Below the pieces are notes generated by a model, which was given only the letters and a program-made list of their open reading frames with translations, did no database searches and had not been told where the DNA came from. A DNA stretch of 64,000 nucleotides from Ignavibacteria bacterium (GTDB lineage Bacteria > Bacteroidota > Ignavibacteria > Kapaibacteriales > UBA4661). The position numbers were made by a program, and so were the translations under genes. Shown here piece by piece: positions 1 to 64,000 of this stretch. Within the stretch, counting starts at the first letter, position 1. Each line of letters starts with the position of its first letter. The DNA is taken from contig CANHDJ010000015.1 of NCBI GenBank assembly GCA_947459425.1, forward strand, positions 1-64,000, given 5' to 3'.

Positions 1-140
1 TGGAGCGGTGGAACAACACCCTTCGGCAACGAGTGGGGCGTTATGTCCGCAAAACCCTCTCGTTTTCCAAACGAGACTTTTGGCATCAGATTGTAACCGA
101 AATGTTTATTATTACTTACAATCTCTCATGTATTACTTGA
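1..140 (+). CDS. IS1-family transposase, C-terminal fragment (cut by window edge)
   Basis: Reading from base 3, this frame gives about 45 residues containing ERWNNTLRQR and, a little later, KTLSFSKR, before a TGA at 138-140. This is the conserved C-terminal block of IS1 transposases (E-R-x-N-x-T-L-R-Q-R ... LSFSK), the DDE-type enzyme that moves the element; the glutamate of ERWNN is the last acidic catalytic residue in the family. The rest of the protein lies left of the window. The stop codon is about 8 bp inside the inferred element end, as is normal for compact insertion sequences. Whether the element is intact cannot be judged. Confidence 0.8.
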   Translation, partial: ERWNNTLRQRVGRYVRKTLSFSKRDFWHQIVTEMFIITYNLSCIT

Positions 141-148
141 CCACTACC
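1..148 (+). mobile_element. Right end of an IS1-family insertion sequence
   Basis: The window opens inside an IS1-family element: a transposase C-terminus is followed by CCACTACC at 141-148, which I take as the outer end of the right terminal repeat (reverse complement GGTAGTGG). Beyond it the sequence reads as coding sequence of a redoxin-like gene on the other strand. The left end and any target duplication lie outside the window, so the exact boundary is inferred. Confidence 0.6.
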
Positions 149-423
149 TGCAAAGCAAACGTCTCAAGTTCTTGCAAAGGCAGATGGTCGGCTGCATCCG
201 CGCCGTAGAAGGCACGCACAATCATTTGGCGTTCATTTACTAAAAATTCTGCCGGAACTGCGTCGGGATGCGTTCCTTCTTCTTGACCATTGCCCTTGAA
301 GCCCAATTCCGATGCCGCTTGGATGAGTCCCATTTTATTGCCTGCTTGCAGTGCTTCCATTGTCGCTTTCGCGGGTGAAATCTCGGCACCGTACAAGTCA
401 TTTGAGAACTTCGGAAAATTCAC
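133..423 (-). pseudogene. Redoxin/AhpC-TSA-like protein, C-terminal fragment truncated by IS1
   Basis: The frame carries the C-terminal pattern of an AhpC/TSA-like redoxin family: PAEFLV, then a short strand, then FYGADAADHLPL and a final helix. The thioredoxin-fold N-terminus with the CxxC or peroxidatic cysteine is absent: the frame begins at a GTG preceded closely by a stop, so only about 96 residues remain. The last four residues (VVVK) and the TAA come from the IS1 end, because the frame runs across the element boundary near 148. I read it as a gene remnant damaged at both ends. The family assignment rests on a short motif and is tentative. Confidence 0.45.
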
Positions 424-856
424 AAAAGCCGTACCTTATTACTACTTTGGCAAATTAGCTGCAAACGCAGGTTTGGAGAGGTGTTCAGAAAAAATATCTT
501 GTAAATAAAAACGACTTTTCATCTGCAAGGTGCTTCAACACTGAATCTTTGATTCTTAAACCTAGTATTTATCAGTATTGTCGACTGTTTTTACCTCTGG
601 ACTTCGTCCAAAAACACCTTTTGAGTAAGATTTTGGAGAGGTTTGATGAAAAAAGATACCTCCAAAACGCCATAAAACACTCCTCAAGCCTCTTCAAATC
701 AAGAATGTATTTGCTGCTTGTAAGATTTTAAGCGGTCTGTAGAATCAAAATAGCATTTTCACTACAAATGTTTATCGCCTTGAATCTAGGTTTTATCAGC
801 CTCAGAGGCTAATATGCCAAAGTACTAGTAACTTCAGATAATGATTGGCAAAAAAA
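424..856. other. Gene-free stretch, probably decayed sequence
   Basis: No convincing gene in either strand. AT-rich, with an imperfect inverted repeat around 630-670 (TTTTGGAGAGGT ... ACCTCCAAAA). It may hold the degraded upstream part of the redoxin-like gene, but no matching residues could be recovered in any frame. Confidence 0.4.
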
Positions 857-1600
857 TTATTGTTTCAGGCTTTCCCGTTTTTGCTTCCACTCATTCCAAC
901 CACCAACATAGACAAATACTCGCGTAAAGCCCATTTTCAGTAAATTATCGGCGAGTTCGTGGCTGAGTTCGCAAGCCCCACCGCCGCAATATGCCACAAT
1001 CGGTTTATCACGCGGAAGCCCAATGACACGCGGAATATTTTGCTCAAATTCTGGCGTATAGATGCTGATAGCACTGCCGATATGTCCCAAATCAAACTCG
1101 TGTTTTGGGCGAGCATCAATGAAGAGAACATCAGGGTTTTGGAGCAGTTTTTCTACTTGGTCAAACCGAATTTCCAATGCTTTTGCATTTGCCGTTGCGG
1201 GCGTAGGATTGGTCTGTACCTGTGGTGTGGACTGGGCTACAACGGCTTGCGGAGCGGTTTTCGCCGAGTTTGGGGTGGATGAAGATTGCGGTGCGGGTTG
1301 TTGCAATGGTGTTTTTTGCGAAGGTGGGACTGCTCCTAAAGGCTCATTGGTGCTGGATTTGGGGGTTAGAGCATCTTGCGACGGCAATGCCGATTCGGAA
1401 AAAGATTGCGCTGGAAGCGTGGAAGAATCTGGCTTCTGTGCCAATGCCGTAATTAGCGAATCCGATGCAACGGTGACTGTTTCGGTGCGCACAAGCGGCA
1501 GGGGTTTTGGCGAAAAGGCATTGTAACTCAGCGCTAAAATTGCCGATACGCCTAGTATAATCGCCATTTCACGCAAAAAAGTAATCGTGGTGGTATTCAT
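857..1600 (-). CDS. Membrane-anchored rhodanese-domain protein
   Basis: 247 aa. Residues 10-30 form one hydrophobic segment, 40-140 are a Ser/Pro/Gln/Thr-rich linker, and 145-245 are a single rhodanese (sulfurtransferase) domain. The domain shows DARPKHEFDLGHIGSA, the active-site loop YCGGGACELS with catalytic Cys205 (a second cysteine, Cys210, sits in the same loop), and the closing GGWNEW. The anchor-plus-linker layout places the domain outside the cytoplasmic membrane. The loop lacks the Arg of the usual C-x4-R pattern; CGGGxCELS loops occur in rhodaneses associated with membrane sulfur handling, so the substrate may not be thiosulfate. It stands alone, transcribed away from the secreted-protein gene upstream in the window. 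Confidence 0.85.
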   Translation of the reverse strand: MNTTTITFLREMAIILGVSAILALSYNAFSPKPLPLVRTETVTVASDSLITALAQKPDSSTLPAQSFSESALPSQDALTPKSSTNEPLGAVPPSQKTPLQQPAPQSSSTPNSAKTAPQAVVAQSTPQVQTNPTPATANAKALEIRFDQVEKLLQNPDVLFIDARPKHEFDLGHIGSAISIYTPEFEQNIPRVIGLPRDKPIVAYCGGGACELSHELADNLLKMGFTRVFVYVGGWNEWKQKRESLKQ

Positions 1601-1702
1601 TGAGTCAATGGGGAATGAAGAAGTAGGTTTTAAGATTGGGAATCGGAAAAATTACGCAAAAAAGCCCTTTCACAAAAGCACTTTTCGTTGTGCGGCACGA
1701 TA

Positions 1703-1741
1703 TAAAAACAAAAGGCTTCAGAAGAATCTTCTGAAGCCTTT
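1703..1741 (-). terminator. Rho-independent terminator of the 1763-2545 gene
   Basis: A perfect 14-bp stem (1711-1724 with 1728-1741) with a three-base loop lies 22 bp past the stop codon and is followed on the minus strand by TTTTGTTTTTATA. Confidence 0.85.
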
Positions 1742-1762
1742 TGGAGAAATTTTTGCTCAATC

Positions 1763-2545
1763 TTATTTCGCACCTTCGACATCTTTGATAAGTCCGGCAG
1801 AAATATCAGCAAGTTTTTTGACATTTTCCAGTGGTACTGGCTTGCCTTTGTCAACACTAACAAGTGTTTTTACTTCACCAAGTTTAGCAGTGATGTTTTT
1901 TACCAAGTCGTTGCCTTTTGCCGTAGCGCTCAAACCGTTCATTTCGCCAATCAGGTATTCTACCAATTTTGGATTGCGAATGATAGAGGTTGCATCGGCA
2001 CTATAATTGACCGCAAGCGATTTAGTAACGACATTCAAGCCTTCAAGCCAACCACCGATGGTTACGAGGATAGCAGCATCTTTATCAAGGCGGTTCAATT
2101 TTTCTTTAACGGTTGTTTGCTGGTCGTCGAGCATACCCCGCACTTCTATCCATTTACCTTGCTTGACGAGGGCAAACATTTTATCATTGAGCGATTGCTC
2201 AATGTTTGCATTGAGTTTGCCACTCAGTCCGGCAACAGTTGTTGCCATATCCGCGAATTTATTTTGGTCTTTGCCTTGAATAGCGACAAATGCGTCGCAA
2301 ATGCGGGTGCCAAGATTCAATGCAATGGTGTACTTATTAGCATAGCTGCTTTTTTTATTGAAGGTCGGCAGAGTTTTCCAATTCACTTGTGCTTTGGATA
2401 AACTATCCAAATTATGGAAAACAAGTGCTGACGGCGGCACATACACTTGGGTTGTTACTTGAGCATACGAGACAAGGCTCGATGCGAACATAGTCAAAAC
2501 TGCTGCGGCAGAGACCATTACATAACGGACGCAAGAACATTTCAT
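1763..2545 (-). CDS. Secreted protein of unknown function
   Basis: 260 aa from the ATG at 2545, chosen over the upstream in-frame start at 2563 because GAGG lies 7 bases before it. Residues 1-29 are a signal peptide ending SYA-Q, so the product is exported. The mature part is about 230 residues, helix-rich and of mixed charge, with no cysteines and no catalytic motif I recognise. A strong terminator follows. The gene is divergent from the SDR at 2905 across a 359-bp gap. I do not recognise the family. Confidence 0.75.
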   Translation of the reverse strand: MKCSCVRYVMVSAAAVLTMFASSLVSYAQVTTQVYVPPSALVFHNLDSLSKAQVNWKTLPTFNKKSSYANKYTIALNLGTRICDAFVAIQGKDQNKFADMATTVAGLSGKLNANIEQSLNDKMFALVKQGKWIEVRGMLDDQQTTVKEKLNRLDKDAAILVTIGGWLEGLNVVTKSLAVNYSADATSIIRNPKLVEYLIGEMNGLSATAKGNDLVKNITAKLGEVKTLVSVDKGKPVPLENVKKLADISAGLIKDVEGAK

Positions 2546-2904
2546 ACAATCCTCATTGAACAAATTAGGTGTGAAACAAGAGTATTAAAAATTTCGGTAA
2601 ATTTGATGATACCAAACGTTATGGTATTAAGACGACAACTCAGTCCCAAAAGGTTTATGCAATCGGGTTTTGCCATGCCGATACTGCCGAGAGAATGATT
2701 CTCGGCAATGCTTCGGCAAATATAGTTAAAGTTTATGATTTTCCTATTGCAATCATGCGCCAATATGCAGAGCGTTTTTTCACCTTGTTTTTCCTCAATA
2801 TTCACCTATATTTACAATCTTGGCACAAATGCCTTTCGGCAGCAAATGTGCGCTCGTGGAACTATTTCCACAAGACGTTTTGTTTTTCACCGATTTCACT
2901 AATT
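2546..2904. other. Divergent intergenic region with a small palindrome
   Basis: Separates the divergent secreted-protein gene and SDR gene, so it must hold both promoters. ATACCA (2609-2614) and TGGTAT (2622-2627) form a 6-bp inverted repeat that could be an operator. A longer in-frame N-terminus for the SDR would start at 2695 but has no family support. Confidence 0.4.
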
Positions 2905-3672
2905 ATGCAAATTCACGAGTTTGAACGCGGCTTACAAGGTCGTGTCGCAATTATCACTGGTGCTGCCGTCGGCAATGGACGCGCCTTTTGCGAACGCCTC
3001 GCCGAAGAAGGCGCAATTATCGTCATTGCCGATATTGCCGATGCCAGCGAGACCGTTAAAGCAGCCGAGGCAATCGGCGCACGAGTTCTGAGCCTGAGAG
3101 TAGATGCCACCAATCCACAAGACGTTCAGCAAATGGCTCAAACCGTGCTGAAAGAGTTTGGACGGATTGACATTCTCGTTCACAATGTCGGCAAATACGA
3201 GGAAGAACCTTTTGAACTCCTTTCGTTCGACCAGTGGCGGCAGATGCTCGACCTCAACTTAAATAGTCTTTTCTTGACCACCAAAGCCGTTCTTCCTGCC
3301 ATGAAAGAAAAGGGCTTCGGGCGCATTATTGCGCTCTCCTCCGACACCGTTTGGCTGGGAACGCCGTATTTGACGCACTACGTTACAGCGAAAATGGGTG
3401 TGATAGGTTTTGTGCGCTCTCTGGCAAGTGAAGTCGGCAAATATGGCATCACGGCAAACGCTATCACGGTTGGTCTCACGGCAATTCAACGCCCGGAACA
3501 GGGCGGGCGCGTGAGCAGCTCTATCTTGGAGCATATTCTCCCGACGCAAAGTGTGCAGCGCGGCGACGAGCCACACGATATTGCCAATGTCGTTACCTTC
3601 CTCGCACTTCCGGCTTCCGGTATTATCAATGGTCAAACACTCAATGTGGATGGCGGCGTAGCAAGGCACTGA
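2905..3672 (+). CDS. Short-chain dehydrogenase/reductase
   Basis: 255 aa from the ATG at 2905, the length usual for classical SDRs; the frame is open upstream to 2695 but that part is not SDR-like. The Rossmann glycine motif is TGAAVGNG (TGxxxGxG). The NNAG-equivalent is HNVG, the catalytic Ser is in ALSSDTV, and the catalytic pair is YVTAK (Y-x3-K). The C-terminus INGQTLNVDGG is the classical cofactor-side ending. It is an NAD(P)-dependent oxidoreductase of the FabG-like type, cytoplasmic, with substrate unknown. No neighbour suggests a pathway. Confidence 0.9.
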   Translation: MQIHEFERGLQGRVAIITGAAVGNGRAFCERLAEEGAIIVIADIADASETVKAAEAIGARVLSLRVDATNPQDVQQMAQTVLKEFGRIDILVHNVGKYEEEPFELLSFDQWRQMLDLNLNSLFLTTKAVLPAMKEKGFGRIIALSSDTVWLGTPYLTHYVTAKMGVIGFVRSLASEVGKYGITANAITVGLTAIQRPEQGGRVSSSILEHILPTQSVQRGDEPHDIANVVTFLALPASGIINGQTLNVDGGVARH

Positions 3673-3721
3673 GACAAGAAAAATCGTTCTATCTGGCTTG
3701 AAATCGTGCATCTTAAACGTT

Positions 3722-3742
3722 TTTGACAGAATATCTGTCAAA
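3722..3742. promoter_or_regulatory. Palindrome TTTGACAG-N5-CTGTCAAA
   Basis: Perfect 8-bp arms with a 5-base spacer, 48 bp before the DUF4197 gene and 50 bp after the SDR stop. There is no T-run after it, so an operator is more likely than a terminator. Confidence 0.4.
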
Positions 3743-3789
3743 CGAAACAACCAAATGCAACCCTCATTTTTCATTTTTTTGAACACACT

Positions 3790-4671
3790 ATGAACTTCTC
3801 TCGCATCACGGCTCTTGTTACCGTTTCAACATTAGCATTGTCAGGCACTGCTTTAGCGCAAACAAAGAAAACGACAACGACGAAAAAATCAACATCGTCG
3901 AAATCGTCCAAAACAGCAACAACACCAGCCAAAACCACAGCGCCTGCGCCAGCAACAACCACTCCAGCTCCAGCGCCGACTACTACTCCGACACCTACGC
4001 CTGCTCCAACTCCAACTCCTACGCCCGCTCCTGCCGCCCCGACTCTTACGCCAAGCCTTGCCTCAACTGGTTTGCAAGAAGCACTCACTAAAGGCATTCA
4101 AAAAGGCGTGGAACTGGTCTCGAAGCCCGATGGATACTTGGGCAATCCGCTTATTAAAATTCCTTTTCCGCCAGAATTTAAGATGGTAGAAGACGGCGTT
4201 CGGAAAATTGGTCTTGGAAACGTCGCCGACCAAGCCGTTACCTCAATGAATCGCGCTGCCGAGCAAGCCGGATCGGATGCCTTACCGATTTTCTTGGATG
4301 CTATCAAACAGTTAAATTTCAATGATGTTATGTCTATTTTGAACGGTAGCAATGACCGCGCCGCAACGGATTTCCTTCAGCGCACAACGTCCGACCAGCT
4401 TGTCCAGAAATTCAAGCCAACTATTAGCGATGCACTCACCAAAGTAGAAGCCACGCGCTATTGGGGACAAATCACCCAAGCCTACAACCAAATTCCATTT
4501 GTGCAAAAAGTGAACCCAGATTTATCCGATTACGTGACCAAACGCGCTATCGAAGGCTTATTCACGATGGTTGCGCAAGAAGAGAAAAATATTCGGCAAA
4601 ATCCTGTTGCTCGCACCAGCGATGTTTTGCAACAAGTCTTTGGTGGAATCACCAAAAGTATTGGTAAGTAA
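3790..4671 (+). CDS. Exported DUF4197 family protein
   Basis: 293 aa. Signal peptide 1-23 ends ALAQ. Residues 24-90 are a low-complexity Thr/Lys then Pro/Thr/Ala linker. Residues 95-290 match DUF4197: GIQKGVELVSKPDGYLGNP, IKIPFPPEF, IGLGNVADQ, MNRAAEQAG, FLDAIKQLNFNDVMSILNG, and a C-terminal PDLSDYVTKRAIEGLF. The family is a helical periplasmic or envelope-associated protein of unknown role. The PT-rich linker suggests a spacer between the membrane or a partner and the helical domain; that is inference. The DNA of the linker is a simple repeat prone to length change. Confidence 0.85.
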   Translation: MNFSRITALVTVSTLALSGTALAQTKKTTTTKKSTSSKSSKTATTPAKTTAPAPATTTPAPAPTTTPTPTPAPTPTPTPAPAAPTLTPSLASTGLQEALTKGIQKGVELVSKPDGYLGNPLIKIPFPPEFKMVEDGVRKIGLGNVADQAVTSMNRAAEQAGSDALPIFLDAIKQLNFNDVMSILNGSNDRAATDFLQRTTSDQLVQKFKPTISDALTKVEATRYWGQITQAYNQIPFVQKVNPDLSDYVTKRAIEGLFTMVAQEEKNIRQNPVARTSDVLQQVFGGITKSIGK

Positions 4672-4792
4672 GAAACGGATTTAACGGATTTATGGTATGA
4701 CCAATTTTAAATGGAAAGCAGAAATCCTCCTCATCTCAAAATGTGGCTGTATTTCTGCTTTTTTTTCTATGGTGCTATCGTCTCAAAACCGC

Positions 4793-6028
4793 ATGAAAAC
4801 TCGCCTACTGACCACCCTCCTTTTCTCGGCAATGCTGCTTCTGACCAATCGTTGGCTTTCGTATCAAGAAGGCATTGATATTTTGAAAGCTGCCGATACG
4901 CATAGTTACATGACGATTGCCCAAGCCGCACCTGCATTGCCAAATCTTCCATCGGAAGCAGTGTTGCCAACAAACCACACGGCGCGGTTTATCGTGCCAT
5001 ACTTGGCGGGAACGGTTGCACATTTTACGGGGATTGGGTATGAATGGGTATTTTTGCTGGCAACGCTCTTGTTTTGCGCCGTCGTTATTTGGGCGTGTCA
5101 CCAGATGTTCGAGGAATTACGGCTTGATACAACAGCATACACGCTCTCTATGGCATTGCTCATTTTTAATCCGTATATGTTTCGGTATTATCTCGCTGTT
5201 CCGGCGATGGTGAATGATGTTGTTTTTGTTGCCGGACTTTCGCTCACGCTCTTGGGCTTACTACGGGGCGGATTCCCGCTTGTTTTGATTGGTGCTCTGG
5301 TGGCACTTGCAGGACGGCAAAATGCGCTTGTTTTCCTACCCGCCGTCGCACTCTGGATGCTTTGGGGTGAGAAATGGCGCACAGGCGGTATCGTTCCTGC
5401 ATTGACACGCTTTGTCATTGTAGCAGCCAGTGTTGTAGGGGCTTACCTGGTAATCGGGCATATTATTGCACCTTTCAGTGTGCGAGGGATGGAAAGCGAT
5501 GCTATTATGGGCTTCTTGCGCTGGATGCTTGCGCCGTCTGCCGGAAAAGCAAAGGTTTTAGCGGAATATGGTTTACGGACGGTGATTTGTCTGCTATTTC
5601 CACTGTTTATTATGCTGGCAATCCTCCTAGAACGGCGCTTGAGTGGGCTGTCCCTGAAAGCCGCTTTGAAGCTGCTACCGCGTGAGTTTTGGTTTGCGTT
5701 GGCGTTTGTCGCCTCGCTCTACGGCTTTGCGTTTTTAGGCGGACCCGAACTCTTTATGAGCGGTGTCACGCGCTACGTCTCGCATACACTTCCGGCGATG
5801 ATTCTTGCCTTTGGTTTCATGCTCAAATCTTACAACTCATTTGGAGAAACAAAAAGTGCGCCGATGATGATGGTAAGCGCTCTTTGTGCTATGGGGTCGT
5901 TCCACCATATGACAACATTCGGCGGAACAACTTCCGATAGAGCAATGTATTTTGCGGTGATGTACTGTATTCTTGCTATTTTTGCAGGTGTGGTGGCGTT
6001 TGCTTCATTACGCTCACAACGTGATTGA
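4793..6028 (+). CDS. Multi-pass membrane protein, possibly GT-C-type glycosyltransferase
   Basis: About 411 aa from the ATG at 4793 (the frame is open from 4697 but the first hydrophobic segment starts just after 4793). Roughly ten hydrophobic segments alternate with short loops. An acidic/polar first loop follows TM1 (KAADTHSYMTIAQ), as in GT-C enzymes of the PMT/ArnT kind, but no diagnostic motif is visible. It lies directly upstream of a family-2 glycosyltransferase, so a role in lipid-linked sugar transfer is plausible. Function is not established from sequence. Confidence 0.65.
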   Translation: MKTRLLTTLLFSAMLLLTNRWLSYQEGIDILKAADTHSYMTIAQAAPALPNLPSEAVLPTNHTARFIVPYLAGTVAHFTGIGYEWVFLLATLLFCAVVIWACHQMFEELRLDTTAYTLSMALLIFNPYMFRYYLAVPAMVNDVVFVAGLSLTLLGLLRGGFPLVLIGALVALAGRQNALVFLPAVALWMLWGEKWRTGGIVPALTRFVIVAASVVGAYLVIGHIIAPFSVRGMESDAIMGFLRWMLAPSAGKAKVLAEYGLRTVICLLFPLFIMLAILLERRLSGLSLKAALKLLPREFWFALAFVASLYGFAFLGGPELFMSGVTRYVSHTLPAMILAFGFMLKSYNSFGETKSAPMMMVSALCAMGSFHHMTTFGGTTSDRAMYFAVMYCILAIFAGVVAFASLRSQRD

Positions 6029-6137
6029 TCCTCTACGGCGTAGTTTTTCACAAAGCACTATTGAGGGCTTGAGAGCAATCATACAAAGCAACATAAAAGC
6101 CCAATTCAACCCCAAAAACATCATTTTTCGCAACAGC

Positions 6138-7301
6138 GTGGCTCAAAATACTATAACTCGCAAACCGCATAAACACTCCGTTTCTTTCGTCATTCCGTGT
6201 TTGAATGAAGAAAAGGTTTTGCCCTACGTTCTGACAAAAATTAAGCATCTTCAAGATAATGTCCTCACCGACCGCCGCGTGGAGATTATCGTTTCCGACA
6301 ATGGTTCCACCGACCGCTCTGTGGAAGTGGCGGAATCCTTCGGCGCACGAGTGATTCACTGCCCGCAGCGCGGCTATGGCGCAGCGCTTCAATGCGGCAT
6401 TTACGGCGCGGAATGCGAAGCGGTCATTTTTGCCGATGCCGACGATACCTACGATTTTTTAGAAGCTCCCACGCTCTTGCACAAACTCGATGAAGGGTAC
6501 GAAATCGTGCTGGGGTCGCGTCTGCAAGGAACCGTTCACGAAGGCGCAATGCCATTTTTGCACCGCTACATCGGAACTCCCGTGCTGACATGGCTTATCA
6601 ACACGCTGTATGCAAAAGGCGATTATCGCCTGACAGACTGCAATTCGGGTTTTCGATGCTTCCGCAAAGACGCATTTATGCGGTGGGGCGTAAAAAGTCC
6701 GGGAATGGAGTTTGCCTCGGAAATGATTGTGAAAGTGATGAAATCCGGCGCAGATATTACCGAAGTCCCCGCTTCGCTTTCGCCCGACAAACCCGGACGG
6801 CATCCGCATTTGCGGACGTGGCGCGATGGTATGCGTCACTTACTCCAAATCGTTTTGGAATCGCCGGAACTCTTCAATACCGTCGGAAGCACATTGTGGC
6901 TGGCTTCGTGGCTGGTTCTCTTGGTGGGCTTGGCAACGGGTCCCGTCAGTGTGGGAATATTCTCGGTTTTGGGCATTCACACGATGATGTTTGCGCTTTT
7001 GGGCAGTATTTTTGGGCTGGCATTTTGGGCGGTGGGCTTGTTTATTTCGGCAAAACATCCATCATCAGTACGGCTCTACACGACGTTTAATGCTTGGCAG
7101 GAAGACCGCCTTTTCTGGTTTTCCTTTTGGTTTGGAGCGCTCAGTGTGGCATTTTTATTGGCAATCGTGGTGCGCTGGGGCATGGGCGGCTTTGCGAATT
7201 TAGCGCTTGAGCGCGAAACACTGGCGGTGATTGCCTTTGGCGCAAACGGAATTTTACTTGTGGCAAATGTGCTGACGGCGCATTTGATTAAACGATTGTG
7301 A
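6138..7301 (+). CDS. Family 2 glycosyltransferase with C-terminal membrane segments
   Basis: 387 aa from the GTG at 6138; the frame is open to 5973, which would overlap the upstream gene. The N-terminal half is a GT-A fold of the dolichyl-phosphate-sugar synthase kind: VSFVIPCLNEE, IIVSDNGSTDRS, and FADADDTYDF (the D-x-D metal/nucleotide site), then GSRLQG and DCNSGFRCFRKDA. The C-terminal third has about four transmembrane helices. It would transfer a sugar from a nucleotide donor to a polyprenyl-phosphate carrier at the inner membrane. With the membrane protein before it, it may form a two-step donor/transfer pair. Confidence 0.88.
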   Translation: MAQNTITRKPHKHSVSFVIPCLNEEKVLPYVLTKIKHLQDNVLTDRRVEIIVSDNGSTDRSVEVAESFGARVIHCPQRGYGAALQCGIYGAECEAVIFADADDTYDFLEAPTLLHKLDEGYEIVLGSRLQGTVHEGAMPFLHRYIGTPVLTWLINTLYAKGDYRLTDCNSGFRCFRKDAFMRWGVKSPGMEFASEMIVKVMKSGADITEVPASLSPDKPGRHPHLRTWRDGMRHLLQIVLESPELFNTVGSTLWLASWLVLLVGLATGPVSVGIFSVLGIHTMMFALLGSIFGLAFWAVGLFISAKHPSSVRLYTTFNAWQEDRLFWFSFWFGALSVAFLLAIVVRWGMGGFANLALERETLAVIAFGANGILLVANVLTAHLIKRL

Positions 7302-7311
7302 TTCTTTTGTT

Positions 7312-7611
7312 ATGAATATTTCATCCGATATTCGCTGGAAACAACGCTTTGCAAATTTTGAAAAAGCATTTACCTTTTTGGACAATGTCTTGCAAATTAA
7401 GCAACCAAGCGCCTTAGAAGAAGCGGGCATTGTCCAAGCATTTGAATTTACGTTTGAGTTAGCATGGAAAACGCTGAAGGATTATCTTGCTGCCAACGGT
7501 GTAGATGCACAGTTTCCCCGCGACGTGGTAAAACAAGCATTTCACTATGCTTTGATTGCCGACGGCGCTTTGTGGTTGGAAATGCTTAAAAAACGGGAGC
7601 TTGATGGCTGA
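7312..7611 (+). CDS. HI0074/HepT-type nucleotidyltransferase-associated protein, frameshifted
   Basis: The 99-residue frame matches the HI0074 family (RWKQRFANFEKAFTFLD ... AFEFTFELAWKTLKDYL ... LWLEMLKKR) but stops early. The missing end of the family is present in the +1 frame from 7604 (MADTYDEANAQAA, the conserved H/D-TYDE segment) and runs to a TAG at 7727-7729. One extra base near 7600-7604 therefore splits a gene of about 138 codons. Family members pair with a minimal nucleotidyltransferase (MntA), often as a toxin-antitoxin pair; no such partner gene is adjacent. Either a decaying orphan or a sequencing error. Confidence 0.75.
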   Translation: MNISSDIRWKQRFANFEKAFTFLDNVLQIKQPSALEEAGIVQAFEFTFELAWKTLKDYLAANGVDAQFPRDVVKQAFHYALIADGALWLEMLKKRELDG

Positions 7612-7787
7612 TACCTACGATGAAGCCAACGCACAAGCCGCGATGCTGCTCATTCGGACAAAATTTGCGCCGTCGCTCACCGAATTTCACACACACTTGA
7701 ATATCAAGAGCAGACAAAATTCTCCATAGAAACCGAAAAAGCACAATTCTTTCAACACATTTTTTCTCAAGCCTCCAACAACGCATT

Positions 7788-8774
7788 ATGACAGACATCC
7801 GCGAACTCAACGAGCGCATCCAACGCGAGAGCGCTTTTATCGAACTTCTAGTTGGCGAAATCAGCAAAAGTATCGTTGGGCAAAAGTATATGGTCGAACG
7901 CCTTTTGATTGCTTTGCTTTCCGACGGACATATTTTGCTGGAAGGCGTTCCCGGACTAGCAAAAACGCTTGCTATCAAAACCCTTGCCTCAGCTATTGAT
8001 GCACGTTTCAGCCGTATTCAATTTACTCCCGATTTGCTTCCGGCGGACGTACTCGGCACAACGATTTACAACCCCGCCACCACGCAATTTTCCGTGCGGC
8101 AAGGACCCATTTTTGCCAATTTTATTCTTGCCGATGAAATCAACCGCGCTCCGGCAAAGGTACAGAGCGCCCTTCTGGAAGCAATGCAAGAGCGCCAAGT
8201 CACGATTGGTGAAAAAACGTTCAAGCTGGAAGAGCCATTTTTAGTGCTGGCGACGCAAAATCCGATTGAGCAAGAAGGCACCTACCCGCTTCCTGAAGCG
8301 CAAGTTGACCGCTTTATGCTCAAGGCGCTTATTACCTACCCTACGCGCGAGGATGAGCGTATGATTATGCGTCAGAACCTCTCGAATGAACAAGTGAAAA
8401 TCAACCCTGTCGTCTCGCCTCAAAGCATCATGAAAGCCCGTGCTGTGGTGCGCGAGGTCTATATGGATGAAAAAATCGAACAATACATTTTGGACATTGT
8501 TGCCGCGACCCGCAACCCGCAACAATACAAACTCGGCAAGCTGGCAAATCTCATTAGCTATGGTGGTTCGCCCCGTGCGACGATCGCGCTGGCAACGGCA
8601 TCGAAGGCGTTTGCCTTTATCCGCCATCGCGGGTACGTGATTCCGGAGGATGTTCGGGCAATTTGCCACGACGTACTCAGACACCGCATCGGATTGACCT
8701 ACGAAGCGGAAGCAGAAAATATGCGCTCCGAAGACATAATTAACGAATTGTTGAACGCAGTAGAGGTTCCTTAA
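7788..8774 (+). CDS. MoxR-family AAA+ ATPase
   Basis: 328 aa, full length. Walker A GVPGLAKT (53-60), Walker B ILADEINR (113-120), then APAKVQSALLEAMQE, TQNPIEQEGTYPLPEAQ(V)DRF and the sensor/lid region, all characteristic of MoxR ATPases. These cytoplasmic chaperone-like ATPases usually act with DUF58 and von Willebrand A proteins encoded next door. Here the following genes are instead a lipoprotein and a DUF4175-like membrane protein. The stop overlaps the next start by one base (TAATG), which indicates translational coupling. Confidence 0.93.
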   Translation: MTDIRELNERIQRESAFIELLVGEISKSIVGQKYMVERLLIALLSDGHILLEGVPGLAKTLAIKTLASAIDARFSRIQFTPDLLPADVLGTTIYNPATTQFSVRQGPIFANFILADEINRAPAKVQSALLEAMQERQVTIGEKTFKLEEPFLVLATQNPIEQEGTYPLPEAQVDRFMLKALITYPTREDERMIMRQNLSNEQVKINPVVSPQSIMKARAVVREVYMDEKIEQYILDIVAATRNPQQYKLGKLANLISYGGSPRATIALATASKAFAFIRHRGYVIPEDVRAICHDVLRHRIGLTYEAEAENMRSEDIINELLNAVEVP

Positions 8775-10897
8775 TGCGATTAGCGTTGCAGAATAGACTT
8801 GTCAAATACGTTGCTACGGCGATGTGCGCTTTTGTACTGTTAGTGCAGTGGGGATGCGACTTTCCGACTGCCCAAACGCCGTTGGGAACGCCCGATTACC
8901 AGACCACGCTTGTTCGGTATGTGAAATTGACGGATTCCACCATGATCGCACCTGCGTCGCCGCAGTTTCTTGTAGCAACGTTTGCAACCTATTCTGCGGT
9001 AGCACGCTCAAGGGTTGATACGACGGCTCGCACTGCCGATGCCAATGGTATCAGTGTTACCCCGTTTATTACGCCCTTCTCGGATACGGGACGGGTCACG
9101 GTACGCGAAGTAAATCCTGTTCCGGGCAAATCTGATTTCCCTCCAGCACGAATAGTGTTTGGTTTGCGTGGCGCAACCTACACGATTATTGGTTTGCCCC
9201 CATCGCAAAAACAACGGAATCAACTCATTGTTGATACGATTTTGACGGTGACAGCCCTTCCGTCCAGTCCTCCGGCGAACACCGCCAACATTCGTTTTGT
9301 CAACTGTGTTAATGATAGTACAAAAACGTACTCGCTGATAGTCGGATGCCCAAGCGGAGCGCCCTTGAGTGCATATCTCCGATACCGCGCTAGTAGCGCT
9401 GCGCTGCCAATAGCTGTTTCCGGCGACAATGTTGTGAGCCTAGCCCTGACGGAGCAGGATGTTCCCGTATCTTCAACGGCAACCGCTCCGCCACCAGTAC
9501 GAAAGGATTTGTTTAACCTTCGCCCACTTTCGGCGGGAAATAGCTATACGATTCTGCTCTACAAAGAACAAGATTCACTCCGTTTGATGGCGCTCAATGA
9601 CCGCAATGATGAGAAAATCACTGTTTCCAAAGCAACTGCGCCGTCCACCTTTGTCCGCGTTGCGAATCTGTCCGGCGGTGTGCTGGAATCGGTGTTGTAC
9701 GGCAATAACGCTATCGTCAACGCTGTTTCCAATGATACACTGACAAACTACAATTCCCTCACAGCCTGCGCCTCGGCGGGAAGCGATACGCTTATTCTCA
9801 ACCGCCGCAATGGTTTGCGCCAACAACGACTGGCAACCTCGCTTGCAGTCAATGGTTCGCAAACGCTGCTCATTGGAGACAGTTCTGCCGTCGCAGCACC
9901 CGCTCTGACAACATCAATGTCGCAAAACTCCGTTGCTGTGCGGGTTGTGAATTTGTCATCAAGAAGCGTGAGTGTTTTTCGCGGGGCAACTTCCGATATG
10001 AGAATGCAAGCATTAGCGGAAAATTTAGGAAGAGGCAACATTGGCAGTGCCATCCAAATACCGCGTGAAACCTTGCAGCCCTTTATGGTCTTTACCACCA
10101 ATTCTCCACAACAAATACTGCAAACAAGTGTTGATGCGCTGCCTAGCAGAAGCACGGCGACATCGTATTTTCTTGTTGTTCAAGACGGTCGGATGGTTTT
10201 TGTGCCGGACGAATCCATATTAACCGCCCCGGCAGCAGCCTTGAAAGCTATGGGCAAAGGCGCTCTCGTGCATATCGTTCACGCCTTCGCCGATGAGACA
10301 AATGCAACAACTGTTTCCGTCGGTACTGGAAACGCCACTGGTGGAGTAGTTTTGAGTGATCAGGTAAGCTATGGAGGGTCGCGATTAACCGTACTACCCG
10401 AAGGGACTGCACAATTTACGATTGGAGGAGCAACAAGTTCTATGGCAAACGAACCTCTGAAAAGCAACGTGCATTACGTGGCTATAGGCATTGTTGTTCA
10501 GGGTTCGCGTCGAGTCCTTGTCGAACGCGGACTGTGGATGCCACGAGGAGGTGACTCGACGTTTGTTCCGCGCCTTTCGCCCACAGCTAAAGGCTCTGTT
10601 CGATATTTGAATGCGACACTTGATGTGGATAGCGTTGCAGTTTTTGCTGGATCTGGATCAGGTGGGGGCTTTGCGTTTAGTGGTAATATGGACAAAGGAA
10701 AATTTATTTATCCATTCGAGCCATTTACGACGAATCAAATTCGCACGTTGCAATTCAATTATCGTGATAAAACCTTCTATACAGCACAAAGTCTAAACTT
10801 TTCCGTCGGCAGAGCGTACACTATAATTTTTTCAGGACGCGCAAAGGACGAGAAGGGTAACAATGCGTATAATGTTATTCTTCTCCAAGAGTTTTGA
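8774..10897 (+). CDS. Outer-surface lipoprotein with DUF4397-like repeats
   Basis: 707 aa. The N-terminus is a lipoprotein signal with Cys28 (QWGC) as the probable lipidation site. The rest is beta-rich, with several copies of a loose DUF4397-like pattern: ANIRFVN, VRVVNLS, VHIVHAFADE and SVRYLNATLDVDSVAVFAG. No catalytic residues are evident. Its start overlaps the moxR stop, and its end overlaps the longest possible start of the next gene, so the three are probably cotranscribed. A surface or periplasmic structural role is inferred. Confidence 0.65.
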   Translation: MRLALQNRLVKYVATAMCAFVLLVQWGCDFPTAQTPLGTPDYQTTLVRYVKLTDSTMIAPASPQFLVATFATYSAVARSRVDTTARTADANGISVTPFITPFSDTGRVTVREVNPVPGKSDFPPARIVFGLRGATYTIIGLPPSQKQRNQLIVDTILTVTALPSSPPANTANIRFVNCVNDSTKTYSLIVGCPSGAPLSAYLRYRASSAALPIAVSGDNVVSLALTEQDVPVSSTATAPPPVRKDLFNLRPLSAGNSYTILLYKEQDSLRLMALNDRNDEKITVSKATAPSTFVRVANLSGGVLESVLYGNNAIVNAVSNDTLTNYNSLTACASAGSDTLILNRRNGLRQQRLATSLAVNGSQTLLIGDSSAVAAPALTTSMSQNSVAVRVVNLSSRSVSVFRGATSDMRMQALAENLGRGNIGSAIQIPRETLQPFMVFTTNSPQQILQTSVDALPSRSTATSYFLVVQDGRMVFVPDESILTAPAAALKAMGKGALVHIVHAFADETNATTVSVGTGNATGGVVLSDQVSYGGSRLTVLPEGTAQFTIGGATSSMANEPLKSNVHYVAIGIVVQGSRRVLVERGLWMPRGGDSTFVPRLSPTAKGSVRYLNATLDVDSVAVFAGSGSGGGFAFSGNMDKGKFIYPFEPFTTNQIRTLQFNYRDKTFYTAQSLNFSVGRAYTIIFSGRAKDEKGNNAYNVILLQEF

Positions 10898-10935
10898 AAA
10901 ATATTTTCTTCGATAAATTTCCCCAAAGCAAAGCC

Positions 10936-13900
10936 ATGAACGACTACCAATCTCTCTACGAACGCATCGTCGCTCGTCTTCAAAGCGTTCGCTCGAAAGA
11001 ACTGACGCTTTCGCTTACCTCCGGTCTGCTTTGGACGGGAGCCTGTTCGCTGGCGTTATTGCTGGTCTTGACGGGGATTGAGGCATTAGCGTACTCTGGC
11101 GTTGCGTCGCGGACGACGATGGCGGCGGTGTGGCTCTTGGGAACGGTGGCGGCTCTGAGCGTGTTCGCGGGCAAAGCAATCATGCGGCTTGTGGGGATTC
11201 AACCTAAAGACACCGATGACACGATGGCGCTCCGCGTCGGGCGTTTTTACGACGACGTGCAAGACAAACTTCTGAATGCACTTCAACTCTACCGTTCCAG
11301 CACCGTACAAGGCGCTTATTCCAACGAACTCGCTTTGGCAAACTTCGGTGCGGTTGGCTCACGTGCTGAAACCCTTGATTTTGAAGCAATTTTAGACAAA
11401 AAACCTCGCAAGACCGCATTCATGCTCTTTGGCGGCGTGTCGGTATTCACAGCACTTGTCTTTGCGCTGTTTCCCAGTGCAATGGGGTCGGCGCTCTACC
11501 GTTTGCGGCATTTTTCGCAGTCATTTATCCCACCGGCACCGTTTGTACTCATTTTGGAGCCTCTTCAGCAAAAAGTTTTGCGAGGGGCAACTGTAGAAAT
11601 CCGCGTCCGCACAGCACAGAACCCAGAAATAAGCAAATACGTGCCTCCGATGGAAATCATGCTCCGTTTGCGGGAAAAATTGGACGGCTCGTCATCGGGC
11701 GATGAAACTTTTGATTCCTTCACGCTTCGTCCCGATTCATTGGGCGTTTTTCGCTTCAATCTTCCGGCGGTCAAGCGCAGCGTGGAAGTTTTCGCCGAAG
11801 TGCCGTGGTACCTAGAGTTTGTGCGCTCAGAGCGCGGCTCAATTATTGTCTTTGACCGCCCTGATATTCGCAGTCTTTCCGGCAGCGTTACGCCTCCAGC
11901 ATATACCAAAATCCCACCTCGCAGTCTGGATGAAAACACGGCTTCGGTGATGTCGCTTGCGGGGTCGCGTGTAGAATTGACCGCGCTTTCCAATAAAGTC
12001 TTGAAGCGTGCAGAAATCGTCCTTTTGAAAAATTCCGCAACAGGCGATTCGACCAAACGCGATACCGTGCGCGTCCCTTTGAATGTCAATGACCGCCGCG
12101 CTTCGGGTGCATTTTCGCTGAATTTTTCGGGCGAATATTTTATTCGTATCGTGGATGAAAATGGTGAAGAAAACGCTGACCCAATTCGCTATTCCGCGCT
12201 TGCCCTGCGCGATGGTGCGCCGTCGATAACGCTGTTGCAGCCGACAAGCGATGCCGAATTGACCGAAACGGGCTTGCTTCCTATTAAGGTCGCTCTTGCC
12301 GATGATTACGGCTTTTCGGGATTAAAACTGCATTATCGCCGCACGGAATCTCGCTATTCGCCAGCGCAGGAAAAGTTTTCACAAATTCCGATTGGGTTTA
12401 TGGGCAGCGAAAAATCCTTGGAAGTGCCATACATCTGGGATTTGAACAAAATCGGGCTTGCGCCGTCGGACAAATACGAGTTTTTCCTTGAAGTCACGGA
12501 TAATGATGTTGTGACAGGTCCGAAATCATCCCGAACCAGCATTCTGACAGCGCGGTTGCCGTCTTTGGATGAAATTTTCAAAGAAGCGGACAAAACGCAG
12601 GAAATCGCTGCAAAAGATTTGCAAAAAGTGTTGAAAGATGCCGAAACGATGAAACGCGACATGGAGGAAATCTCCCGTGAACTCCGCAAACAACAAGAAA
12701 AACCACAAGCCGATTGGAAAGAAAAGAAGCGGATAGAAGACTTGCTCAAAAAGCAGGATGATATGCAAAAGCGCGTGGAAAACGTGCAGAAGCAGCTTGA
12801 GGACATGACGCAGAAACTCCAGCAAAATCAAAGTATTTCGCCGGAAACCATGCAGCAATACATGGAAGTTCAGAAGTTGCTCAAGCAAGTCAACGTGCCG
12901 GAGATGCAAAAAGCAATGCAGCAAATGCAACGTGCATTAGACCAAATGCAGCCGGAGCAGCTTCAACAGGCACTACAAAAATTTCAATTCAACGAAGAAG
13001 ATTTCAAAAAGTCTATTGAGCGGACGATGAAAATTTTGAAGCGCGTTCAAGCGAATCAAAAATCGGATGAACTTGCCAAACGTGCGAAAGAACTGGATGA
13101 GCAGCAGCGCGATTTGGAAAAGCAAATGGACAACGCGAACATGAACGACAAGCAAAAGCGCGACGAAATGGCGGAAAAGCAGGAGAAACTCAAGGAAGAT
13201 ATGCAAAATCTTAGCAAAGAGACCGACGACCTTGAGCAACTTATGAAGGAAATTCAGGAAAAAGGCGGGCGCGATATGCCGATGGAAGAGATGAAAAAGG
13301 CTCAGGAAGCGCTTCAAAAGGAGCAGACCGAAAAGGCAATGCAAGACGCGAAAGAGCAGATGCAACAAGGCAAGCCACAAGAAGCAAAACAGCAGCAGCA
13401 AAAGGCGCAGCAGAATTTGCAGAAATTCGCCCAGCAAATGCAAAATCTGAAAAAAGAGATGCAACGCAATATCCAGCAAGAGGCAATCAAACAGCTTCAA
13501 AAAGCAACGCAGAATATGCTCGAACTCTCAAAGCGTCAAGAGCAGCTCAAGCAAGAAAGCCAAAACATGGACTACAATTCCACGCAATTCCGTGAGAATG
13601 CTCAAGACCAAGCCAATGCGCTTCAGGACTTGAAAAACGTGGTTAGTCGCATGGCAGAGCTTTCGCAAAAATCATTTGCCGTAACGCCGGAAATGGGCAA
13701 AGAACTTGGCGAAGCAATGCAGCAAATGGAAAATGCAACCCAAAGCCTTGAAGACCGCAACGCCCAACAAGCCGGACAGCAACAAGGCGGCGCAATGTCC
13801 GCCATGAACCGTGCTGCGGGGCAGATGCAATCCATGTTGGGGCAGATGCAGCAGGGCAATGGTCCCGGCGGACAGCAACAAGGCGAGCAGGGCGAAGGGC

Positions 13901-14484
13901 AGGGGCAAGGCGGCGCATCCAGCTTTATGGAAAAACTCCAACAAGCCGCCGGGCAACAGCAAATGCTGAATCAAGCAATGCAACAAATGATGCAGGGGCA
14001 AGGGCAGGGACAAGGACAGCAACAACGCTTAGGGCAGCCCGGAGGCGAGGAAGCAGGGCGTATGGCGGCTCAACAGGAGGCAATCCGCAAATCCTTGGAA
14101 GATCTTGCGAAAGACCAGAAAGGTGGCAAACGCGCACTTGGTGACCTCGACAAGATGGCAAAAGAAATGCAGGAAATCGTAAGCGATATGAAAAGCGGGA
14201 ATATTTCCGAGGAAACGATTCGCCGTCAAGAGAAGATTTTATCGCGGTTGCTGGATGCAAGCCGCTCGACAAGAGAGCAGGATTTTGAGAAGCAACGCGA
14301 AGCAAAATCCGGGCAGAATTTCTCCCGCCAAAGCCCCGCAGCAATAGACCTCCGCACCCAAGAAGGGCGCACTCGCGCCTTGCAAGAACTCCTGCGCTCC
14401 ACGCAGCAAGGCTACACGAAGGATTACGAAGCGCTCATTCGGCGCTATTTTGAGGCGTTGCAGAAGGTGGAGCAGAAAAATTGA
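10936..14484 (+). CDS. Giant DUF4175-like membrane protein with Gln/Met-rich coiled coil
   Basis: 1182 aa from the ATG at 10936 (a TTG at 10894 would overlap the previous gene). Three hydrophobic segments lie within the first 190 residues, followed by a beta-rich region to about 560. From about 570 to 950 comes a long charged coiled coil full of Gln, Lys, Glu and Met, and then a low-complexity Gly/Gln/Met stretch near 960-1060. The layout is that of DUF4175 proteins. Placement next to moxR suggests an envelope-associated complex in which the ATPase remodels the coiled-coil protein; that is inference. Several long open frames on the other strand are by-products of its biased codons. Confidence 0.75.
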   Translation: MNDYQSLYERIVARLQSVRSKELTLSLTSGLLWTGACSLALLLVLTGIEALAYSGVASRTTMAAVWLLGTVAALSVFAGKAIMRLVGIQPKDTDDTMALRVGRFYDDVQDKLLNALQLYRSSTVQGAYSNELALANFGAVGSRAETLDFEAILDKKPRKTAFMLFGGVSVFTALVFALFPSAMGSALYRLRHFSQSFIPPAPFVLILEPLQQKVLRGATVEIRVRTAQNPEISKYVPPMEIMLRLREKLDGSSSGDETFDSFTLRPDSLGVFRFNLPAVKRSVEVFAEVPWYLEFVRSERGSIIVFDRPDIRSLSGSVTPPAYTKIPPRSLDENTASVMSLAGSRVELTALSNKVLKRAEIVLLKNSATGDSTKRDTVRVPLNVNDRRASGAFSLNFSGEYFIRIVDENGEENADPIRYSALALRDGAPSITLLQPTSDAELTETGLLPIKVALADDYGFSGLKLHYRRTESRYSPAQEKFSQIPIGFMGSEKSLEVPYIWDLNKIGLAPSDKYEFFLEVTDNDVVTGPKSSRTSILTARLPSLDEIFKEADKTQEIAAKDLQKVLKDAETMKRDMEEISRELRKQQEKPQADWKEKKRIEDLLKKQDDMQKRVENVQKQLEDMTQKLQQNQSISPETMQQYMEVQKLLKQVNVPEMQKAMQQMQRALDQMQPEQLQQALQKFQFNEEDFKKSIERTMKILKRVQANQKSDELAKRAKELDEQQRDLEKQMDNANMNDKQKRDEMAEKQEKLKEDMQNLSKETDDLEQLMKEIQEKGGRDMPMEEMKKAQEALQKEQTEKAMQDAKEQMQQGKPQEAKQQQQKAQQNLQKFAQQMQNLKKEMQRNIQQEAIKQLQKATQNMLELSKRQEQLKQESQNMDYNSTQFRENAQDQANALQDLKNVVSRMAELSQKSFAVTPEMGKELGEAMQQMENATQSLEDRNAQQAGQQQGGAMSAMNRAAGQMQSMLGQMQQGNGPGGQQQGEQGEGQGQGGASSFMEKLQQAAGQQQMLNQAMQQMMQGQGQGQGQQQRLGQPGGEEAGRMAAQQEAIRKSLEDLAKDQKGGKRALGDLDKMAKEMQEIVSDMKSGNISEETIRRQEKILSRLLDASRSTREQDFEKQREAKSGQNFSRQSPAAIDLRTQEGRTRALQELLRSTQQGYTKDYEALIRRYFEALQKVEQKN

Positions 14485-14500
14485 GAACGTTTTTGCGCTA

Positions 14501-15553
14501 TCACACACGCTCCGCTACCGCCAAAAACTCCCGTAAAATCTTTGTCAATACTCCAAATTCAATCAAAAAGCCATCGTGACCGTAAGGCGAGGAAATCTCG
14601 ACATATTCTGCTTCGGGAATATGTGCCGCAAGCAAACGCTGCTCTTCCGGCGGAAAGAGAATATCCGTTGAAATGCCGACAACCAGCGTCCGCGCTTGAA
14701 TCTGCGACAATGCCTCTTCTACGCTGCCGCGCCCACGACCAACGTTGTGGCTGTCCATTGCTTTCGAGAGTTGCCAGTAGGCATGAGCATTGAAGCGGCG
14801 CGTGAGCTTTTCGCCTTGGTACGCCTGATAGGAAGCAGCACGGTAATTATCAAGTTTGTCGTTGTAAGGTTCGTGCTGGGTTTTGTCAAAAGTGTCGTAA
14901 TTGCGGTAGGAGAGAATACCAATGGAACGTGCCGCTTTAAGACCTGCTAAACCAGCATCCAAGCGGTCTTCAAAAAATGTCGGGTCGGCTTCGAGTGCCA
15001 AGCGCTGAGATTCATTAAACGCAATTCCCCAAGGCGAATGACGAGCATTCGTCGCCATCGGAACAATCGTTTCAAAGACCGTCGGCTCCAAAATTGCCCA
15101 TTCCAACAACTGCTGACCGCCCATTGAACCGCCCAAGCCAATCTGAATTTTTTCAATACCTAATTCTTGACGCAAAAGAATGTGCGCCCGCGCCATATCA
15201 CGCACCGTTGCTTGTGGAAATGACCGAAAATATGGTACTCCGGTCTCAGGATTGAGCGTATTTGCCCCTGATGAACCATAACATGAACCAAGCATATTTG
15301 CACAAATGATGTAGTATTCCGATGGGTCGAATAAACGCCCGGTTCCGATAAGCCCATCCCACCAGACGGCAGCATCTGAATTACCCGTCAGGGCGTGACA
15401 AACCCACACGACGTTGTCTTTCGCCGCATTCAGTGTACCGTAACTATGGTAAGCAATATCAAGATACGGGAGAGTAGCGCCATTTTCAAGTGTGAAAGGC
15501 GTGTTAAGGCGCAAGGTTTTGTGCGGTGTGGAGATAAATTGCGGCATACTCAT
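14501..15553 (-). CDS. metX: Homoserine O-acetyltransferase
   Basis: 350 aa alpha/beta-hydrolase of the MetX type. The nucleophile elbow is GGSMGGQQ (Ser143), with Asp297 in GISTDILF and His326 in YGHDGF completing the triad. The family blocks CHALTGNSDA, YYIICANMLGSCYGSSG and PVATNA-like MATNARHSPW are present. It acetylates homoserine with acetyl-CoA, the first committed step to methionine by the sulfhydrylation route; succinyl specificity cannot be excluded. It is the second gene after metY, 89 bp downstream, with a hairpin between them. Confidence 0.93.
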   Translation of the reverse strand: MSMPQFISTPHKTLRLNTPFTLENGATLPYLDIAYHSYGTLNAAKDNVVWVCHALTGNSDAAVWWDGLIGTGRLFDPSEYYIICANMLGSCYGSSGANTLNPETGVPYFRSFPQATVRDMARAHILLRQELGIEKIQIGLGGSMGGQQLLEWAILEPTVFETIVPMATNARHSPWGIAFNESQRLALEADPTFFEDRLDAGLAGLKAARSIGILSYRNYDTFDKTQHEPYNDKLDNYRAASYQAYQGEKLTRRFNAHAYWQLSKAMDSHNVGRGRGSVEEALSQIQARTLVVGISTDILFPPEEQRLLAAHIPEAEYVEISSPYGHDGFLIEFGVLTKILREFLAVAERV

Positions 15554-15581
15554 AGCATTGGTGGTGATTGAGGAAATGAAG

Positions 15582-15624
15582 GAAAAATGCGGAACGTGAA
15601 AAACAAGTCTGTATCACGTTCCGC
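15582..15624 (-). terminator. Hairpin with T-run between metY and metX
   Basis: Perfect 11-bp arms GCGGAACGTGA (15614-15624 as read on the minus strand) and TCACGTTCCGC (15589-15599) with a 14-base loop, followed by ATTTTTCC. It begins 19 bp after the metY stop. It would lower metX relative to metY, or end the metY transcript if metX has its own promoter. Confidence 0.6.
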
Positions 15625-15642
15625 AGAAGAAACAAATCAATC

Positions 15643-17217
<1,575 letters not shown>

Positions 17218-17267
17218 GCATTTTCTTTGCGTTGGGAATGTTTTGATTGTCGTTTATTGACTTTTGC

Positions 17268-17296
17268 AATGTACAAATCGTTTTGTGCAAAGTCAA
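17268..17296 (-). promoter_or_regulatory. Probable promoter of the metY leader
   Basis: TTGACT (17291-17296) and TACATT (17268-17273) on the minus strand, spaced 17 bp, match the sigma-70 consensus at 5/6 and 4/6. Transcription would start near 17261, about 40 bases before the leader ATG and 295 before metY. The site is not of the TAnnTTTG kind seen elsewhere in the window. Confidence 0.5.
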
Positions 17297-17459
17297 GTGT
17301 TCATAAAAAATAATTCTGCTCTGTGAGGAAAAACGCAAAAAAAAATCTTCGGCAAGCACGATGTAAAGAGGCTTTGCGAACTTTTTGCGCAAAAGAGAAA
17401 ATGATTGCGTATTTTGCATTTTTGCTGTACGTTCCACCACCACATTTCCTCTTACCACC

Positions 17460-18833
17460 ATGGTTCGCACGATTTCCACTCCATCCTTATTCGTCGCTTT
17501 GCTGGCAAGCGCATGGATTCTCACGGCTTGCAATGCCGGAAATATCAACGAATTGCCGGAATCCGGCTCAAGTTTTGCACTGCTCCAAGAAAAAGTTCTT
17601 ACGCCGAATTGCGCCACAAGCGGCTGCCACGACACGCGAAATGCCGTTGGCGGCTTGGATTTATCTCCACAAGTTGCGTATAAAAATCTGGTCGGTGTCG
17701 AGCCGTCCAATCAAAATGCCAAAGCAGATAAGCTCTTGCGCGTCAAAGTCGGCGACCCGTATAAAAGTTTTCTCTATAACAAACTCGACAGCGCGAATCT
17801 GCATAAATCCGATGGCTACGGAAGCGCTATGCCACTTGGTTCGCGGGCTGTCACGGCGGGGCAGTTGGATTTTGTGAAATTCTGGATTTCCGCCGGAGCG
17901 CCGAAAAATGGTACGGTTGCCGATGCAAAACTCCTGGAGGATACGCGCCCACAAAACGAGATATTGAGCCTTCCACAGCCAGCACAAGGCGTACAAATGC
18001 GGCTTGCACCGTTTCCGATTGCACCGCAGAACGAGCGCGAAATTTATTCTGCCCGCCAAAATACGCAAGACTTGATTATGACAAAATTTGAGTTGGTGCA
18101 GCGCGACCGCAGCCATCATTTTATCTTGTACGGCTACGACCCCGCCCGTGCAGGACGCAATCTCCCGCCGATAAATACTCTCCGAGACCTGTATTTGCCG
18201 AATGGTCAGCTTATTCCTGAACGTTTTACAGAAATGTCGTCACGCACCTTTTTGATAGCTTCCCAGCTTAAAGCCGAAACAATTGAATTTCCGGCAGGAA
18301 TGGCAATGCGCATTCCGGCAAACTGGCTTCTGGACTTCAATTCGCATTACACCAACGGCACACGCGATACAATTCGGGGCGAGGTGATCTTTAATATTCA
18401 CACCACTACGCCAGACCGCGTGAAAACGTATATCAAGCCCTTACAACTTGGCTTCTACAGTTTTCTTTTGCAGCCAAAACGCGAAACAGTGGTCGAAACA
18501 ACATTTTTGGTCGGCGGCAGCGGCTCTGGAAACACCGATCGTTTTAATAGCCGTGATACGGTCGTAAATATTGTTGGACTGACCTCGCACACCCATCGTC
18601 TGGCAAAGCGCTTTGTGACAACGATTGTAGGCGGTGCGCGTAATGGCGAAGTGGTCTATACGGCGACGAATTGGCTAAATCCGCCGCTTCTGAACTTCAC
18701 AACGCCTATCGTTCTACGGCGCGGAGAGGGCTTAAAATCTACCGTCACGTATTACAACGATACCGACGATACCGTTACCTTTGGTTTCCGCTCTAGCGAT
18801 GAAATGAATTTTATTTTTGGTTATTATTATTGA
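17460..18833 (+). CDS. Lipoprotein joining a c-type cytochrome motif to a copper type II monooxygenase
   Basis: 457 aa from the ATG at 17460. Lipoprotein signal LTAC (Cys24). Residues 45-150 hold a CATSGCH motif (Cys51, Cys56, His57: C-x4-C-H rather than C-x2-C-H) and a possible axial Met124 in SAMPLG. Residues about 175-457 resemble the copper type II ascorbate-dependent monooxygenases (PHM/DBH type): His219-His220, His296, His377-x-His379 and Met449 in DEMNF match the six copper ligands in order. It would be a surface-anchored oxygenase with a built-in electron donor. The substrate is unknown; heme binding by the C-x4-CH site is inferred. Confidence 0.75.
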   Translation: MVRTISTPSLFVALLASAWILTACNAGNINELPESGSSFALLQEKVLTPNCATSGCHDTRNAVGGLDLSPQVAYKNLVGVEPSNQNAKADKLLRVKVGDPYKSFLYNKLDSANLHKSDGYGSAMPLGSRAVTAGQLDFVKFWISAGAPKNGTVADAKLLEDTRPQNEILSLPQPAQGVQMRLAPFPIAPQNEREIYSARQNTQDLIMTKFELVQRDRSHHFILYGYDPARAGRNLPPINTLRDLYLPNGQLIPERFTEMSSRTFLIASQLKAETIEFPAGMAMRIPANWLLDFNSHYTNGTRDTIRGEVIFNIHTTTPDRVKTYIKPLQLGFYSFLLQPKRETVVETTFLVGGSGSGNTDRFNSRDTVVNIVGLTSHTHRLAKRFVTTIVGGARNGEVVYTATNWLNPPLLNFTTPIVLRRGEGLKSTVTYYNDTDDTVTFGFRSSDEMNFIFGYYY

Positions 18834-19068
18834 TGAGGCTTTGAGCTTGCTCTCTGTTCGAGTAACGTCCGCCCGCTTTATGGTTTTTGAGCCGTAGAGC
18901 GGGCTTGACATTAGTAGGAACGGAAGTTCTTCGGCTGCTTCTGCGACAAAAGCCGCTCTCACCCCTTGCCCTCACAAATGTCTCTTCTGCAATTCTATTG
19001 GGAAACCAGCGAATATCACCGTAAATTTGCGCGTCCTTCATTTGTTTTACCGTTTTCTTGGAATTTTT

Positions 19069-20412
19069 ATGCAACAGCGCCGTCATATTCTCGTCTTTGT
19101 GGCTTTGATACACGTTATCGGAACTGCTCTTCTTCCCGCGCAGTCGCTTGAATCCTTGCGGACAGCGATTGACGAACGCGCCAAAGCAATCGAAAGCAAA
19201 ATGCTGACGTGGCGACGTGATTTTCATCAAAACCCTGAACTCGGAAACCGTGAAAACCGCACCAGCACTATTGTTGCCGAACATCTCAAAAAATTGGGCT
19301 TGGAAGTAAAAACAGGAATCGCCTACACGGGCGTTGTCGGCGTACTCAAAGGCGGCAAGCCGGGTCCTGTGATTGCGCTCCGCGCTGATATGGACGCGCT
19401 GCCCGTTACCGAACAGGTGAACGTGCCATTTGCATCAAAAGCACGAAGCACCTATAATGGTCAAGATGTGGGCGTAATGCACGCCTGCGGACACGACGCA
19501 CATACGGCGATGCTGATGGCTGTTGCCGAAATATTATCGGGCATGAAATCGGATGTGCGTGGTACAGTTAAATTCATTTTCCAACCCGCAGAAGAAGGCG
19601 CTCCCGAAGGCGAAGAAGGCGGTGCAGAATTGATGATAAAGCAGGGTGTTTTGGAAAACCCAACGCCAGATGCAATTTTTGGTTTACATATTTTTGCAGG
19701 TGTGGAGTCCGGCAAAATCACATTTCGTCCGGGACCGACGATGGCGGCGGTTGATTATCTGAAAATTATTATCAAAGGTCGGCAAACGCATGGCGCAAAG
19801 CCGTGGGGCGGTATTGACCCGATTGTCGTATCTTCTCAGGTCGTCATGGGCTTGCAGACCATCGAAAGCCGACAGTTGGACGTAACGAAAGAACCTTCGA
19901 TTATCACCGTCGGCACGATGCACGGTGGCGTACGCAACAATATCATTCCCGACAGCGTAGAGATGACCGGAACCATCCGCAGCTACGACGAAGGAATGCA
20001 AGAGCAGATGCACTCCCGCATCAAGCAAACAAGCGAATATATCGCCAAAGCAAGCGGAGCAAGCGCTGACGTACGCATTCGCAAGCAATATCCCGCAACC
20101 GTGAATGACGACAAACTGACGGCACTTATGTCGCCAACGCTTGTGCGTGTTGCCGGAGCAGCAAACGTAGCCACAGCACAAAAACAAACGGGTGCAGAGG
20201 ATTTCTCTTTTTATCAGAAAAAAATCCCAGGAATGTTTTTCTTTTTGGGCATAACGCCGAAAGAGCTGGTGGCGACAGCAGCAGCGAACCATTCTCCGCA
20301 GTTTTACGTGGACGAACCCGCACTACTTGTTGGTCTCAAAGCCTTAACCAATCTTGTATTTGATTACGCAGCTCTTAGCAAAAACACGTCATCTTCTGGC
20401 GGTACAAAGTAA
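19069..20412 (+). CDS. Exported M20D-family amidohydrolase
   Basis: 447 aa from the ATG at 19069 (a TTG at 19027 adds 14 residues without support). Signal peptide ends near LPAQ (residue 25). Metal ligands of the M20D aminoacylase/IAA-amidohydrolase group are visible: Cys140 and His142 in MHACGHDAHT, Glu175-Glu176 in QPAEEG, His207 in GLHIFAG, and a late His in ANHSPQF. RRDFHQNPELGNRE and ALRADMDALPV are signature blocks. It probably hydrolyses N-acyl or amide bonds of amino-acid conjugates in the periplasm. A 7-bp-stem hairpin at 18871-18904 separates it from the monooxygenase gene. Confidence 0.9.
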   Translation: MQQRRHILVFVALIHVIGTALLPAQSLESLRTAIDERAKAIESKMLTWRRDFHQNPELGNRENRTSTIVAEHLKKLGLEVKTGIAYTGVVGVLKGGKPGPVIALRADMDALPVTEQVNVPFASKARSTYNGQDVGVMHACGHDAHTAMLMAVAEILSGMKSDVRGTVKFIFQPAEEGAPEGEEGGAELMIKQGVLENPTPDAIFGLHIFAGVESGKITFRPGPTMAAVDYLKIIIKGRQTHGAKPWGGIDPIVVSSQVVMGLQTIESRQLDVTKEPSIITVGTMHGGVRNNIIPDSVEMTGTIRSYDEGMQEQMHSRIKQTSEYIAKASGASADVRIRKQYPATVNDDKLTALMSPTLVRVAGAANVATAQKQTGAEDFSFYQKKIPGMFFFLGITPKELVATAAANHSPQFYVDEPALLVGLKALTNLVFDYAALSKNTSSSGGTK

Positions 20413-20471
20413 GATTTGTGGCAGAAACCCAAGCGACCGACTTTCCTTTTATTTCCCATTTTTCTTCGATT

Positions 20472-21551
20472 ATGGCAGAACAGAAAAAAAACTCATTTCT
20501 TAAAACACTTCTCCGTACCGCAATAAGTCTTGCGTTGCTCATTGGCTCAATGGCATTTGCGCTTAAGGATGTGCATAATCTCGGCGAATTACTTGGGGCA
20601 TTTCAGCAAGCAAATTATTGGTGGGTCTTGGCAACGATTCCCGTCATGCTGCTTTCGCACTATCTCCGTGCTTTGCGGTGGATTACGATGATGAAACCCA
20701 TTCAAGACGGCATCCACACGATGAATGCGTTCTCTGGCGTGATGATTGGCTACATGATGAATAATCTCACACCTCGTGGAGGCGAACTCGCCCGCCCATT
20801 TATCCTGAGCCGCCGCGAAAACGTGCGCTTCTCGACAGCGATTGCGACCATTTTAGTAGAGCGGGTGATTGATATTTTGAGTTTGAGCGTTTTTGTGCTT
20901 ATCACATTTTATTATCTGCACGAGAAAATTGCTCGTGTTTTTCCCGAAATAAGCAGCCAATTACTCCTTCGTTTGCTAGTGTTACCCGTGGTAGGCTTGA
21001 TGACATTTATCATTTTGCTTATCACCACCAATATTGGCGAATGGCTGCTGCGGATGTGCGTCAAGCGCTTTTCGGAGAAATGGTACGGCAAACTGCATGG
21101 CTACCTCGAAGCATTTATCAATGGTTTCAGCATCTTTAAATCGCCGGGCTTGTACTGGCGCGTTTTGCTGGAAACGGCAGCAATTTGGGCGTTGTATCTT
21201 GTGCCATTATACTTCATGTTTTTGGCATTTGGCTTTGAGAAAAGCTATAATTTTGGCTGGTTCGATGCAAACGTGCTCCTCACAATGACAACTATCGGTA
21301 TTACGATTGCACCAACACCCGGAGCATGGGGAATTTATCACACGTTTGCCCAAGTCACGCTCGTACAATTTTACGGTATGCCAAGCGAAAAAGCTCTTGC
21401 ATTCGCGTTTGTGGCGCATGGCGTGGGGTATTTCCTCAATATCGCGGTCGGTGGGGTTTTCTTCATGCGCGAACACGCACGCGGCATTTCGTGGCGCTCG
21501 GTTTCCCATGCTGACGAAGTTGTTGCAGCCGATACTCCTTCCAACTCGTAA
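20472..21551 (+). CDS. YbhN/UPF0104 flippase-like membrane protein
   Basis: About 359 aa from the ATG at 20472. Seven to eight hydrophobic segments, with the family's YWWVLATIPVMLLSHYLRALRW start, the NNLTPRGGELARPF block and the TPGAWGIYHT block. This is the lysylphosphatidylglycerol synthase transmembrane (AglD/YbhN) family, thought to move lipids across the inner membrane. There is no C-terminal transferase domain, so it is the membrane part only. It is followed after 9 bp by trmH and probably cotranscribed. Confidence 0.85.
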   Translation: MAEQKKNSFLKTLLRTAISLALLIGSMAFALKDVHNLGELLGAFQQANYWWVLATIPVMLLSHYLRALRWITMMKPIQDGIHTMNAFSGVMIGYMMNNLTPRGGELARPFILSRRENVRFSTAIATILVERVIDILSLSVFVLITFYYLHEKIARVFPEISSQLLLRLLVLPVVGLMTFIILLITTNIGEWLLRMCVKRFSEKWYGKLHGYLEAFINGFSIFKSPGLYWRVLLETAAIWALYLVPLYFMFLAFGFEKSYNFGWFDANVLLTMTTIGITIAPTPGAWGIYHTFAQVTLVQFYGMPSEKALAFAFVAHGVGYFLNIAVGGVFFMREHARGISWRSVSHADEVVAADTPSNS

Positions 21552-21560
21552 TCACGCCTC

Positions 21561-22154
21561 ATGGAATCATTTGTCACGCCAGAACGCGCTGAAAAGCTGC
21601 GCCGCGCACTCGAACGCAAGCAACCAACGCTTACCATCGTTCTCGAAAACGTCCACGACCCGCATAATGTCTCGGCTGTATTGCGATCGTGCGATGCGGT
21701 TGGTGTTGTCGAGGTCTATCTTATTTACAATGGTCGTCAAAAATTTCCCGATTTAGGGGAAAAAAGTTCAGCCAGTGCAAAAAAATGGATAGACATTCAC
21801 CAGTTCACCAACCCCGAAGCCTGCTTTGCCGCACTCCGCGAGTCCGGGTATACGATTTTCACAACCCATATGGCGAGCAATGCTGTTTCGCTCTATAGCC
21901 TTGATTTAACAGGGCGTGTGGCGCTTGTTTTTGGAAATGAGCATAGTGGAGTAAGTGAAGAAGCACTTGCGCTGGCGGATGGGAATTTTCTCATTCCTCA
22001 AGTCGGGATGATTCAAAGTTTGAATATTTCGGTTGCCTGTGCCGTCAGCCTTTTTGAAGCATCTCGACAACGCTGGAAAGACGGGATGTACGATGCGCCG
22101 CAGTTTTCACCCGAAGAATTTGAGGCGAAATTTTTGGATTGGCAAATGCGCTAA
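21561..22154 (+). CDS. trmH: TrmH-type tRNA/rRNA ribose 2'-O-methyltransferase
   Basis: 197 aa SPOUT enzyme. Motif 1 is VLENVHDPHNVSAVLRSCDAVGV, quoted here only by its key residues N and R of NVSAVLR; motif 2 is VFGNEHSGVS; motif 3 is IQSLNISVACAV. The short length and absence of an RNA-binding L30-like domain fit TrmH, which methylates G18 of tRNA, rather than RlmB. The cofactor S-adenosylmethionine binds in the C-terminal knot. Confidence 0.88.
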   Translation: MESFVTPERAEKLRRALERKQPTLTIVLENVHDPHNVSAVLRSCDAVGVVEVYLIYNGRQKFPDLGEKSSASAKKWIDIHQFTNPEACFAALRESGYTIFTTHMASNAVSLYSLDLTGRVALVFGNEHSGVSEEALALADGNFLIPQVGMIQSLNISVACAVSLFEASRQRWKDGMYDAPQFSPEEFEAKFLDWQMR

Positions 22155-22178
22155 AAACTGTGATAAATATAGAATAGG

Positions 22179-23414
22179 TCATACCAGAAACGTTGCTACT
22201 GAAAGTGCGCGATAATCTGTTGAAACAGGGGCAAGCCTTGTGTAAATTCCACCAGTCTGACCGCCAAGCAAATATACACCGTAATTCGGAATAAAGCCGT
22301 CGGGCGTGGGGGCAGCATCAAAAAAGCGTTGAAGAATCCAGCGCGTCGGAATAGCTTGGCGAAGCGATAACAGCCAAATTTCATCGCTCACAGCACAACC
22401 GATAATCACTTCATCTCCTTCGCAGCCATAGTCAGATTTCAATACCCAATCGTCTTTTTCCAACACAGTTACATCGTCAACATCGCATAAACGCACAGTT
22501 TCCGGCACATAGCGGCGAATAGTTTCTTGTGATTCCGGGGAAAATTGTGCGAAGCAACTCCAAAAAAACGCCATCGTGAGTTTGTTCTGCGTCAGCACCG
22601 CACCGAAGGGATTCACCACCTGCAAATACCCATTGGAAGAGGCTTCCAGCAAAAGTGTAATTTCTCGTTCCAGCGGCTCTTCGTCAGGAAATGGTACTCC
22701 ATCTTGCCACACGGATTCGCGCTCTGCCCACCAATCTGTTTTATAGTGACGCAGGGCAATGTTAATGGGCTTTCCAAACATTCCTACTGCCCCACCCTCC
22801 ATTGGATGCAGGTTATATGGCGCTCCCATAACCACCTCAAAACCTGCATTCACAAGCCATTCTTCGTAACACAAAATCATGGATAAATCTTCAGGAATTT
22901 CGGTCGGAAAAATAATACCAATACACTGCGTGGAAGGCGATGGGAGCGGGATATAGGAGCGAAGCATTTCCACAAAACGCTCAGGGAAACGGACATTGGG
23001 ATTTTGCGAAGGAAGGTAATTTGGGGCAAAAAGACTGTTCAACAGCACCGTTTCGGCTTCCCCACTAGGCGTGTCGGAGTTCATTTCGCACATCTGCACC
23101 GTGCCGTCTGTCAGCAAAAACAAGTCCAGACGAGCAATTCCATGCCATGCGCCGCCGGAAGCCAGCCAAAATAAGCGTTCAAAGGGCGTGAGGTCGAAAA
23201 AATCCAAAAGACTCGGGTTATTCAGCACAAGACGGCAAAGTTCATCGTAAAGCGCTCCAATACGCTCTGCTGCTTCGGAAAGTTTGGCATATTCCGTTTG
23301 CGGAAGCAGAAGCGGCTCCATCCGAAAGCGCGGTTTACCTTCTATCCAAGGGTCACTAATGCGGCACGTAGCTTGGAGCGCTTGTGCAAAGGCGTTGTAA
23401 TCAGAAAAGTGCAT
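22179..23414 (-). CDS. Glutathionylspermidine synthase-like ATP-grasp ligase
   Basis: 411 aa from the ATG at 23414 (an upstream in-frame start at 23471 lies in a palindrome). Family marks: CEMNSDTPSGEAE, WWAERESVWQDG, NPFGAVLTQNKLTMAFFW and WVLKSDYGCEGDEVIIG, which together form the ATP-grasp nucleotide and metal site. There is no amidase domain, so it is a synthetase-only member. Many stand-alone members have unknown substrates; peptide-polyamine ligation is the family precedent. Arginine decarboxylase is encoded 24 kb away but there is no local polyamine cluster. Confidence 0.8.
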   Translation of the reverse strand: MHFSDYNAFAQALQATCRISDPWIEGKPRFRMEPLLLPQTEYAKLSEAAERIGALYDELCRLVLNNPSLLDFFDLTPFERLFWLASGGAWHGIARLDLFLLTDGTVQMCEMNSDTPSGEAETVLLNSLFAPNYLPSQNPNVRFPERFVEMLRSYIPLPSPSTQCIGIIFPTEIPEDLSMILCYEEWLVNAGFEVVMGAPYNLHPMEGGAVGMFGKPINIALRHYKTDWWAERESVWQDGVPFPDEEPLEREITLLLEASSNGYLQVVNPFGAVLTQNKLTMAFFWSCFAQFSPESQETIRRYVPETVRLCDVDDVTVLEKDDWVLKSDYGCEGDEVIIGCAVSDEIWLLSLRQAIPTRWILQRFFDAAPTPDGFIPNYGVYLLGGQTGGIYTRLAPVSTDYRALSVATFLV

Positions 23415-23461
23415 AGTTGGACGAAAAAAATGAAGGTAAATATTTACCAATAACGCTTGAC

Positions 23462-23484
23462 TGTTTGGCATTTTCTGCCAAACA
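23462..23484. repeat. 9-bp inverted repeat TGTTTGGCA-N5-TGCCAAACA
   Basis: A perfect palindrome between the glycosyltransferase stop and the ATP-grasp gene start, both on the minus strand. There is no T-run on either side, so an operator or RNA-processing hairpin is more likely than a terminator. Confidence 0.5.
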
Positions 23485-23538
23485 ATACTCTATGAAAAAA
23501 CATCAAGAATGGCGCTATCAGCCTTTTTCAGGTCAAGA

Positions 23539-24633
23539 TTATTGATTGAGCATCTCTTCTACACGCCCCAAATACACCCCGACAATCCCATGAATGCTAT
23601 GATGTCGCCGCACCCACGCTTCTCCGGTAGTACCTAGCGCTTGCCAATTACTCATATTTCGCAGTATATCGCGCAAATCCGCTTCCAGACTCGCTCGGCG
23701 AAGACGTGAGAAGGGATGCGGCTCGCCGCAATGCTGTTCTAAAAATCGCTCAAAATCCGGCATCAATTCTACCGCCGTTGGTATTCCCATTGCAAGGCTT
23801 TCTAGTGCATTTACGCCATAGCCGAGTTCGCCGATTTGGTCAATAAATACGTGGCACATAGCTTTGCGGCGCAATGCTTCAGCGTGTGGGAGATTTTCTA
23901 TCATAACGATTTCTACGGGGAAATCCGATTGAATCCGCTCCAATACTGCAAGAATTTCCCCCGTACCTTTGCCGATGCGGTTTGTTGGAGCGTGTCCGAT
24001 GCGAATGACTTCATGTTGCCTTGGAGGAGCATATTCCACCGAAGGCGCATAATCGGGCGCTTGGTAAGGATACAACAGGAACTGTGCTTCTGGAAATAAC
24101 AGCGTGTGGTCGTATTCAAAGGTAAAGGTGCAAATAGCTTTTTCCTGAACCTCAGTGATAATGCCGCGTGTACGCATATCCGAACCGTAATACATCGTCA
24201 CAATCGGAACAGTCGTTTGAGATAACAGTTGCGGAAAGCGCGTAAAATCATGCCCACCATCGGCAATGATAACATCAAAACTTTCCAAACCGCCCAAATC
24301 CTCAAGCGTCCGTTTGACTCCCGGCAGCCACAGAGCATCGCGGAGACGCAAAAGCGCACCATCAAGTGCGTTGGAAGGTTTCCAGTGCTTTACATCTCCT
24401 TGGTGACGAATATTGCGGATAGGCGTTTTCGCATTGCCACGCACCAGACGGCGTAATTGCTTCATTTGCGGAAGATTGAGCGCAGGAAGCTGTAATGCAA
24501 TATCTTCTTCGTACTTTTGCATCGGTGAAAGCAGCGTTATCAATCGGCTTTCATGCCCACGCCGCCGTTCCTCATGCACAAGCCGCATGGGGATTCCGGC
24601 AAAATTTTCAACCGCAAGATGCAATATCCGCAT
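23539..24633 (-). CDS. Family 4-like glycosyltransferase
   Basis: 364 aa. Begins MRILHLAVENFAGIP with a Rossmann-like N-domain, has VEIVMIENLPHAEALRRKAMCHVFIDQ, and then GYGVNALESLAMGIPTAVEL, the C-domain motif of GT-B enzymes (E-x7-E-like donor site, here with N-A-L-E-S-L-A-M-G-I-P). It transfers a sugar from a nucleotide donor, substrate unknown. Its ATG overlaps the ATG proposed for the divergent OstA-like gene in a shared CATG, leaving no spacer between them. Confidence 0.8.
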   Translation of the reverse strand: MRILHLAVENFAGIPMRLVHEERRRGHESRLITLLSPMQKYEEDIALQLPALNLPQMKQLRRLVRGNAKTPIRNIRHQGDVKHWKPSNALDGALLRLRDALWLPGVKRTLEDLGGLESFDVIIADGGHDFTRFPQLLSQTTVPIVTMYYGSDMRTRGIITEVQEKAICTFTFEYDHTLLFPEAQFLLYPYQAPDYAPSVEYAPPRQHEVIRIGHAPTNRIGKGTGEILAVLERIQSDFPVEIVMIENLPHAEALRRKAMCHVFIDQIGELGYGVNALESLAMGIPTAVELMPDFERFLEQHCGEPHPFSRLRRASLEADLRDILRNMSNWQALGTTGEAWVRRHHSIHGIVGVYLGRVEEMLNQ

Positions 24634-26377
24634 GATACTAAGGATTTTCGGTGAGACATTTTTTCAGCAATATTCGGTCGAGCGCACAAATATACACCGT
24701 GCGGCGGCATTTGCCATAGTTTGTCTTTTTGTATACTCTGCCCACCAAACAGCACTGGCACAAGAAGCTGATGATGTGCAACCCAATCAACCACTGTTCC
24801 TTCAAGCAGAAAAACTCATCGGGAACGCCACAGCATCGGGCTTTGTGCGGGAACTTATCGGCAATGTTGTTCTGACACAGGGCGCTGTTACCATCACCTG
24901 CAACCGCGCTGTGCATTACATCGAACAAAATCGCGCCGATATGTTTGGCAACGTTATTCTGAAACAGGGAACCGTCACCATGAAGGCTGCGCAAGGCAGC
25001 TACGATGGCTTTGCGCGGCAGATTTCCGGTTCCGGGGGCGTGACGCTGCTTGACCGCAACAGCACACTCACCGCCCGTGAAGGCTGGTACTCTGCGGCAA
25101 ACAAGATAGCACGATTTTTTCGTACTGTTTCGATTGAAAATGATTCGCTCATTATTTTTTGCGATACCCTCGAATATCACCGTGCAACACAAAACAGCTA
25201 TGCTTCGGGCAAAGCAAGCGCCATCAGCAAGGTTTCAAGCGCTCTTTTGCAAGCAGATTCGCTCATCAATATCCCGTCGCAGCGCTATTCCCGTATGACG
25301 AGTTACCCCAATAATCCGCCGCCAATGGTGAGCCAGATTGATACCGTCGAGGGCGACAAGCCGGAGCGCTCATTCCAACAATCTCCGAAACAGCCCTCAG
25401 AACGGACTTCTGCAAAAAAAAATACGACGGCATTGCCCGCAAAAAAACAAGCATCCACCAGCGCCACTGCCCAAATCCCCGAAAAACGTTTGGATACACT
25501 CTGCATAACTGGTAATTTGCTGGAAGCGTTTCGTTTGGATACCAGCGAAGTTTATCGCGCCACAGGAAATGTCCAGATGACGCGCCGCCAACTTGCAGGT
25601 CGCGCCAATCTTGGTGTGTACGAAAAAACGTTCAATCGCATTCGACTTCTACCCGATGATGTAAGTATCACAACATCAGCAACAATAACGCCTCAAGAAA
25701 CAGGCAGTCAAGAGACAAATAATCAAGAATCAACCGCCCAAGAACCAAGTAAGCAAGCGGTCAAGCAGCCCCAAAACGAGCGACCAAGACTTTGGCTTGA
25801 TTCCACTCAACTGCGGGCAGATTCTATCATCGTACTACTGGAAGGAAAACGCCTAGAGCGTATCACCGCTAACGGCAATGCTTTTGCAGCCAGCAAAAAT
25901 GATTCGGCGCACCAAGACCGCATAGACCAACTTCAAGGCGAAAACATTATTATTTCGATTCAGCGCGATACGATGCGGTCAGTAGTTGCTGAGGGCAAAG
26001 CCTTTAATCTGTATTTTGGTTCGTCTGATAATGCCGATGGCACAAAACAGCCCGATGGTGCGGTTCGTAATGCTGCCGATACGATAAAAATTCTTTTCGA
26101 TAAAGGCGAAATTGAAACTATTGTTTGGCGCGGAAAAGTCGAGGGTGAATATATTCCAGAGCATATCACCCGAAAACAGCTTTCCACCTTGCGTTTACGC
26201 GGCTTTGCGTGGATGACCGACAGACCAGTTCTTGAGCGCGGCGGCAAACAAGGAGCAAAATCGCAAGGAACAAGTACACAAGGAGCCGCAACGCAATCAA
26301 TCAAGCCGCAAACAGCCAAACCACCACCAAGCAAATCACCAAGCAACCCAACAACGAAACAATCAATATCTCAATGA
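24632..26377 (+). CDS. OstA/LptA-like exported protein
   Basis: 581 aa from the ATG at 24632. A signal sequence ends near ALAQ (residue about 44; the N-terminus before the hydrophobic core is long, so a later start is possible). Residues 55-190 hold the OstA/LptA beta-jellyroll pattern: repeated short strands such as GNVVLTQGAVTITCNRAVHY and GNVILKQGTVTMKA, each shorter than the family's full repeat. A second OstA-like stretch lies near 345-510, after a Ser/Lys-rich linker. The end is a Gln/Ser/Pro/Thr-rich tail. LptA-type proteins carry lipopolysaccharide across the periplasm. The TatD gene follows after 106 bp. Confidence 0.75.
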   Translation: MILRIFGETFFQQYSVERTNIHRAAAFAIVCLFVYSAHQTALAQEADDVQPNQPLFLQAEKLIGNATASGFVRELIGNVVLTQGAVTITCNRAVHYIEQNRADMFGNVILKQGTVTMKAAQGSYDGFARQISGSGGVTLLDRNSTLTAREGWYSAANKIARFFRTVSIENDSLIIFCDTLEYHRATQNSYASGKASAISKVSSALLQADSLINIPSQRYSRMTSYPNNPPPMVSQIDTVEGDKPERSFQQSPKQPSERTSAKKNTTALPAKKQASTSATAQIPEKRLDTLCITGNLLEAFRLDTSEVYRATGNVQMTRRQLAGRANLGVYEKTFNRIRLLPDDVSITTSATITPQETGSQETNNQESTAQEPSKQAVKQPQNERPRLWLDSTQLRADSIIVLLEGKRLERITANGNAFAASKNDSAHQDRIDQLQGENIIISIQRDTMRSVVAEGKAFNLYFGSSDNADGTKQPDGAVRNAADTIKILFDKGEIETIVWRGKVEGEYIPEHITRKQLSTLRLRGFAWMTDRPVLERGGKQGAKSQGTSTQGAATQSIKPQTAKPPPSKSPSNPTTKQSISQ

Positions 26378-26483
26378 AACACTGTTCTACTTGTTTTCGT
26401 AAATCACCCGAAACACCGCGCCCAAGCATTCGCAGAACGGTATGGCGCAAAGGTTTCTCGTTTCACCGTTTTCAAGGAACAGT

Positions 26484-27917
26484 ATGATTGACACCCATTG
26501 CCATCTCGACAATAAGCAATTTGACAGCGACCGCACCGAAGTCATAGAGCGGGCATTCGAGACAGGTATGACGCACCTCGTCATTCCGGCAATCGAACCA
26601 GCGAGGTTTGATGCGGTTTTAGCATTGGCTTCGTCCGATAAGCGGATTTTTTGTGGTATGGGCATTCATCCGCACGATGCCCTAAAAGCCAGTGATGAAG
26701 CGCTTGCCAAGGTCGAAGAACTCAGCTACGGAGAGCGCGTCCGAGCTATTGGCGAAATCGGCTTGGATTATCACTATGATTTTGCCCCACGCGAGGTGCA
26801 GCAAGAGGTATTTCGCAAGCAATTACGCATCGCCAAGCGCCGCAACTTACCAGTGATTGTCCATAACCGCGAATCGGACGAAGATATGATGACAATTCTC
26901 GACAAAGAGCAGGATGGCTCGTTGCGCGGAGTGCTGCACTGCTTTTCTGGTACGCCGGAACAGGCGGAACACGCCGTGCGTCTCGGCTTCCACATCTCCT
27001 TTACCGGAAATATTACCTTCAAAAAATCCCTTCTTTCTGAAACCGTCGCAAGTTTGCCAATGGATACCATCATGATTGAAACCGATGCGCCGTATATGTC
27101 GCCCGTCCCCCATCGCGGTAAACGTAATGAACCAGCATTTGTGCGCCTTGTCGCTGAAAAAGTTGCTGAAATTCGCTCCATGACGCTTGCGGATGTTCTT
27201 GCGCAAACCACGCAAAACGCGATGCGCTTTTTTCAATTAAGCCTAATGGCATTTGTACTCATCGGCACGATGCTGGCAAGCGCCCCCCATCAAGCATTTG
27301 CCCAAACAACACCAGAAGAAGAGGAAGAATATACCGACCCGCCGAATCCGTATAAGAAAATTATTGGTGTTGGTGGTCTTTTGGGGTTGAACTCACTTAC
27401 CGAGTTTACCAGCAAAGGAACCCAACAGAACGATGGGATAGCCGCCGGACCAGGTGCAAGCATCATGGTACACATTGCTGACCGTTGGGCTATCAACGCC
27501 TCCTACGTCTATGGATTGAACCGAACTCCCACTGCCATTGACCCAAGAACAAATAAACCACGCCAAGACAATCCCGACGAACACCAAGCATTCGACCTTT
27601 CGTTGCAGTATGTCGTTAACCCTTGGAATATCGTGAATTTTCATTTTGCAGCTGGTGCATCGTATTTGACGACTCGTTTTAATTTAGAGGAAACGCGAGG
27701 GTATTTCGGATTTCATGCAAACATCATCGGTATCAGTTTGAATCTCAAAACACCTATTGGAATATTTTATCCGGGTTTTGAATACAGAGCAAATATCGTC
27801 TTGGGGTTGAACCAAGATAAATCCTACGGACTCAATGACTCCCGCACTCTCACAGGTTTTATCTTTTCCGTTCCAAGAGCGACGCTCTATTTTTTCCCGA
27901 ATTTTTCTGGTCAATAG
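26484..27917 (+). CDS. TatD-family nuclease fused in frame to an outer-membrane barrel-like protein
   Basis: Start at the ATG at 26484 with AAGGAAC upstream. Residues 1-250 are a complete TatD metal-dependent hydrolase: DTHCHLD, GIHPHD, IGEIGLDYH, VIVHNRE, CFSG and IETDAPYMSP. The frame continues into MRFFQLSLMAFVLIGTML, a signal-peptide-like start (ATG at 27222) ending AFAQ, then about 200 residues with amphipathic strands ending in aromatic FPNFSGQ, typical of small barrel proteins. TatD proteins normally end near here. With one T fewer in the T6 run at 27228-27233, TatD would stop at 27238. So this is either a true fusion, two overlapping genes, or a base-calling error. Confidence 0.8.
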   Translation: MIDTHCHLDNKQFDSDRTEVIERAFETGMTHLVIPAIEPARFDAVLALASSDKRIFCGMGIHPHDALKASDEALAKVEELSYGERVRAIGEIGLDYHYDFAPREVQQEVFRKQLRIAKRRNLPVIVHNRESDEDMMTILDKEQDGSLRGVLHCFSGTPEQAEHAVRLGFHISFTGNITFKKSLLSETVASLPMDTIMIETDAPYMSPVPHRGKRNEPAFVRLVAEKVAEIRSMTLADVLAQTTQNAMRFFQLSLMAFVLIGTMLASAPHQAFAQTTPEEEEEYTDPPNPYKKIIGVGGLLGLNSLTEFTSKGTQQNDGIAAGPGASIMVHIADRWAINASYVYGLNRTPTAIDPRTNKPRQDNPDEHQAFDLSLQYVVNPWNIVNFHFAAGASYLTTRFNLEETRGYFGFHANIIGISLNLKTPIGIFYPGFEYRANIVLGLNQDKSYGLNDSRTLTGFIFSVPRATLYFFPNFSGQ

Positions 27918-27977
27918 CCATACGTTGACCATTGCTAAAGATAACGACTGTAAGCCGTTACTTCAGCACACATCTTC

Positions 27978-28005
27978 ACTCAAAACTTAACACTCAAAAC
28001 TTAAC
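27978..28005. repeat. Tandem 14-bp direct repeat
   Basis: ACTCAAAACTTAAC occurs twice head to tail, ending 15 bp before the upp start. Its role is unknown; it may be simple slippage. Confidence 0.6.
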
Positions 28006-28020
28006 ACTCCCAATCATTCT

Positions 28021-28641
28021 ATGCTCACCGTTCTTGATAATCCGCTTGTTCGGCGCGACATCACGCTTTTGCGCGATAAAACCACCTCCCCTGACCGCTT
28101 CCGTGCCGCAATGCAACGAATCGGAACGGCACTTGCCGTAGAATCTGCAAAATTTCTCGGTCTGCGCACCTTGCGCGTACAAACGCCTTTGGAAGAAACC
28201 GAAGGTTACGATATTGGACATGATGTCATTTTGCTTCCGGTTTTGCGGGCGGGTGTTTCGCTGGTGCAGGCTTTTAGCGACCTTATGCCCGAAGCACGCA
28301 TTGGCTACATTGGTCTGAGTCGCAACGAAAAAACGCTTGCCAACGAAGAATATTACTGCAATATTCCTAAACTCACATCGGATTCACTTGTATTTGTGCT
28401 TGACCCGATGCTGGCAACGGGCGGAAGTATCTGCTCGACGCTCGAACGCCTTGAGGATCTGGGTGCGAAGCGCATCGTGATTGTTTCGGTGATAGCAGCG
28501 CCGGAAGGTGTAAAACGGGTCGAAACGGCTTTTCCCAATATTCAAATTCTCACCTCAACGCTTGACCGTTGCTTGAATGAGCATGGTTTTATCGTGCCGG
28601 GATTGGGCGATGCTGGAGACCGTTATCACGGAACAGTCTAA
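28021..28641 (+). CDS. upp: Uracil phosphoribosyltransferase
   Basis: 206 aa, the usual length. The PRPP-binding loop is LDPMLATGGS, the uracil-binding end is PGLGDAGDRYHGT, and VLRAGVSLVQ and IGLSRNE are also conserved. It makes UMP from uracil and PRPP in the cytoplasm (pyrimidine salvage). It is followed after 14 bp by a sugar ketoisomerase gene, so the two may share a transcript, without a clear metabolic link beyond nucleotide-sugar supply. Confidence 0.95.
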   Translation: MLTVLDNPLVRRDITLLRDKTTSPDRFRAAMQRIGTALAVESAKFLGLRTLRVQTPLEETEGYDIGHDVILLPVLRAGVSLVQAFSDLMPEARIGYIGLSRNEKTLANEEYYCNIPKLTSDSLVFVLDPMLATGGSICSTLERLEDLGAKRIVIVSVIAAPEGVKRVETAFPNIQILTSTLDRCLNEHGFIVPGLGDAGDRYHGTV

Positions 28642-28655
28642 TTTTTTTGTACGCT

Positions 28656-29078
28656 ATGACGACAATTCACGATACAGCAATTATCAATCTTCCGACCATT
28701 GGCGAAGATATGCGCGGTAGTCTTTCCTTTGTCGAAAGCGGGCGGCATATCCCCTTTCCACTGGCGCGGGCGTACTACCTTTATGATGTGCCGGGCGGTG
28801 CAGAGCGTGGCGGTCATGCGCACAAGGATTTACAACAGCTTATTATCGCCATGTCCGGCAGCTTTGATGTGATGCTGGACGACGGACGGCAACGGAAGAC
28901 CGTGACGCTAAACCGCCCGTACCACGGTCTGTACGTGCCAACGATGATTTGGCGCGAACTCGTGAATTTCTCGTCGGGCGCGGTATTGTTTGTGTTGGCA
29001 TCGAATCATTATTCGGAAGATGATTATTACCGTAATTATGACAATTTTGTTCATGCAAAACGTCAAAATACTGATTAA
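28656..29078 (+). CDS. FdtA/QdtA-like dTDP-sugar 3,4-ketoisomerase
   Basis: 140 aa cupin of the WxcM-like/FdtA group, from the ATG at 28656. Marks: DMRGSLSFVE, ARAYYLYDVPGGAERGGHAHK (given by its key GGHAHK histidines), QQLIIAMSGSFDVMLDDG, and HGLYVPTMIWRELVNFS. It converts dTDP-4-keto-6-deoxyglucose to its 3-keto isomer. The aminotransferase gene that follows would use that product. The dTDP-glucose synthesis genes are not in the window. Confidence 0.9.
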   Translation: MTTIHDTAIINLPTIGEDMRGSLSFVESGRHIPFPLARAYYLYDVPGGAERGGHAHKDLQQLIIAMSGSFDVMLDDGRQRKTVTLNRPYHGLYVPTMIWRELVNFSSGAVLFVLASNHYSEDDYYRNYDNFVHAKRQNTD

Positions 29079-29139
29079 AAAATACTATTTAATTTATGCT
29101 TTGCATAATTCATAGTGTTTTCTTACCATTCAATTTCTC

Positions 29140-30243
29140 ATGCAAAATATCCCCTTTCTCGACCTCAAATCCATCAACCTCGCCCTCGAAAGCGAGTTAC
29201 AGAGCGCTTTTACCGACGTTCTGCATAGCGGCTGGTTTATTCTGGGAAAAAACGTCGCCGCTTTTGAAGAAGAATACGCGAAATTTTCCGGAGCATCCCA
29301 TGCGATCGGCGTTGCCAATGGCTTAGATGCTCTCCACATTGCACTTAAAGTCTTGGGTGTCGGTGCAGGCGATGAAGTCATTGTCCCCTCGAACACCTAC
29401 ATCGCCACCATGCTGGCTTCGTCGTATGTGGGCGCAACACCTGTTCCCGTCGAACCTCGTGCCGAAACGTATAATATCAATCCTGACCTCATCGAAGCAG
29501 CAATTACGCCACGTACGAAAGTCATCATGCCCGTCCATCTCTACGGACAAGCCAGTGAAATGGACGCAATCATGGGAATCGCCGAAAAGCACGGAATATA
29601 CGTGATTGAGGACAATGCCCAATCGCAAGGCGCATTCTACAACGGCAGACCAACAGGCAGTTTCGGTCATATCAACGGCACGAGTTTTTATCCGGGTAAA
29701 AATCTTGGTGCCTTGGGTGATGCTGGCGCAATAACAACCAATAGCGCCGAATACGACAAAAACGCCCGTTCATGGCGGAATTACGGTTCGCACAAGAAAT
29801 ATTACAACGAAGTGCTTGGGTTCAACTCTCGTTTGGATGAGTTGCAAGCCGCATTACTCCTGAAGAAACTTCCTTCGCTCTACAATGACAATGCCGAGCG
29901 TGAACGCCTTGCTTCGCTTTATACTGAACTTCTCCAAGGCGTTGGCGACGTAATCACGCCTGTGATTGCAGACAATGCCACATCGGTATTTCACCTTTAC
30001 GTCATTCGCACCAAACGGCGTGATGCTTTGCAGGAACACCTCACGCAACACGGCATCGGTACGATGATTCACTACCCCGTACCGCCGCATTTGCAAGAAG
30101 CATACAGCGATAAGGGCTGGAAACAAGGACAATTCCCACTTGCAGAGGAAATCGCCCAGACGTGCCTTTCGCTGCCGATATTTCCGGGTCTGACCGATGC
30201 ACAAGTGAAGCGGGTTGTGGAGGTTATTAAGGCATTTTTTTAG
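29140..30243 (+). CDS. DegT/DnrJ/EryC1 sugar aminotransferase (FdtB-like)
   Basis: 367 aa PLP enzyme. [10 protein letters not shown] start, [45 protein letters not shown], and [15 protein letters not shown] with the Schiff-base lysine. [12 protein letters not shown] and the late VFHLYVIR are also family blocks. It aminates a 3-keto (or 4-keto) nucleotide sugar. Directly after the FdtA-like ketoisomerase, the most likely product is a dTDP-3-amino-3,6-dideoxyhexose for surface glycan. An N-acetyltransferase (FdtC) that would finish Fuc3NAc is not adjacent. Confidence 0.9.
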
Positions 30244-30296
30244 CAATTGGATAAATATTTTCCATTAGACTTTTCACACCAACCACGTCAAGAAAT

Positions 30297-31292
30297 ATGT
30301 CACACCAACCCTCAACTGATTGGCGCGAACAGATTGCGCCGGGCGAAGCAGAGCGCTACGCGGAGTATGCTCGCCAGTTTTCCGAAATGCAACAGCGTAA
30401 ATCTGCCAAATACGGTAATGGACGCGCTTTGCACCGCAAGCAAATTCTTGGTTTGCCCGCAAAACTGAGCATTCTAAGCAGTTTGCCGGAGTATGCACAA
30501 GCGGGGCTTTTTGCAAAAGCAGGTGAATATCAAGCACTAGTGCGGCTTTCCAATGGTGGCTCGGCATCCGCGCCAGACAAAGTACCCGACATTCGTGGTT
30601 TTTCCTTCAAGGTTTTAGGCATAAAAGGCGATTCAGCACTGGGCGGCGAGACCGATTCACAAGATTTTTTACTTATCAACCGCGAAGTATTCGGTATGCG
30701 CGGAAGTGAGGATTTCGCGGGACTTGTTAAAGCTGCCGAAGGCGGTCCATCGGGGCTGTTAAAACATTTTGTTCGTAAGCACGGCTTATTTGGTGGCTTT
30801 CGCACACTTAAAGGCTTACAAGGCTCTATGAGCAAGCCTTTTCATGGTTTTGCTGCGCACACTTTTTTTTCCTCAGCGCCGATTGCTTGCGGCAAGTACG
30901 CTGTTCGTGTGCGGCTTCAGCCGGAAACCGGTAATGGCGCTCCGGCAACGTCCTCCGACGACTGGGCAGCCGATATAATCTCGCGTTTGGAGAAATCTTC
31001 ACTTTCTTACAATCTTCAACTTCAGTTTTTTGTGAGCGAAAAGCTCACGCCAATCGAAGATGCGTCGGTGAATTGGGAAGAGCGCGATGCACCCTACATC
31101 ACCGTCGGAAAGCTGACCATTCCTCCTCTCAGCGAATGGTCGGGTGAGCGCACGGCTATTCAAGACCGTACCGAGCAAGGCATATTCGACCCTTGGTGCG
31201 CTTTGGTGGAACATCGTCCCTTAGGCGATGTGATGCGAGCGCGAAAAGTGGTGTATTACGAAAGCCAGAAAAATAGACTTGCCGTCCAATGA
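30297..31292 (+). CDS. Small catalase-fold heme protein
   Basis: 331 aa. Catalase-fold marks: RALHRKQ (distal His), RLSNGGS, PDIRGFSFKVLG, SQDFLLINREVF, and near the C-terminus RARKVVYYESQKNR, in which the R-x3-Y pattern matches the proximal heme tyrosine. It is much shorter than monofunctional catalases (about 480 aa or more), like the y4iL/SrpA-type members. It could be a peroxidase or an organic hydroperoxide enzyme. No signal peptide is seen, so it is probably cytoplasmic. HisH follows closely but is unrelated in function. Confidence 0.8.
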   Translation: MSHQPSTDWREQIAPGEAERYAEYARQFSEMQQRKSAKYGNGRALHRKQILGLPAKLSILSSLPEYAQAGLFAKAGEYQALVRLSNGGSASAPDKVPDIRGFSFKVLGIKGDSALGGETDSQDFLLINREVFGMRGSEDFAGLVKAAEGGPSGLLKHFVRKHGLFGGFRTLKGLQGSMSKPFHGFAAHTFFSSAPIACGKYAVRVRLQPETGNGAPATSSDDWAADIISRLEKSSLSYNLQLQFFVSEKLTPIEDASVNWEERDAPYITVGKLTIPPLSEWSGERTAIQDRTEQGIFDPWCALVEHRPLGDVMRARKVVYYESQKNRLAVQ

Positions 31293-31317
31293 CCAATTCA
31301 CCAATGACCAAACAACC

Positions 31318-31917
31318 ATGAATCTCGCCATTGTTCGCTACAACGCAGGAAATATCCAGTCGTTACTGTTTGCCCTTGATAGACTAGGCGTGAAGCCCGT
31401 AATTTCCGATGACCCCGACGTTCTGCATGGAGCGGACAAAGTAATTTTCCCGGGTGTCGGTGAAGCGCGTTCTGCAATGACGTATTTACGGGAACGGGGC
31501 TTGGACGCGGTGATAACGAGTCTAAAGCAGCCTGTGTTCGGAATATGCGTAGGAATGCAGCTTTTATGCGCTCATTCGGAAGAGAACGACACAAGGTGCA
31601 TGGGTGTTTTTGATGCACGTATTCGCCGCTTTGCTCCTCTCACGGAAGAGCGTCAACGTTTCAAAGTCCCACATACTGGTTGGAATACGCTTTCGGCAAC
31701 GCAGCACCCGCTTTTTGCCAATCTTCCGGCAGAATTTTACGTTTATTACGTTCACAGCTACGCGGCAGAACTTGTGCCGGAAACTATTGCAACAACCGAT
31801 TACGTGCAGCCCTTTAGCGGCGGTTTGCAGAAGGGAAATTTTTATGCCGTGCAGTTCCATCCTGAAAAGAGCGGTGAGGCTGGGGCGCAGATTTTGAAAA
31901 ATTTTCTTGAACTCTAA
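31318..31917 (+). CDS. hisH: Imidazole glycerol phosphate synthase, glutamine amidotransferase subunit
   Basis: 199 aa from the ATG at 31318. Class I glutaminase: nucleophile Cys in GICVGMQLL, and His and Glu in [28 protein letters not shown] and [11 protein letters not shown] are HisH signatures. It supplies ammonia to HisF for imidazole-ring formation in histidine synthesis. No other his gene is nearby, so the pathway is dispersed or the partner lies outside the window. Confidence 0.92.
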
Positions 31918-32002
31918 TCAAGCTACCCGATCCCGCAAAAGAAGCGATACAGACAAACAACAAAAAACAATAGAAATTTACCACCATCACATTGGAGACT
32001 GT

Positions 32003-33610
32003 ATGCCACAACTCACTCTTCCCGCAGGTGTCGCCATCACGGGCGATATTCAGCCGCAATTTCTGGAAATTCTCACACCCGAAGCCGTAGATTTTATCGT
32101 GCTGCTGCAACGTACATTCAACGCACGGCGCAAAGAACTTCTTGCCAAACGCACCGAAAGGCAAAAAGATTTTGACGCAGGAATGCTACCAGATTTTCTC
32201 GCAGAAACAGCTTCGGTGCGCTCCGGCGATTGGCGTGTTGCGCCAATTCCTGCGGATTTGCAGAATCGTCGTATCGAAATCACGGGTCCCGTTGAACGCA
32301 AAATGATTATTAATGCGCTGAATTCCGGCGCGAATATGTTCATGGCAGATTTCGAGGATGCAAACTCGCCGACGTGGTTCAATGCTATTCAAGGGCAGAT
32401 CAATTTGCGCGATGCCATTCGCCGCCAGATTGATTTCACCTCGCCCGAAGGCAAAGAGTACAAATTGAATGCCACGGTGGCAACGCTTTTGGTGCGCCCG
32501 CGCGGCTGGCATTTGCTGGAAAAACATATCACCGTTGACGGCGAACCGATGTCCGGCTCACTCTGCGATTTTGGTTTATACTTTTTTCACAATGCCAAAG
32601 AACTACTTTCGCGGGGTTCGGGACCATATTTCTATCTGCCAAAACTGGAAAGCCACTTGGAAGCACGCCTTTGGAATGATGTCTTTACGCTTGCGCAAAA
32701 AACTCTTGGTGTCCCGCATGGTTCGGTAAAATGCACGATGCTGATTGAAACAATTCCGGCAGCGTTTGAAATGGAAGAGCTTCTCTACGAACTCCGCGAC
32801 CATGCGGCGGGCTTAAATGCTGGGCGTTGGGACTATATTTTCAGCGTGATAAAAAAATTCCGCAATCGCATGGAAACACCAATTCCAGACCGTATCCAAG
32901 TAACGATGACTGTTCCTTTTATGCGAGCATACACGGAACTCCTCGTCAAAACCTGCCACACACGCGGTGCACACGCAATCGGCGGTATGGCGGCGTTCAT
33001 CCCCAACCGCAAAGACCCCACCGTTACGGAGACCGCTTTAGCACGTGTTCGTGCTGATAAAGAGCGCGAAGCAAATGATGGGTTCGATGGCTCCTGGGTA
33101 GCTCACCCAGACTTGGTTGCAGTAGCAAAAGAGCCATTTACGGCAAAACTTGGCGATAAACCGCACCAAAAGGAGCGTTTACGCGAGGAAGTAAGCATCA
33201 AAGCAGCCGATTTGCTCAATTTCGTTGTGCCGGACGGGAAAATCACGGAAAATGGTCTGCGGAACAACATTAACGTTGGTATTCAGTACGTGGAAGCATG
33301 GTTACGGGGCAATGGTGCGGTGGCAATTCATAATCTGATGGAAGACGCGGCAACGGCAGAAATCTCCCGCACACAGGTCTGGCAATGGGTTAATCATGCA
33401 AAAGGCATTCTGGACGATGGGCGGAAAATTACGGTCGAACTTGTTCGCCAAATTATTGCGGAAGAAATGGAAACGATTAAGCAGTCCTTTGGTGAAGCGC
33501 TTTTTGCACAAGGACGTTTCGCTGAAGCCCGTGAAATCTTCGACCGTCTGGCAACATCGCCGGAGTATGTTGATTTTCTCACGCTTCCGGCGTATGAGCG
33601 TTTGAGATAA
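32003..33610 (+). CDS. aceB: Malate synthase A
   Basis: 535 aa from the ATG at 32003 (TGGAGA upstream). Blocks of the A isoform: [57 protein letters not shown]-like [30 protein letters not shown], and [21 protein letters not shown] shown by its key MEDAATAE acids. It condenses glyoxylate with acetyl-CoA to malate. Together with isocitrate lyase at 45.3-46.6 kb it completes the glyoxylate bypass, although the genes are 13 kb apart and on opposite strands. A strong terminator follows. Confidence 0.96.
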
Positions 33611-33638
33611 CGATTGATGTTCGCAATCACAATATCTC

Positions 33639-33678
33639 GCCCTTGCACCGATTCTTCTTGAGGCGCAAGGGCTTTTTT
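33639..33678 (+). terminator. Rho-independent terminator of aceB
   Basis: GCCCTTGC (33639-33646) pairs with GCAAGGGC (33665-33672), loop of 18 bases, followed directly by TTTTTT. Confidence 0.9.
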
Positions 33679-33686
33679 GTGATAGT

Positions 33687-33717
33687 TTTGTCAATACGTG
33701 AATTGGGCGTAGATTTG
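33687..33717 (+). promoter_or_regulatory. Bacteroidota-type promoter of the Sua5 gene
   Basis: TTTG (33687-33690), then exactly 19 bases, then TAGATTTG (33710-33717), a full match to the -33 TTTG / -7 TAnnTTTG consensus. It begins 9 bp after the aceB terminator and 40 bp before the gene start. Confidence 0.75.
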
Positions 33718-33756
33718 CGCTTTGACAACATTCCTGCTCACGATTTGTTTTCTCGA

Positions 33757-34737
33757 ATGACCACGCGCCTCCTTACATCTGAGCATATCTCCGAAGCCGC
33801 ACATCTTCTGCGTTCCGGTGAACTCGTTGCTTTTCCGACCGAAACGGTCTATGGCTTAGGTGCGCGAGTTTTTGATGAACGCGCCGTGCAGCGTATTTTT
33901 CTGGCAAAAGGTCGCCCGTCCGATAATCCGCTTATTGTGCATTGTGCTGAAAAGGCTGATGTAAAGCGTGTTTCCAGCCCATTGGATGCCAGAGCGCAAC
34001 AAATCTTTGATGCCCTCTACGCTGCATTTTGTCCGGGAGCGCTGACGATGATTCTGCCAAAACATCCGAACATAGCAGATGCCGTTACAGGTGGTTTGTC
34101 CAGCGTAGCGGTACGCTTTCCGGCACATCCTCTGGCTCAGGCACTCATTCGTGCAGTTGGAGAGCCGCTAGTCGCGCCGTCAGCAAATCGCTCGGGCTAT
34201 CCCAGCCCGACAACAGCCCAGCACGTACTCCATGACCTCGAAGGGCGCATCGCGGCGGTCTTGGATGGCGGTTCGTGCGAAGTTGGTATCGAGTCCACCG
34301 TTGTCAATATTCTCTCTGACCCGCTTACTATCTTGCGTCCGGGCAGCATTACGCAAGAACAGCTTAATGCTGTTGCTTTGGCGCAAGGTTTCACACCCTT
34401 TATTTATGCTGATGTTGGTAAAGATAACCAAATGACTGCCCCGCAATCGCCTGGCATGAAATATCGGCATTATGCGCCCGATGCGGCAGTAATTCTAGCC
34501 TCATCCTTGCAAGAATCCCTTGAATTAGCAAAAAATCACCACCCGGCGCTCATTCTCGCCGATGCCGAAATTGCTAATGGAACAAGTATTCTCGCGCTTT
34601 CCGAACAATCGCTCTACGCCGCATTGCGCAAAGCAGACGAGAAAAGCTTTCGTGCCGTCATTATCGTCTGTGATGAAGCCATACAACAAAACATTGCCTT
34701 GATGAATCGTATCACCAAAGCGGCTTCACGGCACTGA
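33757..34737 (+). CDS. L-threonylcarbamoyladenylate synthase, Sua5 type
   Basis: 326 aa from the ATG at 33757. The YrdC domain (residues 1-205) has VAFPTETVYGLGA, IFLAKGRPSDNPLIVH, CPGALTMIL, VAVRFPAHP, PLVAPSANRSGYPSPTTA and IESTVV(N). A linker with SPGMKYRHYAP leads to the C-terminal Sua5 domain, so this is the two-domain form and not TsaC. It makes threonylcarbamoyl-AMP for the t6A modification of ANN-decoding tRNAs. It has its own promoter and stands after the aceB terminator. Confidence 0.93.
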   Translation: MTTRLLTSEHISEAAHLLRSGELVAFPTETVYGLGARVFDERAVQRIFLAKGRPSDNPLIVHCAEKADVKRVSSPLDARAQQIFDALYAAFCPGALTMILPKHPNIADAVTGGLSSVAVRFPAHPLAQALIRAVGEPLVAPSANRSGYPSPTTAQHVLHDLEGRIAAVLDGGSCEVGIESTVVNILSDPLTILRPGSITQEQLNAVALAQGFTPFIYADVGKDNQMTAPQSPGMKYRHYAPDAAVILASSLQESLELAKNHHPALILADAEIANGTSILALSEQSLYAALRKADEKSFRAVIIVCDEAIQQNIALMNRITKAASRH

Positions 34738-34780
34738 ACCTCTGGCGTAGGAACACTAATGCGCTTGCAAGAATTTTGTG

Positions 34781-34788
34781 TAGATTTG
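34781..34788 (+). promoter_or_regulatory. Possible -7 box of the TPR gene
   Basis: TAGATTTG, the same -7 sequence as at the Sua5 promoter, 54 bp before the TPR gene ATG. No TTTG lies at the right upstream spacing, so support is partial. Confidence 0.35.
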
Positions 34789-34842
34789 CACAGAAAATTC
34801 TTTCCCTGAACCGCCGCAAGGCTGCTTTGTTCTGACTCAACT

Positions 34843-37800
34843 ATGAATGTTCGCCCCAGAATATTTCTGCATCACGCTATCATACATTTGTTATTGGCGT
34901 TGCTCGTCGTCGGCACTGCGCCAAACCTTCGTGCGCAACTAACCCCAATGCCGCTTGATTACGGTACGGAACTGTTTCAAGATGCAAACGCATGGTTTCG
35001 CCGAGATATGCAGCAAGAAACGCAAAAGCGCTTATTGATGGTGATCGGGCGCTTTCCAACAGCAGCAGCCAGCGATCATGCTGCCTTGCTTCTTGCCGAT
35101 GCACAGTTCCGTGCCGGAGCGCAAAACCCTGACGAATACGTTCATGCGTGGCGTACCTTGGACAGTTTTGCCCTTCGTTGCCCCAATTCCCCTCTTCTCC
35201 CTTTTGCCTACGAACTCGCAGCAAACCGCCATTTGGAACGGGAGAATTACGCCGAAGCCCGCGAATTTTTTGCTAAAAGCATAGCCTCCGCCGCGCATAA
35301 TCTGGCAGTTAGAGGCGGCGATAGCGCATACGCACCGCTTTTGGCAGATGGTTTGTATTGGCAAGGTGTGTGTTATTTGCAGGATGGTGCAAGCAATCCC
35401 GCCTTTGCTGATAGCGCTCAAGCGACTTTTGAGCGCACGTCAAACCGCTATCCGCGTGGACGCTATGCTGATGACGCACTATTTTTCCTCGCTCGCTCTG
35501 CCGAACTTCGCCGACAATACGACACGGCGCTTGCCCGCTATGACCGCATTATTGCGAATTACCCACAAGGAAACGTGCGACTTGCAGCGCATATTCGCTC
35601 GGCACAAAATCATCTTCAATTTCGCCGCTCTGCACGGGCGCTTGCGGAGTTAGAATCGGCAGCAACGGTGCTGAACACAGCACAAAATCAGGCTTCCAGC
35701 GTTCAAAGTAACATTCAAAGCATTGACTCACAAAGTTATGCCGACAATGCACGGGAACAAATTTTGTATTTGCGCGGCGAGGCAAATGCCGTTGCACGGC
35801 GATTTGAAGCGGCTTTGCAGAGTTTTGAGGCACTCTTCAAACAATTCCCCCGTACCTCCTTGATGCTCAGAGCGCGTCTAGGCAAGGGTTATGCTTTGTT
35901 AAATCTGGCAGATTCCTCTGAAAGCGTTATTAACACTGCTCTTGCGGAGTATGATGCGGTGATAGATGCCGATGATTTGACCAATCCCGAATATTCTCGT
36001 TTGGCAGGAGTGGCGCGGCTTTACCGCACGATTGCGCTCAAACGCAAGGGCGAAAGTGAGACGGCTCGCAAGGAATTAAGCGCTCTGGCGGTACAGTCCG
36101 ATTTTCCCTTTCCCGCCGAAGCACTATTGGAATTGGGCGAAATTTATTACCACGATGGCAAATACGACGATGCCCGCAAAACGCTTGAACGCGCCGCCCG
36201 TGAAGCTCCCGATGCGGCAACGCAAATGCGCATCAACCTCCTTTTGGGCGAAACGGCATTGGAAGCAAAAAGTTTTGCGCTTGCGGTGCGTTCATTTGAA
36301 AGAACGGAACTCCTTTTGGCTCAAGTGCCGCTCTATGCCTTGCCTGAGCGCGACAACTATCTCACCGAAGCAGTCTTGAAGCGCGGTATGGCACTCATTG
36401 GAACAAAAGAATACCGCGATGCTATCACGCAACTGACGCGCTTTTTGAACGACAACCCGCATTCGACCGATAACTCCAACAGCGACCGCATCAATAATCA
36501 CCGTGCAGAAGCCGCTTTTTGGATTGTCGAGGCTCAATATCAAGCGGATTTGCTCCAAAATGCTGCACGAGGCTATCAAACATTTTTGACGGAATATCAG
36601 CAGAGCGAACGTGCTGAAGAAGCGCTCTACGGCTTGGGTTGGACGCAATTTCGCCTCCGGCAATTCACCGAATCGGCAGCGACCTTTACGCGGCTTTTGC
36701 GGGAATACCCCGAAAGCGGCTTTGCGCTTGATGTTCTGGCACGAAAAGGTGATGGGCTGTACATTACCAAAAATTACCGCGCCGCCGCCGAATCCTATCG
36801 CCAAGCTGCCCGCCTCAAGCCCAAGACCGAACAAGGCGAATATGCTGCATTTCAACTCGGACAATCGCTCTATCGCTTGTTGGAATACGACCAAGCACTT
36901 GAGGCAATGCGCGATTTTGCGAAAGCCTACCCATCGTCCCCATTGGCGGATGATGCGATGTACGGTGCGGCATGGACATATTTTCAACAGCGCCGATTTG
37001 ACGAAGCAGCAAAGGAACTACGGGCATTGCTCGATGCGTATCCGCAGGGTTCGGCAGCTCCACGTGCCTACTACGCGCTTGGAGACAGCTATTTCAACGG
37101 AGAAAAATACGACGCTGCCATTCAAGCATACCGCGCCGTTGCTGATATTTTCCCGCTTCATCCGCTTGCCCCCGATGCCGTCAATGCGATTCAATATTGC
37201 TATATGCTGCAAGGCAAGGAAGATTCGGCAACAGCTATTGCGGACAAATATATCAACGCCAGCCCCGGTTCGACGCTTGCACAAGAAGTGAAATTCAAAA
37301 AAGCAGAAACCTTGTTCAATTCGGGTAAATTTGTCAATGCAGCCGCAGAGTTTGAAGATTTTATCGCCAAAAACCGCCAGAACCCTCGTAATGCCGAGGC
37401 TCTCTACCAAATTGGTCGAAGCTATGCCGCCATAAACGACAGCGCAAAAGCGCTCACCGCCTTTCGCCGCGTCGAGGCAGAGTATTCGCAAAGCAATGTT
37501 GCGCCACGAGCGGCATTGGAACAGGCATTGCTCCGCCGCGAATTGGCACTGCTCCGCCGTGATAGTGCTTCGTTTTTGGCAGCCGATACAACGTTTCTGC
37601 GCGTAGAACGGCTCTACGCCGGAGACGATGCAGCTATTCGTGCTGCTTTCGAGCGGGCAAATCTCTACGAATCGCGCGGCGACACCTCCAAGGCAATTCG
37701 CTATTACCGCGAAGTAGCGGAACGCTTCAAGGGGTCGGATTATGGTGACCGCTGCCGCTATCGTGTGGCAATGTTTTTCCGGCAAAATAACCTCTTCGAT

Positions 37801-38121
37801 AGCGCTCGTGCGCAGTTGGAACAGATAGCCACTTCCCGCACAGACGAACTCGCCGCCGAAGCGCAATACCGCATCGGAGAACTCTTTGTCCGCGAGAAAA
37901 AATACGCTGAAGCGATAACAGCATTTTTGAAAAATAAAAATGGCTTCTCAGGGCTGGAAGATTGGTACACACTGGCGTTGTTGAATCTCGGTGTTTGTTA
38001 TGAAGCGCAGAAAGATGTGGAAACCGCAAAAGAAATGTACCGTCTCGTCATTGCACAGCACAGCGAGGATGATTTTGGTAAAACGGCTCAACAACGATTA
38101 GAGAAGTTAAGTAAAATGTGA
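34843..38121 (+). CDS. Large exported tetratricopeptide-repeat protein
   Basis: 1092 aa. Signal peptide 1-31 ends NLRAQ. From about residue 40 to the end there are many 34-residue helical repeats with the TPR pattern, e.g. AAFQLGQSLYRLLEYDQAL, ALYQIGRSYAAINDSAKAL and ALGDSYFNGEKYDAAI (residues W/L-G-Y-A-F-A-P at the usual places). Such proteins are periplasmic scaffolds; the repeats resemble those of BamD/YbgF-like and Bacteroidota gliding-linked proteins. No enzymatic domain. The partner is unknown. It is bordered on the right by the DnaA-box-rich gap. Confidence 0.85.
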   Translation: MNVRPRIFLHHAIIHLLLALLVVGTAPNLRAQLTPMPLDYGTELFQDANAWFRRDMQQETQKRLLMVIGRFPTAAASDHAALLLADAQFRAGAQNPDEYVHAWRTLDSFALRCPNSPLLPFAYELAANRHLERENYAEAREFFAKSIASAAHNLAVRGGDSAYAPLLADGLYWQGVCYLQDGASNPAFADSAQATFERTSNRYPRGRYADDALFFLARSAELRRQYDTALARYDRIIANYPQGNVRLAAHIRSAQNHLQFRRSARALAELESAATVLNTAQNQASSVQSNIQSIDSQSYADNAREQILYLRGEANAVARRFEAALQSFEALFKQFPRTSLMLRARLGKGYALLNLADSSESVINTALAEYDAVIDADDLTNPEYSRLAGVARLYRTIALKRKGESETARKELSALAVQSDFPFPAEALLELGEIYYHDGKYDDARKTLERAAREAPDAATQMRINLLLGETALEAKSFALAVRSFERTELLLAQVPLYALPERDNYLTEAVLKRGMALIGTKEYRDAITQLTRFLNDNPHSTDNSNSDRINNHRAEAAFWIVEAQYQADLLQNAARGYQTFLTEYQQSERAEEALYGLGWTQFRLRQFTESAATFTRLLREYPESGFALDVLARKGDGLYITKNYRAAAESYRQAARLKPKTEQGEYAAFQLGQSLYRLLEYDQALEAMRDFAKAYPSSPLADDAMYGAAWTYFQQRRFDEAAKELRALLDAYPQGSAAPRAYYALGDSYFNGEKYDAAIQAYRAVADIFPLHPLAPDAVNAIQYCYMLQGKEDSATAIADKYINASPGSTLAQEVKFKKAETLFNSGKFVNAAAEFEDFIAKNRQNPRNAEALYQIGRSYAAINDSAKALTAFRRVEAEYSQSNVAPRAALEQALLRRELALLRRDSASFLAADTTFLRVERLYAGDDAAIRAAFERANLYESRGDTSKAIRYYREVAERFKGSDYGDRCRYRVAMFFRQNNLFDSARAQLEQIATSRTDELAAEAQYRIGELFVREKKYAEAITAFLKNKNGFSGLEDWYTLALLNLGVCYEAQKDVETAKEMYRLVIAQHSEDDFGKTAQQRLEKLSKM

Positions 38122-38205
38122 GTATTATGTACGTTGCTCACTATCTTTAGTGTATTGTCTGTTTGTTTTAAATACTCTATAAATCCACAGTTATAGATGG
38201 GGAAA

Positions 38206-38619
38206 TGTGGATAATTGAAGAATGATTATCTTCAAAGCCTTATTATTCCTTGCGTTCTTGGGAATATTGTCTTTGAAATTTACTCTGTATAAATCCTGAA
38301 TAACCTTCCTGATATGCACAGAAGCGGGGATAACATCGTTACGGGGAAAAGAGTGTGGGTATTACTTCGTGTTTTCACCAGAACTCTCCCCGCCGTTTCC
38401 CCGAAGGTTTTGCACAGATGAGGAAAATATGTGGAAAACTTTAACGAAAAATGCAACGTGGAAAAGTCATCTTGGTTATTACCATACTTGACACTATTTT
38501 GCAATAAACAACAATGCTTCCCGATTGCATAAAACCTCGTGTTGCTGACTATTATGCTTTGGTAATATTACCCACATCGTTTTCCCCAATATTCCACTTT
38601 TTGCACAGACTTTTCCACA
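38206..38619. other. DnaA-box cluster, candidate replication origin
   Basis: The 531-bp gap between the TPR gene and the dipeptidase gene has five exact matches to TTWTNCACA on either strand: 38206-38214 (TTATCCACA), 38408-38416, 38430-38438, 38599-38607 and 38611-38619. Two one-mismatch sites lie at 38312-38320 and 38457-38465. By a simple uniform-base estimate about 0.03 would be expected in this length. The region is AT-rich and has no ORF. Against an origin: genes converge on this point (plus on the left, minus on the right), and dnaA, dnaN and gidA are not adjacent. It may be oriC, a DnaA-titration locus, or chance in AT-rich DNA. Confidence 0.45.
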
Positions 38620-38652
38620 AAACCTTCTTTTTTACACTTTTTCCCCTTTGTT

Positions 38653-40020
38653 ATGAGTAATCTTCTGACCTATCTCGAACAACAGCAATCCGCTCATCTC
38701 GAAGAATTACAAGACTTCCTCAAAATTCCCAGCATCAGTACCGACCCCGCACACAAAGGCGATGTCTTGCGTTGCGCAGAGTGGGTGCAGAACTCTATGA
38801 AATCCATTGGCTTGGAAAATATTCAAATTTTTCCCACCGACGGGCATCCTGTTGTTTATGGCGAGCATCTTCACGCCGGAAAGGATGCGCCGACGGTGCT
38901 GTTTTATGGGCATTACGACGTACAACCCGTTGACCCGCTTCACCTTTGGACGAACAAGCCTTTTGAGCCAACGGTGCGGGATGGAAAAATTTATGCTCGT
39001 GGGGCGGTTGATGACAAAGGGCAGGTCTTTATGCAACTTAAAAGCCTCGAAGCACATTTGAAAACAAGCGGTAAACTGCCTGTCAACGTTAAGGTCTTGA
39101 TTGAAGGCGAAGAAGAAATCGGTAGTGTGAATTTAGAATCATTTCTCCGCAAACACGCATCAATGCTTGCTGCTGACACGGTGTTAATATCCGATACCGC
39201 TATGTTTGCCGATGAAGTACCGTCGCTTTGTTATGGTTTGCGCGGGTTGTGTTATATGGAAGTTACTGTTACCGGACCTAATCGTGACTTACACTCTGGC
39301 GTATTTGGTGGCGCGGTGGCGAATCCCGCGAATGCATTGGCGAAGATTATTGCACAACTGACCGATGAATATGGGCGCATCACCATTCCCGGTTTCTATG
39401 ATGATGTGCTGCCGCTCACGCCCGAAGAGCGCGAAGAATATCGCCAGCTTCCGCACGACGAGGCTGCATACTGCAAAGAGTTGAATATTCCTGCTACCGA
39501 CGGTGAATTTGGCTATGGCACGTTAGAAAAAACATCTGCCCGTCCGACGTTGGATGTGAACGGCATTTGGGGCGGTTTTATGGGCGAGGGCGCTAAAACA
39601 GTGCTTCCCGGCAAGGCATCGGCGAAAATTTCTATGCGACTTGTCCCGAATCAAAATACGGATGATATTGCAAAAAAATTCGCAGCATACATTGAGCGTA
39701 TTGCTCCGCCGACGGTTCGAGTCGAAGTGACGAATCTGCATGGCGGCAATCCCGCCATTACGCCCACCGATAGCAAGGGTGTTCGTGCTGCGCTTAGGGC
39801 AATGGAGCGTGCTTTTGGTAAAAAGCCCTTTTTAACCCGTGAAGGCGGCTCCATTCCGATTGTTCTGCTCTTTCAAACTATTTTGAATGCACCGGTTGTC
39901 CTGATGGGAATGGGCTTAAACACGGAAAATCTTCATTCGCCCGATGAGCATTTTACGTTGAAGAATTTTTATCGTGGAATTATTGCTTCCGCATTTTTTT
40001 ACGATGAATTGGCGAAATGA
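38653..40020 (+). CDS. M20/M25/M40-family dipeptidase
   Basis: 455 aa, no signal peptide. Metal and catalytic residues: His and Asp in LFYGHYDVQPVDP, the bridging Asp in YARGAVDDKGQ, Glu-Glu in EGEEEIGSVNLE, Asp in LISDTAMF, and a late His in TENLHSPDEHF. The insert domain for dimerisation (about 195-360) is present. It is a cytoplasmic zinc peptidase of the CNDP/PepV-like group, cleaving dipeptides. The start ATG at 38653 follows an AT-rich, pyrimidine-rich leader with no Shine-Dalgarno. Confidence 0.93.
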   Translation: MSNLLTYLEQQQSAHLEELQDFLKIPSISTDPAHKGDVLRCAEWVQNSMKSIGLENIQIFPTDGHPVVYGEHLHAGKDAPTVLFYGHYDVQPVDPLHLWTNKPFEPTVRDGKIYARGAVDDKGQVFMQLKSLEAHLKTSGKLPVNVKVLIEGEEEIGSVNLESFLRKHASMLAADTVLISDTAMFADEVPSLCYGLRGLCYMEVTVTGPNRDLHSGVFGGAVANPANALAKIIAQLTDEYGRITIPGFYDDVLPLTPEEREEYRQLPHDEAAYCKELNIPATDGEFGYGTLEKTSARPTLDVNGIWGGFMGEGAKTVLPGKASAKISMRLVPNQNTDDIAKKFAAYIERIAPPTVRVEVTNLHGGNPAITPTDSKGVRAALRAMERAFGKKPFLTREGGSIPIVLLFQTILNAPVVLMGMGLNTENLHSPDEHFTLKNFYRGIIASAFFYDELAK

Positions 40021-40037
40021 TTGTGTTTCAAAGCAGG

Positions 40038-40060
40038 GAGCCTGAGTATTTCTCAGGCTC
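40038..40060. terminator. Hairpin between convergent genes
   Basis: GAGCCTGAG-TATTT-CTCAGGCTC, perfect 9-bp arms, lies after the dipeptidase stop and overlaps the end of the NmrA-like gene. T-runs are weak on both sides; it could serve both strands. Confidence 0.45.
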
Positions 40061-40934
40061 TCGCTGCGGCAAGAAAGTAGTCTCCAAGACGCTTTTGACC
40101 GTAAGTAGGCGCTACACATTCATGCGTGGCGACATACCCCAAAAATTCTACTAATTCCGCAATACGTGGGTTAAAAACGCTCAGAAGTGGCTTCATTACT
40201 TGGGTCATCGCAAATGGGCTGTGCAAAATTCGCGGCGTTTTGCCTAGCGTTTGAAACGCAAGTTCGGCAATTTCTTGTCGGGTGAAGGTCTCTGGTCCGC
40301 CGATATTCATTTCTCGATTTCCTTGTCCCAAAGCCGCTTCCATGCAGGCTTTTGCAACATCTTCTTCGTGTATCGGATTTGTTACCGCTTTCCCATTGCC
40401 AACAAGCCAAGCCGTGCCTCTTCGTGCCATATCCAAAAATTCGCAATTCACATAAAAAAATCCTGTCGGGCGAACAACACCATACTCCAAACCTGATGCT
40501 TTGAGATGCCGCACAAATTCTTCGTGTGCATTGGTATATGCTGTGTTCATCGTTGCTGCGCCAAATGCGGAGAGATAGACAAATTTTCGGACTCCGCTTT
40601 TTTGGGCTTCTTTCAAAAGATTGATATTCCCTTGTAAATCGACGGTGTGAAACGAGTTTTTATCCTTGATTGCGCGTATATCCAGCGAAGCACCAATCGT
40701 TGAAATGACCGTATCCACGCCTTGGCAAGCCCCAGCAAGCGTTTGTGGACGCAAAACATCCGCTTCGACTATAGTGTGTTGTGCGCTGGAATGTGTGCTA
40801 AATGCGGCTTCAATCTTCTTTTTTGAGCGAGTGAGAAGTCGTAGTGAATGAGTTTTATTTGCGCTACACTGCTCTACAAGGTACTTCCCAACTGCTCCTC
40901 CAGCACCGGCAATCAATAATGATGGTGTACTCAT
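40053..40934 (-). CDS. NmrA-like NAD(P)-binding atypical SDR
   Basis: 293 aa. N-terminal LIAGAGGAVGKYLVEQ is the glycine-rich GxGGxxG dinucleotide site. VEADVLRPQTL, GVDTVISTIGAS, FVYLSAFGAA and VRPTGFFY follow the pattern of NmrA/HSCARG and ISP-type atypical SDRs, which lack the Y-x3-K pair. These are sugar-epimerase-like redox sensors or reductases; the activity here is unknown. The promoter carries two identical 7-4-7 palindromes, so expression is probably switched by a dimeric repressor, whose gene is not in the window. Confidence 0.85.
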   Translation of the reverse strand: MSTPSLLIAGAGGAVGKYLVEQCSANKTHSLRLLTRSKKKIEAAFSTHSSAQHTIVEADVLRPQTLAGACQGVDTVISTIGASLDIRAIKDKNSFHTVDLQGNINLLKEAQKSGVRKFVYLSAFGAATMNTAYTNAHEEFVRHLKASGLEYGVVRPTGFFYVNCEFLDMARRGTAWLVGNGKAVTNPIHEEDVAKACMEAALGQGNREMNIGGPETFTRQEIAELAFQTLGKTPRILHSPFAMTQVMKPLLSVFNPRIAELVEFLGYVATHECVAPTYGQKRLGDYFLAAARA

Positions 40935-40962
40935 GGTGGTTTTTCCTGAATAGTGATGAAAA

Positions 40963-41024
40963 TTTAGAACGTTTGTTCTAAACGTAAATCTACGGAAAAA
41001 TCTTTATTAGAACAAATGTTCTAA
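40963..41024 (-). promoter_or_regulatory. Promoter of the NmrA-like gene flanked by twin operators
   Basis: Two palindromes, TTAGAAC-N4-GTTCTAA, at 40964-40981 and 41007-41024, centres 43 bp apart (about four helical turns). Between them, on the minus strand, TTTG (41013-41016, inside the upstream operator) and TAGATTTA (40985-40992) sit 20 bp apart, one mismatch from the Bacteroidota promoter. One operator thus covers the -33 box and the other the start site. The arrangement suits a TetR/MarR-type repressor; the identity of the regulator is unknown. Confidence 0.75.
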
Positions 41025-41033
41025 AATATTTCG

Positions 41034-41942
41034 TTACACTTCAACTTCTACGCGCTCTTTTGCCAAAAACGTTTGTGGAAAAATTGTTCGTGCTTCTCGC
41101 AAAAGCGGCAACCCCGATTTGTAGCGAACACTCAGATGTGTAATAAAAAGCCGCTCAACTTCGGCTTCCAGAGCCACTTCCGCAGCATCTTTCGCCGTAG
41201 AATGGAAGCGCTCTGCGGCTTTGTCCTGCATATCGGCGCGGAAAGTGGCTTCGTGGAGAAGGACGCTACAATGCCGCGCTAGAGTAGGCACAGCGCGGCA
41301 TTTGCGCGTATCGCCGCAGTACACAAAACTTCGTGCCTCTTTGGGCGGTGCCGCAATGTCTGCGAAACTCACTGTGCGACCGTTGCCGATTTCCACGCTG
41401 CCTTCGCGCTTGATGCGTCCAAGTAGCGCCCCGTCGTCAATCCCAAAGGCACGAGCTTTTTCGATGTCAATATTGCGATGCGGTAATTCTTCCACCCTAA
41501 AACCAAAGCTATCAATGCGGTGTTCGAGCATTTGTGCGGTGATCTGGTGTCCTTTGATTATTGCCAACTCGCCCGCAAAGCCGCTTGGTAGCTCATGGAT
41601 GCGAAGTTCAAATCCTAATTTCACATCCATAATTTTCAGACCGAGGTGCAAAAATTCCTCCAAGCCCTTGGGAGAGTAGATGTGAAGCGGTGTTTTGCGC
41701 CCGTCGCCTCCAAGCGTGGTCAAAAGCGGGAGGACACCAAGAATATGGTCGCTGTGAAGATGCGAGAGAAAAAGGTGGTTTATATGCGCCCGAGAAATTT
41801 TTGTGCGAAGCAGTTGAATTTGTGTGCCTTCGGAGCAGTCAAAAAGAATGGTTTCTCCGCCGAGCATGAGTGCTGTTGCGGAGGTGTGTTTGTTCACAAG
41901 TGGCGCTCCACCTGCTTTTGTGCCGAGAACGCAGAATTTCAT
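41034..41942 (-). CDS. rnz: Ribonuclease Z
   Basis: 302 aa from the ATG at 41942. Metallo-beta-lactamase fold with the tRNase Z signature: LFDCSEGTQIQ, SHLHSDHILG (H-x-H-x-D-H), a His/Lys-rich exosite region, YCGDTRKC (metal Asp), LLHEATF and the final FITHLSVRY. It removes the 3' trailer of tRNA precursors. In the C-terminal motif the usual histidine of HxSxRY is in THLSVRY, so the site is complete. It is transcribed away from prfA. Confidence 0.93.
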   Translation of the reverse strand: MKFCVLGTKAGGAPLVNKHTSATALMLGGETILFDCSEGTQIQLLRTKISRAHINHLFLSHLHSDHILGVLPLLTTLGGDGRKTPLHIYSPKGLEEFLHLGLKIMDVKLGFELRIHELPSGFAGELAIIKGHQITAQMLEHRIDSFGFRVEELPHRNIDIEKARAFGIDDGALLGRIKREGSVEIGNGRTVSFADIAAPPKEARSFVYCGDTRKCRAVPTLARHCSVLLHEATFRADMQDKAAERFHSTAKDAAEVALEAEVERLFITHLSVRYKSGLPLLREARTIFPQTFLAKERVEVEV

Positions 41943-41997
41943 AACAAAATGAGATTGATGAGAAAAAAGCAATCACTCTTTGGATGGTAAAATACCA

Positions 41998-42025
41998 GAT
42001 TTTTCGCGGAAAAATCGTAAGTTTG
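41998..42025 (+). promoter_or_regulatory. Palindrome and -7 box upstream of prfA
   Basis: GATTTTTC-GCG-GAAAAATC (41998-42016) is directly followed by TAAGTTTG (42018-42025), a TAnnTTTG box. No TTTG lies 19 bp upstream; the palindrome takes that place, so a regulator could act here. The gene starts 50 bp later. Confidence 0.5.
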
Positions 42026-42075
42026 CGTCGCTAGAACCATGTTCCAAACATCATTTACCCAAGATTTCCCGCACG

Positions 42076-43158
42076 ATGGAAGAAAAATTATTAGCCATTA
42101 TTGCCCGCTTTGGCGAGTTGACCAGCTTTCTTGCTGCACCCGACGTTCTGAACGATTACAAGCGCTTCAGCGATCTTTCCCGCGAGCATAAGCGTCTCGA
42201 AAGCATCGTCAGCGTGGCGCACGATTATTTGCGGGTTGCTAAAAACCTGCGCGATAACAAGGAAATTCTCTCCACACCCGGCATGGATGCTGAGTTGAAA
42301 GAACTTGCCGCCGCAGAATTAGATGATCTTACGGAAACCAAAAGCCGCATGGAATCGGACTTGCAAGTGCTTTTGCTTCCCCGCGACCCAAATGATGACA
42401 AAAACTGTATCGTGGAAATTCGTGCCGGAACGGGCGGCGATGAAGCGGGTATTTTTGCGGGCGACTTATTCCGAATGTATCAGCGTTTTGCCGATAAAAA
42501 AGGCTGGCTGACCGAGGTGATTGATTTTAACGAAAGCGAACGCGGCGGTTACAAAGAGGTTATTTTCTCGCTCTCCGGCGAAGAAGCATTCGGGATGATG
42601 AAGTATGAAAGCGGTGTTCATCGGGTGCAGCGTGTACCGGAGACCGAAGCGAGCGGGCGCACTCATACTTCTGCGGCAACGGTGGCAATTTTACCGGAAG
42701 TGGATGACGTTGAGGTTCATATCAATGAAAGTGACCTCCGGATTGATATTTTTCGTTCAGGCGGCAAAGGTGGACAAAATGTTAATAAAGTGGAGACTGC
42801 CGTGCGGCTTGTACACTTGCCGACGGGCTTAGTTGTGCAATGCCAAGATGAACGTTCGCAATTAAAGAATCGAAACAAAGCCATGAAGGTCTTGCGGGCG
42901 CGTCTGTATGAGTTGGAATCCGCCAAACAAGCCGCCGAGCTATCGTCCTCGCGCAAAGATATGGTAAAAAGCGGCGACCGTTCCGATAAAATTCGCACCT
43001 ACAATTATCCTCAAAATCGGGTCACCGACCACCGTTTGGAAGGCGATGCGAAAAACTACACCCTGCAAGAAGTCGTCAATGGCGAAATAGAACCGGTGAT
43101 ACGGCAACTCCAAATTGCCGAGCGAGCAGAGTTGTTGAAATCTGGTGCAGTTGTGTAA
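42076..43158 (+). CDS. prfA: Peptide chain release factor 1
   Basis: 360 aa from the ATG at 42076. The stop-codon reader tripeptide is P-E-T in RVPETEASGR (RF1 has PxT, RF2 SPF). The peptidyl-hydrolysis loop GGQ is in FRSGGKGGQNVNK, followed by CQDERSQLKN. AGTGGDEAGIF and HRVQRVP are further RF1 blocks. It ends translation at UAA and UAG. Its stop is five bases from the convergent dnaX end. Confidence 0.96.
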   Translation: MEEKLLAIIARFGELTSFLAAPDVLNDYKRFSDLSREHKRLESIVSVAHDYLRVAKNLRDNKEILSTPGMDAELKELAAAELDDLTETKSRMESDLQVLLLPRDPNDDKNCIVEIRAGTGGDEAGIFAGDLFRMYQRFADKKGWLTEVIDFNESERGGYKEVIFSLSGEEAFGMMKYESGVHRVQRVPETEASGRTHTSAATVAILPEVDDVEVHINESDLRIDIFRSGGKGGQNVNKVETAVRLVHLPTGLVVQCQDERSQLKNRNKAMKVLRARLYELESAKQAAELSSSRKDMVKSGDRSDKIRTYNYPQNRVTDHRLEGDAKNYTLQEVVNGEIEPVIRQLQIAERAELLKSGAVV

Positions 43159-43163
43159 AAGTT

Positions 43164-45026
43164 TCAGCGAATTGGCAACGCCGTCGCACCAAAAAGGTTG
43201 ATAATAGCTTTGTCCAGTTCGTGGAGTTCTGCCGATGTTTGCTTCTTGGGAGTGTGTGCTTCTGAGGTATGCTCTGCTCCGTTCGGTTCTAGAGGTGGCA
43301 CGTAGGATGGGGAAAATTCGTCGAAAAGCGAGGTTGCCTTTTGACTGGAAGCACCTCGTACGATGACGCGCACTTCTCCGCCCAGTGCCGCACTCAAGAT
43401 TTCTCCAATCTGTGTCTGTTTTTCGAGAATTTTATTAGCAACAAATTCTTGTTCGCAATGGCAATGCAATTCGCCGTCTCGACATTCTATGCGCACCATT
43501 TCACGCTCTTGAAGCGATCCTTTTATCGCAGCATCAAGTATTTCCGCGCTAGTGATAACCCCTCGCCATTCGTTATTCAACTCATCTGCCGGAACGATGC
43601 GCTTTGGTACTGGAAGGGCTGGAGTTTTGGGTAGAGTTTCGCTGCGAGTTTCCGACGTATTTTCCCCACCGGGTATTGATTTTTCCACAGGTTTTTCCAC
43701 AGTGTGTATTAGCTGTGGAAAACTCTGCTCTTTGGCTATGATTGTTTGTGTGAGAGAGGTGCTTGAAGGCGCTATTGGTACTTGCGTTTGAGGTACGATT
43801 TTGGGGGGCTGCGTAGTCGGATTGGTGCTGTAAAAAGCACTTAATTCTCCCCCAGACTCAACTTTTTTTTTTAGCTCGGCAAGTTCAGCGAGAAGCTCCG
43901 AAAGCTGAATGGCGGAATCAAGTTTCGCCATTTGCACGAGCGCAAATTCAAACCGCAAGCGTGGCTGTGGCGCAAAGCGGAGAGCCTGTTCGGTGTTCAT
44001 AATAATCGTCATATATTGCAGCACATCTTCTTGGGTAAAGTGCTGTGCCTCTGCCAAATACTGTTCGCGGTGCAGCTTGGAAGCCTCAATGAGTGCGGCG
44101 TTTTGGGTTGCCAGCACCGTGAGCAGATTGCGGAAATGTTCGGCAAGTCCATGAAGACATTCTTGCAAATCATAGCCACGCATAAAGACTTCACGGGCAA
44201 AATCAAGAATCGTTGCCACGTCATGTTCGCGGATAGCGCGTCCCAAGGTGAAGTAAAATTCGGTATCAATGAGGTTTAATGCCTCGTTTACTCGTGCGTA
44301 CTCAACGGTGCGCCCACAAAAGGCGATAACTTGGTCGAAAATACTCTGCGAATCTCGCATCGAACCATCACCTTTTTTGCCAATGACTGCCAGCGATTCA
44401 TCGTCAATCGTGATACCCTCTTGTGTGGCGATATAGCGGAGTTGCGCAGCAATTTCGTCTATCTGCATCCGCCGAAAATCAAAGCGCTGGCAACGGCTTA
44501 AAATCGTTGCCGGGACTTTATGCGGTTCTGTCGTAGCGAAAACAAATAGCAAATGGCGCGGTGGCTCCTCCAACGTCTTCAAAAGCGCGTTAAACGCTGA
44601 CGTGGAAAGCATATGTACCTCGTCAATGATGTACATTTTATAGTCCCCTTTGATGGGCGGATATTTCGCATTCTCGCGGAGTTTGCGAATATCGTCCACG
44701 CTATTATTCGATGCACCGTCAATTTCTATCACATCCATTGAGCGCCCTGTGTTTATTTCGGTGCAAGAGGCACAGATGTTGCAGGGTTCAAAATCATCGC
44801 TCGGATTCTCACAATTCACCGCTTTTGCCAAAATACGGGCTGTGGTGGTCTTGCCTACGCCGCGCGGACCATTAAAAATGTAGGCATGATGGATGCGCCC
44901 CGACTGGACGGCGTTACGCAGCGTTCTGGTAACGTGTTCCTGTCCGACAACATCGGTAAAACGCTGTGGTCGCCATTTGCGGGCGGTGACGATGTATTGT
45001 TCTTGGGAGGCGGTGTGGTCGGGCAT
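43164..45026 (-). CDS. dnaX: DNA polymerase III subunit gamma/tau
   Basis: 620 aa. Clamp-loader AAA+ ATPase: Walker A GPRGVGKT (53-60), zinc-binding Cys72, Cys82, Cys85 and Cys88, Walker B IIDEVHML (133-140), and the sensor/arginine-finger region ILSRCQRF. Domain III runs to about 370, followed by a Ser/Pro/Thr/Gln-rich linker and a C-terminal tau-like domain (about 490-590). It drives loading of the sliding clamp. Bases 43681-43722, within the linker, contain three DnaA boxes. No A-rich slippery heptamer typical of gamma frameshifting was noticed. Confidence 0.95.
   Translation of the reverse strand: MPDHTASQEQYIVTARKWRPQRFTDVVGQEHVTRTLRNAVQSGRIHHAYIFNGPRGVGKTTTARILAKAVNCENPSDDFEPCNICASCTEINTGRSMDVIEIDGASNNSVDDIRKLRENAKYPPIKGDYKMYIIDEVHMLSTSAFNALLKTLEEPPRHLLFVFATTEPHKVPATILSRCQRFDFRRMQIDEIAAQLRYIATQEGITIDDESLAVIGKKGDGSMRDSQSIFDQVIAFCGRTVEYARVNEALNLIDTEFYFTLGRAIREHDVATILDFAREVFMRGYDLQECLHGLAEHFRNLLTVLATQNAALIEASKLHREQYLAEAQHFTQEDVLQYMTIIMNTEQALRFAPQPRLRFEFALVQMAKLDSAIQLSELLAELAELKKKVESGGELSAFYSTNPTTQPPKIVPQTQVPIAPSSTSLTQTIIAKEQSFPQLIHTVEKPVEKSIPGGENTSETRSETLPKTPALPVPKRIVPADELNNEWRGVITSAEILDAAIKGSLQEREMVRIECRDGELHCHCEQEFVANKILEKQTQIGEILSAALGGEVRVIVRGASSQKATSLFDEFSPSYVPPLEPNGAEHTSEAHTPKKQTSAELHELDKAIINLFGATALPIR
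43681..43722. promoter_or_regulatory. Three DnaA boxes inside dnaX
   Basis: TTTTCCACA at 43681-43689 and 43693-43701 and its reverse complement at 43714-43722 lie within 42 bp of the linker coding region (VEKPVEK). The repeat could come from codon usage of a repeated peptide, but the third copy is on the other strand and not part of that repeat. Confidence 0.45.
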
Positions 45027-45172
45027 AACAAAGCAGAAAGGTCAATGGGATAATGAGTCGTCGAGTACAATGCTCTCGCTGGCGTTGCCGCGAGGGTTTC
45101 CAGCCGGAAAAATAACGATTTTATCCGCGTACATCAAACATTTCCGTTCAAGGCACGAATCTTTAGCACTCT

Positions 45173-45215
45173 AAAAAAAATAGAAAACCCCGCAACAACG
45201 TTGGTTACTGCGGGG
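45173..45215 (-). terminator. Rho-independent terminator of aceA
   Basis: CCCCGCA (45188-45194) pairs with TGCGGGG (45209-45215). On the minus strand the stem is followed by TTTTCTATTTTTTTT. It lies about 100 bp beyond the aceA stop. Confidence 0.85.
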
Positions 45216-45311
45216 CTGTCAAAGGTCAAGAAAATAAAAATTTTTTACAAAAGCCAGCATTTATGCGGACTTCGAGGTTTGTTTCTTACCCCTTTACATT
45301 TTATCTCTTCT

Positions 45312-46589
45312 TTAGGTCTCAATGTGAAATTGCTGGCTCTCGGTTGAGCCGGCAAGTGCTGTGGTGGAAGATTGCCCAGCGCTAATAGTTTCGGCAATGA
45401 CATCAAAATAGCCTGTTCCAACTTCGCGTTGGTGTTTGACGGCGGTGTAGCCCTGCTCTTCGGCAGCAAATTCCAGTTCCTGCATTTCGGAGTATGCCGC
45501 CATGCCGCGTGTTTTGTAGCCTTGAGCAAGATTGAACATGGAGAAATTTAGTGCATGGAAGCCAGCGAGAGTAACGAATTGGAATTTGTACCCCATTGCG
45601 CCTAATTCTCGTTGGAAAACAGCAATTTCTGCGGTGCTGAGATTGCGCTTCCAATTAAACGACGGCGAGCAGTTGTAAGCAAGCATTTTGCCCGGAAACT
45701 TGTCATGGACGGCTTCGGCGAACTTTTTCGCTTCCTGCATATCCGGCGTAGCAGTTTCGCACCAAACCAAATCAGCGTACGGAGCATAGCTAAGTGCGCG
45801 AGCGATGGCAGCATCTATGCCGGGACGGACACGGTAGAATCCTTCGGGGGTGCGTTCGCCTGTGCAGAAATCTTTGTCGCGGTCGTCAACATCGCTGGTG
45901 AGGAGGTCGGCGGCATTAGCATCGGTGCGGGCTATCAGCAGTGTTGGCACATTGCACATATCGGAAGCCAAGCGTGCTGCGGTCAAGGTACGAATAAAAT
46001 GTGAGGTCGGAATCAAAACTTTTCCGCCGAGGTGTCCGCATTTTTTTTCGGAAGCGAGTTGGTCTTCAAAGTGGACAGCACCTGCGCCCGCTTCAATCAT
46101 CAGTTTCATCAATTCAAAGGAATTAAGCGGACCGCCAAATCCTGCTTCGGCATCGGCAACAATAGGAGCCATCCAATGCGTTCCGGTCTCACCTTCGGCA
46201 AAAGCGATTTGGTCAGCACGGCGAAGAGCATTATTGATGCGTTTTACCACATCGGGGACACTATTTGCAGGGTAGAGGCTTTGGTCGGGGTACATTTGTC
46301 CGCCCAAATTAGCATCAGCAGCCACTTGCCAGCCGGAAAGGTAGATGGCTTTGAGTCCGGCTTTCACCATCTGCATTGCTTGATTACCCGTGAGTGCGCC
46401 CAGTGCGTGGACGTAATCCTCGGTATGAAGCAAATCCCAAAGACGCTTCGCACCGAGTTCCGCCAGCGAATACTTAATTTCAACCGAGCCACGCAATTTT
46501 ACAACATCTTCTGCTTTGTACGTCCGCGTAATGCCGTTCCAGCGTGGGTTGGACGACCATTCGTGCGTTAGTTCCTGTGCTGTTTTCAT
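45312..46589 (-). CDS. aceA: Isocitrate lyase
   Basis: 425 aa from the ATG at 46589, which has GGAGAAAG upstream (a longer frame to 46646 lacks support). Catalytic loop KKCGH at 182-186, metal site in ADAEAGFGG and [12 protein letters not shown] near 87-94, and the C-terminal NCSPSFNW. It cleaves isocitrate to glyoxylate and succinate. With malate synthase (32.0-33.6 kb) it allows growth on acetate or fatty acids. Its gene stands alone between two terminators. Confidence 0.96.
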
Positions 46590-46987
46590 ACACTTTCTCC
46601 GCGTGTGAACTTGAATGAGGAAATGAGTTTTGATGAGTTTCGTCAAAGAAGGAGTCGGTCGGGAGTGTTGACTTTGAGGCAGCGATGCCGTATAATTTCG
46701 GTCATATCATTCTGCTAAGAATGAAGACAAATTCACCGCGCAAACGAAGAAAAGACCCTCACTTTTGCCTAAGTATCATGCCCGTACACATCGCCGTAAT
46801 CACACACTACAACCGCTCATAATCTTTCCTAAGCCTTACCAACACGTGTCTTAGAAAAACAATAGTTGATATGGAAACGATACGAGAACCAAAATACAGA
46901 AAAATTTTACACTACAAAGCGAAAATTTTCTTACAGCGAATTTTTTTTAATTTTACGCTGTTGATATATCAACTATCTCTGTGTCAA
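46590..46987. other. Upstream region of aceA with inverted repeats
   Basis: Must contain the aceA promoter on the minus strand; no clear TAnnTTTG box was found. TAGTTGATAT (46863-46872) and ATATCAACTA (46966-46975) are a 10-bp inverted pair 93 bp apart, and the second lies in the palindrome GTTGATATATCAAC (46960-46973). No gene seen. Confidence 0.45.
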
Positions 46988-47025
46988 CAAAAAAAAATCG
47001 CCACGAGTTTTGAGCATCATGGCGA
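46988..47025 (-). terminator. Rho-independent terminator of speA
   Basis: A 9-bp stem (46998-47006 with 47017-47025, one G-U pair) followed on the minus strand by a run of ten bases that is nearly all T. It lies 42 bp past the speA stop. Confidence 0.9.
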
Positions 47026-47066
47026 GTTTTCTTTTTATGGAATATTCCCTCAGTCACGCATCAAAC

Positions 47067-48965
47067 CTACTCCAAATAGGTATAGCCGTATAAACCGGAA
47101 CGATACATTGCCAAAAACTCTTTGCCTTGCGCGAGCGTAATTTTGGATTCTTTGACGGACGTGCTGACCCATTTTTCCATCGTGCGGACGAGTTCTTTAG
47201 GGTTGAACTGTACATATTCCAACACGTCGGCAACGGTCTCGCCTTCGATAATTTGTTCCACTTCAAATTCGCCTTTTTTGTTAATCGCTATGTGAACGGC
47301 ATTTGTATCGCCGAAAAGATTGTGCAAATCGCCCAAAATTTCCTGATATGCACCGACAAGAAAAACTGCAATGTAGTACGGATCATCTTCTTTCAAGGGA
47401 TGCACCGGCAGAAACGAAGGGTAGTCGTACATACCGATATATTTCTCAATTTTGCCGTCGGAATCGCAGGTTACGTCTTGAAGTGTTGCCTCTTGTGTGG
47501 GGCGCTCATTCAGGCGATGAATGGGCATAATCGGGAAAAGTTGGTCAATAGCCCATGCATCGGGGAGCGATTGGAAAAGCGAGAAATTGCAGAAATACTT
47601 GTCGGCAAGGACTTTTTGCAGTTGGTCAAATTCGTCAGGGACATTTTTCATTTTCGTAGAAATTTTACGCACCGCACGGGCAATCGTCCAGAAGAGTTTT
47701 TCCGATTTTGCGCGTGTCGGCAAATCCAAAATTCCCAGCGAGAAAAGATTCAGCGCTTCTTCCTTGAGCTGTTGAGCATCGTGCCAGCTTTCGCCAACGT
47801 TGCGCGGGGCGATGTTTTTGTAAATCGAAAACATATCCTGCACGATTTGGTGGTCTTCAGCCGCAACTTTGTCTTTTTCATCATTCCAATTTGGGAGGCT
47901 TGTGGCTTCCAAAACATTCAGTACCAGCACGGAATGGTGTGCCGTCAGCGCTCGCCCTGATTCGGTGATAAGATTTGGGTGCGGGAGCGCGTATTTTTTA
48001 CACGCCTCGCACAGCATATAGACCGCATCATCGGCGTATTCTTGCATCGAATAATTCATGCTGTTCGATGCCATAGACGACGACCCGTCATAGTCCACGC
48101 CCAAGCCGCCGCCAATATCCACAAATTGAATATTGCATCCAAGTTGGCGTATCTGGACGTAAAAGTGCGATACTTCGCGCAAACCAGCTTTAATGCGGCG
48201 GATATTGGTGATTTGGCTGCCGAGATGGAAATGAATCATATTCACGCAATCCAGCAAGTTATTCTCGCGGGCAAACTCAATCGCTTCCAGTAATTCCGAG
48301 GCGTTCAAGCCAAATTTACTTTGGTCGCCGCCTGATTCCTCCCACTTGCCACTGCCGGAATTAGTGAGTTTAATGCGAATACCAATGTTCGGGCGAACAT
48401 TATTACGCTCTGCAACGGTTTTAATCAACTTTAATTCATTCAGCTTTTCCACGACAAGAAAAATTTCTTTGCCCATTTTCTGCGCTAAAAGAGCAAGTTC
48501 GATAAATTCTTCGTCTTTGTAGCCGTTGCAAACAATGATACTATCGGGATTGTCCATAATTGCCAAAACCGCCTGTAACTCAGGTTTGGAGCCGGCTTCC
48601 AGCCCGATATTAAATTCGCGTCCGTAGCGAACAATTTCCTCGACGACGTGTTTTTGTTGATTAACCTTGATAGGATAAACACCAAAATAGCGCCCTTCAA
48701 ATCCATATTCTTGGGCGGCAGTTTTGAAGCACTGGGAAATCTGCCCAATGCGGTCGCCGATAATGTCGGAGAAGCGCACCAGAATTGGTAGCGCAAGGTC
48801 TTTCAAAATAAGGTCGTCAACCAATTCTTTCAGGTCAACAGCCGGACCTTCGGTGCGGCGAGGGCTAACGGTGATGCTACCCTGTTCATTGATGCCGAAA
48901 TATCCGGCACCCCAACCGCTCATATTATAAAGTTCGTAGGAATCGTCAGTGGACCAAGCTCTCAT
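47067..48965 (-). CDS. speA: Biosynthetic arginine decarboxylase
   Basis: 632 aa, full length for SpeA. PLP lysine in YFGVYPIKVNQQKHVV (Lys of PIKVNQ), then GLEAGSKPEL, HFHLGSQI, the glycine-rich phosphate site DIGGGLGVDYDGS, SESGRA-like ITESGRALTAHH, and the C-terminal domain. It is a fold-III decarboxylase that turns arginine into agmatine, the first step of putrescine/spermidine synthesis in organisms without ornithine decarboxylase. Agmatine-processing genes are not adjacent. A strong terminator follows. Confidence 0.95.
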   Translation of the reverse strand: MRAWSTDDSYELYNMSGWGAGYFGINEQGSITVSPRRTEGPAVDLKELVDDLILKDLALPILVRFSDIIGDRIGQISQCFKTAAQEYGFEGRYFGVYPIKVNQQKHVVEEIVRYGREFNIGLEAGSKPELQAVLAIMDNPDSIIVCNGYKDEEFIELALLAQKMGKEIFLVVEKLNELKLIKTVAERNNVRPNIGIRIKLTNSGSGKWEESGGDQSKFGLNASELLEAIEFARENNLLDCVNMIHFHLGSQITNIRRIKAGLREVSHFYVQIRQLGCNIQFVDIGGGLGVDYDGSSSMASNSMNYSMQEYADDAVYMLCEACKKYALPHPNLITESGRALTAHHSVLVLNVLEATSLPNWNDEKDKVAAEDHQIVQDMFSIYKNIAPRNVGESWHDAQQLKEEALNLFSLGILDLPTRAKSEKLFWTIARAVRKISTKMKNVPDEFDQLQKVLADKYFCNFSLFQSLPDAWAIDQLFPIMPIHRLNERPTQEATLQDVTCDSDGKIEKYIGMYDYPSFLPVHPLKEDDPYYIAVFLVGAYQEILGDLHNLFGDTNAVHIAINKKGEFEVEQIIEGETVADVLEYVQFNPKELVRTMEKWVSTSVKESKITLAQGKEFLAMYRSGLYGYTYLE

Positions 48966-49177
48966 GGTGGAATGTGATTACGAATGAGGAATGTAGAATT
49001 ACGCTTGAAGGCAGTGCAAAAATAGTCAGATTCTCCTAACTTTCGCAGAGTTTTACGCGAATTGATTTCGCTTTTGACGAGTATTTTGATAATTTTACAT
49101 TTCTTGGGTGTTTAACCCTTCAAGACGGCTTTTTTCTGCGCAACCCCGTCCCCGCGCCTTCCCTCAATGTCAGTATC

Positions 49178-49723
49178 ATGAAAACAGCGCCTTTTGTAGC
49201 CTTACCGATTATTCAGCCCCGCACTGCCATATCTTCTGCATCAAGCAATGAAGCGGCTCTTGATGTTGTACCCGATGCGGTGCGCCTTAAAGAGCAGTTT
49301 GCAGAGTTTTTGCGGGAAAAAAAATACCGCAACACACAAGAGCGCTATTTGGTGCTTGATGGAATTATTGAATTTGACGAACATTTTAGCGCCGATGAAC
49401 TCTACTTGGCTCTCCGAACGAAAAATGTGCAGGTTTCCCGTGCGACGGTCTATTCTACTCTGGATTTACTGACCCGTTGCAACATCCTTGTCAAACACCG
49501 TTTCCAAGGCGATAGCGCCCGTTTTGAACTTGCCGACAAGATGCCAAACCATGACCACCTTATCTGCACGGAATGTGGGCATATCGTTGAATTTCAAGAA
49601 GATACCTTGAACGAAATTCAAGACCGCATCGCTGCTAAAAACGGTTTCAAACCCCTCAAACACTCACTTCAGATTTTTGCTGTGTGCCAAGATTCGCGGA
49701 ATTGTGAGCATAATCGCTCGTAG
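49178..49723 (+). CDS. Fur-family transcriptional regulator
   Basis: 181 aa. Residues 1-40 are an N-terminal extension. The winged helix (about 45-115) includes RNTQERYLVLDGI, FSADELYLALR and VSRATVYSTLDLL. The metal-binding domain has HDHLICTECGHIVEF (structural C-x2-C) and a C-terminal CQDSRNCEH pair with C-x5-C spacing. It could be Fur, PerR or Zur; the sequence does not decide. It converges with the TPR lipoprotein gene five bases away. Confidence 0.9.
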   Translation: MKTAPFVALPIIQPRTAISSASSNEAALDVVPDAVRLKEQFAEFLREKKYRNTQERYLVLDGIIEFDEHFSADELYLALRTKNVQVSRATVYSTLDLLTRCNILVKHRFQGDSARFELADKMPNHDHLICTECGHIVEFQEDTLNEIQDRIAAKNGFKPLKHSLQIFAVCQDSRNCEHNRS

Positions 49724-49728
49724 GCAAT

Positions 49729-51786
49729 CTATTTCCTCCGCCGCATTGGTGCTTCGCTTTGGAGTGTCGCATTCGTCGTCGAAATTATCGTATTGCCAGT
49801 TGTTGCTTGGAGTGTTGCCATTGTTGAATTGATAGTAGCGGGCAGTTTAGGCAAGGATTTTAGCGAGTCTTGTAATCTCTGCTCCGCCAAAAGCGCATCC
49901 AAACTGGGCTTTATTTCGGTCGAAAATGGTGATGCAGGATATTTCTCCACAAGGCGCTGATACCAATAGACCGCACTGTCGCGCTTGCCCAATTCCCGCT
50001 CATAGAGCCACCCTTGGGCATAATGCGCACGGGGCGCATACTTAGAATCACCGTAACGCTGGGCAACAAGATTATATTTTTGCAATGCTCTCGCGTATTG
50101 CTTGATTTGGCGGAAACGATCGGCAGATTGCATCACATCGGCAAGCGAATCTGTCAAAAATTGTTCGGTCAAGCCCAAGCGAATACGCGCATCTACGCCC
50201 TGTTGCGTCTGAGGATAGCGCCGAACGATAACGTTCAAGAGCGAGTCCGATACGTGTTTTCGGACGGCTTCGGCGGAATCCGCTTTGGGATCAGGCTTTG
50301 CCGTTGCCGTGTTGCGGCGCTCTAAGCCAGCAATGGCGGCTTCTGCATAGAGATACCGTGCGCGGTTTGTGTCTCCCTCTGGGCAAATAGCTGCTGCCGC
50401 CCTATAATACTTGTTTGCCGAGTCCGCAACGCCCAAACGCTCGTGAATACGCCCCAAACGGTACAGCGTGAATGCCGCTTTGCGCCTTGCGCTGTCTTGT
50501 GCCGGAAGATTATACGCTGCCGTATCCGATTTCAAAAGCCCGTAAAATTTGATATTATTTGCCGCTTCCGGCACTTGTACTTTCCAATCTGTCAGCAATC
50601 GTGCATAGAGCGACGCATAGAAATAGGACGGCGTTGTTTCAATCAGCGACCGCGTGAAAATAGACTGTGCGCCGTCGTAACCCTGCCGTTTGAAAATATC
50701 AAGTGCTTGCCGATACCGCGCCGTTGCTGGTGCTTCTTTGAATTTTAGCGTGTCGGCAAGAGCGAAAATACTGTCTATTCCGGGGCGATTGCTGAGGCGC
50801 AAAAAGGTGATGTATTCGCTATACGCAAAAGAGCGCCATTCCGCATAGTTCCGATTGGCAAAGACTTGGTTAAAAGCGCGTTGCGCCTCGTCGAAACGCC
50901 GAAGTTGTGTGAGCGCGGCGGCGCGGTAGAGTTCGGCTTCAAAGCGTGTCAGTGCATCGGGCGAGAAGTCCAACACTTTGGTAAATTCCTTCACCGCATC
51001 GCCAAACTGCCGTTTGCGGTAATAGAGCAGCCCAATTTCCGATTGCCAGCGCGATTGTTGAGCACGGTCGTCCGCCTGAGTAATGGCGCGGCGATAGGGC
51101 TTGACCGCTTCTTCCAAATTGTTAAAGTGCAATGCTAATTCCGCCTGAATCCGAAATGCCTCCGAAAGCGCGTCGTACCTGTGCTGTCCCCAAGCAATAT
51201 CAATCGCTCTCAAGAGTGCTTTTTCTGCTTGAGAAAATTTTGTTTGCATTAGCAGCGTTTTTGCTATCAGCAAATGCGCATCCGGCGAAAGCTGGCTGTA
51301 GGGGTAATTATCCATCAGTTCTTGGCATTTCATCTGGGAGTTATGCCATTCACTGCGGTAAAAATATGCCTTCGCCATGAGAAAAAGCGTCTGATCAATG
51401 AGGTCGGACTGTGCGTGGCGAACCAGTAATTTCGAGCCTTTTATGAGCACCGAATCAACCCACACACGCGCTCTATCCAGCTTTTCCGGCTTCACAACAA
51501 GCGATTTGATGAACTGCGGTACTTCGCGGTCGTCTGGCTTGTCGTCGGCAATCGTTGGTTCGTCAATGACGATAATACGCGGCACGGTGCGGTTCTGCTC
51601 ATCGAAGAGAAAAAATTCATCTTCGCTGTCGAGCATAAGGCGGTTTGCGTTATAGTACGTGTTGAAATATGCCAACCCGTTTGTAATAGGCTTCGGGAGA
51701 GTCTTACAGGACGTGCAGAGGAGCGTGACGGCGGCAATAATCGCTATTGCCGAAACACAGTATTTTTTATGAAATGTGCGCACCAT
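49729..51786 (-). CDS. TPR-repeat lipoprotein, possibly PorW/SprE-like
   Basis: 685 aa from the ATG at 51786. Lipoprotein signal ending LCTSC. The mature protein begins with NGLAYFNTYYNANRLM, a pattern that recalls the start of Bacteroidota TPR lipoproteins PorW/SprE linked to type IX secretion, followed by about ten or more TPR-like repeats to residue 640 and a Ser/Thr-rich tail. The link to type IX secretion is attractive because substrates with its sorting domain lie 4-9 kb away, but the match is by layout only. Confidence 0.7.
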   Translation of the reverse strand: MVRTFHKKYCVSAIAIIAAVTLLCTSCKTLPKPITNGLAYFNTYYNANRLMLDSEDEFFLFDEQNRTVPRIIVIDEPTIADDKPDDREVPQFIKSLVVKPEKLDRARVWVDSVLIKGSKLLVRHAQSDLIDQTLFLMAKAYFYRSEWHNSQMKCQELMDNYPYSQLSPDAHLLIAKTLLMQTKFSQAEKALLRAIDIAWGQHRYDALSEAFRIQAELALHFNNLEEAVKPYRRAITQADDRAQQSRWQSEIGLLYYRKRQFGDAVKEFTKVLDFSPDALTRFEAELYRAAALTQLRRFDEAQRAFNQVFANRNYAEWRSFAYSEYITFLRLSNRPGIDSIFALADTLKFKEAPATARYRQALDIFKRQGYDGAQSIFTRSLIETTPSYFYASLYARLLTDWKVQVPEAANNIKFYGLLKSDTAAYNLPAQDSARRKAAFTLYRLGRIHERLGVADSANKYYRAAAAICPEGDTNRARYLYAEAAIAGLERRNTATAKPDPKADSAEAVRKHVSDSLLNVIVRRYPQTQQGVDARIRLGLTEQFLTDSLADVMQSADRFRQIKQYARALQKYNLVAQRYGDSKYAPRAHYAQGWLYERELGKRDSAVYWYQRLVEKYPASPFSTEIKPSLDALLAEQRLQDSLKSLPKLPATINSTMATLQATTGNTIISTTNATLQSEAPMRRRK

Positions 51787-51946
51787 GAAAGAATACATCA
51801 AAATTGGACAAAAGGGCTTGTTGCGGCATTAACCGACTGCTTTTGACAAAAAGCAATGTTCGTGCCAAATGCGCCCGAAATGGTTACTTGCAAGGTGTAC
51901 GCTGTGTTTCAGAATAATAGCTTTGTGATTGTTGGGGAAACATTAT

Positions 51947-52079
51947 ATTCCCCTTTTTGGAACAAAGAGGGGTGTCCAAGCGATAGCGAGGACGGGGGTG
52001 TTTCTGCGTTATCACGAGATGCTACCCCGTCAGTCTGCACTGCGCTTGACTGCCACCCCTTCACAAAGCGAAGGGGAAT
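51947..52079. repeat. Palindromic MITE/REP-like element
   Basis: Within the 490-bp gap before polA a 133-bp element is bounded by ATTCCCCTT (51947-51955) and AAGGGGAAT (52071-52079). Inside, the left half AGGGGTG-TCC-AAGCG resembles the reverse complement of the right half AGGGGTGGCAGTCAAGCG, so the whole can fold into a branched hairpin. There is no ORF. The rest of the gap shows nothing more. One copy is visible in the window. Confidence 0.6.
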
Positions 52080-52276
52080 TGGGAAAAGCATAGCTTTAGC
52101 AGTTGCAACGCCAACACCAAAATACGGAATTTCTGTACCAATACGAAGATTTGGCGAGTCTCTGAACCATATTTTTTGGCGCTTGTGTATTGACCACAAG
52201 CGTTGTATTTTGGCGTGGAATGCGCTTAAAACCGCTCTTGTCGGATAATTTCCCATCCTTGTTTTCCTGTACCCTT

Positions 52277-55159
52277 ATGAAATTTTTTCTTGTTGATGCC
52301 ATGTCGCTCGTTTTTCGCGCATACCACGCTATGGCGAAAATGGGCTTGCAAGCGCCGAATGGCGAACTTACTGGGGCGGTTTATGGCTTTGCCAATATTC
52401 TGGCAACAGTCTTGAACAAAGAAAAGCCTGAATATATCGGCATTGCGTTCGATACGCCCACTCCCACCTTTCGGCATGAACTCTACGACCGCTACAAGGC
52501 GCATCGTCCCGAATTCCCGCAAGAACTCGTGCCGCAGCTTGCCCGCATCAAAGAAATGATAACGTTGCTGAATATTCCTCAAGTCGAGATGCCTGGCTAT
52601 GAAGCCGATGATGTTGTCGGCACATTCACAAAGCGCTTCAGTGCTGCCGGAAACGTGGATATTTACTGCCTGACGAGCGACAAAGATTATTGCCAATTAG
52701 TGAATGACCACGTAAAACTCTTTCGTCCGGGCTTTTCTTTGGGCGAATACGAGGTAATGGATATTGCCGGAGTGCATAAAAAATTTGGTGTTGCTCCGGC
52801 ACAAGTAATTGATGTATTGGCGCTTATTGGTGATGCTTCGGATAATGTGCCGGGCGTAAAAGGCATCGGCGAAAAAACCGCGATACCGCTTATTCAAGAG
52901 TACGGCACACTGGAAAATGTGTATGACCATCTGCCCGCTATCAAAGATTCCGTCCGCAAAAAATTGGAAGCAGACCGCGAGATGGCGTTTCTCTCCAAAG
53001 AACTTGTCACGATTCACACCGAAGTCCCCGTTGCCCACACGCTGGAGGACTTTATCCGCAAAGAACCAAACGCCGAGGCGCTCAAAGAATTTTTCCTCTC
53101 ATTGGGTTTTCGCACGATTGTTGGGAAATTTCTTGTCGGAAGCCCACCAGACCTTGCTTCTGGTAAATCGGCTTCCGAGGCTGATGCACCCCAAGTATCC
53201 TCAACACCGCTTCAAACCTTAAAAGACATCCCCCACGAGTACATCACCGCCGATACGCCGGAGAAAATCTTTGCAATGGCAAAGGAACTGGAAAGCGCAC
53301 CAATGCTTGCATTTGATACGGAAACCGATGGTTTGGATGCAATGGCGTGTAATCTGGTCGGGTTATCATTCTGCGGTCAGGAAGGACGTGCTTTTTATGT
53401 CCCGATGGTAGCATTTGCCGACGTTCCTCCGCCGGAATCCGAGCAAACATCGGAGCAAAGCAGCGTTCAGGGCAGCGTTCAGGGCAGCGTTCAAACAGAC
53501 TTATTCTCTATGCCGGAGAAGCCGCATAAAAAGGCGCTTTCCACAGAATGGCTCTTCCCTGCGGCATTTGCGCCCATCAAGCAGCTTCTTGAAAATTTGA
53601 ATGTGCCAAAGTGTGGTCAAAATGCAAAATTCGATGCTCTTATTTTGCGGCGTTATGGCGTGGAAGTCGCTCCTATCGGCTTTGATACGATGTTGGCAAG
53701 CTATGTTCTCAATTCCGATATGCAGCACGGAATGGACGCATTAGCGCAAAAATGGCTTGGATACGCGCCAATTCCCATTTCGGCGCTTATCGGCGAGAAG
53801 AAAAAAGATCAAATTTCGATGGCAAACGTCGCTGTGGAGCGGGTTTCCGAGTATGCCGCCGAAGATGCCGATGTTACCTTGCGTCTCTACAACAAATTGC
53901 GCGAACAGCTTGAAGAGCAGCATTTACGAGACTTTGCGACGACCGTAGAATTTCCGATGATAGAGGCGCTGACGGAAATGGAGTTCAACGGTATTGCCAT
54001 TGACACGGCTGCTCTTGGCAGTATTTCCACGATGATTCGCACGGAAACCGAAAAGCTCAAAAGCCAGATTTGGAGCGATGCAGGGGAAGAATTTAACGTG
54101 GATTCGCCGAAGCAACTAGGGGAAATCCTGTTTGAAAAAATGAAGATTCCGCCCGTTAAAAAGACCAAAACAGGCTTCAGCACGGATTCATCGGTGTTGG
54201 ACGAGCTTTCCGCCGAACATCCAATAGCAGAGCGGGTGTTGGAATATAGGCAACTCGCAAAACTCCAATCTACCTACGTCGAAGCGCTTCCGCGCCTTGT
54301 CAAGCCGCACACGGGGCGCATCCACACCACATACAATCCCACCGTGACCAGTACGGGGCGCTTGTCTTCGACCGACCCGAATTTGCAGAATATTCCTATT
54401 CGCACCGAACTTGGGCGAGAAATTCGCAAAGCATTTATCGCAGACACGAGCAAAAACCCTGAAACGGTGCTGCTTTCGGCGGATTATTCGCAAATTGAAT
54501 TGCGCATTATGGCGCATATTTGCAAAGACGAAACTCTCGTCAGCGCATTCCAGCACGGCTTGGACGTACACGCAGCAACGGCTTCGGTGCTGTTTAATGT
54601 TGATGTGGCAAATGTTGACCGCGATATGCGGCGTATTGCCAAAACGGTCAATTTTGGGGTGATGTACGGGCAGGGCGCATTCGGGCTGGCGCAACAATTA
54701 AAAATCTCTCGCACCGAAGGCAAATCTATTATTGATAACTACTTCGCAAAGTATCCGCGTATCAAGGAGTACATTGATTCCACTATCGAAACCACGCGCA
54801 AAAACGGCTTCGCCACGACTCTTCTGGGGCGACGCAAGTATTATCCGGGCATCAACAGTCCAAACCGCGCAGACCGCACGGCATCGGAACGCGCCGCTAT
54901 CAATATGCCCATCCAAGGCACGGCAGCCGAGATAATGAAACTCGCCATGACGGCGGTGTACAAAGAAATGAAGCGTCGGGCGATGCAATCCCGAATGCTC
55001 TTGCAAATTCACGATGAATTAGTCTTCGAGATGCACCCAAGCGAATCGGAAACACTGCCAAAACTTGTGAGAACCTGCATGGAAGGCGCACTGTCACTTG
55101 GTGATGTTCCGGTTTTGGTGGAAATGGGAACGGGAAAAAATTGGGCGGAAGCGCATTAA
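52277..55159 (+). CDS. polA: DNA polymerase I
   Basis: 960 aa from the ATG at 52277. The 5'-3' exonuclease domain (1-290) has YEADDVVGT, LTSDKDYCQL and GDASDNVPGVKGIGEKTA. The 3'-5' proofreading domain (about 350-570) keeps FDTETDGLD, so its D-x-E site is intact. Between its first strands lies a low-complexity insert with three copies of a GSVQ unit. The polymerase domain (about 590-960) has DYSQIELR, NFGVMYGQG and QIHDELVFE. It fills gaps in repair and lagging-strand synthesis. Confidence 0.96.
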   Translation: MKFFLVDAMSLVFRAYHAMAKMGLQAPNGELTGAVYGFANILATVLNKEKPEYIGIAFDTPTPTFRHELYDRYKAHRPEFPQELVPQLARIKEMITLLNIPQVEMPGYEADDVVGTFTKRFSAAGNVDIYCLTSDKDYCQLVNDHVKLFRPGFSLGEYEVMDIAGVHKKFGVAPAQVIDVLALIGDASDNVPGVKGIGEKTAIPLIQEYGTLENVYDHLPAIKDSVRKKLEADREMAFLSKELVTIHTEVPVAHTLEDFIRKEPNAEALKEFFLSLGFRTIVGKFLVGSPPDLASGKSASEADAPQVSSTPLQTLKDIPHEYITADTPEKIFAMAKELESAPMLAFDTETDGLDAMACNLVGLSFCGQEGRAFYVPMVAFADVPPPESEQTSEQSSVQGSVQGSVQTDLFSMPEKPHKKALSTEWLFPAAFAPIKQLLENLNVPKCGQNAKFDALILRRYGVEVAPIGFDTMLASYVLNSDMQHGMDALAQKWLGYAPIPISALIGEKKKDQISMANVAVERVSEYAAEDADVTLRLYNKLREQLEEQHLRDFATTVEFPMIEALTEMEFNGIAIDTAALGSISTMIRTETEKLKSQIWSDAGEEFNVDSPKQLGEILFEKMKIPPVKKTKTGFSTDSSVLDELSAEHPIAERVLEYRQLAKLQSTYVEALPRLVKPHTGRIHTTYNPTVTSTGRLSSTDPNLQNIPIRTELGREIRKAFIADTSKNPETVLLSADYSQIELRIMAHICKDETLVSAFQHGLDVHAATASVLFNVDVANVDRDMRRIAKTVNFGVMYGQGAFGLAQQLKISRTEGKSIIDNYFAKYPRIKEYIDSTIETTRKNGFATTLLGRRKYYPGINSPNRADRTASERAAINMPIQGTAAEIMKLAMTAVYKEMKRRAMQSRMLLQIHDELVFEMHPSESETLPKLVRTCMEGALSLGDVPVLVEMGTGKNWAEAH

Positions 55160-55324
55160 ATTGATGGAATATGACCATATACCCGCCTACACAAACCGTG
55201 TGCGGGAATTTTTCCTCAAGTAAATTGCAAAACTTCAAACAGTTTCAATTTCCAAATGGCACGTATTACCCTTGGAAGCAGCATTCCGACAAATGTTGTG
55301 CTGTGGGGCTTGGGAGCAAAAAAA

Positions 55325-56920
55325 TTATCGAATAACCTGTAACGACCGCGAAACCCATTCACCATTCACACCCAAACGAACGTAATACTGACCGCTCGGA
55401 TACGTCCGCACATCCACAGGAACAACGTAGTTGCCTGCGGCTTGCTGCTCCTGAACAAGCGTAGCAAGGCGTGTGCCGAGCAGGGAATAAAGTTCAATTT
55501 GGACGTGTGAGGCTTGCGTGAGGGTGTATTGGATGGTTGTGAAATCGCTGCATGGATTGGGATGGTGCGAAAGTCTGTTATTTACGTTGGTATTTTCCTG
55601 TGAAATACTGGTTGTGATTGCAAGTGGAGTGCGAAAGAGACCACCTGCCGCCGTTCCGACATATAATACCTGTCCTACCCAAATAAATGCGCTGATAGCA
55701 CCAACACTTAAACCCGCAGGAATTCCGTTACTGGCTTGGGTCCAAGTAGAACCATTATTCGTGGAAACAAAAATACGACCACCATTGTTAGTGCAGACTC
55801 CGGCAAAAAGATTTGAATTTCCAAGTGTAAAAAGTATGGTTGGATTTGTTATTGTCCGAAGAGAAGCCCAAGAACTTGCAATGTTACGATTCACTAACAA
55901 ACCACTGGATCCACAAGCAATTCCTGATGTCCCGTCAAAGGAAACCCCAAATATATCGTTTCCTAAAATCACTGGACTCAGAATGCTTCTATTCGTATTT
56001 GCAAATAATTGCCAAGAATTGCCGTTGTCATTGCTTACAAAGTTATCGCGCTGGCTGAAAACGAAGAGCCGCGTACCATCTGAAATAATGGAAATTGCTG
56101 AACGTGCAAACAGATTATTGGAAACATTTTGCCATGTTATACCATTATTAGCAGTACGCAAAATATCACCAGCACTTATAACATATACCCAATCCCGATG
56201 AGTAATGACAGAGGATATCGTTGTAGCTGTACTTGCACTGACCCATGAGTTGCCCAAATCTACACTTGTTAGAAGGTTTCCACGAGCAACTGCAAAAACA
56301 TTAGTGTTATTCGCTGCCATTACTGATATACCAAGGTTCGTTCCGAGACCAGTATTTGCAATGCTCCAGGATGTTCCATTATCAGAACTGCGAAAAATAC
56401 CGCTACCTGTACCAACAAATAATGTATTTCCTTGCGAGGCAAAACTAGTGATGTTTCTATCTCCCAGAGCATTCACTTTTTCCCACTGGATTTGAGCGGG
56501 ATTGATTGCGGATTCAGATTCGGTAACATAGCTTGCCGTCCAACCCGTCGTGCCAACAAACGCATCGGAAGTAAATCGAACAAGTATTGCTCCACCACTC
56601 GAAGTTACGGATGAGGGCAAGGAAGAACCGCTAAATCTTCCAAGAACACGATCACTGATTGTCGAACCGTCATAGATTGTAACAAAATCCACATTTTGCT
56701 CAGTATTGAAGCGCGTAAAAGAAAGCGTAACCCTACGACCTCCTGTAGGCTGAATAAGCCAGCGACAATCTAAGTTATCACCGTACACGTCACCAGAAGC
56801 CCTATCGCTGAACGATCCGGTATTTGCAGTCAGTGATTGAGTGCCAGAGCAGGTTTGACTACGTAATTCAGTTTGAATGAGCATCGTACACAATGCTAGA
56901 AAAAGAACGTATGTTCTCAT
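55325..56920 (-). CDS. Secreted CUB/BNR-repeat protein with type IX sorting domain
   Basis: 531 aa from the ATG at 56920. Signal peptide 1-21. Residues about 25-135 are a CUB-like domain (SGTQSLTANTGSFSDRASG, CRWLIQP, VTIYDG, LVRFTSD). Residues 145-440 are repeats of the BNR/sortilin type, with S-x-D-x-G-x-x-W boxes such as SSDNGTSW, TANNGITW and STNNGSTW. Residues 455-531 are a type A sorting domain: HPNPCSDFTTIQYTL, then ELYSLLGTRLATL and SGQYYVRL. It should be exported through the outer membrane by type IX secretion and attached or released. Its sorting domain is nearly the same as that of the next gene. Confidence 0.85.
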   Translation of the reverse strand: MRTYVLFLALCTMLIQTELRSQTCSGTQSLTANTGSFSDRASGDVYGDNLDCRWLIQPTGGRRVTLSFTRFNTEQNVDFVTIYDGSTISDRVLGRFSGSSLPSSVTSSGGAILVRFTSDAFVGTTGWTASYVTESESAINPAQIQWEKVNALGDRNITSFASQGNTLFVGTGSGIFRSSDNGTSWSIANTGLGTNLGISVMAANNTNVFAVARGNLLTSVDLGNSWVSASTATTISSVITHRDWVYVISAGDILRTANNGITWQNVSNNLFARSAISIISDGTRLFVFSQRDNFVSNDNGNSWQLFANTNRSILSPVILGNDIFGVSFDGTSGIACGSSGLLVNRNIASSWASLRTITNPTILFTLGNSNLFAGVCTNNGGRIFVSTNNGSTWTQASNGIPAGLSVGAISAFIWVGQVLYVGTAAGGLFRTPLAITTSISQENTNVNNRLSHHPNPCSDFTTIQYTLTQASHVQIELYSLLGTRLATLVQEQQAAGNYVVPVDVRTYPSGQYYVRLGVNGEWVSRSLQVIR

Positions 56921-56978
56921 AAGAGAAGTCAATGTTTGAATTGAAAAGGCTTGAATTCAAGGAATTAAAAAGTTTTTG

Positions 56979-59231
56979 TTACCGCACCACCTGTAAAGAC
57001 CGCGAAACCCACTCACCATTCACACTCAGACGATAGTAATACTGACCGCTTGGATATGTTCGCACATCCACGGGAACAACGTAGTTTCCTGCGGCTTGCT
57101 GCTCCTGCACAAGCGTTGCAAGACGTGTGCCGAGTAGGGAATAGAGTTCAATCTGGACGTGTGATGCTTGCGAAAGGGTATATTGGATGGTTGTCAAGTC
57201 GCTGCACGGGTTTGGATAATGGCGAAGTGAAAACTTTTCTGACAAATCATTCCGAACACTTGTTGGAGAAAGTTGTACAGCCGCTTCAATCCACATATTC
57301 CAGCCATCGTTGCGTGTTGTGAACCACACATCAGACATATTGTACCATACGCCTGTTACAGCGCGTTCCCAGTCCTCTGGCACACGTCTCCCAAGTCTAT
57401 CGCTTGAAACAATGGCTGTATTTGCTGCATCCGCCAGTCCGTACACACCAAAATCCACACTTGCAAAAAATGATTGACCTACTATTACATTATCAAAATT
57501 ATGTACAGTTTGTCCGACGGGAAGTGTTACGGTCAAATCACTTGTGTTTAGGGCATTTACGCCCGCAAGTCGATATTCACGGCTTGCAATGGGTTGTCCT
57601 TGGGGTCCGATCGAGGCAGTACCATTGTAGATGTCTATTCGATAGGTTTGGTTTGTCAGCCCTGTGCGTTTGAAAGCGAACCATACATTAACGCTTTTAA
57701 GTTGTGCCTGACGCTGCCCATTTGGCAACGTAAATGCACTTGCTTTTGCTCGGTCATATCCGATGTTTGTACCGTGAATAAAACCACTGTCACGCGGAGC
57801 TGTACGGTCAAGCTGCCAAACGGCTTGGTTGCTTTGCGGATTGAAATTGCGAAGAACAACGGTATTACCAGTAACAACAGCTGCATTACCGATACCGACA
57901 AGAGGAATAATAGTTGGGGTACTTGTTGTGCTGCTTGTAATAATGAGGTTCGCATTTTGTTGTCCGGCGGTAGTGGGGCTGAAACGAACTCGCACATTGA
58001 GAGTTTGCCCGATGGGAATACTAAACGAACCGCCACTACTGCTCGCCAAGCTAAAACTACTTCCCATGGGAGTAATGCCAAGCGCACCACTCAAGCCTTC
58101 TGAAGACGTTGCCGGATTGCGAAGTGTAACAATGCGCTCAATACTTTGTCCTGCATTAACGGTCGCAAAATCAAGCATGGTCGCACTCACTTCCAATCTT
58201 GGAGGAGTTGCATTGCTTGAAATGGGTTTGTCTTGAATATCGAAGCGAATGGTCTCCACAAAATTATAGCTTCTTCTATTTCCAGCTTTGTCGTATAACT
58301 CCATCGCTTGTAAGCCCCAAATTCCGGGAACCGAACCGCGTGGCAAAACGACACTGATAGTGTATTTTTTCCATGCTGTTGGCTCACCGTTGAAGAAAAG
58401 TTGATAGAAATTGTCGTGATAATGATATTCAAAGTGTGAGATGCCTTGCGGGTCAAGTAAGCGATAATTGACTGTTCCTAAACCTGACTTATCGTCACGG
58501 GCAAAGTATTCAATGGTCACAAAAGTTTCGCCATTAGGCGCTTCCGGTACTGTCGGTCTTGCACGTACGGTAATTTTTTTGAGGTCAATTTCAGGAGGTA
58601 TTGAATCCGGATTGCTTGTTTTGATATATACCACAGGAGACCGCTCATCAAGCGCAGAGGACGAAAAGTATTGTGTGCCTTGATTCAGGGCTTCGTCAAA
58701 CATTACTACAAAAGTTGTCTGATAGTTCGCTGTTGGGTGATACTCGGTAATAAAATGATCAACCGTTGCGGTAGCTGTTGTTACATTGTAAGCTCCATAA
58801 TCATCAAAACTGTCTCGGTCAGAGCCTTCTGCAATGCTTCGTACATAAACAGGTCCATTTTGGCGCATCCTGCGGTTTTCATCTACCTTCCAACGCACAC
58901 GCAAGCGCTGTACTTTTCTGCCCTCTACTGTTGTATCACCAACTGCCAGAGCCAGTGTTTTCGGCACATACTTGGGCGCAACCGTATCTTGTTCAGGATT
59001 GTTGATAAACAGCCGCCAACTAAAATCATCCGTGCCTTCAAAACGTTGATTGCCAAGCCTATCTGAAATGACAATTTGGTCGGGTCCGCCAAAGCCCATT
59101 TTTTGCTGCCTTACTGAGAGTGTATGTGCCACGTAACAACGTATCATTACCTCGAACAGGGAGGCAATGCAAATCAAAGTATGTCCCGATTTCGCTGAAA
59201 ACTCTCGCCGTTGCTCTTGTTGCCCCCTCAA
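56979..59231 (-). CDS. C-terminal part of a frameshifted secreted metalloprotease-like protein
   Basis: This frame continues the protein begun at 60822 after a one-base shift at the T6 run 59099-59104 (A6 on the coding strand); the residues read MGFGGPDQIVISDRLG onward. It contains a large beta-rich region, a choice-of-anchor/ASPM-SPD-2-Hydin-like domain (LDFATVNAGQS ... VRFSPTTAGQQNANLIITS) about 370-470, and a type IX sorting domain at the end (YPNPCSDLTTIQYTL ... SGQYYYRL). The first 40 residues of this frame are not native coding. It lacks its own signal peptide, which supports the split-gene reading. Confidence 0.75.
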   Translation of the reverse strand: MRGQQEQRREFSAKSGHTLICIASLFEVMIRCYVAHTLSVRQQKMGFGGPDQIVISDRLGNQRFEGTDDFSWRLFINNPEQDTVAPKYVPKTLALAVGDTTVEGRKVQRLRVRWKVDENRRMRQNGPVYVRSIAEGSDRDSFDDYGAYNVTTATATVDHFITEYHPTANYQTTFVVMFDEALNQGTQYFSSSALDERSPVVYIKTSNPDSIPPEIDLKKITVRARPTVPEAPNGETFVTIEYFARDDKSGLGTVNYRLLDPQGISHFEYHYHDNFYQLFFNGEPTAWKKYTISVVLPRGSVPGIWGLQAMELYDKAGNRRSYNFVETIRFDIQDKPISSNATPPRLEVSATMLDFATVNAGQSIERIVTLRNPATSSEGLSGALGITPMGSSFSLASSSGGSFSIPIGQTLNVRVRFSPTTAGQQNANLIITSSTTSTPTIIPLVGIGNAAVVTGNTVVLRNFNPQSNQAVWQLDRTAPRDSGFIHGTNIGYDRAKASAFTLPNGQRQAQLKSVNVWFAFKRTGLTNQTYRIDIYNGTASIGPQGQPIASREYRLAGVNALNTSDLTVTLPVGQTVHNFDNVIVGQSFFASVDFGVYGLADAANTAIVSSDRLGRRVPEDWERAVTGVWYNMSDVWFTTRNDGWNMWIEAAVQLSPTSVRNDLSEKFSLRHYPNPCSDLTTIQYTLSQASHVQIELYSLLGTRLATLVQEQQAAGNYVVPVDVRTYPSGQYYYRLSVNGEWVSRSLQVVR

Positions 59232-60822
59232 AAGAGCGCTTCACAATTTCAAGCCGTAATTCAACCGTAATTTTCTTGTCCTCGTCTGGCTTACCTTCGA
59301 CAGTAATATCCACTTTTTTGATTTTGCCGGGATAATTGTAATCCGGGAACAAATTCAGAACTTCAAATGTCAAATCAGGACGAATGCGAGAAATATAGCG
59401 GCTGCCTTGCATAATGCGGTCGCGGATGAACTCAAATTTAGGTAACGACCGAGAGCGAAGTTTATCCGGCTGAAGAACAAAATATGCGATAGATTCTGCC
59501 ATATCCTCGTCGGGGTTTACCGCATGAGCATATGCAGAAACAAACTCCGTTTGTTTTGTGGTTGACCAGCCATTAGCATCATTCGGATTCGGATACCAAC
59601 CCCCTAAGCGAATCCACTCTGCTTTGAGACTATCTGAAAAAAGATGTGCCCACATAAAATGAGCTTTTTCATGTAAAACAAGCCTTTGAGTGTGTTCTAT
59701 CGGTGAAGTAAAAGCAGTTTCCATGAACTCAATATAACCTTCGGAAGTCCAAGCAACTGCCGCAGCAGATAGATATTTAGGATTTGGCTGTCCATCAAGA
59801 CGACGCGCCAAATATCGCAGATCTCTAATAACATGAAAACCCGAAGGCATTTCTTCAAACATATTGATAATATTCACCAATTCAGACGGCTTGAATCGCT
59901 GAAAACGTCCGGCATCTTCTTTCGTCGTATTACGTGTTAGTTGGCTGTAATTGGGTATTCTCACAGAACATCCGTATCGTTCTTGCAATATTCTCTCGAC
60001 AGCATTACTATCGCGTCCGTTCTGCGTCACATATTGTACAAGAGCGTGATGGAGCCGTTGGGAGTAGAAATTACCTCGCAAACCATCAATCATCACAACC
60101 TGAGGGGTGGCATAGACAAATGCTGCTTCAGAAATAATCACCCTATTGCCGCTTTGTCCGTATTCAATCGTAATATCATCGGGCAAGAATTGGTTGGTAA
60201 GAACCCATTTGGAGGGCTTTAAGGACTGCTCGTTGTATGGATTGCGTACATTTTGTGGTATTGTTTTCATGGTCTCCAGTAACCGATAAACATATTCTTG
60301 ATTCCATGATTGTCGTTCATTGCTAACGATAATGTTGTAGGAAAATAGTAGTTTTTCAGCAGCGGCAATGTCTGTACCTTGAATCTTTTCGTTGAGGAAA
60401 GTAATTTCAGGACGCTTGTTCACGTATGCTGTCTGTTGTTGCCCTGAACGGCTTTTATCTTCTTGCCAAGCAAAGGTAAATCGTCCACTATTATCAACAG
60501 AGGGTAGTTTGCTGATTGTGAAATTTAGCTCATCACCGCTTACTGCGCCGTTTGCACCAATCGTAACCTCTTTTGCCGGATTGATAGAATAGCCTGATAT
60601 ATCTACCTTTACAAAATACTTACCAATCGGAACATTCCTAAACTGGAAACCATTACTTGTTGTAGATAGACGAACAAGATATTGATCGTTGCCTAAAGTA
60701 ATTTGTGCCGTGTCTCCGCTTACAATGCCTGTAATTGAGCCGGAAACGTTGCCATTTTGTGCAAATGTGCTGACACCAGATGCACAAAACATAATGAGGA
60801 GTAAAAAGTATCGCAGAATCAT
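59059..60822 (-). CDS. N-terminal part of the frameshifted secreted metalloprotease-like protein
   Basis: Signal peptide 1-21 (ends TFAQ). Residues 25-105 resemble a carboxypeptidase-regulatory/SdrD-like fold (GIVSGDTAQITLGNDQ, FRNVPIGKYFVKVDISGY). A zinc-peptidase site HEKAH (384-388, H-E-x-x-H) is followed by NPDEDMAESIAYF with Glu439 or Glu443 as a possible third ligand. Frame reading up to about residue 573 is sound, after which the last 14 residues are out of frame and end in a TAG. With the frame repaired the full protein would be about 1280 aa with a type IX sorting domain. Confidence 0.75.
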   Translation of the reverse strand: MILRYFLLLIMFCASGVSTFAQNGNVSGSITGIVSGDTAQITLGNDQYLVRLSTTSNGFQFRNVPIGKYFVKVDISGYSINPAKEVTIGANGAVSGDELNFTISKLPSVDNSGRFTFAWQEDKSRSGQQQTAYVNKRPEITFLNEKIQGTDIAAAEKLLFSYNIIVSNERQSWNQEYVYRLLETMKTIPQNVRNPYNEQSLKPSKWVLTNQFLPDDITIEYGQSGNRVIISEAAFVYATPQVVMIDGLRGNFYSQRLHHALVQYVTQNGRDSNAVERILQERYGCSVRIPNYSQLTRNTTKEDAGRFQRFKPSELVNIINMFEEMPSGFHVIRDLRYLARRLDGQPNPKYLSAAAVAWTSEGYIEFMETAFTSPIEHTQRLVLHEKAHFMWAHLFSDSLKAEWIRLGGWYPNPNDANGWSTTKQTEFVSAYAHAVNPDEDMAESIAYFVLQPDKLRSRSLPKFEFIRDRIMQGSRYISRIRPDLTFEVLNLFPDYNYPGKIKKVDITVEGKPDEDKKITVELRLEIVKRSFEGATRATARVFSEIGTYFDLHCLPVRGNDTLLRGTYTLSKAAKNGLWRTRPNCHFR

Positions 60823-61039
60823 AACAAAGCAAGGGTTTACGCTGAAAGGAATGGAGAAGAATTAGCAAAACGCAATATACCAAATTCACCCCCCGTCGCG
60901 CTAGTGTCGGATGTAACGAAAAACCCGTTACAATCGGTGTTGCAACATCAATTATTTAACAGAAGAAAATCTATAAAAGAATACAGAGTAATATTTTAAC
61001 GGCACAGAGTGTCCAAAAATAAGGAGAGAAAAAAATCCA

Positions 61040-61075
61040 ATGTCAAAAGAAAAACCCAGAAATTCGGCGGAGTAA
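61040..61075 (+). CDS. Micro-ORF (11 aa) with Shine-Dalgarno, followed by a terminator
   Basis: ATG at 61040 with AAGGAGAG 11 bases upstream encodes MSKEKPRNSAE and stops at 61075. A hairpin with a T-run begins 15 bases later. The 710-bp gap 60823-61532 otherwise holds a 7-bp hairpin (60912-60932) and a decayed regulator. No plus-strand gene follows, so this is either a tiny transcript or chance. Confidence 0.3.
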   Translation: MSKEKPRNSAE

Positions 61076-61090
61076 GAAGGGGGATAATAT

Positions 61091-61110
61091 CCCGCATTGT
61101 GCGGGTTTTT
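61091..61110 (+). terminator. Short terminator hairpin
   Basis: CCCGCA-TTG-TGCGGG followed by TTTTT on the plus strand; on the minus strand there is no T-run. The six-base-pair stem is GC-rich but short. Confidence 0.5.
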
Positions 61111-61277
61111 GACCACGAGTTGCAAGTTTGTTTGACTATTCAAACAGCCTTTCAGAAAATTTGCAGGAATGAATTGAGAGAACTACTTTCCTAAACGTAG
61201 CCACCCCGCTTCTCATGCACCATCGGGAAAATTTTGTATTTTTTTTATGTGCGATTATTCTTCGGTACGGTCAAGGA

Positions 61278-61500
61278 TCATCTCTTCCGCTTGTTTGTTG
61301 CAATACGCAAAGGTAGTGTGTCATTTCCCAATAACTTTGCCGCCGCTTCCCCACGAGAATTTACGTGCAATTTCCCGTACATCTTGGCAATATGGTTTTT
61401 ACCGTTGCAAGGCTGATATGCAGTTCATCTGCCTGGCAACTTGTGCGAAAGTGGTTTTCCGCACCTGTTACACCAAATCGAGAGCCTCGCTGGGAAGCGA
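61278..61500 (-). pseudogene. Remnant of a LuxR-type helix-turn-helix regulator
   Basis: On the minus strand one frame reads DELHISLATVKT and, after a one-base shift, the next frame reads HIAKMYGKLHVNSRGEAAAKLL. Together they are the DNA-recognition and dimer helices of a LuxR/NarL-type HTH (E-L-x-I-S-x-x-T-V-K-x-H-I-x-x-I-x-x-K-L-x-V-x-S-R). It ends in a TGA at 61278. Upstream residues lack the expected LTPRE start and have an insertion, and no receiver domain is present. A second stem (CTCGCT-N4-AGCGAG, near 61486-61501) overlaps its upstream part. Confidence 0.6.
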
Positions 61501-61532
61501 GACCCTCGAACTCGAAGTTGAAAGCATTTATC

Positions 61533-64000
61533 CTATTTTTTCTGCTCCGCCTTTACAGGCTGCTGACCCGCCGCATTGAGTGTTTGTGCTGCATGGAGCA
61601 GATTCGTCATAATGCGGTATGCGCCCCCGACTCCTGCCGGAAGCTGACGAAACCACGCATAGCCAGTGTAAATAAACGCGCCTTTGCCATGCCGTGCCAG
61701 CAGCATTCCGCCTTTTTTTTCGGTGTCTCCGGCATCGTTGCAGGAAAGAAGTGCCTCATAGCGGTCGTCCCACTTGCTGGCGAAATACAAACCGCGTTCC
61801 TGCACCCATCCGTCGAAGTCCTGTGCCGTAATCACGTTTGGTGCGTTGAAAAGAGGATGATTAGCTTTCAATATTTTTACTGCTGCATCCTCTTCGGTAA
61901 CGCGGTCGCGGGAAAGTGTGAATGGGTAAGGACCAATGCTGTCCGTCACCAAGCCCGATGAAAGCTGGTATTGAACAATCATCGTGCCGCCCGAAGCAAC
62001 ATACTCCATCAAACGGCGGTATTGCTGGCGAAGGCGCGGGCGGGCATTGTCGTTATAGACGCGGATACCACTCACAATCGCATCGTAGCGCGACAAATTC
62101 CCCGTTTCAATTTCATCGTCGGAGAGCATCGTCACCGCAAAGCCGCACTGTTTCAGGTATTCTGCCACGTCGTCGCTTGCACCGTCAATGTAGCCAATCG
62201 TTTTGACCGTTTTCCGTAATTCCATCCGCACTAGTCGCGCTTTAGCATCAGGAAACAGGATTTGCGCGGGAATGTGCGTGTAGGAAATCGTCGTCATGCC
62301 TTTGCTAACGGTCGTGGTGGCTGTTGTACCGACGCTTGCCTCGGCAATAACGTATTCATCAGGGTTTACTGACACAAGTGGTGGTTTCACGCTGAAAACC
62401 GCCCGCATTTCGTCGCCTTTATTCGTCAGCGCAAAAGGAACGTTTTCGGGCGTAGCTTTCCAGCCTTCCGGCAAGCGCAGACGTACTGTTCCGACGGCTT
62501 TTGGGGTATTGGCTTGCACCAATACACTCACTTCTTTGCTTGCGGAATCAGCAAACACAAAAGCGCGTTGCGGCAGATTGAGCGCAACAGCCGGAGCGAT
62601 GCCAAATGGACGATATAATTCCCCCAATACGCGGTCGGTACGGCGGTGCAGCACGGGTGCAGTAAAGGTGATTTCCTCATTGCCAATGACGACGATGAAG
62701 GAAACTTCCAGCGCGGGCTTATTTTCGGGCTGCCCGATAAGTGTTTGGTCGGCAACCGTAAATACGCCCTTGTCCGGCGCACTTTGCAGCCAGTAGGGTT
62801 GCGAAAGCGGCGTGGAAGCGGGTATAGTTTTCGTAACGGTGATAGTTTGGAATTTACCCACTTGAAGCGGTTTACCGATAATCGAATCGCCAGAGAATGG
62901 GAACAGTACGCGCTTGAGCGTAATGCTTCCCAGTGTGCGGCTGACAATCGAAGCGGCAATGCGGACTGTGCCACCCGGAACGCCGGAAAAGCCCGTCTCG
63001 CCCTGCTGAGGCTGGTTTTGGGCAATTGCTTCAATCCACATCCCCGATGCCGAGCGCATGACTTCAAGAAGTTCTTTACGTTTTTGCGGAATCCAATAAT
63101 CTTCGCCTGTGGCTTTCTGTACATCGTTCATGGCTTTGTAGGCTTTTGCCAGTATGGGCAGAATAGCGGCGGGGTTTTCCGGCTGGAAGGCTTTTCGTGC
63201 TTCGTCCAAAAGTTTGCCAATTTCTGCGCCGCCTTTGATGCGATTCCACGTCATATCAACACCGGAGAAAATATCGCCCTTTGCCGAATCGCCCGCCAAA
63301 TGCTCGAAATAATTGATAGCCTCGCCACGCAGCGCACTAACACCAAAGCCTTGACTTTTGTGCATGGAGCGGCTTTCGGCAGAAAGTTCGGTAGCGGACT
63401 TGCCCAAAAGTGGGTTGTAGGCGCTTAGGTCTATGGTCGGGTATTGGGCAATATTCGCATTGCCACCATTTGCTTTCCGTGCTTCAATAATCGGCAACCA
63501 CGCATTCCAAAGGAGGCGTTTTGGCTGCCAGACTTTTACGAATTTAAGCTGCTCGGGAAAACGATTGGGGTCTCCTGCGGCGGCAAATGCTTCGCCTGCG
63601 AGAATCGCCGAAGCGGTATGATGCCCGTGTCCGCCTTCGCCTGTTGTCGGGAAGCGCGTTACAATCACATCGGGGCGCATTTTACGAATTGCCCAAACAA
63701 CATCCGCCAAGATGCGGTCTTTGCCCCAGATTTTGAAGGTTTCGTCGGGTGTTTTGGAAAAGCCAAAATCCAGCGCCCGTGTAAACATCTGTTCTCCACC
63801 GTCAATGCGCCGTGCCGCAAGGAGTTCTTGCGTACGGATGATACCCAGTAATTCTGATTGTTCGCTGCCAATAAGATTCTGTCCGCCGTCGCCCCTCGTC
63901 ATGGAAAGATAAGTAGCACGAAAAAGCCGCTCATTGGCGCAATAGGCTATAAATGCGGTATTTTCATCGTCGGGGTGCGCTGCCACGTAGAGAACGCTTC
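61533..64000 (-). CDS. PIG-L family deacetylase (5' end beyond window)
   Basis: About 822 residues are visible and the frame continues past the window edge (VLYVAAHPDDENTAF lies at the edge). The N-terminal 230 residues are a PIG-L/LmbE deacetylase: HPDDE zinc site, RTQELLAARRIDG, PDVIVTRF and GHGHHTASA. The later part (about 330-800) is beta-rich with a ThuA/glutaminase-like end containing VIVSGIRVYN-type strands and KWDDRYEALLSC. Such large proteins in this group are exported sugar deacetylases; the signal peptide must lie outside the window. It is downstream of nothing visible and ends in a hairpin region. Confidence 0.85.
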   Translation of the reverse strand, partial: SVLYVAAHPDDENTAFIAYCANERLFRATYLSMTRGDGGQNLIGSEQSELLGIIRTQELLAARRIDGGEQMFTRALDFGFSKTPDETFKIWGKDRILADVVWAIRKMRPDVIVTRFPTTGEGGHGHHTASAILAGEAFAAAGDPNRFPEQLKFVKVWQPKRLLWNAWLPIIEARKANGGNANIAQYPTIDLSAYNPLLGKSATELSAESRSMHKSQGFGVSALRGEAINYFEHLAGDSAKGDIFSGVDMTWNRIKGGAEIGKLLDEARKAFQPENPAAILPILAKAYKAMNDVQKATGEDYWIPQKRKELLEVMRSASGMWIEAIAQNQPQQGETGFSGVPGGTVRIAASIVSRTLGSITLKRVLFPFSGDSIIGKPLQVGKFQTITVTKTIPASTPLSQPYWLQSAPDKGVFTVADQTLIGQPENKPALEVSFIVVIGNEEITFTAPVLHRRTDRVLGELYRPFGIAPAVALNLPQRAFVFADSASKEVSVLVQANTPKAVGTVRLRLPEGWKATPENVPFALTNKGDEMRAVFSVKPPLVSVNPDEYVIAEASVGTTATTTVSKGMTTISYTHIPAQILFPDAKARLVRMELRKTVKTIGYIDGASDDVAEYLKQCGFAVTMLSDDEIETGNLSRYDAIVSGIRVYNDNARPRLRQQYRRLMEYVASGGTMIVQYQLSSGLVTDSIGPYPFTLSRDRVTEEDAAVKILKANHPLFNAPNVITAQDFDGWVQERGLYFASKWDDRYEALLSCNDAGDTEKKGGMLLARHGKGAFIYTGYAWFRQLPAGVGGAYRIMTNLLHAAQTLNAAGQQPVKAEQKK

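Follow-up and report, generated by a model that had tools for sequence, protein, structure and literature searches.

A gene-free gap at positions 38122–38652 of the window, the 64-kb stretch of DNA analysed here, carries a cluster of DnaA boxes beside a peptidase gene and raises the question of whether replication of this chromosome starts there or whether the boxes serve another role. The initial annotation had offered two readings, an origin or a DnaA-titration locus. Our data support the origin, and we put at about 90% the probability that chromosome replication starts in this gap, which would make it an oriC away from dnaA. The observations behind this reading are the boxes themselves, the conservation of their order and spacing, conservation of the element despite a change of neighbouring gene, and GC-skew minima at or near it in relatives.

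A cluster of DnaA boxes in a gene-free gap

The window is contig C15 of assembly G000, which comprises 3,405,420 bases (3.4 Mb) in 93 contigs. Five exact TTWTNCACA sites lie in the gap, at 38206(-), 38408(+), 38430(-), 38599(+) and 38611(+), spanning 414 bp, and our recount thus agrees with the five sites within about 415 bp first described. The whole window holds 16 exact sites versus 7.5 expected from shuffles. Since the assembly contains 433 exact boxes, one per 7.9 kb, 0.07 would be expected in the gap, so the earlier uniform-base estimate of about 0.03 was of the right order; the whole G000 genome would be expected to yield about 1e-4 clusters as dense as five boxes in 414 bp. The gap is therefore an intergenic DnaA-box cluster beyond chance. 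It also contains eight one-mismatch boxes, where only two had been counted, and three of these (38419, 38457 and 38580) line up with boxes or near-boxes in relatives. As previously remarked, the gap is AT-rich (63% versus 52% for the window) and unusually long, ranking third in the window by a mechanical ORF list. A scan for promoters and terminators gave no excess over shuffles, and an Rfam scan gave a single match with a score far under its threshold. The features of the locus are as follows.

34843–38121, + strand: gene for a TPR protein of 1092 aa; left neighbour of the gap only in the G000 window and G002
38122–38652, no strand: predicted oriC, the gene-free gap between the TPR-protein and M20 dipeptidase genes, with five exact boxes, conservation in five distinct species and a skew minimum (38754) close by
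38140–38199, no strand: putative DNA-unwinding element, the 60-bp segment of lowest stability within the gap in a nearest-neighbour scan
38165–38345, + strand: left module, kept also in G004 and G005 (away from M20) and in G009, found by BLASTN and profile search
38206–38214, - strand: DnaA box TTATCCACA of the left module, exact; relatives have a one-mismatch box at the same place
38408–38416, + strand: DnaA box TTTTGCACA of the core, exact, in register in relatives
38419–38427, - strand: one-mismatch box TTTTCCTCA of the core, in register in relatives
38430–38438, - strand: DnaA box TTTTCCACA of the core, exact, identical across all species compared
38457–38465, - strand: one-mismatch box TTTTCCACG of the core, in register in relatives
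38462–38480, + strand: conserved non-box block AAAAGTCATCTTGGTTATT beside the core, exact or with a one-letter variant in G000–G003, G006 and G007
38580–38588, + strand: one-mismatch box TTTTCCCCA; an exact TTTTCCACA in G001, G006, G007 and G003
38599–38607, + strand: DnaA box TTTTGCACA of the right tandem triple, exact, in register in relatives
38611–38619, + strand: DnaA box TTTTCCACA of the right tandem triple, exact, identical across all species compared
38653–40020, + strand: M20-family dipeptidase gene, the constant neighbour in six of the eight genus members

To the right of the M20 gene follow genes for an NAD(P)-binding protein and RNase Z, then prfA, dnaX (5 kb right of the gap) and isocitrate lyase, and the left side of the window also contains genes for malate synthase and a TsaC/Sua5 protein. 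Named relatives of the M20 protein bear the labels Candidatus Kapaibacterium, Ignavibacteria UBA lines and an OPB56-type Chlorobiota bin, on which basis the genome probably belongs to the Kapabacteria group. An adjacent indicator gene (dnaA, dnaN, gidA or hemE) is a frequent but not obligatory mark of oriC, and neither dnaA nor gidA adjoins the gap, as first noted; in G000 they are found on contigs C63 and C4, respectively. Their absence next door is common, because among 568 chromosomes oriC was both dnaA-adjacent and near the skew switch in only 60.2% (PMC2275245).

Box order and spacing are conserved within the genus

We compared eight genomes of the genus (G000–G007) and found the cluster upstream of the M20 gene in six of them (G000, G001, G002, G003, G006 and G007). 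G000 and G002 come close to being one species, and alignment statistics were taken over five distinct species, among which pairwise identity over the gap is 47–74%. Invariant columns make up 59 of 72 box columns (82%) versus 82 of the 459 other gap columns (18%), a difference with a Fisher value of 1e-26 for columns that are not fully independent. The sites in register are 38408(+), 38419(-, weak), 38430(-), 38457(-, weak), 38580(+), 38599(+) and 38611(+); that at 38580 is weak in G000 and exact in four relatives, and the left site at 38206 is a one-mismatch box in relatives. Spacing is kept as well, at 22 bp for the convergent pair and 18–19 and 12 bp for the right tandem triple. Adjoining the core, the non-box block TCATCTTGGTTATT is as conserved as the boxes, with 18 of 20 columns conserved from 38462. 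The least stable 60 bp lie just outside the left box in G000; in G002, G001 and G003 they occupy that flank too, but in G006 and G007 they do not. The comparison of the gap in relatives that had been proposed as a check thus shows boxes, order and spacing conserved while the rest of the gap diverged, with gene order around the element scrambled among G000, G003, G006 and G007 and the left module found also in G004, G005 and G009.

GC skew changes sign at the element

Skew was read contig by contig, and for G000, with its 93 contigs, it is informative at contig scale and not chromosome-wide. Cumulative GC skew in the window reaches its minimum at 38754, about 340 bp from the centre of the cluster, at contig scale the outcome that had been named beforehand, for the full chromosome, as support for oriC. 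The V formed with 20-kb arms has an amplitude of 489, no larger than others in the same genome (717 on C1, 489 on C2), so it proves little alone and we dropped it as stand-alone proof. In the relatives, a strong V (1076) sits on the element in G003 (C172), and minima fall at the element in G009 (30438, boxes from 30700) and G002 (1405, boxes at 1544–1949). At contig scale the element thus lies at the cumulative minimum in the window, G003, G009 and G002. Minima are also at the element in G006 and G001, where the contigs end and only the sign counts, and G007 has a weak local dip with no clear minimum. All ten arms of at least 19 kb flanking the M20-linked element carry the sign expected of an origin; about nine of these are independent, because G000-left and G002-right are homologous.

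Gene directions converge at the gap, as had been reported, with 20 plus and 6 minus to the left and 4 plus and 10 minus to the right among the longer ORFs of the window. This had been taken as a terminus pattern and an argument against an origin. Directions converge in the window but diverge at the element in G007 (18 plus and 33 minus to the left, 21 plus and 4 minus to the right), gene orientation around the element varies from species to species, and the objection therefore carries little weight. Moreover, genes of both orientations, in the window as in G003, show an upward shift of third-codon-position skew across the element, and since both shift in the same sense, the skew change is not a by-product of gene direction.

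The element is conserved apart from the M20 gene

In G004 and G005 the M20 gene is kept without an upstream box cluster. With the gap of the window as the BLASTN query, the left module was found elsewhere, at G004:C7:23145-23178 (E 5.6e-5 in the sequences searched) and G005:C2:188-223 (E 4.6e-6, likewise), the alignment extending over some 190 bp, and in both genomes it is no more than about 4 kb from the cumulative-skew minimum (26432 and 3587, respectively) of the stretch read. Because the left half persists away from M20 in these genomes, the conserved unit is the element itself, which keeps its identity apart from M20, and a promoter of M20 does not explain it.

We built a left-module profile on six members of the genus; outside its training set, it matched in G009, of another genus in the same family, upstream of M20 (E 6.7e-7). 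It also matched G012, of another family in the same order, at 126.3 kb (E 0.001), a weak and partly box-driven match. G012 is a complete genome in one contig of 2.19 Mb, and the matched spot is beside gidA (123.3–125.1 kb), which a rmlD-like gene adjoins. Skew sampled along this genome stays below zero, except for one sample near zero, over the arc that starts at about 1.5 Mb and runs through the contig ends to about 0.1 Mb, and it is mostly above zero between about 0.2 and 1.4 Mb; within the first 240 kb the minimum is at 139.9 kb. Since dnaA lies at 725 kb, far from the minimum near 140 kb, a closed genome of the order also seems to have its oriC separate from dnaA.

DnaA-box clusters at other loci

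Within dnaX (43164–45026, minus strand), three exact boxes occur at window positions 43681–43722, in the linker part of the gene. Two or three boxes are also present at this locus in G001, G002, G003, G006 and G007, and none in G004 and G005; they could reflect DnaA-dependent control or titration, or codon coincidence. On G000:C63 (L032:8136-8518), five exact boxes lie ahead of dnaA and at its start, an arrangement common to several genus members that probably serves autoregulation. About 2.5 kb from rmlD, at G000:C20:33718-33764 (L334:13718-13764), three boxes form a cluster similar to the origin core but on the other strand, with no skew switch in the 20 kb read. The rmlD gene directly downstream of M20 in G009, together with the sequence just beyond it, holds nine exact boxes over 770 bp (G009:C333:32775-33545; L049:12775-13545), and six of the nine are in coding sequence. 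The rmlD genes of G004 and G005 have box clusters in and beyond the gene and were rejected as the origins of these genomes, as no skew switch accompanies the boxes.

An array of seven to nine boxes with a 12-bp period lies in a THUMP-like methyltransferase ORF in G005:C2 (L347:3894-4010) and G004:C7:26731-26835 (L344:6731-6835). It encodes in-frame repeats of the YVENHVEK type and is about 300 bp from the cumulative-skew minimum. At G005:C102:105704-105868 (L350:704-868), about ten TTTTCCACA boxes, arranged as 33-bp repeats, immediately precede a chemotaxis-receptor-like ORF. Further origin candidates were discarded: the box clusters on G004:C12 and G005:C44 had no supporting skew switch, skew was monotonic at the box pair at G018:C45:58223, and a core-like match at G037:C13:19575 lies within an ORF and not at a skew minimum. 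Because box clusters occur at these other loci, they cannot define the origin alone, and it is conservation together with skew that defines it.

Alternative explanations

The clusters at dnaX, rmlD and C20 bear directly on whether the gap might be a DnaA-titration or -reactivation locus of the datA/DARS kind, near the origin but not itself the origin, as they show that box clusters in this genus need not be origins. We consider this unlikely for the gap, which holds the densest and most conserved cluster and with which skew minima coincide in several relatives, something a titration site does not predict; no rival cluster examined lies at the skew switch of its own contig. Quite unlikely, too, is an origin at the dnaA locus, with the gap in a secondary role. 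The box cluster upstream of dnaA in several genus members would fit it, as would the origin of Melioribacter roseus, an Ignavibacteria relative, which was placed between dnaA and dnaN (PMC3534657). However, C63 shows no skew switch at dnaA, with both sides positive, and the cluster there was ruled out as the origin on this ground; none is clear in the part of G007:C96 that was read, the complete G012 genome has dnaA far from its skew minimum, and the dnaA-upstream cluster fits autoregulation.

A role for the gap in regulating the M20 dipeptidase gene, with DnaA or another protein binding there, would account for its position upstream of M20 in G009 as well as in six members of the genus. This role is very improbable, as the left module of G004 and G005 persists away from M20 while their M20 genes are without it, and the M20 genes of more distant families have no upstream boxes.

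A proposed origin away from dnaA

If the gap is oriC, as we favour, initiation would proceed as follows. The DnaA of G000 is intact and carries RDHTTV, the motif of the DnaA box-binding domain. Encoded on another contig, it would bind the left box, the convergent core boxes and the tandem boxes on the right and assemble into an oligomer, upon which an AT-rich flank, most likely 38140–38199, would melt and helicase loading would lead to bidirectional replication. The element is of a real but ordinary kind in an unusual place, beside a peptidase gene and far from dnaA. More tentatively, and less probably than not, the origin in this genus may be a portable element whose sequence is kept as its neighbours change. 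It would in G004 and G005 be joined by the 12-bp-periodic array of seven to nine boxes inside the methyltransferase gene (an in-frame four-residue repeat, YVENHVEK...), placing origin or titration DNA within coding sequence.

Our literature search found no paper pairing Kapabacteria with "replication origin". For an uncultured family of Kapabacteria, the gap provides a predicted origin sequence that is both specific and conserved, and it indicates that replication there does not start at dnaA. It may be used for orienting fragmented genomes, for obtaining growth rates from coverage and for studying how neighbours change while DnaA-box geometry is kept.

Comparison with known systems

The datA and DARS loci of E. 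coli are clustered DnaA boxes away from dnaA. Compared by description, the gap likewise clusters boxes away from dnaA, but its cluster sits at the skew minimum and not apart from the origin. The basal unwinding system consists of tandem boxes, a short spacer and at least three DnaA-trios (PMC8287927). Similar to it, the gap has tandem boxes 3 bp apart (38599 and 38611) followed by a pyrimidine-rich tract that loosely fits the NAN-repeat rule, whereas by eye this tract has no convincing trio repeat, it is not conserved base by base, and DNA stability is lowest on the opposite flank. Like the gap, the predicted oriC of M. roseus (PMC3534657), from a related class, combines a DnaA-box cluster with a skew transition, but it lies between dnaA and dnaN, whereas the gap and dnaA are on different contigs. 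Finally, although dnaA and gidA are not adjacent and its constant neighbour is an M20 dipeptidase gene, the gap corresponds to the oriC of Ori-Finder/DoriC (PMC2275245) in being an AT-rich, intergenic DnaA-box cluster at a GC-skew minimum that is conserved among relatives.
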